Assembly (NCBI RefSeq): GCF_007744075.1
Contig: NZ_CP036266.1
Coordinates: forward strand, 5,503,748-5,567,747
From: Gimesia chilikensis
GTDB taxonomy: Bacteria; Planctomycetota; Planctomycetia; Planctomycetales; Planctomycetaceae
DNA: 64,000 bases
Direction of reading: 5' to 3'
The first letter of the stretch is position 1. Each line of letters begins with the position of its first letter. Shown in pieces: positions 1 to 64,000 of this stretch. Position numbers and translations under genes: made by a program. Below the pieces are notes generated by a model, which did no database searches, was not told the origin of the DNA, and saw only the letters and a program-made list of their open reading frames with translations.

Positions 1-615
1 TCCCAGGCGTGATCCTCGCAACGCCAGATCCCAGTCCCACATGGTTTTAATACCTTCGCGCCAGCGTCCCGCCACTTCAAAGACTTTTCGACGCCACATT
101 GCCGAAGTATTGACAAAATTGTTGCGCCAGATGTCAGATCCTTCCCACTCTGGTGCATCCCAGAAGATGGAAAAATCACCAAACGCCTGAGCCGGCCCAT
201 AGACAAAGGGAGTGTCATCCCGCATCGCTTTTAAATGTTCTTCGATATAATTGGCGGGCATGATGTCGTCGCCATCCAGAAATACCAGGTAGTCCCCCGA
301 AGATGCAGCGGCACCACGGTTGCGCGTTTCACAGACTCCCTGGTGCCGAGGACTCTCCAGAACAGTCAACCCCTGCGACTGATATTGACGGGCCAGTTCG
401 AGGGAATCGTCGATGCTGTTGTCGTCCGAGTAAATCACCTCACACGGGATGGATTGTTGCAGTGCAGACTCGATCGTTTCTGCCAGATATCTTTCGTTAT
501 TGCGGGCCGCAATAATAATGCTGACTCGACTGCGGGAATGATGATTCTTTACAAACTTTTCTAAACTCGGATTCCTGCCCGTTTTTTCTCCTGGTAATTT
601 CAGCCCGCCCACCAT
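1..615 (-). CDS. Family 2 glycosyltransferase, C-terminally truncated by window edge
   Basis: Translating the minus strand from an ATG at 615 gives 205 codons open to base 1. Residues about 31-40 (VSIIIAARNN), 61-71 (IYSDDNSIDDS) and 111-117 (VFLDGDD) are the nucleotide-sugar-binding and DxD-type metal-binding parts of a GT-A fold glycosyltransferase of family GT2. A later MWDWDLALR segment (about 192-200) fits the acceptor/catalytic region. Such enzymes transfer a sugar from a nucleotide sugar at the inner face of the membrane; the acceptor cannot be told. The start is favoured by an AGAGGA about eight bases upstream and by an in-frame TAA further up. It lies 74 bp after the kinase stop on the same strand, so co-transcription is possible. 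The C-terminal part is outside the window. Confidence 0.86.
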   Translation of the reverse strand, partial: MVGGLKLPGEKTGRNPSLEKFVKNHHSRSRVSIIIAARNNERYLAETIESALQQSIPCEVIYSDDNSIDDSLELARQYQSQGLTVLESPRHQGVCETRNRGAAASSGDYLVFLDGDDIMPANYIEEHLKAMRDDTPFVYGPAQAFGDFSIFWDAPEWEGSDIWRNNFVNTSAMWRRKVFEVAGRWREGIKTMWDWDLALRGSRLG

Positions 616-689
616 CAAATCAATTCCTCTCAATGCCGGTAAATCATGTTTCAGAGATCGAATTTAATGCGTCAGTTTATTTCCAGCTG

Positions 690-2717
690 TCACTGCATTA
701 TGCTGCATTCGGGGAGCGCTTCCATCAGCAGATTTTTTCCGTCATCGGTAACCTGGGTTTCGGTAAGATACAGTTCTCGCAGACTCTTCAGATCCTGCAG
801 ATACAACAAACCAGAATCAGTCACATTGGTAAAAGATAATTGTAACCATTGAAGACCTGCCAGGCTTTTCAGATGGGTCAGGCCGGAATCATTTATCCCC
901 GTATTCCCCAGATTTAAAGAGTCGAGGCTGGAGAGCCCTGACAGGTATTTTAAACCTTCGTTCGTTACTGCTGTGTGTTGCATCGTAATTGACCGCAACG
1001 TACCAAACTGACTCAGTTGTTCCAGGCCCGCATCACCCGTCTTTGTATTGTACAGATCAATCTTGCTTAGCGCTGGCAGTGCTTTCAGATGTGCGATTCC
1101 CACATCGGTGATGTTCGTATCATAGAGATCCAAAGTCTCAAGATTCTTCAAATAGCAGAACCACTTCAGGTCTTCATCGAGAACCTGTTTGTTTTCGTGC
1201 AGAAGGATTTTTCTAGTTTGAAACTCTCCGGTGGGAAGTTCAGACAGTTTCTCAATGACCTGCGGCTCTGCATCGACTGAAATCTCAACCACTCCCCCTA
1301 ATTCCAATGCCCTCGACGCAGCTGCCCTGTCATTATCTGCGGGATTGACGGGAATGGTACTTTTTTTGTCCGCAGGATTTGAAACGGCTTTTTCAGGTGC
1401 ACCGGTAGCAGTTTTAGCCGGATTCTTGAGCGGGCTGAAAAACAGATGCTGATTGGAGACTGCCCACCACAACAGCGCCAGAAAGCCGAGGGGCAACAAC
1501 CATCTCATAAATGGGTAGCGCGCTTTCGGTTGCATGACTGTAGAATCAAGACAGATACGACCATACTCTGAAAAGCACTCATCATCCTTGTATAGTGAAA
1601 AAAGTGTCGAGAGATCTTCATCCAACACGGCAGTACGTGGGCCTGGCTGAATTTGAATCGGCTCCTGCTGTGGCTGGTCTGTCTGCGAGGATTGATCTAA
1701 GGGAATGCTTTCCAGTGCTTCAATCAGTTCCGCGGTTGAGTTATATCGTTCGACGGGCTCCTTGCTCACCATTTTATGAAAGATGGCTTCCAGTTCGTCA
1801 GGTACTTCAGGACGCTGCTTTTGAATCGAAGGGATCGGCTGTTCCAGGTGAGCGAGTATTTTTTTGACAAATGAATCAGCCGGATACATCACCCTGCTGG
1901 TCAGTAAATAGTAGAGGGAACAACCAAGGCTATAAATATCAGAGCGTGCATCCGCAGCGTGTGTATTCTGAGCCTGTTCCGGTGACATATAGTCGAGTGT
2001 CCCCTTCACACTTCCCGATTCTGTCAGCTGCGTGGCTGGCACCTCACTGGGCTCAAGATTGTCGATTCGCGCCAGCCCCATATCCAGGATTTTGACAGTC
2101 CCCTTCAGGTCCAGCAACAGGTTGGCAGGCTTGATATCTCGATGAATAATTCCCTCGGAGTGAGCAAACCCCAGGCCCTTAGCCGCCTGGATGATATAGT
2201 TAACGGCGACATCAACCTGCAGGACGCCATGTTCTTTGATGAGGTCTGACAGATTGATTCCATCAACATACTCCATCACAAAATAAGAGACCCCCTTGGC
2301 TTCCCCGGCGTCATACGCGGTCACGATATTGGGGTGAGACAATTTCGCCGCCGCCTGGACTTCCCGCTGGAACCGACCGATCGATTCTTCATCCAGGGCA
2401 ATTTTAGTGGGAAGCGTTTTCAGCGCCACTTTTCGCTTCATCCGGCGATGCTCTGCCAGATAGACCTTCCCCATCCCCCCCGCACCAATCTCGCGCAATA
2501 TCAGATAGTCGCCCAACACGAGCCGGTCACCTTTGTGTTGCAGGATCATCTTGATTTGAAACTCATTGAGTTTCTTATTCTTGACCAGTGTCTTTGCCAG
2601 ATCCAGGGCGGTTTCTGAGGAGTCGTCCTGTGTCTCTTGAAGTGCAATGACATCCTTAGCGGAAAAAATACCGCTTTCATCCAGTAGTGACAGAAATTGG
2701 TTGCGGGATAATGTCAT
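690..2717 (-). CDS. Membrane-anchored Ser/Thr protein kinase with C-terminal leucine-rich repeats
   Basis: 675 residues when started at the internal Met at 2717 (MTLSRNQFLSLLDES), a typical planctomycete kinase opening; the frame extends 23 codons further up but that part looks untranslated. Residues 1-65 are a small helical N-terminal region. The Hanks-type kinase domain spans about 70-340: Gly-rich loop IGAGGMGKVY near 77-84, Lys100, HRD at 192-194, and DMG at 212-214 in place of the usual DFG. One membrane helix lies at about 405-422. The C-terminal part, about 530-675, holds roughly five to six leucine-rich repeats (motifs such as NLETLDLYDTNITDVG), expected outside the cytoplasm if the kinase faces in. 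It would phosphorylate Ser/Thr in unknown substrates, with the LRR part a likely sensor or protein-binding surface. No clear Shine-Dalgarno sequence is seen. Confidence 0.9.
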   Translation of the reverse strand: MTLSRNQFLSLLDESGIFSAKDVIALQETQDDSSETALDLAKTLVKNKKLNEFQIKMILQHKGDRLVLGDYLILREIGAGGMGKVYLAEHRRMKRKVALKTLPTKIALDEESIGRFQREVQAAAKLSHPNIVTAYDAGEAKGVSYFVMEYVDGINLSDLIKEHGVLQVDVAVNYIIQAAKGLGFAHSEGIIHRDIKPANLLLDLKGTVKILDMGLARIDNLEPSEVPATQLTESGSVKGTLDYMSPEQAQNTHAADARSDIYSLGCSLYYLLTSRVMYPADSFVKKILAHLEQPIPSIQKQRPEVPDELEAIFHKMVSKEPVERYNSTAELIEALESIPLDQSSQTDQPQQEPIQIQPGPRTAVLDEDLSTLFSLYKDDECFSEYGRICLDSTVMQPKARYPFMRWLLPLGFLALLWWAVSNQHLFFSPLKNPAKTATGAPEKAVSNPADKKSTIPVNPADNDRAAASRALELGGVVEISVDAEPQVIEKLSELPTGEFQTRKILLHENKQVLDEDLKWFCYLKNLETLDLYDTNITDVGIAHLKALPALSKIDLYNTKTGDAGLEQLSQFGTLRSITMQHTAVTNEGLKYLSGLSSLDSLNLGNTGINDSGLTHLKSLAGLQWLQLSFTNVTDSGLLYLQDLKSLRELYLTETQVTDDGKNLLMEALPECSIMQ

Positions 2718-3312
2718 AAAAGGCAGAATGAAAAAAATGTTCAGAGTGAATATGAATTCAATTATGTTACCCGAATCCATGCTCAATTCAAGAATAGTTG
2801 TAGGGCGTTACCAGATTTTCGGAAGCAATACCAGGAAAGTCGATCCTGTCTCATTTCGCGTTACTGTGATTCCAAAGGGCGGGCAGGTTCAATTCACTGC
2901 TCCGGTCTGATACACGCTGGCTGTAATTGTATCTGGATTGAGGCCATCGGGCCGTGCGACCTGAAACAATACCAGGCGGGTCATACCACCTGGTGATGAA
3001 AAGTGGACGGAAATTCAAACTGACTGCATGTCACGGTACTTCAGCTGATCAATTTCGTCAGAGGCTCAAAACGTGCGATATTCACATGAGCAGGTTGCTG
3101 AGTTAGGGATTTGAGCTGCAGATTCCGCTGATAAGCGCTGCTTTAAAATCCATCTTTCCCCCGATCACGGAATCGAGTATTCTCCTGCCCCCCACCCGAT
3201 CATCCTTTCTCGTTAGTGTTTTTCCCCTCAACTCTAACAATTCAATCTAAAGATATGCGCTGTCTGCACACACCGGGCCAAGCGGCAGTACGGCATTCGG
3301 AGACCATTTGCT
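2718..3312. other. Intergenic region, no gene seen
   Basis: About 595 bp between two divergent genes, so it should hold both promoters, though I cannot single out convincing -35/-10 boxes. An imperfect hairpin (8 of 10 pairs, four-base loop) lies at 2971-2994 and is not followed by a T tract. Open frames here are short and overlap the kinase in other frames. Confidence 0.4.
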
Positions 3313-3759
3313 TTGCTTAGCCCATCTCGACGCCGTTTTCTATTATCCGGAATCAATCTCGCTCTCACAGGCTCTTTGACAGGTTGTGGAACCATTCTGT
3401 ACCCCGAACGCAGAGGACAGCCTGCAGGGCCGCTCGACTGGAAAATCGTGGGCCTGAATTCCATCGGGCTCCTGTTTTTCTTTGTCCCCGGGGTGATCGC
3501 GTTCGCTGTTGATTTCATCAACGGAACCATTTATCTGCCTCCGCATGAGTATGGTATCGATAACCAGAATAGCCAGGATGTAGAACTGAAGTCGGTTTCA
3601 ATTCCCCCCGATCAGATTTCCCCGGATGAAGTCAGCCTGCTTGTCTCACAGCATTCCGGTCGCAAGGTAATCCTGTTACCCGGGGAATACGAGACACAAC
3701 CGATCCAATCGATCGAGGAATTCTGGTCCGTCGAACGGAAGATGAACGTGCAATCCTGA
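3313..3759 (+). CDS. Small exported lipoprotein-like protein of unknown function
   Basis: 148 residues from a TTG start; no in-frame ATG is available upstream. The N terminus has a twin-arginine-like SRRRFLL (residues 5-11), a hydrophobic stretch and a lipobox LTGC ending at Cys24, so the product is probably exported and lipid-anchored. A second hydrophobic segment (about 51-69, GLLFFFVPGVIAFAVDF) is followed by GTIYLPP. The pattern of a cysteine followed by LYPER and then PGVIAFAVDF...GTIYLP recurs, as I recall, in short planctomycete hypothetical proteins, but no function is known to me. The rest is polar. It stands alone: 327 bp separate it from the next gene on the same strand. Confidence 0.6.
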   Translation: MLSPSRRRFLLSGINLALTGSLTGCGTILYPERRGQPAGPLDWKIVGLNSIGLLFFFVPGVIAFAVDFINGTIYLPPHEYGIDNQNSQDVELKSVSIPPDQISPDEVSLLVSQHSGRKVILLPGEYETQPIQSIEEFWSVERKMNVQS

Positions 3760-4086
3760 CGGGATTTCTTACCAAGGCAAGAAACGAAATCCCCTGTCGG
3801 CACACTGTTTAACCATTCTCTCTGACTGGTAATCCCCCTAAACTGAGCCGAACTCCATCCCCGGGACCAGGCAGATTAATGGGGATCTTGTGGCAAAGAT
3901 ACATGGCATTCCGTCACTTTGTCGGGTAAAATGGAGGGAGCAGGTTCAGGCCTCTCGCCCTGCTCTCTGTGTGATGAAAAACGCTCTTAGCTGCTCCTCG
4001 AAACCATTTTCGAACCTGGCGGCTTTCAAGAGAGTTGAATGCCTTCCTTCGTATTGCCTCCCTTAGCTATTGGATTGACTCCCAGC
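3760..4086. other. Intergenic region upstream of the DUF1552 gene
   Basis: No gene or strong hairpin terminator is visible. The first in-frame ATG of the next gene lies at 4039, but the preferred start is 4087, so the last 48 bases may be leader. Confidence 0.35.
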
Positions 4087-5370
4087 ATGAAGAATAAAAT
4101 CAATCGCCGTCGATTCTTGATTCGCTCCATGGCCGGATCGATCGCTTTACCAGGGCTGCCTTCTCTGATGAGTAGTGCCCTTGCAGGGAACTCAGCGATT
4201 ACTGAGGACCGGGGAGCCGGTGCGGGGGCCCAGCGGTTCGTCGCGGTGGGTAATTTACTCGGTTTTCAACTGAAACATTTTTTCCCTGAGAAAACCGGCA
4301 AAGACTTTGAAGAAACAAAGCTGCTCAAACCTCTGGCTGCGAATCGCGATCAGCTGACAATCTATCGCGGACTCGATCATGGACTTCGCGGCGGTCACTT
4401 CGCCGTGCACACCTTCCTGTCAGGTCTGCTCCATCACGAGTCCAAGAACCGTACCGACGGCAACGTTACCATTGATCAATTCATTGCAGATGAAATCGGA
4501 AACCAGACACGGTTCCCATCACTCACGGTTGGTTCTGAGGGTGGCATCCATGGTGGTTGCCAGCTTTCATGGACGAAGTCAGGCGTTCGCGTTCCGCCGA
4601 TCACAGGGCCTGCCGAGTTGTTTGACCGCCTGTTTGTCGCAGACTCAAAACAGGTCCAGGCTCGAAAAGTGAAAGAGAACTCGCTGCAGGCCTCGATCCT
4701 TGATTCGATTCACGACGAAGCCCGTTCACTTTCAAAACGAGTCAACAGCGAAGACAAGGCAAAGCTCGACGAGTATTTCAGTTCCATTCGCGATGTCGAA
4801 AAACGCTTGAAGCTCCGTCAGGTCTGGTCCGATCAGCCCAAACCGAAAGCCCCCTTTGACAAACCGGCTGATAAGAATACCGTGGAAGATCTGCCGATGC
4901 TCTACGAGTTAATCGCGCTGGCGTTACAGACCGATTCCACACGGATCGCGACGCTGGAAATCGGCGGCAGCTTTTTGCCACAACACCTGGGCATCAATAA
5001 GTCCTACCATGGTCTTTCTCATCATGGCAATAACGAAGAGTCCGTCGCAGATCTGGTCACGCTTGAACTCTATCAGATCGAACAGTTTGGTAAATTCCTG
5101 ACGCGACTGGCTGGGATCTCTGACGGCGAACAGACCCTGCTTGATTCAACCGCGGTCCTGTTTGGCAGCGGAATGGGCAATGCCAATTCACACACCAACT
5201 CAGACCTCCCGATCATTCTGGCGGGAGGCGGGTATGGGACTGGTGAATTCAAGCAAGCCCCCGCGAAAGGGCCGGGTAAAGTTCCCTTGTGCAATCTCTT
5301 CCTGGATATCGCTCAGCGAATGGGTGTGGAGAAGGAAGCATTCGGAACGAGCACCGGAAGGTTCTCCTGA
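4087..5370 (+). CDS. DUF1552 (HXXSHH-type) Tat-exported protein
   Basis: 427 residues from the Met at 4087 (MKNKINRRRFLIRSMAG), chosen because the twin-arginine signal NRRRFL then sits right at the N terminus; the frame could start 16 codons earlier. The signal ends near ALAG. The mature protein carries HGLSHH at about residues 308-313, the motif that names the family, and a C-terminal FGSGMGNANSHTNSDLPIILAGG segment (written in two parts: FGSGMGNANSH and TNSDLPIILAGG) that recalls sulfatase/alkaline-phosphatase-like folds. The family is frequent in Planctomycetes and related phyla and is usually encoded next to DUF1592-type cytochrome proteins, as here: the next gene starts two bases after this stop. 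It probably acts folded in the periplasm with that partner. The reaction is unknown. Confidence 0.93.
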   Translation: MKNKINRRRFLIRSMAGSIALPGLPSLMSSALAGNSAITEDRGAGAGAQRFVAVGNLLGFQLKHFFPEKTGKDFEETKLLKPLAANRDQLTIYRGLDHGLRGGHFAVHTFLSGLLHHESKNRTDGNVTIDQFIADEIGNQTRFPSLTVGSEGGIHGGCQLSWTKSGVRVPPITGPAELFDRLFVADSKQVQARKVKENSLQASILDSIHDEARSLSKRVNSEDKAKLDEYFSSIRDVEKRLKLRQVWSDQPKPKAPFDKPADKNTVEDLPMLYELIALALQTDSTRIATLEIGGSFLPQHLGINKSYHGLSHHGNNEESVADLVTLELYQIEQFGKFLTRLAGISDGEQTLLDSTAVLFGSGMGNANSHTNSDLPIILAGGGYGTGEFKQAPAKGPGKVPLCNLFLDIAQRMGVEKEAFGTSTGRFS

Positions 5371-5372
5371 AG

Positions 5373-7892
5373 ATGAATACGCGGTTCAATGAGATTTTCA
5401 GCATGAGCGTATTGCGCGCCGTTTGCGGTTTCGTATTCTGTCTTTCATGGCTGGTTCCCTGCTCTGCAGCAGAGCCGCAACACAGGCATGCCTCGACCGT
5501 CAACCGACTGTTGAAAAAATACTGTCTTGATTGCCATGACGTCGCAACCGCTGATGGTGAGCGCGAATTCGAAACATTTTCACTGCCGCTCAAATCGGAG
5601 CAGCAGCTGATTACCGCCGATGGAGTCATCGATCAGGTCACGCTGCGAAAAATGCCGCCTGAAGAATCGGTCCAGCCAACCGACGAAGAGCGACTCGCTT
5701 TAATCGGTGCCTTACGCGACAGCATTCAGGAAGCACGGAGCCAGTTTGAAAGTACCGGATCACGCACCATCATGCGTCGCCTTTCCAATCGGGAATATGA
5801 AAACACCCTTGCAACTCTGTTTGACCGGCGGGTCGACACGCTGGGATTAACAGCGGACTTTCCGAAAGAAGAGACCAGCCAGCACATGGACAACATCGGC
5901 GAGTCGCTGGTGACGTCCGGATTTCTGCTGGATCAGTATTTCCAGGCAGCCTCTCGGCTGGTAGAGGCCCGTCTGGGAAAACCCGAGATGAAACCGAAGT
6001 CCTGGCACTTTAAGGATAATTTCAAACAGTACGAAGAATTATCGGGGGCACACCGCAGTGTGTTCAAATATCGGTATCTCTGTCTCTACGAGCAGCCCAA
6101 TACCGACACACGTCAAGGTGGCTATGGACACATTGAAGATTTTCTGGATGGCGTACCGGTCTCAGGTCTGTATGACATCCAGGTTCAGGCCCAGGCGCTG
6201 CACCGTGACACCCATTACGATCCCAAGATTTTCCGCATCGACTTTTCGGAACCGTTTCAACTGGCTGTTGTGACCGGTGATGTGAAGAAAGGGCATATCC
6301 ATTACCCCCAGGCCATCGAACCGATCCTGGCCAGCACCGTGGTTCCGGATGACAAACCTGAGTGGCTAAAGTTTCGCGTCTGGTTGGAAGCCGGGCAGAC
6401 ACCCCGATTCATTTTTCCAAACGGACCTTATGAGTCGCGGGCATCCGTCATCACACTCAATAAACGCTACAAAGACGAATTTAAGAATCCTGAGACAGGT
6501 GTCAGACGAAGTGCACTGCTTCGCGAAGGAGAGCTGCCTCACATCAGGATCAGCGAAATCAAAATCAATGGTCCGCTCCCGGAACCGGGCGGCAGTAAAG
6601 AAGAACTCGCCGTATTCGGGAAAGAGGGATTCCAGGAAGCCCATGCCCTGGATCAACTGTATCGCTTTGCGAAAATGGCCTATCGGCGTCCTTTGAACGA
6701 ATCCGATCAACAACGAATCAAAACTCTTTACGAAAAACGACTTTCCGAGCAGGCGCCCCCACGTCAGGCAGCCCTCGATACCGTCAAGCTAATACTCTGC
6801 TCGCCCTCGTTTTTATACCTCAGTGAGATTACTCCCGAGGAAGAACTCGAATTACACCCGTATGATCTGGCGTCGCGCCTTTCTTATGCACTCTGGACGG
6901 CACCGCCTGATGCAGAATTATTCGCCGCGGCCGCCTCGGGTCAACTGAAGAACAAAGAAGAACTACAGAAACAGATTCGACGTCTGTTGAAAGATCCCCG
7001 TTCGGATGAATTCGTCAATGGCTTTCTGGACAGCTGGCTTAATCTGCGTGCCATGGGCGACCAGCCTCCACCACGCAGAGCCGCCTGGGAATATTATGCT
7101 AAGAACCTGCCGGAATCGATGAAACAGGAAGCGCGTCTGTTTTTCCGCTCCCTGCTGGATGAAAACGGATCGGTCGAGAAATTCCTGGATGCAGACTATA
7201 CCTTCGTTGATAAGAAACTGGCCCACCTCTATCAGTTACCTGAGAAAGACAAAATGCGACTGAAAGATGGTTTTCAGCGTGTCAGCCTTTCCGGTACGAA
7301 ACACCGTGGTGGATTGCTGGGCATGGCTGGCGTGCTGACCGTCAGCGCCAATGGCGTTGATACATCGCCGGTCACACGCGGTGTGTATGTCCTTGAAAAT
7401 CTGCTCGGATCTCCGCCACCACCTCCGCCAGATGAAGTGCCTGCCATTGAGGCTGATGTCAGCGGAGCCACGACCATTCGTGAGCGGCTGCTCAAACACA
7501 GCCAGGATCAGACGTGTTACGTCTGTCATCGTAATATCGATCCCCACGGACACGCACTGGAATCGTTTGATCCGATCGGCCGCTGGCGGGAAAAGTATCC
7601 TCATCCGAGAGGAAAAGGGAGCGGCCCCAAGGTCGATCCAACGGGTAAACTGCCTTCAGGCGAATCATTCAAAGATTTCGAGAGCTTTAAACAGGTACTG
7701 CTCGAAAACCGTCTTGATAAGTTTACCCACTGTCTGATCGAAAAGCTGCTCACCTACTCAACCGGAAGGCAGATGGAACGGTCCGACCAGTACGAGATCG
7801 AAGATATCTTGAAGCGTGTCAAAGCCGAGGACTACGGTTTAGAGACCATCGTGATCGAAGTCATGACTTCCCGCATCTTTCGCTCGCGTTAA
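5373..7892 (+). CDS. DUF1592/DUF1588/DUF1585-family secreted c-type haem protein
   Basis: 839 residues from the Met at 5373, which directly precedes a signal peptide (hydrophobic core about 12-30, cleavage near CSAA-EP). A haem-binding CLDCH sits at residues 51-55, in the planctomycete cytochrome position. After it come regions matching the DUF1587, DUF1595, DUF1592, DUF1588 and DUF1585 series of large planctomycete proteins; the proline run of GSPPPPPPDEVP and a second haem-type motif CYVCH near 715-719 mark the DUF1588 part. The family is thought to be periplasmic and redox-active; substrates are unknown. The start codon lies two bases after the DUF1552 stop, so the pair is almost certainly one operon with coupled translation. 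The frame also contains an earlier Met at 5289 overlapping the DUF1552 gene, which I reject because it would bury the signal peptide. Confidence 0.93.
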   Translation: MNTRFNEIFSMSVLRAVCGFVFCLSWLVPCSAAEPQHRHASTVNRLLKKYCLDCHDVATADGEREFETFSLPLKSEQQLITADGVIDQVTLRKMPPEESVQPTDEERLALIGALRDSIQEARSQFESTGSRTIMRRLSNREYENTLATLFDRRVDTLGLTADFPKEETSQHMDNIGESLVTSGFLLDQYFQAASRLVEARLGKPEMKPKSWHFKDNFKQYEELSGAHRSVFKYRYLCLYEQPNTDTRQGGYGHIEDFLDGVPVSGLYDIQVQAQALHRDTHYDPKIFRIDFSEPFQLAVVTGDVKKGHIHYPQAIEPILASTVVPDDKPEWLKFRVWLEAGQTPRFIFPNGPYESRASVITLNKRYKDEFKNPETGVRRSALLREGELPHIRISEIKINGPLPEPGGSKEELAVFGKEGFQEAHALDQLYRFAKMAYRRPLNESDQQRIKTLYEKRLSEQAPPRQAALDTVKLILCSPSFLYLSEITPEEELELHPYDLASRLSYALWTAPPDAELFAAAASGQLKNKEELQKQIRRLLKDPRSDEFVNGFLDSWLNLRAMGDQPPPRRAAWEYYAKNLPESMKQEARLFFRSLLDENGSVEKFLDADYTFVDKKLAHLYQLPEKDKMRLKDGFQRVSLSGTKHRGGLLGMAGVLTVSANGVDTSPVTRGVYVLENLLGSPPPPPPDEVPAIEADVSGATTIRERLLKHSQDQTCYVCHRNIDPHGHALESFDPIGRWREKYPHPRGKGSGPKVDPTGKLPSGESFKDFESFKQVLLENRLDKFTHCLIEKLLTYSTGRQMERSDQYEIEDILKRVKAEDYGLETIVIEVMTSRIFRSR

Positions 7893-7987
7893 ACCGAAAC
7901 AAGACTCAGCTTTCACTTGTTTCCCAAGGTTTGAATTCGATGATACAGAAACGGGCTAACCGTGTTTTTATCAAACCGGTTATGCCC

Positions 7988-9115
7988 TCACTGTTCCATT
8001 CGATACTTCAACCACGCATAAATGCTCGCCCCGATTTGCTGGTAACCAACTTTATTGGGGTGCACCCCATTGTTAACCGGGTAGCCGTCCACGATATCGA
8101 GATTTAGCTCCGTCGGAATGATGAACAGGTTCTCGTTTTCGCGGCCTTTAAATTTTTCAATTTGACGTTGCACCAGCCTGTGTTGAATCTTCTTCCCCCC
8201 CCAGCGGCTATAGCGGTCTTTATAATTAGCATAAAACGCTTCCTGCCGAGAGTTCCCGGGCGTGGTCAGGCAGATTCCCACCTCCGCCTGGGGCGCAGCC
8301 GTCTGCAGGGCTTTGATGAGAATATCAGCCTGTGTGAACATGCCATCGATTTTTTCATCTATAGCATCCTGCTTCGCTGAGAAACAATCGTTGATGCCCA
8401 ACATAATGATCACATAATCTGGCTTTTGATCATTACACTCTTCTTTGAAGTAACGTGGTAAATCGAGACCAGGTTTACCATCTTTTCCCAGGTAAACGAA
8501 CGGACTGCTGCGTTTGCGATTGGTTCTATCGGGTTTCGGCTCATACTGTGAAACAAACCGCTGCCAGGTCCAACCGCCATATCCTTCATGGGCGACTCCC
8601 GCAGCGGCGGACTTCGGTTTGTGCGTTCCCAGCATTTGCCATTTCGGATTGTCGGGGGTCGAGAGTAGTCGGGCGATCTCGTTGGAGTAGGTAGTCGCAT
8701 TTGTCAGGCTGTCGCCGATAATCAACAACCGACAGGTGTCACGACTGGCTCCCGCATCCGGCTTTGAAACTTGCAGAACGGTATTCGCAGTCCCCAGGTT
8801 CGCTCCGTCGGCGTCTGTCACTTTGACTGAGAGAGAATATTGTCCGACATTCGAATCTGTCGGCGTCACGGTCCAGCGATTCTGGTCAACAGTGCCGATT
8901 TCGCAATCCACTTCAAACCGATATTTTTTGGGAGTTTCGGTCAGTACAATATTGTCGAAATAGATACTCATCTCCACGCCTGGTACCGCATAAAACATGG
9001 GCGGCAGCGTCAGCTGAAGAGATTGAGTTTTTTCAGCAGCCGCTGCGGGAGACACTGCAAGCAGCAGGAAAAGAATCAGCTGGATCAGAAGTCGGGTGGA
9101 TTTAATTTTCTGCAC
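7988..9115 (-). CDS. Secreted SGNH/GDSL-type hydrolase with N-terminal beta-sandwich region
   Basis: 375 residues. A signal peptide covers about 1-27 (hydrophobic core then SPAAAA-EK). Residues 30-118 look like an Ig/cadherin-like beta region. The SGNH domain follows: block I IIGDSLTNA with Ser136, block II around EGYGGWTW (177-184), block III GIND with Asn242, and block V NNGVHPN with His352. The residue three before the catalytic His, normally Asp, is Asn349, so the acid of the triad is missing in its usual place; some SGNH enzymes manage with a Ser-His dyad. Probable role: esterase or deacetylase on exported polysaccharide or lipid. It converges with the DUF1592 gene (95 bp apart) and stands alone. 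Confidence 0.87.
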   Translation of the reverse strand: MQKIKSTRLLIQLILFLLLAVSPAAAAEKTQSLQLTLPPMFYAVPGVEMSIYFDNIVLTETPKKYRFEVDCEIGTVDQNRWTVTPTDSNVGQYSLSVKVTDADGANLGTANTVLQVSKPDAGASRDTCRLLIIGDSLTNATTYSNEIARLLSTPDNPKWQMLGTHKPKSAAAGVAHEGYGGWTWQRFVSQYEPKPDRTNRKRSSPFVYLGKDGKPGLDLPRYFKEECNDQKPDYVIIMLGINDCFSAKQDAIDEKIDGMFTQADILIKALQTAAPQAEVGICLTTPGNSRQEAFYANYKDRYSRWGGKKIQHRLVQRQIEKFKGRENENLFIIPTELNLDIVDGYPVNNGVHPNKVGYQQIGASIYAWLKYRMEQ

Positions 9116-9408
9116 AGGTCACTCAATCTGATTAGAGTCGGGAATTCCCGTTCGAGTTGAGCCCGAAACCGATTCAGGCAAAAGACAATTCCTATCGTAC
9201 CAGCGCTCCCCCCCTTGAAGTCCAGTGTCCGGTGTTTTTTCTCATATTTTCTGCTCACGGATTCCTGTCGACAACCGAAAGTTTCCGTTCTGATGATCAT
9301 CTCAGGCTGATGCCTTGATGGGGAAATTCCACTTCAGATATGATGAATGTTTCTGCAAATCCTGCGTCTCACTGCGGACAACAGATCTGGAATAGTTAAG
9401 GAATCCCG

Positions 9409-10383
9409 ATGGCTGCGAAGAGTTTTAAACCCGTTAAAACAGGTGTCATAGGTCTGGGGCGTTTTGGACGATTACATGCATTGACATTAGCAGGATTGGC
9501 AGAGGCTGAGCTGGCAGCGGTGGTAGCACGACGCCAGGAAAGTCTCGATGCCCTGCGTAAAGAACTTCCCGATGTGCCAGGGTGGACCAATCTGACGCAG
9601 GCGATTGAAGAGTCTGACGCAGAGGCCTGGGTGGTCGCCTGCACGACAGAATCTCACGTGGCGGTCACCAGAGAACTGCTCGAACATGGGAAAGTCGTAC
9701 TGCTGGAAAAGCCGATTTCAGAGACGCTGGAAGAAGCGGAAAGTCTCGCCCCACTGGTCCGCCCCGATTCCAGTAATCTGATGCTGGGACACATCCTGCT
9801 GTTCAACAGCGAATTTCAGGAGTTGCGAGAAGTAGCCCGCAAACGTGGTCCGATTTCCTACATCGACTGTGTACGCCATCGACCGGCGAGTATCGTGCAG
9901 GATTTCCCAGGCGAAAACCCGTTACAGGCTGCGATGGTGCATGACCTGTATTCAACACAGGTACTTCTCGATTGTGCAGAACCAGATCACTTCAGTGCCC
10001 AGTTCCATCGGACAGAAAATGGCGAAATCGACCTGGCTGTCGCACAACTCCAGTGGAAAGGAGGTCCGGTGGCCTCGTTTGTGGCTTCCTATTTAACGCC
10101 TGCGGGAATGCCGCCACGCGGTTTTGATCGAACTGAAGTGTTCGGTGAGGGCTGGTCTGCGCGCATCGAACCAAATCCACGTCCGATCTCAGTCTGGGAC
10201 AATGCAGCTGCCTGGCCCCTTGCGTTGGAAGTACGCGCCAATCCCCCCAGCGGCATGATGGCTGAAGAGCTACGTTGCTTCTGTCGGGTCGTGCGAAACA
10301 CAGAAGCGGTCCCGGCTGGAGCGACCTATTCGGATGCCATGCAGGTACAACGCTGGATGGAGAAACTGAACGCGTTTGCCTGA
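9409..10383 (+). CDS. Gfo/Idh/MocA-family NAD(P)-dependent oxidoreductase
   Basis: 324 residues. The Rossmann motif GLGRFG is at 15-20 and the family motif EKP at 100-102, with the mixed alpha/beta domain following (HDLYSTQVLLD near 187-197). No signal peptide, so cytoplasmic. Members oxidise or isomerise sugars, inositols and related polyols with NAD(P); the substrate here cannot be told. The start ATG is supported by TAAGGA about seven bases upstream (9397-9402). A single-gene unit: the gene to the left is divergent and a decayed gene lies on the other strand to the right. Confidence 0.9.
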   Translation: MAAKSFKPVKTGVIGLGRFGRLHALTLAGLAEAELAAVVARRQESLDALRKELPDVPGWTNLTQAIEESDAEAWVVACTTESHVAVTRELLEHGKVVLLEKPISETLEEAESLAPLVRPDSSNLMLGHILLFNSEFQELREVARKRGPISYIDCVRHRPASIVQDFPGENPLQAAMVHDLYSTQVLLDCAEPDHFSAQFHRTENGEIDLAVAQLQWKGGPVASFVASYLTPAGMPPRGFDRTEVFGEGWSARIEPNPRPISVWDNAAAWPLALEVRANPPSGMMAEELRCFCRVVRNTEAVPAGATYSDAMQVQRWMEKLNAFA

Positions 10384-10392
10384 TCAGCTTAA

Positions 10393-10724
10393 TTACGTTA
10401 CATCTTTCATAATCAGAAACTGCCCCCTCAACGATTTCACCCGATAAACTACGCTGGAATCGAAAGCATCCAGCGAAAATGGCATCCCTGCCTGACTACG
10501 AATGATCAACCGATTTGGCCCGATTCGGCTGATCCAAGTCACTGACTGATCTCCATACCGATTCCAGCGAATCGGAGTCAGATAATCGCTATTCCTGAAA
10601 CCGCGTAATCGTAGTTTTGCGAATCACTTAATTCGTACTTTGCAGAAATTTCCCAAGTTTCTCCTGCCATGTATTCCCGTCTCTGAAATAGATTTCCGAC
10701 TGGTTTCAGCAAACGACGAATCTT
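10393..10724 (-). pseudogene. Decayed protein gene with a frameshift and no intact start
   Basis: Two minus-strand frames read like consecutive pieces of one protein. The upstream piece runs from after a TGA at 10725-10727 and includes PVGNLFQRREYMAGETWEIS followed by AKYELSDSQNYDYAVSG, then hits a stop. The downstream piece, in another frame from about 10610 to the TAA at 10393-10395, includes NSDYLTPIRWNRYGDQSVTW and ends RGQFLIMKDVT. The switch lies near 10581-10610. Neither piece has a convincing start codon. I do not recognise the family; the sequence is beta-rich and could be the C-terminal part of a larger secreted or kinase-linked protein. A sequencing error is possible, but the upstream stop would remain. 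Confidence 0.45.
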
Positions 10725-10837
10725 TCAGTTCTGGGGAGATTACACATAAACATAATGGTATACTGAATCGGTCATGGACGACTAACATTTAAAGTGGGCC
10801 CTGTTATTCTAAACCATCTGCAATTTAGAAAACTGAC

Positions 10838-11428
10838 ATGGATTACGAAGAAGACACTCCGGTCTCCAGCTGGCTGAGTACCCTGGGTAACGATCAGAAG
10901 GATGCCGTCCAGGAAATCTGGGACGAGTTTTATGAGAAACTGATTCGCTATGCACAGACCAGGGTCAATACCTTCCCGACTGCGACCTTGGACGCCGAAG
11001 ATATCGTGCTTTCCGTCTTCGAAAGTGTATGGGCGGCTTCACAACGCGGCCGATTTGATTCAGTTCAGAACCGGGATGAATTATGGTGGCTGCTGATTGC
11101 CATGACCCAACGAAAAGCAGTCAGCCATATCCGCCGGGAAACGGCCCAGAAACGCACCTCACCAGAGGGGAAACTGCCGGTTTCGATCAATTCCATTGAA
11201 AACTTCCAGGCTTACGTGTCCACCGACCAGTCCCCCGAATACTTTGCCATCATGGAAGAAGAATATCAGCGTGTCTTAAATAAACTTTCTGATGATGTTT
11301 TGAAGAAAATTGCGGTTTATAAGATACAGGGTTACACACATGAGGAAATCAGTGATCTGTTGGAAATCTCCCCCGCCACTGTAACGAGAAAGGTACGGCT
11401 GATCCGAAAAGCATGGAGTCATGAATAA
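10838..11428 (+). CDS. ECF-type RNA polymerase sigma factor
   Basis: 196 residues. Region 2 contains LDAEDIVLSVFESVW (about 46-60) and region 4 contains GYTHEEISDLLEISPATVTR (about 167-186) followed by a recognition helix, the layout of the planctomycete ECF-like sigma-70 group that is encoded beside Ser/Thr kinases. There is no anti-sigma gene; instead the ATG of the next gene, a membrane kinase, overlaps the last eight bases. Kinase-linked ECF factors are thought to be activated through phosphorylation rather than by release from an anti-sigma factor. Predicted role: transduces the kinase's outside signal into transcription. The 454 bp upstream hold the decayed gene and presumably the promoter. 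Confidence 0.93.
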   Translation: MDYEEDTPVSSWLSTLGNDQKDAVQEIWDEFYEKLIRYAQTRVNTFPTATLDAEDIVLSVFESVWAASQRGRFDSVQNRDELWWLLIAMTQRKAVSHIRRETAQKRTSPEGKLPVSINSIENFQAYVSTDQSPEYFAIMEEEYQRVLNKLSDDVLKKIAVYKIQGYTHEEISDLLEISPATVTRKVRLIRKAWSHE

Positions 11429-13562
11429 TCCCCCCTATGATCCTGCAGATGATGATCTCATGGCGGCAGCCTATACCATTGATCGCATCTGTGACAGCTT
11501 CGAATCATCCTGGAAACAGGGACAATCTCCCGAAATCGAGAGTTTCCTCAAAGAGACTTCCGGTAAGACCCAGTCTATTGTCTTCGCCGAATTACTCCGA
11601 CTCGATATCCACTATCGCAGGATGAACGGGAACCTGCTCTCCCTGGATGACTATCAGTCCCGCTTTCCACAGTACAGTGATATCCTGCAGGACTTCACCT
11701 CCCAGCTCGCAGATTCATTTCGGCAGGTACGTCGGCTCGGCCGCTATCGGCTTGAAAAAATCGTCGGCCGAGGTGCCTTCGGTCTGGTCTGGAAAGCATG
11801 GGACGAAGAACTCCAGCGGACCGTCGCCCTCAAGCTTCCTCGAAAAAAGTCACTCTCGGCTGTCGAACGGAAACGCTTCTCCCGGGAAGCCCGCTCTGCC
11901 GCCCGACTTTCCCACCCCGGAATTGTATCCATCCACGACTTCGAGGAAATTGACGGCACTCTCGTACTGGTCACGGAATTTGTCGAAGGCTCCACCCTCC
12001 GCGAATGGACCAGACACCACGAGGTCGACTTCAGCAAAGCCGCGAGCATCTGTCGTGACCTGGCCATCGCCCTCCATGCCGCGCACCAGCAGTCAGTAAT
12101 CCACCGGGATCTCAAGCCGAATAACGTCTTGGTTACAGATGACGACCAGCTGCGCATCACCGATTTTGGTCTCGCCAAACGCTCTGATGTCGAGTCCACA
12201 ATCGCCGTAACCGGTGCGATCATGGGAACCTTCGCCTACATGAGCCCCGAACAGGCGGATGGCAAGGCATCCACGGTCGATGGACGTGCCGATATCTACT
12301 CCCTGGGCGTGATTCTGTACGAACTGCTGACGAACCGGGTTCCTTTTAAGGGGAATTCCTGCCAGGAAATGATTTCACAGATCCTTCACACCGAACCGGT
12401 CCCCCCCCACAAATGGAATGCCAGCATCCCCCGTGACCTGGAAACGATCTGCCTGAAATCCTTAAGTAAACTTCCGGGCGACCGCTACGACACTGCTGAC
12501 GAGCTGGCAGAGGACCTGCAGCGGTTTATCGAAGGAAAACCCATCACGGCGCGTCGGCTCTCGCTGCATGAGAAACTGTGGCGCTGGGCAAAGCGAAACC
12601 GGTTATTGAGCGCGTCCCTGTTGACAACCTGCGTACTGTTGTTGAGCAGTTCAACCGCCATGATTGTCATGCATGATGATGGCAAATGGCAGGTAAATGT
12701 CCAGACCGAACCGCCGGGAGCACGCATCCTCGTCTATCCCCGGGACCCGGTCTCCGGCGAACCCGATTCCAGCATCGAATATGAAGCCGACGGGACAACT
12801 CCCACCGATCTCCGCCTCGCGCCTGGAGAATACTACGTAGTTGCGATGCTCGAAGGAACGCCCCGGTTTCAACAAGTCTTCCGCAAAGTGCCTCCCCGGG
12901 GAGCGGAGATTCCCTATGGAAGTACCAAAAACAGATTCTGGAATAAAACTCAAGCCAACACACTCGAATGGCCTGAAATCATCATTCCTACGCAAAGTGT
13001 GTTGGATGAGATGGTATTAATTAAAGGTAATCAGATTGATATCCCTGACCTTTACATCTCCACCAGATGCTTCACAAATCACGACTATTTAACTCTTCGT
13101 CCAGACACAAGTGACGCTGATCCCGCCAGACACGCCCCGCTCGACGCTCCTTATTACCCGGAAGGACAGGATTTCGCCATACACTTTGCGGAGGAAGCAG
13201 GGGGACGGCTTATGACAGTCGACGAATTCAAACACATCGTTGATTCTCTCCCTCTGCAGCCTGCGTTAGATAATTTTCTTAATACAGGCAAAGAATGGAC
13301 GTCCTCGCTGGCAACTCCAGAGCAAATAGAAACTTCAAAAGCAGCATTGGATTTGAATCCCGAGTTCCGTACTCCCGATTTTATCGGATTGACAATCTCC
13401 CGAAATCAGAATAATAATCAAGCTGAGGGCAACTACGAGTTAAAGAATCAGAAAAGCTACTCTATTCAAACCGCAATCCGCTATTTACAACCGGAAAAGA
13501 TTGGATTTCGTCTTGTTCGTCCAGCATCACAGCAGTTAAAGAGAAAACAGCCCACAAAATAG
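11421..13562 (+). CDS. Membrane Ser/Thr protein kinase with PEGA-like and degenerate FGE-sulfatase-like outer domains
   Basis: 713 residues. Residues 1-105 are the N-terminal segment typical of kinases paired with planctomycete ECF factors. The kinase domain spans about 109-375: Gly loop VGRGAFGLVWKA, Lys138, HRD at 228-230, DFG at 248-250 and an APE-like SPE near 275-277, so all catalytic residues are present. One membrane helix lies at about 395-417. Outside it, a PEGA-like beta region (about 423-490, NVQTEPPGARILVYP) precedes a region resembling the formylglycine-generating-enzyme/sulfatase-modifying fold (MVLIKGN..., AGGRLMTVDEF, ending IGFRLVRP). That domain is shortened and lacks the usual motif density, so it is probably a ligand-binding relic rather than an enzyme. 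Overlaps the sigma factor by eight bases, implying coupled expression. Confidence 0.93.
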   Translation: MNNPPYDPADDDLMAAAYTIDRICDSFESSWKQGQSPEIESFLKETSGKTQSIVFAELLRLDIHYRRMNGNLLSLDDYQSRFPQYSDILQDFTSQLADSFRQVRRLGRYRLEKIVGRGAFGLVWKAWDEELQRTVALKLPRKKSLSAVERKRFSREARSAARLSHPGIVSIHDFEEIDGTLVLVTEFVEGSTLREWTRHHEVDFSKAASICRDLAIALHAAHQQSVIHRDLKPNNVLVTDDDQLRITDFGLAKRSDVESTIAVTGAIMGTFAYMSPEQADGKASTVDGRADIYSLGVILYELLTNRVPFKGNSCQEMISQILHTEPVPPHKWNASIPRDLETICLKSLSKLPGDRYDTADELAEDLQRFIEGKPITARRLSLHEKLWRWAKRNRLLSASLLTTCVLLLSSSTAMIVMHDDGKWQVNVQTEPPGARILVYPRDPVSGEPDSSIEYEADGTTPTDLRLAPGEYYVVAMLEGTPRFQQVFRKVPPRGAEIPYGSTKNRFWNKTQANTLEWPEIIIPTQSVLDEMVLIKGNQIDIPDLYISTRCFTNHDYLTLRPDTSDADPARHAPLDAPYYPEGQDFAIHFAEEAGGRLMTVDEFKHIVDSLPLQPALDNFLNTGKEWTSSLATPEQIETSKAALDLNPEFRTPDFIGLTISRNQNNNQAEGNYELKNQKSYSIQTAIRYLQPEKIGFRLVRPASQQLKRKQPTK

Positions 13563-13585
13563 GTCGTTATTGTGGGCTGTTTTTG
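13547..13585. terminator. Strong intrinsic terminator, probably bidirectional
   Basis: A perfect 11-bp inverted repeat (ACAGCCCACAA at 13547-13557 and its complement at 13570-13580) with a 12-base loop is followed by a run of T on the plus strand. Read on the minus strand the stem is followed by TTTCTCTTT, so it can also end transcription of the Cys-rich protein gene from the right. The left arm lies in the last codons of the kinase gene. Confidence 0.85.
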
Positions 13586-13627
13586 TTCGAACAACAGATG
13601 CTCAAATACAGAATTCAGTTCTCATTC

Positions 13628-14383
13628 TTAATGATTGAAACGAATCAGATATTGCGAACCTCCATAATTGAACAGGGTAAATTCACGACACTCGCCTTCA
13701 GTCCATCTTCCTGACGGATCTTCAATTTGATAGAGAGTCTTCTTTTCGCAATACCCATACGGTAAATGGATCGCTGAGCCCACCTGAGATTTCTCAATGT
13801 GATCTACTTCAAAACCATACCAGAAGTAAATGGCATCGGCTTGCTCAGTTGGTTTTTCAGATTGTGACAGGCAGATCAGGAATAGCTTAGCATATTTTAA
13901 ATCGGGTGCTGCTCCTCCAAACTGCAAAAAACGTGTGTTAACAACTTCGAAATGAAAATCCGTTTCAGGAGGATAAAGATCCAGCCTTGCTGAAGGACGA
14001 GCAGGCAAAGGGTGCATGTAATGCCGGATAGTCGGCTCTGTTTTTGATTTCTGTTTTTTGCTTTTCGCCTGTGTACAGCTAGCTCCGCAGGCCCCTGACC
14101 CGACGCATAACGTTTCCGGGTAGCTGTCTAAAGGAGCGTAATTAATAATCGAGACAGCAGTGGCAGCCGCACAGTCGTCTTCATACTGATAACGATAAGC
14201 CATCCACGCCCAGAGGTTCGTTCCCACAGGCCCCAATGGAACCTGGTTACATACACAGGTCGTCAGCAGAGGGGTCTCTTTCTTTGTTTGTTTATCTGCA
14301 GCCTCACTCGTATTCGTCTTTCCCGCCAGACAGCAGAGCAGGAAACAAGTCCCCATTAACAAAGTCAGTTTCATTCGGTTCAT
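13628..14383 (-). CDS. Secreted Cys-rich protein of unknown function
   Basis: 251 residues from the Met at 14383 (MNRMKLTLLMGTCFLLCCLAG); the frame could start six codons earlier, but AAAGGGCC stands just before this ATG, as it does before the pilin-like gene upstream. A signal peptide covers about 1-28. The mature part has several cysteines in LLTTCVCNQVPLGPVGTN, CAAATA and GSGACGASC, suggesting disulfides or metal binding, then a Lys-rich linker (KSKKQKSKTEP) and a beta-rich C-terminal half. I do not recognise the family. It lies about 125 bp downstream of the DUF1559 gene on the same strand, so it may share its transcript and act at the cell surface. Confidence 0.7.
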   Translation of the reverse strand: MNRMKLTLLMGTCFLLCCLAGKTNTSEAADKQTKKETPLLTTCVCNQVPLGPVGTNLWAWMAYRYQYEDDCAAATAVSIINYAPLDSYPETLCVGSGACGASCTQAKSKKQKSKTEPTIRHYMHPLPARPSARLDLYPPETDFHFEVVNTRFLQFGGAAPDLKYAKLFLICLSQSEKPTEQADAIYFWYGFEVDHIEKSQVGSAIHLPYGYCEKKTLYQIEDPSGRWTEGECREFTLFNYGGSQYLIRFNH

Positions 14384-14507
14384 CACAGTCGGCCCTTTCA
14401 TTGTGAATCATGTGACGCTACAGGATTCTGAATTTAAAAAACAGTGTGCTTCAAAGTTAATCTGAATCGCTACTTCCGTTTTCGCCCTAAGATCACCTCC
14501 CTTACTG

Positions 14508-15533
14508 TTAATATTCTCCGAGAACCTTCCCGTCGTTGCGGGTACATAGATTTTTCAATGTTTCCAGATTCATATTCTCACTCAGAAAACGAACCGAGCC
14601 GTCCGTCAACAGACACTGTGTGCCGCCACTATGAGCTGAAATCAGTGGATTATTAGGCCCCCCATCCGTATGAATGCCCGGCAGCCCACCATCCTTCGTT
14701 CCTATCGGATAACGCACCGTTGTCAGGTTGAACACCGGAAACGCCGGCGTGAAACCACCCGGCCCCAACATTTGGGGAGGCGTCCCGACACTCACCGTTC
14801 CCGCGGCCCAGCCACTCGGATTCCCCGCGTCGACACGCAGACTGACCCCCGACTTCAGTACCGAGCTGGAGATCTCTCCCACCACAATCGTATTTGATGA
14901 ACCATCTGTAATATCACGAATCGCGATGGTTCGATTAGGAATCAACACGCCCCCCGCAGCAACCCGCCCATCCAGGTGGGGCAGACAACAGAGTGAGCTA
15001 TCCGTGGAAGGAAACAGATCATCCGCAAAGTGAAGTTGATCGCCCATCACAGTGCCGGTATTCGTCGCTCCGGCAATTCCTGCATAGTGGGGCATTGTCA
15101 TATTCACCCCAGGGATCAGAACACCGTTGACACGGGCATCCAGCGGACTCGACGGACACAGCATGACAGTCATACTGACATCCGCCACCAGCGCCGGATT
15201 CAAAGGCGTGAACCCGCAGCTGGCGATATCGTGATTATACATGTTGTAAAGGTTGCCATACTCCAGATAAGGCAGCAGCCCCACCCACCAGCTCGACCCG
15301 AAACCAAGGTACTGGTTCCGGACCCCCAACGGAAATACCAGGTAATCGCTGTGATAATTCTGCAGCGCCAGACCAACCTGCCTGAGATTGTTTTTGCACT
15401 GGGAACGCCGGGCGGCCTCCCGCGCCTGCTGAACTGCAGGCAGCAATAGTGCAATGAGTACAGCGATAATAGAAATAGATACCAGTAATTCAATCAGTGT
15501 AAATCCACGTCTTTGATCAGGTGTGCGTAACAT
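14508..15533 (-). CDS. DUF1559 prepilin-like protein with N-terminal methylation motif
   Basis: 341 residues. The type IV prepilin/pseudopilin signal is GFTLIELLVSISIIAVLIAL with cleavage expected after Gly10 and the conserved Glu five residues into the mature protein. The helix continues into QQAREAARRSQCKNNLRQVG, the hallmark of the DUF1559 family, which has many paralogues in every planctomycete genome. The C-terminal HSGGTQCLLTDGSVRFL matches the family's H-x(n)-DG motif. Such proteins are assembled or anchored by type II secretion/type IV pilus-like machinery; individual roles are unknown. No SD is strong, but AAAGGGCC precedes the ATG. The Cys-rich secreted protein follows on the same strand. 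Confidence 0.93.
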   Translation of the reverse strand: MLRTPDQRRGFTLIELLVSISIIAVLIALLLPAVQQAREAARRSQCKNNLRQVGLALQNYHSDYLVFPLGVRNQYLGFGSSWWVGLLPYLEYGNLYNMYNHDIASCGFTPLNPALVADVSMTVMLCPSSPLDARVNGVLIPGVNMTMPHYAGIAGATNTGTVMGDQLHFADDLFPSTDSSLCCLPHLDGRVAAGGVLIPNRTIAIRDITDGSSNTIVVGEISSSVLKSGVSLRVDAGNPSGWAAGTVSVGTPPQMLGPGGFTPAFPVFNLTTVRYPIGTKDGGLPGIHTDGGPNNPLISAHSGGTQCLLTDGSVRFLSENMNLETLKNLCTRNDGKVLGEY

Positions 15534-15662
15534 TTCTTTGGCCCTTTGTGTGAACGTTTTTGCACCTCAAGATCATTATGTAATGTTTAAGTCGGAATAA
15601 CAAGAACTTACTCACAAGATTTAACTGGCTATCCATTCAGAGCTTTCCAGTCTCATGCTGCA

Positions 15663-15851
15663 CTAAGCTTGAAAGACTTTCACCAGCGCGCGATTGTCTC
15701 TGCCCATCTCAAGTACCGAAAAACAGTTTGCTGACCGATCAATGGGAATACATGTTTTTATAAAAAACCACGAGCCCCCACTGGTTTCCTGCATTTGGTC
15801 TTCGATCCCCACCAGCCCCCTCCCATTTATCCAGCGCACTTCTGTCTCCAA
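15663..15851 (-). CDS. Candidate small protein, unrecognised
   Basis: 62 residues from a TTG at 15851. The composition is protein-like along its whole length (for example NGRGLVGIEDQMQETSGGSW and SVLEMGRDNRALVKVFQA), unlike the other frames nearby. No ATG is available between the upstream in-frame TGA and this TTG. An adjacent frame just upstream reads IKVNLFSFGDRSALDKW, which resembles the N terminus (VDLFSFGENRL) of the LRR-like protein at 21649-22386, so this may instead be the tail of a gene broken by a frameshift near 15840. Confidence 0.32.
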   Translation of the reverse strand: METEVRWINGRGLVGIEDQMQETSGGSWFFIKTCIPIDRSANCFSVLEMGRDNRALVKVFQA

Positions 15852-16049
15852 AACTGAATAGATTGACCTTGATCGGCACTCCCCGAATCATAAAGTTGTG
15901 AAATTGTGCTTCGCGCGCGAGGCGGATGATCCGAGCACGGGAACACCGCGAACCAGCGCCCCAGGATCGCCTGAATCGCCGTCGTTTTTTCCAGTTTTTC
16001 ACCGGAACAGACAGCACCGGTTCTCAATGTCTCGTAGAATTTCAAATCA

Positions 16050-16082
16050 TTTCGGAGCACTTTCGGAGCACTTTCAGAGCAT
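16050..16082. repeat. Short tandem repeat, three 11-bp units
   Basis: TTTCGGAGCAC occurs twice in a row, then TTTCAGAGCAT. It lies in non-coding sequence; no function is suggested. Confidence 0.7.
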
Positions 16083-16507
16083 TTCAAATGCATCTCACCA
16101 GCAACTCAGTGAACCTCACACTGAACTCAACCCCGGCAATCCTCTTGACGCCTCCGCGCCGTTCCACATAATCCTCACCAGCACTCAAGGAGTAAGCCTG
16201 ACAGCCGACAGATCTCATTAAAGCAGATGAGCCAATCAGCCAAATGAGGCGCAGGGCGTCAGCCCCAGATGAAACGACTTTGGTATAGACCGTTCAATTT
16301 AAGAACCGCTCCCGATCGCAGATCCCAGATTGAGAAACAGCCAGATCAAACGAGCCATTTTAGTCAAAGGGACGCACCACCCAAGCTGAAAATCCAACAG
16401 CTGAAAAGTACGAACAGCAGCGTCAGACTTCAGCGAAGATTGAGACATAGAACAGGACGTTCCAGGAAGGGAGAATAAGCCACAGATTGGATTCCCGGCG
16501 GCCATCT

Positions 16508-17050
16508 TTAGCCTGTCTCAGATGTGATCTTTCGCCTGGCAAAATCATACTTCTTTTTCTGTGCAGGAGACATTAAGTCCTGGTAAGAATCCATGAGCGT
16601 CACATACTCCCGGTATTCCTGCCTTTGAAAATGCATCACCGCCTGACTTAACGCTTCATTGAATCGATATAATCGTGCTTCGGCCGACATTCTGGCACGC
16701 GCATCAGAAAATTCAGCTGCGCCTGCTTGCCCGGTCACCTCTCTCACCTTGAGGGTAGCCAGGAAAGCCCAATAGGGATGATTCCAGTCACGCTCCTCAA
16801 AGTCATCTCTGTTCTTATCGAATTCAGTGAGCGACTTACCCCATTCAATAATCTGAGCATGTGCCTGGTCAACCAGGTCATTAAAAGCTGTGACCTCATC
16901 TGGCCTTTCACGCAACATCAGCTCCACAAACTGATCCTGTTCGTCCAAAGACTCAAACCCCCATTTTTCAGCGCAGGGAATAAAAGCCTGTAATGAATCC
17001 GGTATCAGATCTCGATTGAGTTTTAACCCGGCTCCCTGTTCCAGATCCAT
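16508..17050 (-). CDS. Hypothetical soluble helical protein
   Basis: 180 residues with no signal peptide or membrane segment, acidic and mostly helical (runs such as QFVELMLRERPDEVTAFNDL and SAEARLYRFNEALSQAVMHF). I do not recognise a family. The start at 17050 (MDLEQGAG) is the first Met in the frame. It belongs to a string of short minus-strand genes between the pilin-like gene and the giant gene that I cannot assign; downstream of polymorphic toxin loci such orphans are often immunity genes, which is only a guess here. Confidence 0.62.
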   Translation of the reverse strand: MDLEQGAGLKLNRDLIPDSLQAFIPCAEKWGFESLDEQDQFVELMLRERPDEVTAFNDLVDQAHAQIIEWGKSLTEFDKNRDDFEERDWNHPYWAFLATLKVREVTGQAGAAEFSDARARMSAEARLYRFNEALSQAVMHFQRQEYREYVTLMDSYQDLMSPAQKKKYDFARRKITSETG

Positions 17051-17190
17051 GATTACTCCAGTTTCATTCCTGCTTCAGAAGTCAGTCCGCCTGTTTCATA
17101 GCGAGCCAGACAATAACGTTTACCGAACTAATTGATAAGTAAAATCGATTGCTGGTTCGCACCAGTTCTCCCAAAGACACCCCGCACGAG

Positions 17191-17508
17191 CTAAGGTTTC
17201 ACGACTTCAATCCGTTCGGAACGGGACTCGGAAACCAGTTCCATGACAAGCGCCCCCAACACCAGCGCTGCGATCCTATAATCTCCGAACTGGCAGAGGG
17301 TCACGCAATTCTCTGAGAGCCCCACATTGACGTCGGGAAACGTATCCGGAGCCGCTCTGGTATTCGAGCCGCGAAACTCATAAGTGATTTGACCACCGGC
17401 GACTGTTTTCCCATGATAATCGGGAAGACGGCAGAGTAGATCCTCCAGTATTTCATCTGTCAGTGAGTCGCCGGTCCCGTCAGGATGAATTGAATATTCA
17501 GATCCCAT
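17191..17508 (-). CDS. Hypothetical small protein
   Basis: 105 residues starting MGSEYSIHPDGTGDS. Acidic N-terminal half and a hydrophobic helix near the C terminus (YRIAALVLGALVMELVSES) that is short and amphipathic enough to be a packed helix rather than a membrane anchor. No known family. It lies 140 bp upstream of the 16508-17050 gene on the same strand. Possible immunity protein by position only. Confidence 0.6.
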   Translation of the reverse strand: MGSEYSIHPDGTGDSLTDEILEDLLCRLPDYHGKTVAGGQITYEFRGSNTRAAPDTFPDVNVGLSENCVTLCQFGDYRIAALVLGALVMELVSESRSERIEVVKP

Positions 17509-17690
17509 GTTACTGTTCCAGGTATGTTAGAGGAATTCCTATCACTTAAATCCGGACAGGGCTGGTAAACTGGTTTGCCTCCTGCCCCTTCGCTGGCTTC
17601 AGAGCCACAGCAATCTTCCTCCTGGACTTTCTCTGAATCATCAGCCGATAATCTCCCGGCACGACAGTCAGAAGACGGAAACAGGTAAGA

Positions 17691-17945
17691 TCAGGACTCT
17701 TTTCCCTCTGAATAGCCCCGCTGATTGCGTTCGACGTGAACGAACTCATTATCCTCATTCAGGATCAGGCATTCAATCTCTGGTGTCTTGGCTGTCATCT
17801 CTTGAGAAAATACGAATGCTTCTTGCCAGGTTTCAAAATAATAACGGGAATCATCATCGTTTCCCTGCTGATATTCTTGCTGTCTATCTAATATAATTCC
17901 CGTACTCAATTCAACCAGGAGAACTTGATAATAAGACTTACTCAT
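17691..17945 (-). CDS. Hypothetical small protein whose end is formed by a RAYT terminal-repeat relic
   Basis: 84 residues from the Met at 17945 (MSKSYYQVLLVELSTGIILD); a start four codons earlier at 17957 is possible. No known family; acidic, beta-alpha pattern, rich in aromatic residues. The last codons, GGA AAA GAG TCC TGA, share the 14-base string GAAAAGAGTCCTGA with the terminal repeats of the RAYT elements at 19503-20248 and 20838-21583, where it likewise encodes a C-terminal KES and the stop. An overlapping frame (17546-17758) runs past this point and may represent the original C-terminal part, but that cannot be settled here. Confidence 0.55.
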   Translation of the reverse strand: MSKSYYQVLLVELSTGIILDRQQEYQQGNDDDSRYYFETWQEAFVFSQEMTAKTPEIECLILNEDNEFVHVERNQRGYSEGKES

Positions 17946-18116
17946 CGCGACGACCATTCGATAAAAGTGATGTTACCTGTTTGAGCTCCAGTATAATAAT
18001 GATTTCATTCTCGCAAACGAATTGAAACTTCGTCAAAATGAATCAGTGCCTCTTCGTAGGGGCCATACCGGAAATTGAAGAACCGGTAACTCACAGCAAC
18101 GGGAATCAGACTTCGG

Positions 18117-18410
18117 ATGAGCTTTATTCAATCACTGGACCTGGATCAGATACTCAATCTGGCTGAAGCAATTCTCTGGATTTCGATTGCGGGTCTGTTT
18201 CTCGTCCGGCTGCCTCGGTTGCAGCAAAACAGAGATTTAGCCATCACCTGCAGCATCGCATTCGCGCTGTTCGGAGTCTCCGATCTGATCGAAATCTCAA
18301 CCCGCGCCTGGTATCAACCCCTTCCACTGTTCATCCTGAAAGCAGTCTGCGTTATCACGTTCATCACGGTATACATCACCTACCGCAAACGTCGTAGCGG
18401 GAATCTTTAA
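18117..18410 (+). CDS. Small integral membrane protein, three predicted helices
   Basis: 97 residues. Hydrophobic segments at about 14-31 (LAEAILWISIAGLFLVRL), 42-57 (AITCSIAFALFGVSDL) and 69-88 (PLFILKAVCVITFITVYITY), with a basic C terminus (RKRRSGNL) that should stay in the cytoplasm. A charged loop with SDLIEISTRAWYQ links helices two and three. I do not recognise the family. It is the only plus-strand gene among minus-strand neighbours and has its own upstream space. Confidence 0.72.
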   Translation: MSFIQSLDLDQILNLAEAILWISIAGLFLVRLPRLQQNRDLAITCSIAFALFGVSDLIEISTRAWYQPLPLFILKAVCVITFITVYITYRKRRSGNL

Positions 18411-18757
18411 AAGAGCCAGGCACCGTTATTGACCACGAGTGATCAAACGGATGCAGGGATCGGCTCTGCGTTCCCGATGCTACTGGCCACAGTGCCGAGA
18501 GATCGTGCTCAGAACCATTACACATAACATCATGATCCTGCACCAAACTAGACCTTTTCTACAGAGCAGGTCAGGACTCTTTTATCCCCCCCGTTAATTA
18601 CCTAACCCGAACTCTCATAACCCTGGATCAACTTTTGGGGGCATTCCACTGTTCCATCGGTATTTATCGTCGCACGAAGTATTTGTATCTTTGATCTCAT
18701 TTTTTAATGCATTTCTCAAATACGGTTCGAACTGCATATGTACTTTTCTGTCATCGC
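18411..18757. other. Intergenic region with a terminal-repeat relic
   Basis: No gene is seen. It contains one isolated copy of the RAYT end, listed separately at 18569-18583. Confidence 0.4.
18569..18583 (+). repeat. Solo relic of a RAYT/MITE terminal repeat
   Basis: GGTCAGGACTCTTTT is identical to the inner 15 bases of the left terminal repeat of the RAYT elements. No partner end is seen within the next few hundred bases, so it looks like a one-ended remnant. Confidence 0.6.
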
Positions 18758-19198
18758 CTATTCAGTGCATCCGACCGTGAATATCGGCGCAACGATCCGG
18801 CGCCATTCTTGCATGTGGCATTCGGCATCCATGCTGGTGGTCATGCGTTTCGAAAACCGTCCGTCTAGATGGGGAACAATCAACAGATCCGTCTCGAAGT
18901 AGGTCCCGACCTTAATCCACGTGATTTGTAGCCCCCCATCATTAAGAATACAGTCTACCGTCCCATCTTCCTTACTGGCGTGCAGCAACTCCATAGCTAC
19001 ATACCCCTCAACTAAGAACTCGGCATCTTCATCAACTGGTATGCGAACCTTCCCAACCGGCACTGGAATCTCAAGCCATTCAATGCCCTGTTTCTGTAGG
19101 GCGTTCGGAATTTCTGATGGTACGACGTTACGGTGAACCTCCACCGAATACGCCTTATCACTATCCAACACTAGACAGAGTGTGTTTTTTGTCATCAT
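18758..19198 (-). CDS. Hypothetical protein
   Basis: 146 residues from the Met pair at 19198/19195 (MMTKNTLCLVLDSDKAYSVE); the frame extends 31 codons further but that part is Arg/Ser-rich and runs into repeat-like sequence. Predicted beta-rich and soluble, without signal peptide. No recognised family. Upstream, at about 19259-19272, TAAAAGGGGTCAG resembles the start of the RAYT ends but is followed by different sequence. Confidence 0.62.
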   Translation of the reverse strand: MMTKNTLCLVLDSDKAYSVEVHRNVVPSEIPNALQKQGIEWLEIPVPVGKVRIPVDEDAEFLVEGYVAMELLHASKEDGTVDCILNDGGLQITWIKVGTYFETDLLIVPHLDGRFSKRMTTSMDAECHMQEWRRIVAPIFTVGCTE

Positions 19199-19317
19199 TT
19201 CTTTATCACGTGATCTGGACCAACCGGGAAGATGTGAATAACGTTTCCTTTTGGAGAGATAAAAGGGGTCAGCGACAATCCTGTGCGGCACAGTTAATGC
19301 TACCTTTATAAATTCAC

Positions 19318-19363
19318 CGCGAATAGAGAGGTTTCGTGTATTTCGTGACGTTCGTGGTTTGTA
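19318..19363. repeat. Possible dispersed intergenic repeat
   Basis: TTCGTGTATTTCGTGACGTT followed by CGTGGTTTG, with TTCGTG recurring. I associate such strings with intergenic copies in planctomycete genomes, but only one copy lies in this window. Confidence 0.3.
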
Positions 19364-19415
19364 AATTGGTCAATCTGCAGACAGGAAGGCGCGTTGACCG
19401 CTTGAGACATCTGTT

Positions 19416-19502
19416 ATGCCACGAGCAAAGCGCGCCGAGATTGAAGAACAGGACATCACCGGGCTGAAGTACTTCCGTCAGTTGGGAAAACTGGGGACAA
19501 AT
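19416..19502 (+). pseudogene. N-terminal fragment of a transposase, cut by the RAYT element
   Basis: Starts ATG and reads MPRAKRAEIEEQDITGLKYF then RQLGKL, which I recall as the opening of IS4-like transposases in planctomycetes. The frame then runs into the left end of the 19503-20248 element and loses meaning. No continuation is found on the other side of the element, so the rest was deleted or never present. Confidence 0.38.
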
Positions 19503-20248
19503 AAAGGGGTCAGGACTCTTTTCTGGTGCGTGGTCTGCCTCGGGGTCGGGTGGTGCTTTCTAGTGACAGCCTTTGGGCGGTGTTGCTGGCCCATTTTTCG
19601 TTGCCGAAAGGAGTGCCGCGGACAATGCATTTTCGCAGGGCGGCCAGTTCGGCGTCGGTCTGGGGTTTGTTAACCAGGGCCCGCCAGTTTCGAGGCAGCG
19701 GCGGATTCTTGAGTGGCGCCAGCCATTCCGGCTTAACTTGCTTCTGCTGCCGGGCCCAGGCGGAGCCAAACTCCCACTCTTCTGCTTTCTTGACCAGATT
19801 CGCCCGCAACGGATTTCGTTCGACATAACGCATGACGGTCAGTAAATGGTCGTCCGATTGAATCGGAAACGATTTGAAGCGTCCCTGATAGAGATGCCCG
19901 GTGCCGCCCGTCGCGTAATGAGCGTGCCAGCGCATCGTGTGAGTCACGGTGAGCCATCGGAAGAAGTCCGTCAACTGGGTATCTGTCGTGGGCCGCACAA
20001 CAAAGTGCCAGTGGTTGGGCATCACAGACATCGCAAAGATCGGCAGCGGATTCTTCTGCCACGTCTCCTCGACGACTCGCATGAACGCAGCATAATCGTC
20101 CGGCTTCTCAAACAGAGTCAGCCGCGCAACAGACCGGTTCAGCACATGAAACACCTCACCGGCAGGACAAATTCGTTTGGCTCTAGGCATGTCCCAAGTC
20201 TAGCAGAAACCAGTGAGAATGAAAACAGAAAAGAGTCCTGACCCCTTT
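19503..20248 (-). mobile_element. RAYT (IS200-like) element, copy 1, 746 bp
   Basis: Bounded by 22-bp perfect inverted ends at 19503-19524 and 20227-20248 (AAAGGGGTCAGGACTCTTTT plus two bases). It carries one transposase gene. The same ends bound a second copy and a short non-autonomous derivative nearby. No obvious target duplication is seen, as expected for single-strand HUH transposition. Confidence 0.85.
19510..20190 (-). CDS. REP-associated tyrosine transposase (Y1/HUH, IS200-like)
   Basis: 226 residues. The HUH-type metal site is NHWHFVV with His60 and His62; the catalytic Tyr is most likely Tyr122 in RYVERNPLRANLV, the signature of the RAYT branch of the Y1 transposases. The enzyme nicks and rejoins single-stranded DNA at hairpin ends. 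The Arg-rich C terminus (RPRGRPRTRKES) is unusual in that its last residues and stop codon are encoded inside the element's own terminal repeat. Seven residue differences separate it from copy 2. All key residues are intact, so it may be active. Confidence 0.92.
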   Translation of the reverse strand: MPRAKRICPAGEVFHVLNRSVARLTLFEKPDDYAAFMRVVEETWQKNPLPIFAMSVMPNHWHFVVRPTTDTQLTDFFRWLTVTHTMRWHAHYATGGTGHLYQGRFKSFPIQSDDHLLTVMRYVERNPLRANLVKKAEEWEFGSAWARQQKQVKPEWLAPLKNPPLPRNWRALVNKPQTDAELAALRKCIVRGTPFGNEKWASNTAQRLSLESTTRPRGRPRTRKES

Positions 20249-20295
20249 TTATCCTCAGATATAGAAATACATGTCGCAGTGATCACTATGTTTTC

Positions 20296-20811
20296 TCAAT
20301 CACTTTTTCCCTTGAAAGGGTCATCTGTTGGCCCGACTTTGCCATACCTTAATCTTGATTTTGGATCTCCCAAAGCTTTTGCCCATATCTCATATAACTT
20401 TTCTCTCTCAGTTGTTTTATACTCAATTTTATATTTTGTCTTCTTGGAAGACTCTAATTGAACTGACATTCCATACCATAAAGGGTAATTATCTGTAACC
20501 TCGAAGGGAGGGCCCCAATGAAATACCAGTATGACATGACAGATCGCAAAACGATCTTTATTCATCAGATTTTTCAAAAGCCATTTTTCATCATCCCTTG
20601 TAATGTCTTTCAAATACCGGTCAGCTCGCTCTGAAATTTGTGGTTCCAGACCGAAAAAAGTTCCATGCCAAATCACATCCGAGTTGTCTAATACTGGATC
20701 CCCCCTTTTGGAGAATGGTTTATTGCTACTATTGATACACGCTGTTGCTATCGCAGTACTAATAATACAAATTAGACAATAGATTGAGAAAACTAATCTT
20801 TTTGTTAGCAT
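20296..20811 (-). CDS. Secreted or lipid-anchored hypothetical protein
   Basis: 171 residues. The N terminus is a signal sequence with a hydrophobic core (about 5-24) and TACINSS, a possible weak lipobox at Cys25. The mature part is charged and contains HWGPPFEVTDNYPLWYGMSV, typical of small planctomycete secreted proteins of unknown role. It is visibly richer in A+T than the flanking RAYT elements, and lies between the two copies. No family recognised. Confidence 0.63.
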   Translation of the reverse strand: MLTKRLVFSIYCLICIISTAIATACINSSNKPFSKRGDPVLDNSDVIWHGTFFGLEPQISERADRYLKDITRDDEKWLLKNLMNKDRFAICHVILVFHWGPPFEVTDNYPLWYGMSVQLESSKKTKYKIEYKTTEREKLYEIWAKALGDPKSRLRYGKVGPTDDPFKGKSD

Positions 20812-20837
20812 GGTTTACCTCTCATTTGTGGATAAAT

Positions 20838-21583
20838 AAAGGGGTCAGGACTCTTTTCTGGTGCGTGGTCTGCCGCGGGGGCGGGTGGTGCTTTCCAGTG
20901 ACAGCCTTTGGGCCGTGTTGCTGGTCCATTTTTCATTGCCGAAGGGAGTGCCGCGGACAATGCATTTTCGCAGGGCGGCCAGTTCGGCGTCGGTCTGGGG
21001 TTTGTTGACCAGGGCCCGCCAGTTCCGTGGCAACTGCGGATTCTTGAGTGTCGCCAACCATTCCGGCTTAACTTGTTTCTGCTGCCGGGCCCAGGCGGAG
21101 CCAAACTCCCACTCTTCTGCTATCTTGACCAGATTCGCCCGCAATGGGTTGCGTTCGACATAACGCATGACGGTCAGTAAATGGTCGTCCGATTGAATCG
21201 GAAACGATTTGAAGCGTCCCTGATAGAGATGCCCGGTGCCGCCCGTCGCGTAATGAGCGTGCCAGCGCATCGTGTGGGTCACGGTGAGCCGTCGGAAGAA
21301 GTCCGTCAACTGGGTATCCGTCTTGGGTCGCACGACAAAGTGCCAGTGGTTGGGAATCACGGACATCGCAAAGATCGGCAGAGGATTCTTCTGCCACGTT
21401 TCCTCGACGACTCGCATGAACGCAGCATAATCGTCCGGCTTCTCAAACAGAGTCAGCCGCGCAACAGACCGGTTCAGCACATGAAACACCTCACCGGCAG
21501 GACAGATTCGTTTGGCTCTAGGCATACCCTAATTTTAGCAGAAACCAGTGAGAATGAAAAGAATTAAGAGTCCTGACCCCTTT
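20838..21583 (-). mobile_element. RAYT (IS200-like) element, copy 2, 746 bp
   Basis: Same length and arrangement as copy 1. The left end is identical to that of copy 1 over 22 bases; the right end (AAGAGTCCTGACCCCTTT at 21566-21583) has diverged in its inner part (AATTAAGAG in place of AAAAGAG). The right flank CTGTTC is shared with the flank of the MITE at 22571-22677. Confidence 0.83.
20845..21525 (-). CDS. REP-associated tyrosine transposase, copy 2
   Basis: 226 residues, differing from copy 1 at seven positions: Met57 to Ile, Thr68 to Lys, Trp79 to Arg, and four more in the C-terminal half (Lys to Ile in NLVKIAEEW, Pro to Thr and Pro to Gln in WLATLKNPQLPR, Ala to Thr in EKWTSNT). The HWH site and Tyr122 are unchanged. 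Gene and element ends are placed exactly as in copy 1, so the two arose from one another or from a common recent source. The plus-strand frames over it are shadows. Confidence 0.92.
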   Translation of the reverse strand: MPRAKRICPAGEVFHVLNRSVARLTLFEKPDDYAAFMRVVEETWQKNPLPIFAMSVIPNHWHFVVRPKTDTQLTDFFRRLTVTHTMRWHAHYATGGTGHLYQGRFKSFPIQSDDHLLTVMRYVERNPLRANLVKIAEEWEFGSAWARQQKQVKPEWLATLKNPQLPRNWRALVNKPQTDAELAALRKCIVRGTPFGNEKWTSNTAQRLSLESTTRPRGRPRTRKES

Positions 21584-21648
21584 TTCTGTTCTTAAAGCAA
21601 CTACCGCAGCGTATCTTGATTGTCCGCATCAACGATTTGAGAAGTACT

Positions 21649-22386
21649 TCACGGCCAGAATGTCTGCTGATGATGATCGAAGTCCACTGCTGGGTATCCT
21701 GTACTCAGAATCTTTAACCCTTTCCAAAGGGATATCTGTCTTACGTCTACTCCAGTAAGAGATGTCTGTTCTGCCAGCAGACGCCCCAAGCGTGGAAAGA
21801 GTAAATGAATTATTTCAATTGAAGCCCCAGATACACGTGTTTCACTGACATCCAGTGAAGACAGCTCTGGAAAGACAGATTGTCTGCGCTGCTGATCTTC
21901 GAAAACAACTTCGGATCTAAATAGATCAAGTCGCTGGAGCGTCTGCTTACAATTCAAATTTTGAATTGTCGCATCGCATGCATTGGTCTCCGGTAAAGCC
22001 AAATGAGTAAGATTTTGGTGACGGCATATCCATTCTTTTGAGACTGCATCCAGGAATTGCTGACGAACAGTCAGTTTCTTTAACTCTGGAAAATCTTGAA
22101 TCCTAACAACATCCACTAGATTATCCGGAGAATGATAGAGAATTAAATAATCCAGTTGCTTTAGGGAATCTATCGTTAGCATTTCCAGTAAGGACTGCTG
22201 ACAGTTCCGTAACACTAATTGTCGCAACTTGGGCAATCTCAGGGGTGCCTTAAATCTCATTCCTGCTGACTCAGGTGTCACATTCAGCGATTCAACTTCG
22301 ACCATGCGATGCTGCTCTACCGCATTCGGCTCCCTGGTAACCGAGGCAGCAAGTCTGTTCTCACCGAAAGAAAAGAGATCAACCAT
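21649..22386 (-). CDS. Leucine-rich-repeat-like hypothetical protein
   Basis: 245 residues with no signal peptide. From about residue 35 onward there are irregular LRR-type strands: LPKLRQLVLRNC, LKQLDYLILYHS, FPELKKLTVRQQ, NLTHLALPETNACDATIQNL, LQRLDLFRSE and FPELSSLDVSETRVSGASIE, about seven in all. Likely a protein-binding solenoid. The N terminus VDLFSFGENRL resembles a short string near 15.85 kb. Its place behind the toxin/immunity cassette, separated by the MITE, makes an immunity or accessory role conceivable but unproven. Confidence 0.68.
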   Translation of the reverse strand: MVDLFSFGENRLAASVTREPNAVEQHRMVEVESLNVTPESAGMRFKAPLRLPKLRQLVLRNCQQSLLEMLTIDSLKQLDYLILYHSPDNLVDVVRIQDFPELKKLTVRQQFLDAVSKEWICRHQNLTHLALPETNACDATIQNLNCKQTLQRLDLFRSEVVFEDQQRRQSVFPELSSLDVSETRVSGASIEIIHLLFPRLGRLLAEQTSLTGVDVRQISLWKGLKILSTGYPAVDFDHHQQTFWP

Positions 22387-22570
22387 AGAGCAAATCTCTA
22401 CAAAATAATATTATATTGAACGGGCAGACGGCCTTGATAACTGTTTCAGAATATTGCTTCATTTTGCTCATGAATCAGCTTCTGTAAGAGATCATTTAAT
22501 CCAGCCTTATCACTTCCCTTTATCGTTTCTCCATTTAAATAAAACTTAGTTTTATTCAACAGGGGACCAT

Positions 22571-22677
22571 AAAGGGGTCAGGACTTTTTTCTGGCGCGTG
22601 GTCTGCCTCGGGGTCGGGTGGTGCTTTCTAGTGACAGACTTTTGCAGTGTTAAAGAGAAAAGAGTCCAGGCCCCTTT
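22571..22677. mobile_element. 107-bp non-autonomous MITE derived from the RAYT element
   Basis: The left about 75 bases match the left end of RAYT copy 1 with only a couple of differences, including the stretch GGTGGTGCTTTCTAGTGACA where copy 2 has TTTCCAG; then it jumps to the right terminal repeat (AGAAAAGAGTCCAGGCCCC at 22656-22674). The transposase gene is deleted except for its last codons. It could be moved by the transposase of either full copy. Confidence 0.82.
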
Positions 22678-22750
22678 TTCTGTTCAACTCCAGACAGAAG
22701 CGATTTTACAAAAGATTCGATTCTGTCATAGACCAACGTACGCACAAATC

Positions 22751-22788
22751 GGAAAATGACAGTACCATTCGTTCCTGACACCTTTTTC
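22751..22788. repeat. Possible end of a different RAYT/MITE family
   Basis: GGAAAATGACAGTACCATTC followed by GTTCCTGACACCTTTTTC resembles the GACCCCTTTTT end of the local family but differs in sequence. I recall similar strings dispersed in planctomycete genomes; only one copy is in this window. Confidence 0.33.
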
Positions 22789-22815
22789 TCTCCGCTGACA
22801 GCTATTTCTGTCTCA

Positions 22816-23370
22816 CTATTTTTTTAGTCTCACTGGAAGATGAATGTAATCACCGTAATTAGACTTCAACAAGTTAACCATTACTTCATGAGAAGTGCAT
22901 TTAACTAGATAAAGCTTACCCCCCCATTTTTGCCAAAATAGGTCTCCAGATTCACTCATCTGCACATCAATACCTAAGTCTTGAATCTCTATTGGTATTG
23001 CGAAGCAATTCTTATCAACAGCACCATAATCTAATGTGCAAAGTTCGTACAGTCGGATGACGTCATCAGGAGATTCCAAGCATAAATTAGAACATAAAGA
23101 ACTAAAATCTTCTGGAGATTCAGCCGGCGCAAATACATTTAATGTGGAACGTTCTACAACCATTAGAAAGCGTCTGGGCGGCTTGGATGTTGTTTGAACC
23201 CCGATGAATTCAAAGTCACCGATTTTAAATCCTAAAACACCTTTCCAGCCTTTACGAATAGTCGTTGTATTAGTGTTATAAACTTGATCAGCATAATCTT
23301 TCACAACTTGCAAAGTAGCTTCAGATGGTTTTAAAGATTGTAATCTTATTTGATCTAGAGAAATAGTCAT
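22816..23370 (-). CDS. Putative immunity protein of the HINT-zincin cassette
   Basis: 184 residues, soluble, no signal peptide, acidic, with a mixed alpha/beta pattern (for example KGVLGFKIGDFEFIGVQTTS and GKLYLVKCTSHEVMVNLLKS). No family is recognised, though the general look is that of the small globular immunity proteins found behind polymorphic toxins. Its ATG overlaps the toxin stop by one base (TAATG), so translation is coupled and the two products should be made in fixed ratio. Predicted role: cytoplasmic binding and neutralisation of the C-terminal domain of the upstream gene. The assignment rests on position, overlap and size. Confidence 0.78.
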   Translation of the reverse strand: MTISLDQIRLQSLKPSEATLQVVKDYADQVYNTNTTTIRKGWKGVLGFKIGDFEFIGVQTTSKPPRRFLMVVERSTLNVFAPAESPEDFSSLCSNLCLESPDDVIRLYELCTLDYGAVDKNCFAIPIEIQDLGIDVQMSESGDLFWQKWGGKLYLVKCTSHEVMVNLLKSNYGDYIHLPVRLKK

Positions 23371-24521
23371 TATTGGCCTGTTAATATTGAGCGAATTGCA
23401 CGAAGATTTGCTCTAGCTTTCCCACTTAGGCGAGTTCTTGCTCGAACTTGTCCGTAAACTTCAACGACGAACTCTTCTATATTCTCCCATGTCTTAAATT
23501 GAAAATAAGGTTGATTTTTCAATCTAAATATTTTTTTTACAGCATTGTTCAATGGATTTAAAAGCTTATGGCCGTGTTCATGATATGCAGCGGCTCGCAA
23601 GTCATGTCGCCAATGTCTTTCGAAGTAATCTGCATCATCTCTAATATTTTTTCGATTATAAGAGATTTCTAGAGTATTAGAATCGAATTCTGCAAGAGCA
23701 TTCGGATTTTCTGTTCCGAATTTAGACTTCACATTTTTGTTATGCACAAGGGTGCCGAGTTTGCCTACTCGGTAGACGTGTTCGCCGTGGACTTCCAGAT
23801 TGTAAACAGGTTGATTGGATCGGGGGGTGAGCGAGACCACCTGTCGGGGGCCGTAGCGGGTGTCGACGTGTTCTCCGGGGTTGAGATCACCGGCTTTGAG
23901 AAAACACTGGCGATCCACGGACCAGTAGGGATGGTTGGTGGTCACCCCCGTTGGCTGACTGTCTCCTTCTATAGTTAAGTCAATCAGGTTGTCGGCGGAT
24001 TTGTGAATGTACTTTCCGGTGACGACATTTCCCGGCCCCGGTCGGATCGGAGGACAGGGGCCGACATACGTCACCACGGCTTCGCCGTTCACGTGGAGCT
24101 CGGTAAGTTCCAGGGGGATCCTGTTCCCCTCCCAGATATTTTGAGCATAAATCCACCCCAGCGGGCGCAGCAACTGAATCGTAACTTCTTCCTGCGATTC
24201 ATCAGCAACCTGCAGATGCACTTCCCGCCAGAAGGTCGGATCGGGATTCTGGAGATTCTCCGGCACTTCTTCGCGTAGAGGATTCGTTCCCAGTGTCCGC
24301 TGTCCCAGTTCAATCTGACTGATGGGACAATAACCGACTTCCTGTTCGGCTCCTTGTGAAATTGGGGCACTGATAAACTCGGCTTTGTATTTCGACACAG
24401 TCGATCGATCAGGCGCCGCCAGCCAGAACAGGCTGCCCGAAACCAGAAATGTACCAAACAGACAAAGCAGTCCAGCCAGACTGATACCGCCTTGATTATG
24501 GGAGTATTGTTTTCGTTTCAT
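23370..24521 (-). CDS. Orphan polymorphic-toxin cassette: membrane anchor, pretoxin HINT domain, HExxH C-terminal domain
   Basis: 383 residues. Residues 1-37 form a basic start and one membrane helix (SLAGLLCLFGTFLVSGSLFW). About 65-262 is a pretoxin HINT autoprotease region: ISQIELGQRTLGTNPLREE, the TxxH block GVTTNHPYW with His197, and the end block YNLEVHGEHVYRVGKLGTL then VHN with His260-Asn261, where self-cleavage would free the tip. It lacks the opening Cys block of HINT (GCF-V-x-TL), which instead lies in the giant gene upstream. The tip, about 265-383, has AAYHEHGHKLLNP: His314, Glu315 and His318 make a zincin-type HExxH, with Glu349/350/354 as possible third ligands. Predicted activity: a protease released into target cells. 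Anchor and first HINT part are a copy of the giant protein's tail. Confidence 0.88.
   Translation of the reverse strand: MKRKQYSHNQGGISLAGLLCLFGTFLVSGSLFWLAAPDRSTVSKYKAEFISAPISQGAEQEVGYCPISQIELGQRTLGTNPLREEVPENLQNPDPTFWREVHLQVADESQEEVTIQLLRPLGWIYAQNIWEGNRIPLELTELHVNGEAVVTYVGPCPPIRPGPGNVVTGKYIHKSADNLIDLTIEGDSQPTGVTTNHPYWSVDRQCFLKAGDLNPGEHVDTRYGPRQVVSLTPRSNQPVYNLEVHGEHVYRVGKLGTLVHNKNVKSKFGTENPNALAEFDSNTLEISYNRKNIRDDADYFERHWRHDLRAAAYHEHGHKLLNPLNNAVKKIFRLKNQPYFQFKTWENIEEFVVEVYGQVRARTRLSGKARANLRAIRSILTGQ
24263..24521 (-). repeat. Duplicated anchor/HINT-start segment, orphan copy
   Basis: Encodes MKRK...SGSLFWLA...ISQIELGQRTLGTNPLREE. Pairs with 24780-25038. At DNA level CAGCCAGAACAGGCTGCC is identical in both copies and the match continues with scattered differences. 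Confidence 0.75.
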
Positions 24522-24680
24522 TGTCGAGTTCCAGTCATAATCACATGCAGGCCGGAAGCCTGAGTATGGTTTTCAGAATTGATTGCGGGATTCTGTGCTT
24601 AACATGTTCATACTTTCCCACATTACATTCTTGTGACAATTACACTTTGTATAGAAAGCCACTTCATTCAATGAACTTCT

Positions 24681-25490
24681 TCACGGTAGTCGATTAAATT
24701 GCTTGAAATGAAACCTGCTAAACGATTTCATTTCCATGCTGTCATTCACATCCGCATCAGAAGCTGGCAATTCTGCCTTTGCCTCCTCATGCATCGGATT
24801 TGATCTCATGATTCCTTCCCCGAGTTTGAGCTGGCTGATGAGCTGATCCCCAACCGCTTTCTCCTCTGATGCCTGGAATGGGGTTACTGAAGAAGCAAGA
24901 GCAACAGGCTGCTCCTGTTGTGCTTCCGCACCTGCCAGCCAGAACAGGCTGCCGGAAAGTAACAGCGAACCGAGCAGACACAGTAGACCAACCAGGCTCA
25001 ACCCGCCGGACAGCCGCGATTTCGTTTTCCGTTTCGCAGATGGTTTGACTTTTGTCGCTGAGGTCAATGATTCGCTCTGCCGAGGCAAACCATCGGCCCG
25101 CTGATCTCTGCTCTGTGCACGAGGGACAGCCAGCAGCGGCCCCGGTTCTGTCCGTCCTGCATGGTCGGTGGCACGCTGAATCAGACCATAGGGAGAGCCG
25201 GCTTTCCGGGTGAAATCGATCTGGGGATGCCAGAGTTCTTTGAAATCGTTCTCGATAAACAGTTCGTCCAGCTGTGAGACGGGTAACTGCTGTTTCCGCT
25301 TCTTCTTCTCAAGCAGTCCGAAACCGGTCAGACCGACGGGGATCGACAGGGCCGCCAGGAAGACAATGGAGAGATTCCATTCCGCACTGAGTTCGGAATC
25401 GGGGAGAATCCCTGCGAACTCCGGTTCTGTTTGCAGTTCTGCAGGGACAACCACCAGCGTGTCGGCAACGAAACAGCCTCCGGGATTAGG
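24681..25490 (-). other. Truncated pretoxin tail of the giant protein
   Basis: Reads GGCFVADTLVVV (the Cys block that opens a HINT domain), a membrane helix NLSIVFLAALSIPVGLTGFG, a basic/polar linker, a second helix GLSLVGLLCLLGSLLLSGSL, then LISQLKLGEGIMRSNPMHEE and about 35 unrelated residues before the stop. The later HINT blocks (TxxH and HN) and any toxin domain are absent. Confidence 0.82.
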
Positions 25491-28400
25491 TGCCTGTGCC
25501 ACCTTCGACACATTCCCTGCCCCCTTCATAATGCCACGCACGCTACCCAGATCCAGCAGCGAAAACCCGATATTCACAATCGATTCAGTAGAGAGTTCGC
25601 CATCCCGTTCATATTGTTCATAAGCGCCAAAGAGTCCGTCTGATGCAGTGGCCACCGTATAGGATGCATAAGCAAGGCGCCCTGCAGTCGAAAGCCCACC
25701 CGAGACGACCGCCAGGGTGATTTCTGCACCGACCCTGAAGATAATGCCATCGACGTATCCTTCCTGATACCCCTCATCGAATGCATCCTGATTTCCATAC
25801 GGAGGCGACCAGGTTGATACTGGGATCAGGTTCGGAAATGGCCAGGCTGCCTTGATGAACCCATTGACTCGTCCCGTAATGTAGTCTTCAAACCGTCCTG
25901 CATCCCAGTCGTCGGCGACGGACTGCCCGAATGCTCTGAATTCGTTGACCAGATTCTCAATTTCCGAGTTGATTACATGTTGCCAGGTCGGATGCAGGTC
26001 GTTGATATAATCATCGATCTCCGGGAAATTCGAATGGCTGTCAGCAGCCATTTGAATTGACATCAACGAGGTAATTCCCTGGCCGCTGGCGAGAAACTTG
26101 AAATTTTCTGTCTCGGTACCTGGATCCCCAAATCCAATCGCACCAAAATAACCGACGCCGACTATATCAAAGATCCCGTAATCAATCGGCACATTCAGAC
26201 CAGGGTCGAAAGGATTCGGATTCTGGACAATCGTCCCTTCGTTGACCAGAATGAGCAGCGTTTCAATCAGGTCGTTCGTATTTCCGGTAGTGATGTCATA
26301 CGCCCCGAGATAGCTCCGTTCAGCTTCGTAATAATTCTCACTGGTATAGGACATCGGCGTCAGAACCTGGACCGGATTCATGTTCTCGTCGAAGTCATAA
26401 GAGATCCAGTCATACGTACCGGCTCGATGATCCTCCCCATTCAGCGTTTCCACAAAATCGACACTCACATCACCCGATAAAGTGGAATTCAGAACGTTAC
26501 CGTTTGCATCGACGGTATACTCGGCAGTTCCCTGCGAACGAAATATTCCACCAGCCTCCTGCTCCACGGTTGCGTACCCGTTGTGAGAGAAGCTGCCTCC
26601 GGTCACCATGAAAAAGGCTTCAGACGTGAAATAATAATCATAGAGCAGAGAATGTAATTCTTCCGTAGTTACGGTGAGAATCTGGGCATTGTCATCCCAC
26701 TCCTGATTCGATCGATAATTATCATGCTGTATGTAAGATCGAACCCACTCGCTGGAAGAAGCAGTTTCGGAGTCGACAAAAAATTCAGGCTGACTGCCAT
26801 AGTTACTCGAATCGGGCCCGTAATTATCAGTCATCAAGGGGACAATTCGGTAATCGACGACTGACTTTAAGAAATCAGACTCATGCTCGAAGGAGATCTT
26901 GGCGGAAACCAGTGCGCCCAGCGCATCGTATTCCTCATCGAGGATTTCAGAGTTTTTGTAAACCGAGCGTGAAGTCTCGTCATGATATTCCGAAATGCCT
27001 GAAGTGTAATTGGTAATCACTTCTTTAGAATAAGTGTTTGAAGCAGGTTGTTTCACATTGCTGTTCGTGCGGGATACGGTACCATCGGCCCGCACGATCT
27101 CGGACGATTCCTTACCCGTTGCCGGATCGGAATTGATCGACTCAATATTCACATAGGTTTTACGATTAGAATGATTCTGAGTCTCTTTCGAAGTCCGTTT
27201 TTCATATTTCCCGGACATCGAGGTGGTCTTTACTTCCAGATACTCCTGATCATCCAGCAGATTAAAATTGCCCCCCGCCAGCATCTCGTAGGTTTCGTCA
27301 GATGTAAATAATCGAAAATAAGTGGTATCCGTTCCATCTGACTTCTCCAGGGTATGATATTCCACCCAGCCATTGCCATCAGTATCAACAGGCGGTCCCG
27401 AGACGAGTTTACTGCCCGGCGTATGCAGTCGATTCGATGTATCACCATTGATGATGGTCTTGATATTGTTTGTCTTAGAACCAGCCCAGACCTTCTGATC
27501 GTTTTGATCTAACTGATAACTGACTGATGCAGATGTTTTTTCGTTACTGAATACATTCTTATGCTTGGAAACAGTACGAGTTAACCAATTGTCGATTTCT
27601 TTTGAGAACTGGGCATCATAATTCACATCTGAATAAATTGTATCTGAGATCGTCGTATAATCCGACGATGATTCCCCCTCACCTCCTCCCAGAATCGTAA
27701 TGGTACCATCGTAGTCTGTTTCATGCTCACGGAAGCTTTCCACACTAAAGGAAGATGTACCGGTCTTGACCTCTTCAGTAATTTTGCTTTCACTGTGCCC
27801 CTGACCTCTGACATATGTTTCTTCCTTCTTGGAATACTCATAGAGCTGCGAATTCCCAGTCAACCTACCCGGATGCAGCTCCGACCCTTCGAAAATCTGA
27901 GTTTTCGTCTGCCCCTGGGCATTGGTGTCGGTCAGGGTTTGCTCTGAACCGGTTTCGAATTCCCGGGCTTCATTATGCTTCTTCTCATACACTTTTGTAT
28001 GCACAACTCCAGCCTGGGGATCAGCAGATGACTGATTATAATTCACCTCCGAATCGTAGTACTTAAACCGATCTTCCATCCAGGACTTGTATGCGATACT
28101 GCTTGAGGTGCCGACGGTATTCCCGTTCGTGGTCTGATTCTGACTGGTGTTCGAATTGTAAACACTGCCGGTACCCTCTTCTTCATCCCGACTCTCAGAT
28201 TGGAAGCCCGTAATCTCCAGACCGTTGATCGGCGATGCGGGGTTGTTCAAAGTCCCCGATTTATTGATTTTGGTAGAACTCTTATTGAACCAGTTATCGG
28301 CACTGGAATAGGTGTCGTACTGATAGACATTTTTCGTGGTATCACCGGCAACGGAGATTGTTGTTTCCAGTGAATAATAGCCACTGGTTTTGACATCGTT

Positions 28401-31400
28401 CTTTTCATAAAACTCATGCGTTTTCTTTTCGGTAGTGGTCATGAGTCCGTGATCATCGACGGTCACTTTCGATTTTTTAATCGATTCGTCGAATTCGTCT
28501 CCATCACCAAAATAAGATGAGTAATAGTTAGAATAGGAACTGGAAGTGCCATTGGCAAAGCGATCGAACCTGCTGTTCGCCGTAGTCGTATAGTCCACTA
28601 CGTTTGTACGATAGGCCGTCGTTTCCTCTTCGTTATCCGGGTCGAGCACTTTGGACTTGTGAGTCATACTCTGGTTAGAACTGAGGCCCTGTAAAGAATA
28701 GTCCTCTGTCGACCAGTTCGTCGTAGCCCCACCTATAATCTGGACAGTCTCGTACTCGGAATAAAGACGCTCGATTTCTCCGGAAACCGAATTCGAATTA
28801 CGAATAGTCCCGGACAATACCACGCCATTCGCATTACGCTCATCGGTGAGATCTTTCTCGACGTCGGCATAGTAATCGCGTGTTTTCGTCAGATCAGAAG
28901 TCCCATAGGATATCGTACCCGTGTCAGACCTATACACCACATCGTTCGAAATGAGTGATCCGCCGAGTGTGCTGAGTGAATGGTTATAATCACGCGCGTA
29001 ATAGTTGTTTCCGTTGGAAGTCAGGGTCTCCTGTGTTTTTTCATCGGTACTCGACCAGCCTGAATTGATATCGATACTCTCGAATGACTCGGCAGTACTG
29101 GTTCCACCACCAGAATTATAGGAACCAGATTTCGTATCCCACTGCTGTATGTAGGTCAGTGTCCATTCATGGGAGACATAATCCCGCGAACTATACTGCT
29201 GCTGATCGACGGCCGTCGCACCCACAGTGGTGGCTGTCGTCCCTGTCGTTTGTGAATTATTAATTTTATCAACAGTCTCATAAATGGTGGTATCTTCTGT
29301 TGTCGATTGTGAGTAAGTTCCTGTTTCACCCACATAATTATCGCTCGCCTCATAGGTATAGAAGGTGCCGACAGTTCGAGTTTCTGTCGATTCAGAAGTT
29401 CCATTAGTTGTCACTCCCTGGAAGTCGGTCCGGCTCAAATCCTTGCGGCGAACAACATAACTCAAAGCAGAAGATGTTCCCTGGCCATCTTCACTGTAAT
29501 CCACTTCAATCGGGGTCGCATTTTCTCCCGTCGTGGAATAGGTCTCAAGCTCATATTTACCTTTTCCAGCATCACTGATTGCAGTCTCATTGAGGTAATA
29601 GTTCGTTTCCCCTTCTCCTCCTGGCTCATTGATTTCGGTTCTGGTATCCGTGTGACTGCTCCAGGTAAGATCAGCTGCTTCGTTATAGTCCGTTGAACTG
29701 GAACTGGTCTGTGAACCGCCGACGATATGTGTCGTCCCCACAACAGACACCGTGTATTTCCCAGTGGTATCATTCTTGCTTCCCCGGTCTACGGTATGGC
29801 TGACCGGATCTCCTGCAGGAGAGACATAGGTATATCCGGAAGAGGATCCATAGGCGAACGAGCCCGCATCCTGAACGGAGATGGTGAATGTCGTCCCCAG
29901 GGTATAATCGAGAACTCCATTGGTAATAGTGCCCTGCCCGTTGGCAGTTGTTTTGTAGATGGCAGCCCCATTGGAGTAGCTACTCGCGGTCGATATGCTG
30001 GTCGGTGTCGTGAACGAGGAACTGGTAGAATGGTCGTAGGTCGATGTCCCCCCTCCCAGGCTGGTGGTGGTCAGCGAGCCAGAACCGGTGATCACGCCGT
30101 CCACACTGCTCTCATGCACAATCAACATTGTCGAGTAATCATTGTTTCCGGAACTGGAGGTATTGCTCTCCAACAGCGAGTAGCTATTGACATCGTCTAC
30201 GGTTGAATCATGCTCCCGGAAACTGTCAGCACTGGTATTCCACATGATTGTCCCATTATGAACCTCATTCAATGTGCGCGCGGTATCAACATTTGTAAAT
30301 CCGGGATCAAAAGTCCCACTGAAGCTCAGATTGATCGTTGCGGTTTCATGTGCCATCCCGGAACTGGTTCCACCAAAGCTTGATGTCGTGTCAGCCGTGT
30401 TGTAAACACCTTGCAGGTTCGAGCCACTGGTCACATCAATGAAGGTAGTTGTATTGTTGTAGCCGCCGATCGTGCCGGTAAAGTCGACAACACCAAAACG
30501 GTCTGTATTGGTTGTGCTACTCAGGGTTTCCAGGAAGTTGCGGGTCCGATTGACACTGACATTCGAATTAGAAGAGAAGGTGGTCTGACCGTTCGCTGAA
30601 CTGTTATCGATAACACTGTTCGAACGAGTCAGATCCAGAATGTAAGTATCAGACATGAGATGACTCTGCGTATGCGTCACCTGCGATGATGTCGTCGCGT
30701 CTGCATAGGTCGTCATCGCGCCGCTGGCCGAATAAATATCTGTTTTTGTACCCGTCAGAATACTGATATGATTGACAGTTTCTGATTTCGTTACGCCGTC
30801 AACCGTGTTCGTGATGGTTTCATTGACATTCACTGCCTCATAGATTGGCGTGATGACCGAGTTTGAATAATCAAACGTCACCGTCGTGGTTGTGTCACCA
30901 TTCGCATCAGTAAAACTGGAAGCCGAATTGCTGAGAGACCACAGACCGTCATCGGCCACTGTATCTCCTGTCGAACCATTCGCTGTATAAGTACTGTAAG
31001 TTCGTGTTCCGGTTTCGGTACTGGTATAATCCACGCCGGATACAACGGGGGCAGCCAATCCTGCCGAAACAAACAGGCTCGCTTCAGACAGCTGTGAATC
31101 AACAAAAGTACTGCCGGCTTTAATTACGCCATCCTGATTGACCTTCTGATAACCATCATAACTGATCGAATATCCCTGTTCTCCGACATTCGTATGGATC
31201 GTTTCCGGTTCAGCAGCCGTCCATTGTTCGTTGACAAATTCGTCCGTACGGAACTCATCAACCTGATAGACCGCGTTACCATTGTAACCATAGGCTTCGA
31301 TGGTATAGCCATAAGTACCTGCCTGCACGAGGTAATATCCTGCCCCATCAACGGCGGTATAAGTGGTTGACACTTCATATTCTGAGACAACGCTTTCGAA

Positions 31401-34400
31401 ACGATACCATTCCCCATCGACCGTTTCTATTCCAAAGACAATCGTTGTAGTTAACAGCTCAGTCACAACTTCGGTAATGTTACCTTCCGCATCTGTGGTG
31501 GTCACAGTATCGGTGAAAGGAGTCGTTGTGTTTGTGTCTACATCACCAATTGAAGCAAGTAACGTCGCATCGATAACCATTGCACCGGTCTGATTATAGT
31601 CGGCATAGTAAGTCCCCTCAGTTTTGGCAGATTCGGACTCATACGTGTGTGCCAGCTCAATATCGTCTGTATAGAATGTGGCATGATCCTGCTCACCGGG
31701 AGTGAAAGGAGACTCTCCTCCCTGCCCGGTATCTTCACTGCCATCCAGGTCTTCATAAATCTCCTGCTCGTAGGTGAAAGTAATGGAACTCCAGCTTCCG
31801 AATTTATAGTTACTTTCTGCTTCATTCCACTGTCCGGCTCGGAACTGTACCGTATAGCTGTCATTTCCAGTCAGATAGGGCTGAAGGTTAACCAGGAAAT
31901 CTCCGTTGCCACTGGCATCGGTATACGTGGTCCCCTCGGCATTGCCATCTCCATCGATATCATACTCGAGAGGCATCGCCAGGACATCAGTGTCGGCATC
32001 GGTCACAACTCCGGAAATAATCACACTGCTGGTGATGCCGTCACCGTCTGTGCCGGTGTCCTCAACCAGAGCCAGTGCAGTAACCTCCGGCAGAGCATCG
32101 ACAGTCTGATCTTCTTCGTAGGTAAAAGTGATCGAGGCCCACTCGCCATATTCAAAATCGAGTATGCTCAGATCCCAGATGCCTGCACGAACCGAAATCG
32201 TCTGACTGCCGTACTCCAGACTCTGACCGGTAAAGTCCAGTTCGAATGAGCCACTGCCGTCATCGTTGGTGAAGACGGTGCCATCCACCACTCCGTCTGC
32301 GTCAAGGTCATACTCAACCAGAACCTGATCCATCAGCTCAGTCGAATAGGCCACCGTTCCAGACAGAGTCGGATCTGTGGTGATGTTATCAGCGGGAGTA
32401 CCGGTATCGTTCGCCAGATCCAGATTCAGAATTTCCGGCACACCAGGATCGACGGCTTCGAAGGTAAATTCGTATTCAAACCACTCTCCCAGCGTCTCCG
32501 TGGCGGTATCTTCATCCCAACCGTTGAACTGCATCAGAACCACATAAGTCCCAGACAGTGTCAGTTCCTCTGTCAGGTCGATAATCACCTCAGAGGTCAG
32601 AGGGTCAATCGTATCCACAGTCACATCGACGACACCATCCTGGTCGAGATCAATCCCGACCGACGTTTCTTCATACGCAGAAAGATCGCCGGTTACAATG
32701 GCGGAAATACGCGGATCCGATGTAATCTTGTCATCGGGTGTGTCGGTATCGTTGATTAACTGAATCGTCTCAAAACCGGGCAATGGATCCGCCGGAGGCT
32801 CATAGGTAAATGTCAATGTCACCCAGCTACTGAAGACATAATCACCGATATTAGCATCCCATTCGCTGACACGCACAGCGATCGTGTTTTCGCCTTCAGA
32901 GATTTCGCTTGGTGCGAGTGGGATCGTAAATGAACCGGTTCCGGTATCAGTAGTATAAAATGATCCATCTACGAACTGGTCTTCATTGACATCGTACTCC
33001 ACCAGCAGGCCATCGACAGAACCATCAGAATTCGTGACCGTCCCCGTCAGTGCAGGATTGGATGTAATGCCGTCACCATCGATCTCAGTATCTTCCAGCA
33101 GAGCGAGCTGCGCGACGACAGGGGGATCATTCAACGGTGCGTCGCGTGTGATGGTGATATCTTCCCATTCACCATAAATGTATTCCAGATTAACGCTATC
33201 CCAGTCTTTGGTACGCGCCAGGATGATGACCTCTCCATATCCAATTTCGGTTGTGTATTGCTGGCTGAATGCACCAGAAGTGACCGTAGTGGTTGCATCC
33301 ACTTGCAGGTCACCATCAAAATCGAATTCGATTTCGGGTTCGTCACCTCCATTGGTATTCGTCACCTGACCGATCAGATTGACGGCAGCTGTCGTCACAA
33401 CATCAGCTGAGAATTCTGTAATGACGGCAGCATTCGGATCGATTTCTTCCGGCGGAACATAGGGATCGTGTTCTTCTACATATTCAAAGGATAATGTATT
33501 CCAGACACCGGTGTTGATCACTTCTCCGTTTGCATCGACTTCAACAGCACGGGCCGAGAGACTAATCTCTCCATAAGCCAGATCCTGCCCTGTATCGTAT
33601 CTAAACGAGTCTATTTCTGTGACATTGATCTCAGTCGTCACATCCGCGATTTCGTCACCATCATAGTCGATTTCAATACGGACATATGCCAGGTCCCGTG
33701 TTGATGTCACCCGCCCGCGCACACTCGCGTCTTCGGTAATCATATCCCCAGAATATTCGGTATCATTCAGTAATCCAAAATCCGTAATTTCCGGATCGGG
33801 TCGCTGAGTGATATGAATTATCAGTGTACCTGTTGTCGTCCTTCCATGTTCGTCTTCGATGGTATATGTCAGAGTTTCCTGTCCCACAAAGTATACATTC
33901 GCGGTGTAAATGATGGTGCCTGGATCGGAACCTGCCGGCTCGATTTCCAGCGTTCCAAACAGGGGATCAGAGACAGAAATCAGACTAAAAGTATCGGTAT
34001 CCGCATCAGAATCGTTCTCCAATACATTGATTGTGAGCGGTTCATCCCCATACGCCTCTACTTCATCTGCGACAGTTGTCGGAGCTTCGTTAGCGAACAT
34101 CGTAAATGTAATCGTCGCCGTGGTCGTATTACCCAGCACATCCGTAACGGAATATGTTAGCGTATCTGTGCCTGTGTAATTCTCATCCGGCGTATAGGTA
34201 AATGTTCTGGTCAGATCTTCATTTGTTGTATTCGTAACATTCCCATGTAGCGGCTGCGTGATAATTTCAACCGAGATATGATCACGATATTCTGCCGTCG
34301 CAACAATCGGTATCTCCGCAAGAGTATCTTGTGAGATCTGGACTGACTCATTTGACAACGTGTATACAGGCAAGTCGAACAGTTCAAAGGAAATTGTCGT

Positions 34401-37400
34401 CCAGTCTCCAACGGCTCCCGTTATATCATCAACCAGTCGGACAGCAACGGTATTTTGCCCGGCCGAGATGGAAGCGGTCGGATTAAACGAGAAGCTTCCG
34501 TTTTGATCCAGGCTCGTAGTTGTTTCGACACTGCCGTCATTCTGAAAATCAATTTCCACTGTAAAATCAGCATAATCTTCAGTCGTGGTAACAGTGCCCG
34601 TCAATTCCGGATCGATTGTGATTTGATCATCATCAATTCCCGTATCATCAACCAGTTCGAGACCGTCGATACTCGCATTGACCTCAAGCGGCACATCATA
34701 AGTGAACGTCAGCGTGGACCAGACACCATAGATATACCCGGAATCTTCTGCAGGGAGACCGAGGGCTCGTACACCGATGGTGTGAACCCCGGCACCGATT
34801 TTTGCCCCGAGATCATAAGTAAACTGTTCCCCCACGACTTGTGGTACGTTGACATCGACGCTGCCATCATTATCAAGATCGATCTGCAGCAGATATTCAC
34901 TGTTTGTCCCGTCATCGATGATCTGACCTGTAACCGTTGCGTCTGAGGAAATCAAATCCCCGGGCGTATCAGTGTCATTGGCAAGCGTCAGACCAGAAAT
35001 AAACGGAGTCGCTTCATTGAGGACCGAGTCGTACGTAAACGTCAGGGCAGTCCAGCCACCATAAATATCTGCATTGAGCAGTGGTTCCCACTCACCCGCT
35101 CTCACCTGCACAGTCACTTCGCCATCGGGAAGATAGTCTCCCAGATCAATCGTGAAGAGTTCGTCGGTTGTAAGTGAAAGATCAGAGATACCGTCATTGT
35201 TATAATCAATCTGAATCTGATAGCTGCTTTCAGTTTGATCAGCATCGGACAGACTTCCCGTCAGTACCGGATATGCCGTAATCAGATCTCCCGGTGTCCC
35301 TGTATCGAGAGCCAGGCTCAGTTCATCGATTTCAGGTGGCAGATTATCCACAATAGTGGCAACTCCCTGACCATCCGCAATCAAAACATTCTGACCTGTC
35401 GCCTGTGCATTACTGAGATTAACCAGGAATTGCTCGACCGCTTCGACAGTCATATCTTCGGTCAAGGTAATAGTGATCGTCTGCGTTTCACCGGCATTGC
35501 CAACAAAACTGAGTACGTCCGCATCAGCACTGAAGTCACTGACATCAAAGGCGGTATCGTCAGAAGTTGACCAGTTTACTGACACGCCACCGTTCACGCT
35601 GTTGCTCAGCGTTACAGTAAAGACGGCCACTCCAGCAGCTTCATTCACGGTAATGTCATCGATGGAAAGATAAACATCGATCCCGGTCACGGTCACAGTC
35701 ACCGTTTCAGTACTGACGGCGTTATGTGAATCAGTGACCGAGTAAGTAAACTGCACCTGCCGGGTCTGTCCTGCTGCCAGATCCTGGAAATCGGTTCCGG
35801 GATCAAAAGTGAAGATTCCATTTCCTTCAGAGACAACGGTGCCTTCACTTGGATCGGATGACACTGCATAGACCAGCGAACTCGCATCGTCATCACTGTC
35901 GATATCGGCTGCCAGCACATCAATTGAGACAGCGGCCCCATCCTCCATCGCCTCAGCATTGACCGAGCTTACTGTCGGTGCATCGTTGACGCCGGTAATC
36001 GTAATCACTGCGGTCTGGGCAACGACGCCACCATTACCATCAATCACATTGTAGTTAAAGGTAATGACCGCCGATTCGCCAGCCGCCAGACTCTGATAGG
36101 CACTCAGATCAATCCCCAGGCTGGTTCCGTTATCAGTAACCCCGGAATCATCACCACTCACCAGCGTCAGACCGCTGACCCCCAGATTGTCCGAGAGATC
36201 AGTGTCACTGGCGTTTTCCAGTAGATCCAGGCTAAAGTTGCTGTCATCTTCGGTTACATTGGAAATAACGTTCCCACTCACGATCGGTACGTCATTCACG
36301 CCGGTAATCGTGATCACCGCGGTCTGCGCCGTCACACCACCATTACCGTCTGTCACATTATAGTTATAAGTGATAACTGCCGTTTCCCCGGCGGCCAGAC
36401 TGTTGTAGGCACTCGGATCGATACCCAGACTTGTTCCGTTCTCGGTAATCCCGGAGGTATCTCCACTGACCAGCGTCAGACTACTCACGCCGAGCACATC
36501 ACTCGTATCCGCATCACTGGCACCCGTCAACAGATCGAGACTGAAACTGCCATCATCTTCCGTCGTCGCGTCGTTGGTTACCACCGCCCCCACAACGGGT
36601 GAGTCGTTCACGCCGGTCACGGTAATCGTCGCCGTCTGGGCAACCACACCACCGTTTCCATCCGTCACATTATAGCTGTAGATGATGACTGCTGTTTCAC
36701 CGGCGGCCAGACTGTTATAAGCACTCGGATCGATGCCCAGGCTCGTTCCGTTCTCAGTAATACCGGAGTTGTTACCGCTGACATAAGTCAGATCCGTAAT
36801 ACTGAGTAAATCACTCAGATCCACATCGCTGGCGTTAGTAAACAGATCCAGGCTTGTGCTGCCATCATCTTCAGTCACAGTCAAACCGGCTGCTGTCACT
36901 TCAGGTGCATCATTGACGCCCGTAATCGTAATCACCGCGGTCTGCGCGACCACACCACCATTACCGTCTGTCACGCTATAGCTATAGGTGATGACTGCTG
37001 TTTCACCGACGGCCAGACTGTTGTAGGCACTCGGATCGATGCCCAGACTCGTTCCGTTATCGGTGATCCCGGAGGCATCTCCACTGACCAGCGTCAGCCC
37101 ACTCACGCCGAGCACATCGCTCGTATCCGCGTCACTGGCCCCCGTCAACAAATCCAGACTGAAACTGCCATCATCTTCCGTCGTCGCGTCGTTGGTTACC
37201 GCCGCTCCCACAACGGGACTATCGTTCACACCGGTCACGGTAATCGTCGCCGTCTGGGCAACTACACCACCGTTACCATCGGTCACATTATAGCTGTAGA
37301 CGATGACCGCCGTTTCCCCGGCTGCCAGACTGTTATAAGCACTCGGATCGATGCCCAGGCTCGTTCCGTTCTCAGTAATACCGGAGTTGTCACCGCTGAC

Positions 37401-40400
37401 ATAAGTCAGATCCGTAATACTGAGTGTATCGCTCAGATCGACATCACTGGCGTTAGTAAACAGATCCAGGCTGGTGCTGCCATCATCTTCAGTCACAGTC
37501 AAACCGGCTGCCGTCACTATTGGGGCATCATTCACCCCCGTAATCGTAATCACCGCGGTTTGCGCAACCACACCACCATTACCGTCTGTCACGCTATAGC
37601 TATAGGTGATGACTGCTGTTTCACCGACGGCCAGACTGTTGTACGCACTCGGATCAATACCCAGGCTCGTCCCGTTATCGGTGATCCCGGAGGCATCACC
37701 GCTGACCAGTGTCAGGCCACTCACGCCGAGTACATCGCTCGCATCCGCATCACTGGCCTCCGTTAACAGATCCAGACTGAAACTGCTGTCATCTTCCGTC
37801 GTCGCATCATTCGTAACCGCACCAGACACAACAGGCGTATCGTTTAAGCCCGTAATGGTGATCGTAACCGTAGCGGAAGCTGTCTCTCCATCAAGATCAG
37901 CGATCGTATAAGTAAAGGTTTCCGTGGCTGATTCACCTGCAGCCAGCCACTCGTATGCACCATTGGGATCATAACTGAATGTTCCATTCGCATTGACAGT
38001 GAGCAGAGCACCAGAGCCCAGACTGATCGTATTCGCAACATTTGCCTGGTTGTCATTGACGGCAGTGACTGCAATGCTGTCATAGAGATCAGGATCACTG
38101 TCCACTCCATTTCCGTTATCTGCCAGAAGACTCCCTCCGACAGAATCAGATTCCGTAGTGGAGAATTCATCCGGTTCTGCCACAGGAGCTCCATTGATCC
38201 CGATAATTGTGATCGTCGCGGTCTGAGTCACAATACCGCCGTGACCATCGATCACATTATAACTGTAAGTGATCACTTCAGATTCATCCTGAGTCAGCTC
38301 TGCGTAAGCTGACGGATCGATGTCAAGTGAAGTTGCATTCACAGTAATACCCGTCGCATCTCCACTCAGCAGTGTGAGACCACTTACAGTCAATGTATCA
38401 CTGGCATCAAAGTCACTGGCCCCCGTTAACAGATCAAGCGTATAAGCACTGTCATTTTCTGTCACATTGGAAGTCACAGCGGCACTCACGATGGGAGCAT
38501 CATTCACCCCCGTCACGGTGATCGTCACACTCTGAGCGACCACACCACCGTTCCCATCAACCACATTGTAGCTATAGGTAATCACTTCAGTTTCACCGAC
38601 CGCCAGACTGTTATAGGCACTCGGATCGACGCCCAGACTCGTCCCGTTATCGGTGATCCCGGAGGCATCACCACTCACCAGCGTCAGACCACTGACACTT
38701 AAGATATCAGACAGATCCACATCAGAGGCGTTCGTCAATAGATCCAGACTGAAACTGCCTGCATCTTCAGTCACTTCAGAAGTCACAGCAGCACTCACGA
38801 TGGGAGTATCATTCACCCCCGTCACGGTAATCGTCACACTCTGAGCAACGACTCCGCCGTTACCATCAACCACATTGTAGCTAAAGGTGATCACTTCGGT
38901 TTCACCGACCGCCAGACTGTTATAGGCACTCGGATCGATGCCCAGGCTCGTCCCGTTATCGGTAATCCCGGAAGCATCACCACTCACCAGTGTCAGCTCA
39001 CTGACACTCAGGGTATCTGACAGATCCACATCAGAGGCGTTCGTCAGCAGATTCAGGCTGAAGCCGCCTGCATCTTCAGTCACTTCAGAAGTCACAGCAG
39101 CACTCACGGTCGGAGCATCATTCACGCCCGTCACGGTGATCGTCACACTCTGAGCGACCACACCTCCATTCCCATCAACCACATTGTAGCTAAATGTGAT
39201 CACTTCGGTTTCACCGACTGCCAGACTGTTATAAGCACTCGGATCAACGCCCAGACTTGTCCCGTTATCGGTGATCCCGGAAGCGTCACCACTCACCAGT
39301 GTCAGACCACTGACACTTAAGATATCAGACAAATCGACATCAGCAGCGCCGGTCAACAGATCCAGACTGAAACTGCCAGCATCCTCAGTCACTTCAGAAG
39401 TCACAGCGGCACTCACAGTCGGAGCATCATTCACCCCCGTCACGGTGATCGTCACACTCTGAGCAACGACTCCGCCGTTACCATCAATTACGTTGTAACT
39501 GTACGTAACAACTTCCGTCTCGCCGACCGCCAGACTGTTGTACGCACTCGGATCAATGCCCAGACTTGTCCCGTTATCGGTGATCCCGGAAGCGTCACCA
39601 CTCACCAGCGTCAGACCACTGACACTCAGGGTATCTGACAGATCCACATCAGCAGCGCCCGTCAACAGATCCAGGCTGTAGGCTCCGTCGTCCTCTGAAA
39701 CCGCTGAAGTCAATGCAGCACTTACCGTGGGAGTGTCATTAATCCCGATAATGGTAATCGTCAACGTCTGAGCCACCACTCCGCCATTACCATCTACGAT
39801 ATTGTAATTGTATGTAATGACCTCTGTTTCACCGGCAGCCAGACTGTTATAGACACTCGGATCTACGCCCAGGGTCGTCCCGTTATCGGTGATCCCGGAG
39901 GCGTCGCCACTCACCAGGGTCAAACCAGCCACACTCAGTGTGTCTGTCAGATCGACATCAGCGGCCCCTGACAGTAAATTCAGGCTGTAACTGTTATCGT
40001 TTTCAGTAATGATCGAAAGCACCGGAGCGGTCACCGTCGGATCGTCGTTGACGGGATTAACCACCAGTGTAAAGGTATGTGTGCTTTCGACACTCAAATC
40101 ATCCGTCACTGTAATGGTGATCGTTGCCGATCCATGCTGATCGGGATGGGGAGTGAATCGGAGAATCCCTGTCGTGTTTCCAGCAACGTAACTGACCACA
40201 GGGTCGGGAACCAGTGTATGATTATCACTCGCAGCAGTGACGGTCTGAACTTGAGCACCACTGACACTCGCCACGATCCCTGTCAGGTAAACGGACTTTT
40301 CGGGGGAATCCTCATTGATCACCAGACTGTCATCATTGCGAATGAAAGCAGTTGCCTGGTCTTGAACCACAGCCACTCCATTGAAGGCAACTAAATTACT

Positions 40401-43400
40401 CAGCGACACCAGCACGGATTCCGTAAGCTCGACGACACTGTCATCTGTCAGCGTGATGGTAATGCTCTGTGTTTCACCAGCTGTACCGGTAAAAGTAAGC
40501 GTTCCGGCCCCGGCAGTATAATCGGTGCCCGCCTGAGCGGTTCCATCCGCAGTTGACCAGTCGACACTCACGCCCCCCTCCACTTCGGCATCAAGAGTAA
40601 CCGTCAATGTCGCCGTTCCCGCATTCTCATCAACGGTCACGTTGGCTATCGAGAGGCCCGCCGTATCTTCATCAATGATTGTGGCTGTCGCCTGATTCTC
40701 AATGAATGAAACGTTCGGGCTGGCCGCCTGGAGATTTGTCAGATTGACCAGGAAGGTCTCATCTGTCTCGACGATCAGATCATCGGTTAACGTCACGGTA
40801 ATGGTCTGTGTTTCTCCTGCATTACCGGCGAAGGTCAATGTGCCGGAACCAGCCGTATAATCACTGCCTGCGATCGCGGTACCGTCGGCGGTCAACCAGT
40901 CTACCTGTAGACCTCCTTGTACCGCCTCGTCCAGGGTAACCGTGAATGTCGCTGTCCCCGCATCTTCATTGACGACGACGTCTTCAACCGTAAGTGTGGC
41001 ACTGTCATTATCAGCAATTGTCACCGTGACCTGTGACTGTGAAAGCCCAACAGACTGACTGCCGACACTCAGGTTCACCAGTACCGTTTCGCCTGCTTCA
41101 ACAATCGCGTCCTCTGTCAGCGCGAATGTAACCGTCTGAACTTCGTCAGGAATGGTCCCACTGAAATTCACAGTTCCGCTGGTCGAGGTGTAATCCGAAC
41201 CGGCGAGAGCGGTACCATCGATGGTGGAATAATCAACGGAGAAAGCAGAACCCATCACATTGGTTGCCGTTAAGGTTACGGTAGCCGTTCCAGCATCTTC
41301 ATCCACTATCACATCAGACACAGTCACCAGGCTGACACGTTCAATACGCATCGCATCGGCAATCACGTACCCGTCGGCATTCTCATTAGCCATCGTAACG
41401 GTAATCGTTCCATTCTCGTCCACTGTGAAATAGCCCAGATCCTGCCAGTCCACGCCACCATCACTGACATCCGCAGAGAGGGTTTGCTGACTGACGGTCT
41501 GTGTCATGTCCCCGCCTACAATACCAGACACGGTCACCTGCGTATTGGTTGCCCGGTTAGGATCAGTCTGCCAGTAACCAGAAATGCGATACGTCCCCGC
41601 AGGCAGGTTACTGAACTGCCAACTGGCAGTATTACCCGAAGCTGAAGCGGGAGGTAGATAATAACTGTCATCACCATAGTAAGGACTACTGGGTACTGGA
41701 TGATAAACCCAGTTAGAACCATTCAAAGAAAAGCCGGAATCGCCATCATCGATAATCTGCACGAAGTCGTCATTCAGAATTGCCCCCTGCCCCCAGAGAG
41801 TTCCCTGGTCGGCCCCCGCAAAGATGATGCTGTCTAAATAACCTGCCTCAAGCTGAGTCAGAGTCCCCAGATCACTGAAGATGCTGCTGCGCGGGAAGGC
41901 ATAATTGAAAAATTCTGTATCTTCCAGCTTCGTATCGCCATTGATCGTAAATGGAATTGTTACCGAAGTCGCTCCTGCAGCCAGTGTGGCGAAATAACCA
42001 CTAGCGGGATATGGAAAATCTCCATCGGCCTCCGTAGCCGTCGAATCAGTCGCCCGCGACCAGATATAAATTTCCCGATCCAGTGGATTGGTGAACTGCA
42101 ACTCGAAGGTATAGTTTGTAGTCCCGCTGTCCCCCTCATATTCTGCCACGACCGGATTGACCAGGGACATGGTTGTCGTGTCATCATTCGTGATGATGCC
42201 GGTCCCCTGGGAGTCGACAATCATGACATTGGCTACACCACTCGCCTGGATATTCGAAATGTTGAGAAACATACTCTCATCCAGTTCGACTGTATTATCT
42301 CCAGTCAGGTTTACTGTAACGGTCTGAGTCTCTCCGGCTGTCGATCCCGTAAAATTTAAGGTCCCGCTGGTAGCGGTATAGTCGGAACCTGCGATCGCTG
42401 TTCCGTTGGCTGTCGCATAATCGACTGAGAACGCTCCACCTGCAGGACCATGTGATGTGACAGTAAATGTGGCTGTGCCAGCATCTTCATCGACCGTAAC
42501 ATCCCCCACCGTCACCAGTGTGACTCTCTCAATCCGCATCGCATCTGCAATCACATAACCATCGGCATTCTCATTTGTGAAGGTTACTGTGATGGCGCCG
42601 TTTTCATCGACATGGTAAAAGCCAATGTCCTGCCAGTTTTTACCCTCATCACTGAGACTGGCCGACAGGTATTGCTGATTAATCGTCTGAGAGATCGGAC
42701 CACCGGAAATGCCGGAAACAGTGACCGTGGTGTTCGTTGCCCGGTTAGCGTGAGGAACCCAGTACCCGGAAATGCGATAAATTCCGGGTACTAAATTATC
42801 AAAGTTCCAGCTGGCTGATTCTCCAGCATGGGCTCCAGGATCCAGATAATAAGCATCATCCTGATTATATTGTATTCCGCCAACATTATGATCAACCCAG
42901 TTCGGTCCGGTGAGTGAAAAACCGGGATCCTCATCATCCATAATCCATTTATACACCGAATTGTTGACATAGAAACCACCACCAGAGGAATTCCCGGATA
43001 GATTGACGACGTGAGCCTCAAGTGGATTTCCACTGGTACCTACCGATACAGCCGCATAAAACGAGGTAGAGCCGGCAACGATATCATAATTGTGATCGCC
43101 ACTATCCTGAATTGATGCGGAAGACGATACTGCTGTCACAAGACCTGTAGTAATTACTCCTGTGAGATATATGTGGCTGTCATTAAACAGGTAGATTGAA
43201 CCACTACCGGCATTGATGACTGTATCTTCGGTCATCAGGAAATACTTGTTATTATTTCCCGCTGCCGCATCTGCCGTTACTGAAATATCACCTGTGATGG
43301 AATGAATAGCGGCCCCAAAGCTGAGAATGAAGTCATCCTGTGAGACAATCGTAATTGCACCATCCACACTGGACACATTCGATAAAGCGTCACTGACATT

Positions 43401-46400
43401 CACCCCGTACTTCCAGTTATTACCTGTGCCACCAGTTCCAGCGATGTTAATTTTCGCAGCGTTGGTGCCCAGACCTGTGGAAGTGACTGTTGTGTTCTGA
43501 ATATTCACCCCGATATTGCTGTCACCGCTGGCAGCACCTCCCTGACCAGTCAGCGTAATATCACCATAAATACTCGTGACAGAAGAGTTCTGCAGGTTAA
43601 CCCCTCTCGCACTGTTTGTTCCTGATCCCCCGGTTCCTGCTAACGTAATCGTAGCTGCATCAGTTCCCTCGCCGGAAGATATGATGTCTGCTCCATTGAT
43701 GTCTAAACCGGTATTTAAATCCCCAGATCCATTACCGGCGATACCCTGAACCAGGATGTCACCATCGACACTGCTCAAAATGGAGTCAGCCGTAATTTTG
43801 ATACCAAAACCCAGATAGTTACTTGAGCCGCTGGTACCGGTAATGGTAATCGTAGCAGCATCTGTGCCCGTTCCAGTCGAGTAGATTTCACTGCCACTTT
43901 CCAGGTATGTGCCAATATTGCCGTCACCTGAACCATTTCCCCCCTGTCCGGAGAGTGAGATATTCCCATCGATACTCGTGATCAGGGTTCCACCGACAAG
44001 GAAAGTACCGAAATTGTACCCCACTCCTGTACCGCCAGTACCATCCACAGTAATCGATGCTGCTTCCGTTCCCGTCCCCGTCGATTCAACTGAACCTCCC
44101 TGTAAGATTAAACCATAATTGTGACTTCCAACAGTACCGGCCCCAGTTCCAGTCAGCGAGATCGCACCATCGACACTCGTAATGTCAGTAAAAAATAGAT
44201 ACGCTGCCACATTGCTGTCCAGGCCAGCGCCTCCTGTTCCGTTGACCGTAATTCTGGCAGCATTGGCACCAGTTCCAGTTGAGGTCACAGTGGATTCATG
44301 GAGATTGACACCATGGTTCTGTTGCTCGTCCGATGTATAACTTCCCCCACCGGTTCCGGTGAATGAAATATCTCCATCGACACTGGTCACATCTGCCTGA
44401 TAAATGAACACACCACGATTAAAACTGGAACCGTTGCCCCCCGTACCAGTCAGGCTGATTGTTCCTGCATTTGCTCCAGAACCTGTAGAACTGATGGATC
44501 CATTATCGATATAAACACCTGTTTTCTGCTCACCAGTTCCAGCTCCACCGTGCCCCGTCAGTGAAATGTTTCCATTCCCGGTCGACAGAATCATCGCATT
44601 GTCTGCTTCGATTCCAATAAACTCCCCAACTGTCGCTCCACCAGCATTGGCCAGCAGCGTCATATCCCCATCGACGGTCGTCAGGCTGCTGCCATCACTC
44701 AGCACGATATTTCGGATTGCAGTCAGCGAAACATTTCCACTCGTCGAACTGATTCCGCTCGCGACCGTAATTGTCTGCACGGTCACATTCAGATCACCTG
44801 AATTCATATCTGTGACCCCGGTCTGGAACGTGACATCATCATCACTGCCACCGGTGATTGTGAGATCGCCTGTATTCAGGCTGTCGAGCCCTGTCACATT
44901 GAACGTATCGGCCCCGGACCCCGCATTGGCATTGAGCATCACGGCTCCGCTGCTCACATATGCAACTGCTGCCCCCAGAGTGGAATCAATCAGCGACAGA
45001 CCATCGGCGGCGGCTCCATCATCGGAAACCGTAATCGTCTCTGATGCGCCCAGGAAGTCGAATACCCGATTTGTTGCAGACAGTGAATCAGTCAGCGACG
45101 CAGTATTCGTATAGTTGATGATTTCGCCATCGATTGAAATACTTCCCGCGGTATCGCTGATCAGCGAGTGAGTCACATTCGAGATCGTGCCTGCATAGCT
45201 GCCCGGCTCCAGGATGATCGCGCCACCATCGGCCTCGCCATCGAAATAAATATTTTCCAGGGGGAAAGGCAGTCCGTTACTCAAATCGATTGTCAACGTA
45301 TCGAGACCGGCACCGCCGTTAATGATCACTTCGCTGTAGTCGCTCAACAGCCCCGTATACACGAGGGTGCTGTTCTCCCACAGTTCCAGTATCACACCGT
45401 CGGCATTCATCTGTAGCAGATAGTCATCAGCGCCCGCGGTACCATTAAACGTAATGCGGTCACTGGCATTGATCGATCCGACAGCTTGTGAATTGGCATA
45501 TTGAATATTGACGACGCCACTGGCCTGAAGATTAAACAGATTCAGATAAAAGTTTTCCGACGCTTCCGAAACCAGGTCGTTATTGAGAGCAACAGTCACA
45601 GTCTGCGTCTCTCCTGCGGTACCAGTGAAGTTCAGAGTGCCGCTGGTCGCCGTATAATCAGAACCGGCGACGGCTGTCCCGTCAGCAGTCGCGTAATCCA
45701 CGGTAAAGGCGTTTCCGGTTGCTCCACTGGATGTCACGGTGAATGTCGCGATGCCGGCATCTTCGTCGACTGTCACATCACCCACAGACAGCAGGCTGTG
45801 CACGCGTTCGACACGGTACGCTTCAGCCAGCACATAACCGTTAGCCTGATCGTCAGAGATCGTGATGGTAATCTGTCCGTTACTGTCGACCGTGTAATAG
45901 CCCAGGTCCTGCCAGTAAAACCCATCGTCATACACGTCGTGCTGCAGAACCTGCTGATTCACCGACAGTGATACATCCCCCCCTTCGACACCCGATATGG
46001 TGAGCGGCATGTTTGTCGCGCCTCCATTCGGTTCAGGCACCCACGAACCGGAGATACGATAGGTCCCCGCGGGAAGACTACTGAACGCCCAGGTCGAAGA
46101 ATTCGCGCCGGTGCCGCCAACGCCGGCCACGTATGCATAGTCTCCCTGATAGAAGGCCGGATTACCGCTGTTGTAGATCCAGGAACCGGTCTGACTGAAA
46201 CCAGCATCGCCGTTATCAATAATACGTTTATAAATCGAGTTATTGACGTAGAAACCACCTGTCGTACCACTGCCGGAGAGATTCACAGCGTGCGCTTCCA
46301 GCGGATTTCCACTCTCTCCAACTGAAATATATGCATTCAGACTCGCCGTTCCAGCAACCACATCCGGTCGCTGATCCCCCGTATCAATGATGGCACCGTA

Positions 46401-49400
46401 GACAGTGTCGACAGTAACCGTTCCCGACGTCTCCAACCCGGTCAGGAAAATATAACCCTCTGCATCCAGATCAATACTTCCACTACCAGCATCAACGGTA
46501 ACTCCATTGGCAATACTGATAATTGCGTAATGATTGCCCACGGCTGCATCCGCAAGAATCGTAATATCTCCCGACTGTGAATTCACGCTCATGGAATCAG
46601 CTAAAACGACATCATCGTCTGAAATCAGGTTGATGTCGCCAGCAATACTACTGACCTCCGCCTCCTGGCTGACCCCTGTGAGCAGAACGCCATAATTGTT
46701 GGCCCCACCGGTTCCCCCCGTTCCATGCACTGTAATATTGGCTGCATCGGATCCAGTTCCCGTTGAGGAAATTTCGGCGTCCGATAAATTCACACCAAAA
46801 TTACTTCCTCCGGAGGCACTACCTCCCCGCCCTGTAATCGTAATATCGCCATCAACGCTTGTGACTATGTTTGTACTCTGATCAAATTTCACTCCTACCG
46901 CAAAACCGGAACTGCTTCCAGCCGTACCATCGATCATAATTGTCGCAGCATTCGAGCCAACACCTGTTGATGAAATGACAGAGTTAAAAGTATTCACGCC
47001 AAAGTTGGCGATATCTGAACCAGTTCCCCCTTGTCCCGTTAATGAAATCGCACCATCGACACTGGTCAGAGAAGAGTTCTCCATGTTAATGCCAGTGTTG
47101 TAGGCAGACCCGGTCCCTGCAGTGCCATTGATCGTGATCACAGCAGCCCCGTTCCCCAGGCCGGTAGAAGAAATTTCACTTCCGTTGGAGACATATACAC
47201 CGAGATTACCTGTTCCCGTCGCGTTTCCTCCCTGACCAGTCAATGAAATATTGCCATCCACGCTGGTCATCTCAGCACCATTCGCCAGGAAGATCCCAAA
47301 ATTATTTGAATCGGCAGTCCCCCCCGTTCCATTTACAGTTATCGAACCTGCATAAGCTCCTGTTCCTGTTGAGAAGATTTGTGAGCCATCTACGACAACG
47401 CCGCTATATCCAGTTCCGGAAGATGTCGCTGCTCCCTCTCCTGAAATCTGGATCTCACCATCGATTGTTGATATTTGGGTTGCACTGTCTCTGATGAGTA
47501 CGCCATAACTCCAGTTCGAACCGATCCCGGAAGTCCCCTGTATGTCGATCGAAGCAGCATCGGCCCCAGTTCCTGTCGAGGAGATCAGGCTGCCATTTTC
47601 AATATGAATTCCCTGATTTGATCCACCGCTGCCGTCACCTCCCTGGCCAATCAATAAAATATCACCCGAGATACTGGTTATTGTTGCATTGGCGATATTG
47701 ACTCCATATTCTTCATAGCCACTGTCGCCCCCCGTACCATTCAGTGTAATCGTTCCGATACTCGATGATGAAATACTTGAGTTTGAATGCAGGTCAATAC
47801 CATAACGCCTTCCATCCCCGGAATCATCTCGGCCATATCCAGTAAGTTGCACATTCCCGCTGCCTGTCGTTGAAATAGATGCGTTATTAATTTCGATACC
47901 CGCATAATTCCCGGCTGTCGCTCCACCAGCATTGGCCAGCAGCGTCATATCCCCATCGACGGTCGTCAGGCTGCTGCCGTCACTCAGCACGATATTCCGG
48001 ATCGCAGTCAGCGAAACATTTCCACTGGTCGAACTGATTCCGCTAGCGACCGTAATTGTCTGCGCGGTCACATTGAGATCACCAGAATTCATCTCTGTGA
48101 CCCCGGTCTGGAAGGTGACATCATCATCACTACCACCGGTGATTGTGAGATCGCCTGTATTCAGGCTGTCGAGCCCTGTCACATTGAACGCATCGGCTCC
48201 GGACCCCGCATTGGCATTGAGCATCACGGCTCCGCTGCTCACATATGCAACTGCTGCCCCCAGAGTGGAATCAATCAGCGAGAGACCATCGGCGGCTGTT
48301 CCATCATCGGAAACCGTAATTGTCTCAGTAGCACCCAGAAAGTCGAATACCCGGGTAGTTACGAACAATGAATCGGTCAGCGACGCAGTATTCGTATAGT
48401 TGATGATTTCACCATCGACTGAAATAGTTCCCACGGTATCGCTGATCAGCGAGTGAGTCACATTCGAGATCGTGCCTGCATAGCTGCCCGGCTCCAGGAT
48501 GATCGCGCCACCATCGGCCTCGCCATCGAAGTTGATGACGCTTACGGGGAACGGCAGACCGTTACTCAGATTGAGAGTGAAGGTATCCATGCCGGCGCCA
48601 CCGTTGAGATTGAGCTCCGTCACATTGGTCAGCAGGTCTGAGAATACGAGCGACGCACCGTTCCAGACCTCCAGTGTGACACCATCTGCGTTCATCTGAA
48701 TCTGGAAATCATCTGCGGCGGCAGTACCGTCAATGGTGACACGCACGTCATCATCGACGATGGTTGCCATCCCTTGTCCGTCTGTCAGAGTGACATTACC
48801 ACTCGTGACCAGGTTGCTCAGATTGACGAAGAAGGTTTCGTCTGATTCGATCACGTATTCATCTGTGAGAGCAATTGTGATCGTCTGAGTTTCTCCAGCG
48901 GTTCCCGTGAAGTTCAAGGTTCCAGAGCCCGCGGCATAATCGGCCCCGGCGGTTGCCGTACCGTCGGCGGTGGACCAGTCGATACTCAAACCTCCCTGAA
49001 CATCATCTCCCAGGGTGACGGTGAATGTGGCCGTTCCAGCATCTTCATTGACTGTGATGTCGTTTACCGAAACAGGACTTCCTACTTTTTCAAGTCGGAT
49101 GGCATCAACCAGCACTAAACCATCAGGCAGTTCATTGGTCAGGGTAACGGTAATAGTGCCATTGGCGTCCACCGTGTAATAGCCCAGATCCTGCCAGTCA
49201 AAGCCCGCATCAGTCACATCAGCCGAACGGTTTTGCTGATTGACGATTTGAGTACTTGGGCCTCCTTCAATTCCAGAGACAGTATATTCCGTATTCGTCG
49301 CCCGGTTGGCACCGGTTCTCCAGAATGCAGAGACGCGGTAGGTGCCGGAAACCAGATCACTGAATTCCCAGGTTGAAGAGAGATCGGGATACGATCCAGA

Positions 49401-52400
49401 AGTTACGTACAGAGAGTCTCCCTGATAGTACGGAGTGGATGAAGTAAAGGTGCCCCACTCTCCAGATGTCGTAGAATGCCCGGCATCACCATCGTCAATG
49501 AATTTTTTATAGACCGAATTATTCACATGGAAACCAGCGGTGGTACTGTTCCCGGAAAGATTCACTACGTTGGCATACAGAGGATCGCCACTGGTGCCAA
49601 CCGACCCGTAAGCATTCAGGATAGCCGTTTCTGCAACGACTCGCGGAATATCTACCGTGTTGGACAGCATCGGACCAGTTACAGAATCAACGGTGACCGT
49701 CCCCCCTGCCAGCAGGCTGCCCACATAGATTTCGCTATGGGCATCGATATCAATATTACCCTGGACCGATCTGAATACCGACCCGCTGTTCATGTGGAAT
49801 GAACCGGTACTGTTTCCATTCAGATAGTTACTGGTAAACTCAAGATTGCCTGATTTTGATTCCACCCGGCTCTCATGATAGAACAACATTCTTCCATCAG
49901 AGATGATCGAGATATCAGCCAAGTTACTGCTGACCAACGATTGATATTGTGCAACAAAGCCATCGATGTACGAGGTCCCACTCCCGCCTGAACCATGAAT
50001 GTGGATCTCTGCCGCATCCGCGCCGACGCCAGTAGACATCACTGTTGAGCTGTTAAGGCGCACTCCCTGGTTATGGTAATCGGTGCCGTCACCCCCTCCC
50101 TGCCCCAGCAGCGTGATATCACCATCAATACTTGTGACGGTAGAATACTGCAGATAGAGACCTCGTTCGAACGCCCCTCCGTTCGCACCACCAGTTCCAT
50201 CAATCGTAATTGTACCCGCATTCGCTCCGGTTCCCGTTGAAGAGAACGCTGCGTAGCTGGTATCAATGCCCAGGTTGGAATCTCCAGTCCCCGCACCACC
50301 ATAACCGGTAACAGAAATGTTCCCGGTACCCGCTGTTTCAAGGGAGGCATGATCGATAAAGATACCTTTAAAGTTTCCTGCTGTCGTCCCCCCGTTATTG
50401 GCCAGAACAGTGATTCCACCATCAACGGTGGTCAGACTGCTGCCATTATTGAGCAGAATATTACGACTGGCCGTCAGGGATATCTCCCCATCGGTAGTAG
50501 AAACAGTACTGTCCACAGTAATGGTCTGCGCGGTAACGGTCAGATCATAAACCCCCATCACGGTATCATTGGTCTGGAACGTCACATTATCGTTCGTATC
50601 ACCGGTAATTGTCAGATCGCTGGCATGCAGACTGTCAAAGCCTTCCACATTAATTGTATCGGCACCGCTCCCACCATTGGACTTAACGGTAACGCCGGCT
50701 GTTGACCCCGCATAGGTAATCGCTGCCCCCAGAGTGGAATCGATCAGTGACAATCCGTCACCGGCGGTTCCATCATCAGACAGGGTGACCGTCTCACCAC
50801 TCCCCAGGAAGTCGAATACCCGGCTGGCAGTACCCAGATTGTCTGTCAAAGACCCCGCATTGTTGTAACTGATAATTTCGCCATCAATGGAAATACTTCC
50901 CGCGGTATCGCTGATCAGTGAATGAGTCACATTTGATATCGTGCCTGCATAGCTGCCCTGCTCCAGGATGATCGTACCGCCGTCGGCTTCTCCGTCGAAG
51001 TTAATATTCCCCAGCGGGAAAGGCAGCCCATTGCTCAAGTCGATCGTCAGCGTGTCTGCACCAGCCCCACCGTTGAGATTAACCTCGGTGTAGTCACTCA
51101 GCAAACCCGCATAGACGAGCGCACTGTTCTGCCACAGTTCCAGCGTCACACCATCGGCATTCAGTTGCAGCAGATAGTCATCAGCGCCTGCGGACCCATT
51201 AAAAGTAATACTATCACTGGCATGGATCGTCCCAACTCCCTGAGAGTCGGTCAGTAGCACATTTCCACTGGCGACCAGATTACTCAGATTCACCAGCAGA
51301 GTCTCTGCCGATTCCACCTCGCTATCATCGGTCAGCGTTACCGTTACCGTCTGAGTCTCACCAGCAATCCCCGTGAAATTCAGTGTTCCCGACCCGGCAG
51401 AGTAATCACTGCCAGCGACGGCACTTCCATCGGCGGTGGACCAGTCGACACTTACCCCACCTTCAACCGTCTGATCCAGAGTGACAGTAAAGGTGGCGAC
51501 TCCGGCTTCTTCATCGACATTGACATCATTGATTGAGAGACCGGCTGTATCATCGTCCGTAATTGTGATCTGTCCCTGAGCGTCCCCAATAGAAACGTTC
51601 CGAGTGCCGGCAATCGTCAGGTTCGAGAGATTAACCAGCAGACTTTTTGACACTTCTACAACACCGTCATCAGTAATCGGCACTGTAATGAACTGTGTTT
51701 CGCCCGCAGTACCGGCAAAGACCAGTTGCCCTGTTGTCAACGTATACTCTGATCCCGCAACCGCGGTGTTGTTTTGTGTGGAATAGTCGACAGTAAACCC
51801 GGCATCAACGGCGTTATTCAGCGTGACAGCCAGCGTGGCCGTCCCCGCCCCTTCATTGACCGTCACATCATTGATCGAAAGACTGGCTGCATCATTATCC
51901 TGAATCGTCGCGACGCCGGTATCATTGCCAATGACAATCGCCGAATAGACAGTCACACCGTTATAACGCGGGTCCGACAGAACCACACTGAATGATTCTC
52001 CCTCTTCCACTAGACTGTCCTCGTTAACATTGATGGTAACGGTCGCCGAAGTCTGCCCCGTGGGAATGGTCACCAGCTGATTTGTGATCGCAGTAAAGTC
52101 CCCCGCACCAGCGGTCCCGACAACCGTAGAGGCTCGGACCGTCACATCAGCTGTGGTCGCTCGATTGATATGAATGGTAAAGACAAACGCACCATTTTCC
52201 GCAACTGAAATATCATTGATATAGAACAGTTCCCGGTTGGTAATATTCGCATTATTCGTTCCGGAAGAGGAAGTGAAGAAATCCATCCAGGTATCAAGTG
52301 GATTCGCCCCCGTTCCGATGGAACCGGCGGCATTCACTGATGCTGTTGCAGCAATAATATCGATCAGCGTATCGTCATTGTCCAGAATGGAACCGGATGC

Positions 52401-55400
52401 AGAATCCACGGCAACATGTGCGGTAGAACTCAATCCCGTAAGCTTGATATCACCAGCCGCATCCAGATCAATATTCCCTGATCCCGCATCGACCAGGGAG
52501 TTCTGATTCATGATAAACTGCCCGACGTTATTCCCATTCTGATAATTTACATCGATGGAAATATCGCCTGAATCAGACTGCAGAGTCGAACCGTAGTCCA
52601 TCCAGACATTGCCTTCAGAAGTCAAGAAAATGTCTGCCACTTCGGAACTGATCAATGTGGAGCTATGCAAAGTAATTCCGTCATTGGAGATCGTACCGGC
52701 CCCCCCTGTACCATGCAGCGTGATGACAGCTGCGTCTGAGCCGGTCCCCGTGGATGTGATGGTGGAATTTTGAATTCCAATCCCCTGATTAAAATAGTTC
52801 GTACCATTTCCGCCCCCCTGCCCCAACAGGGTAAGATCTCCATCTCTTGTCGTAATGGTGGAATCCGCCATCTGGATTCCACGGTGATAGTCGAGCCCCC
52901 CTCCGCCGGTGCCGTCAATCGTAATCGTTGCCGCTCCGGTTCCGGTCCCTGTTGAGGTAATCAGAGCGTTATTGAGTTGAACTCCAAAGTGCTGACTACC
53001 AGAACCACCATAACCAGATCCCGTGATGGAAATATTCCCATCGACGCTCTGAATACCGGCGGCATTGCCGGAAATCATGACACCATGCCCCAGAAAGGTA
53101 CTGGTGGCACCGGTACCAGTGATCGTAATGTCGGCTGCGCCGGCTCCGATACCAGTCGAGATAATCTCGCTTCCGTTAAGTAACATGACCCCCACGTTAC
53201 CGGCGCCAGAACCATTGCCTCCCTGACCTGTCAACTGGATGTCACCCGAATCACTGGTGATCTGAGATTCACCCAGGAGCAAAACACCCACCAGGTTATC
53301 GGTTCCATTCCCCCCGATACCATTCAGAGTGATCGTACCGGCATCCGTGCCTGTGCTCATGGATGAAATGCTGCTGGAATCCATTTGAATACCGTAATTG
53401 TTATTGTCTCCGCTATTCGCTCCATAGCCGGTCAGAGAGATGTTTCCCGTCCCCGTCGTGGAAATCGTGGCACTATTCAGTTTGATCCCGGCGAACTGCC
53501 CGGTAGTACTTCCACCATCATTGGCTAACAGCGTGATCGCCCCGTCCACAGTCGTCAGACTTCGACCGGCGGCCAGGAAAATATTCCGGCTGGCGGTGAA
53601 ATCAATCAGGCCATCGGTACTGGAAACATCACTGCTGACGGTAATCGTTTGTGCGAACACCGTCAGGTCACTGGCTCCCATCGCTGTGCCATTGTTCTGA
53701 AACGTGACGAGATCGTTACTGTCGCCAGTAATGGTCAGATCGCTGGCATTGAGACTGTCCAGGCCTTCCACATTGATCGTATCAACGCCGCTCCCATTGT
53801 TAGACTTAATGGTTACGCCGGATGCTGTCCCCACATAGTTAATCGCGGTCCCCAGCGTGGAATCGATGAGAGACATTCCGTTATCAGCGGTCCCATCATC
53901 GGAAAGGGTGACGGTCTCCCCCGCTCCCAGGAAGTCAAAGTTACGACTGGTGACATTCAGGCGATCTGTGATATTCGCAGTCCCCGTATACTGAATCAAA
54001 CCACCGTCCACACTGATACTGCCGGAACTGTCACTGTTCAATGAATGAGTCACACTGCTGATCGAACCGGCGTAACTGCCTGGTTCCAGGACCACTGTCC
54101 CCTCATCGGTTTCACCATCAAAAGAGATACTGGCAGCCGGGAATGGTGTTCCATTACTGAAATCGACTGTCAACACATCCAGACCGGCCCCACAGTTGAT
54201 ATTCAGATAGGACACATTCACCAGCAATTCCGAATAGACCAGCGCGGCGTTCTGCCAGACTTCGAGAGTCACGCCATCCGCGTTTAACTTAAGCTCGAAA
54301 TTATCCGCTGCAGCAGTCCCGTTAATCGTTGCCGTCAGATCGTCCTCGCCCAGAATGGTCGCCTGAGCCTGTACGTCGCTCAAAATGATGTTCGCATTCG
54401 CCCCCTGAACATTACTCAGATTCAGCACAAAGGATTCAATCGACTCCTGGACATTATCGTTAATGAGAGGAACCGTGATGGATTGAACTTCGCCGTCAAG
54501 ATCACCACTGAAATTCAATGTGCCGCTGGTCGACACATAATCGGAACCGGCTGTGGCAGTTCCGTTTCCAGTAGCAAAATCGACACTGAAGGCGCTCCCG
54601 ACTGCTTGACTGGAGGTGACCGAGAATGTCGCGGTTCCGTCGTACTCATTGACGACAACATCATCGACGGAAAGGATGCTGTTCACACGCTGAATCAACA
54701 TCGCATCGGCAATCACATAGCCGTCCGCAGATTCGTTGAACATCGATACGGTAATCACACCATTTTCATCGACGGTGAAGAGTCCCAGATCCTGCCAGTC
54801 GTAACCATTATAGCCCCAATCCGCATCCAGAGTCTGCTGGTCGATGATCTGGGTATCGGGTCCGCCTTCGATACCGGAAACCGTTACCGTCGTATTCGTG
54901 GCTCTGTTGGCATGAGGATACCATTGCCCTGAAATACGATAGACGCCGGCAGTCAGGCCATCGAAGAACCATTCTGCACTGGCTCCAGTATTCGTCCCCG
55001 GCGAGAGGTAGTAGGCATCATCATTGTAGTACAGCGTATCTGGCAGATAGGTCCAGCCTGGACCATTGATAATAAAATCGTCATCCCCTCCATCAATGAC
55101 CCGTTTGTATGGGGAGTTATTGACATAAAATCCATAATTTGTGCCGACACCAGAGAGGTTGACAACATGTGCTTCCAGTGGATTGCCACTCTCTCCGACC
55201 CAGTTAGCGGCATTTAAGACCGCTGTTGTGGCATACACCTCCGGGTTGACATCACCATTGTCCAGAATAGAGCCAATCGTTGAATCGACGGTGACCGTTC
55301 CTCCGGCGACCAGACTGGTCAGGTAAGTGTCACTATGCGCATCAATGTCGATGTTGCCACTCACCGCCTGAAAAACGGTACCGGTATTCATGTAGAAGAC

Positions 55401-58400
55401 ACCGGTATTTCCAGAGTTGAGATAACTGGCATCAAAATCCAGATCGCCATAGGCTGATTGCACCAGTGAGTTGGCGTAGAACCAGACGTTTCCGCTCGAT
55501 TGTATGGAAATATCGGCGAGTTGACTGCGGATTTTTGTATTCGTTGTCCCAACGAAACCATCATTGGATGCAACTCCAGTTCCCCCGGTGCCACTGATAA
55601 GAATGTCTTCGGTGAATTCTGAATTCCCCGTGGAAGTGATACCAAATTCGGCCAGTACGATTCCCTGGCTGAAGTTCCCACTGGCTGAATCTCCGCCCTG
55701 ACCAATCAGAGTGACTCCCCCGTCGATCGTTGTAATATCAGACTGGTAAAGGTAGAGCCCTCTCGTATAGTCAGATCCGGTACCCCCTGTTCCATCGAGC
55801 GTAATGGATGCTGCGGTTTCACCCGTTCCCAGAGAGGCAATCGTCGAGCCGTTATACATGAAAATGCCCAGGTTGTTCGTTGTGCTGCCCAGCCCTCCCT
55901 GACCAGTCACCTGGATGTCACCATAATAACTTTCAATTTCGGTACCACTGATACCAACGCCTGAGTTCGAAGACGTTCCATCTCCCCCCTCACCACTGAT
56001 GGTAATCGTCCCCGTTCCACTCGATGTAATCTGAGTTTCCGCAAGCAACGTTCCGAAATTCGTCCCGGCCTGGGCACTCCCGGTTAGACCATCAATCGAC
56101 AGATTCCCGTTCACGATGCTGACAGTCGTTTCATTCAGGCTCACCCCGAAGTTTTCAACGCCGGTACTGTTCCCTCCCTGCCCTGTTAAAGTCACGTTAC
56201 CATCCAGACTGGAAACGGTCGCGTCATTGAGCAGAATGCCTCGGTTCGAATTCGTTCCGGCTCCCCCAAATCCAGAGATGGTAATATCGGCAGAGTACTG
56301 CCCCGTTCCGGTTGAAGAGATTCCGGCTCCGTTAAACACGACTCCCATCTGATTCCCACCAGAACCAGTGCCCGCCCAGCCCTGGAGTGAAATATCGCCA
56401 TCAACACTGGTTATCTGCGAAGCGGGATTACTCACATTGATACCATAACCCCCGTTGACACTGCTGCCACCAAACCCCTGCAGGGTAATCCTCGCTGCGT
56501 TACTGCCCGTGCCGGTGGAAGTAATCGTCGTACCGAAGTCAACTTGAATTCCACGATTGTCACTGCCAGTCCCGTTCCCGCCCCAACCGATCAGGGTCGA
56601 ATACCCCTGATTGAGACTGAGAGAGACATCATTGAGGTATAAGCCAAAGTTATTCGAGCCACCATCCCCACCATAGCCTGACATGTTCACAGCCCCGGTT
56701 GCAGTGGAACTCACGACCGTACCAGAATGCAGATTAATTCCATACAGCCCATCGCTGGCGGCGTCATCGCCTGCATATCCACTCATCGTAATATAGCCCG
56801 CGCCCGTGGAAACAATCGAAGCATTATCAGCTTCAATCCCCGTAAAATTACCGGACTCATTTCCATATGAATTTGCCGTTAACTGAATACCACCATCGAT
56901 TGTGGTCAGGCTGCTGCCGCTATTCAGCAGAATAGTCCGGTCTGCCAGCAGTCGGGTCTTGAGTTTCGATGTCGAAATCGTGGCATCGACTGAAATCGAT
57001 TCTGCCGTCAGTTCCAGATACTTATGATCCGAAGAGGAAACCAGGCCGGTACTGCTGACATTTTCCTGCACGCTCAGGCTGCCCGTTGTATCGATTTCAA
57101 TGGACCTGGTCGCAGTGATGCCCGTAACACTACCGGCATTACCGAGAATCAGATCTCCTGTATTCGATACATAAAAATCAGATCCGGCAACACCTTCCAG
57201 GTTTGTCACCGCAGTATCCAGTGCGTTCATCGCCTGCGTCAGAGAATCTAACCCTACCGATATCGCGGCACTCAGCACTGCTGCACCAGCTTCGATATCC
57301 AGGTAGGTATTTCCAGCATCATTAATAGAACTGTTTTCGGAAATTAGTGTCACAGTCCCAGAGGTCTTCAAACCAGATATACCCAATCCGTATTCCGCAA
57401 GCAGAGTCAGATCACCACTGCCGGCATCGATCCGGGCTCCATCTTCCATCTCAATACTTCCCTGGTGATCAACGGAAGCATCTGCTGCTGTCAGACTGAT
57501 ATTGCCGGACGTAGAACTGATTAATGTATCTGCGGAAAGAGTGAGCTTCTCGTTCGACTCAATACTGATATCACCGGCAATGCTGTTGACAGTCAATTCA
57601 TCACTGGTAATAAATCCCCCCGCCTGAATGCCACCAGGATCGGTGACTGTTCCCACCAGGAGAATGTCGGCAGCGTCAGTTCCCGTACCTGTGGAGGAAA
57701 ACGTCGTTTTCCCCATCAGGATACCAACGGAGATCATCCCATCTCCCCCGGAACCGAAAAGCTGAACGTCACCATCGACACTCTGAATGTTGTTATAACC
57801 GCTGGTGAAGACCGTGGCGATTCCCATTGAAATCGGACCCAAACCGCCTTGTCCGGTTAGTGTAATCGCAGCCGCTTCTGTTCCCGTACCAGTGGAACTG
57901 ATTTCACTACTACGCAGATTAATACCCACATTGTAGTTTTCACTTCCGTCTCCTCCCCCCGTTCCATTGAGTGAGATATCCCCCATGACACTCGTAATCG
58001 TCGCCCCGGAGATCCCGATACCGTAATTAAATGAATCGCCGGCTCCCCCCTGTCCAATCAGAGTGATTGTGCCGGCATCAGTACCGACTGAGGTGGAACT
58101 GATAAAGGCGTCTCCGCGAAGCCCCACACCATAATTGGAACTCGTATTTGCCTGATCTCCCCCACTTCCATCCAGCAGAATTGTCCCGGTACCCGTTGAA
58201 GAAATCGTCGCGCCGTTGACGTCAATCCCGTCGAAGCTTTCGAGAATGCCCCCACCCGCATGGGCAATTAAACTGATCCCGCCATCCACTGTCGTAAGAC
58301 TGCTGCCTGTCGTGAGCAAAAGATTTCGGCTCGCTGTCAGCGAGATCGCCCCCGAAGTCGCACTGATACCGCTTTCAACAGTAATCGTCCGCGCATCAAC

Positions 58401-61400
58401 AGTCAGCGCATGGGCTCCCATCGCAATCGTATTCGCCTGGAAGGCAACATCATCATCACTGTCACCACCAATTGTCAGATCACCGGCATTCAGGCTGTCC
58501 AGCCCCAGAATGCTGATCGAATCAGAGCCGCTCCCACTGTCAGTCTTGACCGTCACGGTTCCGCTGCCTGCAAAAGTCACCGCCGCCCCCAAAGTAGAAT
58601 CGATCAGTGACAACCCGTCATCCGCGGTTCCATCATCGGATACGGTAACGGTCTCCCCCGCTCCCAGGAAGTCGAACCCCCGATTCGTCACAGACAACTG
58701 ATCGACCAGCGATCCCACGCCGGTATACTGAATCACTTGACCATCAATATTGACCGTACCGGCAGTCTCGCTGCTCAAGGAGTGAGTCACTGTGGTAAAA
58801 GAACCAGCATAACTGCCCGGTTCGAGAATGATTTCCCCCCCGTCAACGTCTCCATCGAAATTGATATTCCCCAGGAGGAAAGGCAGCCCGTTACTCAAAT
58901 CGATAGTGAGTGTGTCGACGCCTGCACCACCGTTGATATTGAATTCAGTATAATCGGTCAGCAGTCCGGAATAGACGAGCGTCGTATCGTTCCACAACTC
59001 AAGTGTGACTCCATCGGCATTCAGTTGGAGCAGAAAATCATCTGCAGTTGCAGTTCCACTAAAAGAAATACTGTCGCTGGCGTTGATCGTCGCAATACCC
59101 TGGGAGTCTGCCAGTGAAACATTCAGTCCGCCAGCCTGCAAATTACTCAGATTGACCAGCAGGTTCTCCGCAGATTCAACCTCACTGTCATCGGTCAGCG
59201 TGACGGAAATGGTCTGGGTTTCTCCTGCTGTTCCGGTAAAGGTGAGGGTGCCAGATCCACTTAAGTAGTCGCTGCCTGCCACCGCAGTTCCATCGGCTGT
59301 CGACCAGTCAACGCTCACGCCTCCCAGCACTTCCTGATCGAGAGTAACCGTGAAGACAGCAGTCCCTGCCTCTTCATTTACTGTCACATCATCAATCGAA
59401 AGCGTTGCTGCATCATTATCGCTGAGAGTCCCGGTTCCGGTATCATTCAGAATGATCACGCGCGACTCATCGGTTTCACCGTTAAAACGGGGGTCCGACA
59501 AGATGACCTGGAACTGCTCATCACCTTCCACAACAGAATCATCGGTCAGTGTGTAGGTGATGGTTTTCGATGTTTCTCCGGGGTAGAAGTAAACAGTAAC
59601 ATCACTCAAATCAACAAAGTCAGCGCTGTCCGTAGTCCCCATCTGTAGAGATGCCGTAACCGAAATCGGTTTTGATGCTTCATGGTCCAGGGTCACTTCG
59701 AATGAGATCGCTCCCCCCTCAGACTGAATCGCATCAGAAATACTGATCCCGGCCTGGTCGTCATCCAGAATGGAAAATTCAGCCCCCTGAAAACTTATGT
59801 TACCTGTGCCGGAATATTGAATGTCATTGAGAGTTACATAGAGTTTCTCGTCATATTCTACAATATCATCGTTTGTCAGCTGCAGCGTCAGATACTGTTT
59901 CTCGTTGGCAGTTCCAGTAAATTCGACTACTCCACTGTAGGATTCAAAGTCGTCATTATCAGTAGCACTGTCGGGGCCCGCGATGCCCAGCAGTGAGCCG
60001 GATACATCCAGCCCGACAGTCACTCCGGAATCCAGTTGCTTTGTATTGGTCAACTCAATCGTCAAAGTACCGTCGTTTTCATTGAACATTGTCTGTGTCA
60101 CGATAATGTCAGAGGCGTTTTCAATTTCAGCCTCAATAACAGAGACCGAATTGATCCAGTCGGCAAAGGAGCCGGAAGGATAATTGCCGAAATCCCCGTT
60201 TGCTCTTGAAGTATTGTATTCGCCAACCAGACTGATCAGGTCTCGATAATTTAACTTACCATCCTTGTTGTAATCCAGTTGCCAGATTTCATCATTATCC
60301 TCTGTATCTTGTGCCGAATCTCCTGCGTAATCTTTCAGCACTAAATTGTATCTGGCTACAAACCTGATGAGATCTCTGTAATTGACAATCCCGTCATCAT
60401 TAATGTCATAAATGTTAGGATGGATCAGGAACTCGGCTGCATCTCCCTCCTGGTAATGTGCACCACCACTGGTCGGGTCGAGTGTCATATCGGAATCATT
60501 CACGATGCTGTGAATCGTCAGACCAAAATCGGGATTCTGTGGTACCAGACTCCGCAACAGTTGTCCTGAATTCTCGGGATCGACAGTCGTATTAACCGTC
60601 ATCTGAACTTCATCTCCTTCAAGCGCCTCAAACTTGACTCGGGCAAACAGCAGATGCGCGCTGACACCCAGTCCAGAAGCACTTGTGGAGGCCGAGATAT
60701 GCTGCACGATCCCTTGCGAATCGTCAATCACAGACTTCTGATTCAGACTGAAGGCTTCACCAAATTCGACCTGAGTGGCTGATGTGACGCCGTGATTCAG
60801 ATAAGTTAAATCCACGTCAGCCGACTTAATCCCCGGCGTACCTGCATCAAATGTGTAAGGTGTGCTTAACCAGATCTCAACCCAATACCCCTGCCACTCT
60901 TGCAGGTTCAGTTCACTGTCGGGTAATTCAGCGATTTCTCCATTCGTTCCCTGAGGGGTATTCGTGGGATCCAGAACCACGCGCAGTTCTACCCGGACTT
61001 CGGCTCCCTCTTCGGAATCGTTAACAATCTGCACCGCATAATCTTCACTTAAACTCGATGCCGCATTACCAGAGGCATCCTCAGTAGTCGCATTGAATGT
61101 GTACGTCGCGGGACTGGCTGTCGTTCCTGCAGCTAATGTCTGATTGTAAGCAAGCGTCCAGTTACCTTCTGAGTCCGAAGTAGTCGCCCCGATCGACACC
61201 GGAACTGCCAGATCGGTCCGAAAGACTTCAACCGTACTGTTCGCTTCCGCGGTCCCCTTAAGTGTCAGCTCCTGATCACGAGTAATATGATTAGTCCCAT
61301 CGATGCCGATATCATCGATCACACCAGTGATCACGGGGGCCTCTGACACATTATCGACGGTGACAGTAAACTCAGCAGACGATGGACTCTGATGGCCGAC

Positions 61401-64000: not shown

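Follow-up and report, generated by a model that had tools for sequence, protein, structure and literature searches.

The question raised by this locus is whether an insertion element closes its transposase gene inside its own terminal repeat by rule or by chance, and, if by rule, whether the DNA end or the protein end sets the shared bases. Transposase stop codons in or at the repeats are known from other insertion sequence families. In the analysed window, i.e. the whole stretch of 64,000 nucleotides from Gimesia chilikensis, two transposase genes ended with the codons AAA GAG TCC TGA (KES and stop), the TGA being situated inside the right repeat AAGAGTCCTGACCCCTTT, as had been read in the initial annotation and was seen at both copies. 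Each gene was flanked by inverted repeats of the form AAAGGGGTCAGGACTCTTTT, ca. 20 bp in length, and six matches to the repeat at up to three mismatches were identified in the window, with 0.00 expected on the basis of 100 shuffles. The genome comprises one contig of 8,289,354 bases, in which two PF01797 matches were obtained at an E-value of 0.001.

Table 1. Location of the predicted elements, their genes and repeats, and associated features in the window.
Feature	Coordinates	Strand	Remarks
Predicted TIRYT element, copy 1	19503..20248	-	746 bp repeat to repeat, repeats included; outer limits predicted
Predicted TIRYT element, copy 2	20838..21583	-	746 bp repeat to repeat
Y1/HUH transposase gene, copy 1	19510..20190	-	226 aa; HWH at residues 60-62, Y122; stop TGA 19510-19512 within repeat
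Y1/HUH transposase gene, copy 2	20845..21525	-	226 aa; stop TGA 20845-20847 within repeat
Repeat at 3′ end of gene copy 1	19503..19522	+	Codes tail KES and stop on the - strand
Repeat at 5′ end of gene copy 1	20229..20248	-	Non-coding for the transposase
Repeat at 3′ end of gene copy 2	20838..20857	+	
Repeat at 5′ end of gene copy 2	21564..21583	-	2 mismatches to the 20-base form
171-aa ORF between the two copies	20296..20811	-	No Pfam or NCBIfam match; one sister genome codes for a protein of 99% identity
Non-autonomous derivative, 107 bp	22571..22677	.	Two repeats (1 and 2 mismatches) and ca. 80 bp of the 3′ end of the gene

Both transposases matched Pfam Y1_Tnp, and the residues H60, H62 and Y122 were invariant in all 12 and all 37 sequences of two alignments, those of the window among them. 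The predicted protein model was closest to TnpA-REP bound to the REP hairpin (PDB 4er8), which was the nearest by sequence too, followed by ISDra2 and IS608; because these are the nearest solved folds, a single-strand Y1 reaction is likely. Helices were modelled at residues 179–188 and 198–207, and no Pfam match to a helix-turn-helix was obtained. Confidence in the model was lower at the very end of the protein, with mean pLDDT values of 56 and 59 for residues 211–226 (blocks of 10 and 6 residues) versus 88.7 overall. Directly before the repeat-encoded residues, a conserved basic stretch RPRGRPR was identified, which resembles an AT-hook; one of the four proteins tested (L132) was matched by Pfam AT_hook with an E-value of 0.018 and 15.3 bits, under the cut-off of 17.4.

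The single repeat of the window folded no better than shuffled sequences (z −0.74), and its reading as a hairpin or terminator was rejected on this ground. Folding was somewhat better for the GGTGTCAGGAACC repeat type (z −2.1, with 9 of 200 shuffles equally good), and very strong for a 46-bp repeat pair from elsewhere in the same genome (z −9.7). Clustered palindromic pairs of the window's repeat, 46 bp long and REPIN-like in appearance, were located at 2.570–2.581 Mb of the genome (L054), and these pairs contain a short spacer that was not seen in the transposase element.

The two transposases differed at seven residues, which is the count given in the initial annotation, but its description of the copies as near-identical hides 30 differences within 681 nucleotides, 22 of them at third codon positions. 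Comparison of copy 1 with copy 2 resulted in dN of 0.014 and dS of 0.14–0.16, and due to this dS range the recent movement proposed at the outset is not upheld; the divergence fits an old split with purifying selection acting on the copies. It is rather the copy number across the genus that suggests mobility of the family, with 0 to 10 transposase matches per genome, some of them fragments, and a match in 16 of the 17 genus genomes, that of the window included. Over the phylum, 112 of 392 genomes returned a match at an E-value of 1e-20 in a search with up to seven candidates scored per genome, and the relatives were taken among the matches listed.

Position of the stop codon was compared in relatives and the window by reducing 242 matches to 107 distinct full-length genes, of which 77 had an inverted repeat scoring at least 12. 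Rows were dropped as duplicates in 62 cases, as partial genes in 61, because of internal stops in six, because of closeness to the locus end in six, and because no repeat scored at least 12 in 30. As the source scan of genome contigs covered the best 80 of 429 relatives, the 77-gene sample is weighted to near relatives. The stop overlapped the right repeat in 61 genes, preceded it in 14 and was beyond it in two, of which one (L134) continues into the flanking DNA and the other (L158) had no stop up to the end of the locus examined. In the overlapping class the stop codons were TGA (51), TAA (7) and TAG (3). The early stops were separated from the repeat by 0, 1, 1, 5, 9, 10, 11, 11, 12, 14, 16, 31, 39 and 53 nt; stops inside the ends, named in the initial annotation as the case that would speak for chance, do thus occur in 14 of the 77 genes, 11 of them only 0–16 nt before the repeat. 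Overlap of stop and repeat therefore appears to be frequent and to have been retained repeatedly, without being obligatory. No inverted repeat scoring at least 12 was detected in 30 of the 107 full-length relatives, and in eight of these 30 CCTGA was still found at the stop.

Relatives outside the phylum were obtained by a plasmid search (12 records), and six from other phyla were examined. The gene stopped at the TGA of its own repeat in two of the six, in Pseudoalteromonas (L250; the alignment fell on the second tandem repeat copy, and the stop position was taken directly from the sequence) and Legionella adelaidensis (L253). In the other four, the stop was not inside a repeat: the gene of Acetoanaerobium (L252) continues across the repeat and terminates at the outer edge of the latter, in Rhodospirillum (L254) and Iodobacter (L249) the repeat starts 6 and 61 nt, respectively, downstream of the first stop codon base, and in Skermanella (L251) a convincing repeat was not found (score 10).

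In the 45 relatives with TCAGG-type repeats, the core TGA of CCTGA served as the stop in 42, the exceptions being L033 with an in-frame stop 9 nt upstream, L159 with an upstream stop and the TGA out of frame, and L158, which runs past. Among the 32 relatives whose repeats are of other types, the stop was found to overlap the repeat in 18, to precede it in 13 and to follow it in one. The distance between the conserved GRP motif and the TGA was a multiple of three in 43 of the 45 TCAGG-type relatives, with eight different in-frame lengths (12, 15, 18, 21, 24, 30, 33 and 39) and the exceptions of 38 and 58; taking the distinct lengths as trials, eight of ten are multiples of three (binomial P 0.003), a rough figure, as the lengths are not independent. 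At 80% protein identity the relatives were reduced to 50 representatives, including 22 of TCAGG type (20 with the stop overlapping the repeat, one after and one before it), and on the 50-row tree, which was built without the tail, TCAGG-type ends needed nine changes (gains or losses), with at least six forced by well supported branches.

Shared descent explains the conserved frame in part; among the 77 relatives many are close, and eight of the 22 TCAGG-type representatives fall into one supported branch (100/100). Nevertheless, it is improbable that the frame relation arose once and was merely carried along as an inherited accident, with the stop position under no selection, when the linker occurs in eight in-frame lengths, the TCAGG-type ends are distributed in several separated clades of the tree, and the overlapping stops include all three codons at different places in different repeat types.

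Which partner follows the other was indicated by the left repeat, which does not code for the transposase. The residue before the stop was Ser (TCC), Thr (ACC) or Ala (GCC) in the rows compared, and its first base was complementary to the matching base of the left repeat in 39 of 43 rows and in 18 of 21 representatives; in one of the 43 rows (L159) the stop is not at the core and the agreement with the left repeat is incidental. Since the last residue mostly tracks a non-coding sequence, the tail residues are apparently dictated by the DNA end, and not the reverse. The claim that the final residues and the stop are encoded by the end of the element, and by more than chance, is accordingly borne out by the core TGA, the conserved frame and the agreement with the left repeat. 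It could be supposed from the basic, AT-hook-like stretch directly before the repeat-encoded residues that the tail is needed for recognition of the same repeat, in cis action or autoregulation, which is very improbable, as the tail residues vary with the DNA (ES, ET, GS, DS, GA or none), some relatives lack them, and residues 211–226 were modelled at mean pLDDT of 56–59.

We consider it highly probable that the two copies represent compact TIRYT-type insertion elements, in which the gene runs to the element end and compaction comes with a built-in stop. The 3′ repeat would then have two jobs, first as a DNA end, probably recognised and cut by the transposase, and second as translated sequence, and of the three frames, translation would use the one that is closed by the core CC-TGA-C. 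The tail residues may be fixed by selection acting on the ends at the DNA level, and selection against read-out into host DNA, rather than descent alone, may keep the frame, so that the end of the protein would be independent of the insertion site. An extension of this reading is put forward with more doubt than belief, namely that the outer octamer of TIRYT ends (reverse complement CTGACCCC) is a portable stop, that ends and frame co-evolve, an in-frame stop being regained in or at the edge of the repeat after a change of end type, and that the tandem copies of flank and outer half-repeat, which many elements have at one end, record nicks made in the outer half.

The tandem copies were observed as direct repetitions of flank and outer repeat part at 30 of 146 ends, in 27 of 73 elements (e.g. 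L161, L140, L087 and L114), when a control with swapped outer flanks resulted in a mean of 4.0 and a maximum of 10 in 100 runs. By a second rule 29 ends were found, and in 25 of these the copied repeat part was 10 nt or shorter. Such copies could be footprints of nicking or slippage.

Empty sites in sister strains had been suggested as a check, and clean ones were sought but not found, the sister-genome comparisons resulting in rearranged or otherwise occupied sites. From 22 copies tried, 20 yielded two flanks, one of them (G004d) with a wrong right end, and the joined flanks had no match across a junction in loci L001–L182 and the window. The right flank of the window itself returned only short matches in sister genomes, none longer than about 110 bases. 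One copy borders on a stretch of gene with homologues that continue uninterrupted at four other places, and another borders on a DDE transposase gene whose sequence continues elsewhere, in both cases without both flanks being clean. In one relative, a 2,049-bp segment was common to two places, and one of its ends was a right repeat.

A DDE-type insertion sequence with the end AATCCTGTTCGGCC was found next to TIR-like GGTCAG or CCTGACC at eight of ten ends, which were picked by eye from 19 contexts; the contexts included window positions 19261–19290 and the loci L231, L238, L026, L039 and L008. At L231, GTCCTGACC was present at both ends of the DDE-type element, as if it had been inserted into such a repeat.

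Between the two copies in the window, the block 20252–20849 with the 171-aa ORF was 99.5% identical over 598 bp in one sister genome (G014), where the sequences on both sides differ. A composite transposon carrying this ORF was not supported, as the 2.1–2.3 kb around each of the six weaker homologues examined, out of seven, contained no repeat of the present type when up to one mismatch was allowed. Farther along the window, one ORF of 13,065 codons with repeated domain-like stretches covers positions 24681–63878 on the minus strand.

In the TIRYT reading, ca. 20 bases are under two demands, as DNA end and as protein end, and the demand of the DNA would win. The rule that the stop is in or next to the repeat helps in drawing the borders of TIRYT elements, which are seemingly little studied, and the relatives form a natural variant set for dissecting the separate roles of tail and ends. 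The frame rule was not encountered in the literature read, and we make no claim of its being unpublished. No paper on stop codons inside insertion sequence repeats was among the matches listed, none of the matches listed for RAYT with Planctomycetes or Gimesia held the RAYT term, and the search for RAYT with AT-hook gave unrelated papers only.

Among known systems, members of IS200/IS605 (IS608, ISDra2) share the Y1 transposase fold. However, known members are described in a passage of PMC2817692 as lacking terminal inverted repeats, when the Gimesia element has 20-bp ones; their transposase recognises subterminal structures, according to a passage of PMC6006769; and the Gimesia protein is longer, with a C-terminal extension.

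RAYT, or TnpA-REP, proteins have the same HUH-Y1 core (HUH and Tyr) and provide the nearest solved fold (4er8), and REPs frequently follow the rayt stop codon immediately or are situated very near to it, as stated in a passage of Nunvar 2010 (PMC2817692). The Gimesia ends, in contrast, are inverted repeats and not the GTAG-type REPs that define RAYTs, and several copies per genome were present in the relatives. The naming of the elements as RAYT in the initial annotation does not hold in the strict sense: scores against NCBIfam REP_Tyr_transpos were 66.9 and 63.2 bits, below the 80-bit cut-off, and beside the genes no GTAG-type REP hairpin was found, as none of the 24 GT[AG]G motifs at window positions 19200–22000, both strands, had a stem (perfect, 6–12 bp, loop 2–10, starting within 3 nt of the motif).

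Judged from sequence, the elements belong to the TIRYTs (“TIRtrons”), a known kind here identified in Gimesia. TIRYTs and their GGGGWSAS ends were named by Di Nocera et al. 2013 (PMC3733652), and legends of that paper already mark cases in which repeat and 3′ gene end overlap (“3′ov”); its section on TIRYTs and legends do not discuss the built-in stop, the frame rule or the tail following the left repeat. A related observation in the same source is that GTAG REPs often supply the stop codon to neighbouring ORFs, and a passage of PMC6006769 ties TIRYTs to subclass 2.1, with a C-terminal helix-turn-helix extension. As in the TIRYTs described in that section of PMC3733652, a RAYT-like Y1 transposase is located between terminal inverted repeats, the GGGGWSAS motif is present as GGGGTCAG in all four repeats of both elements, and the repeats are also dispersed in the genome as singles and pairs, with 21 sites at up to two mismatches, those of the elements included, and one site for a backward-pattern control.
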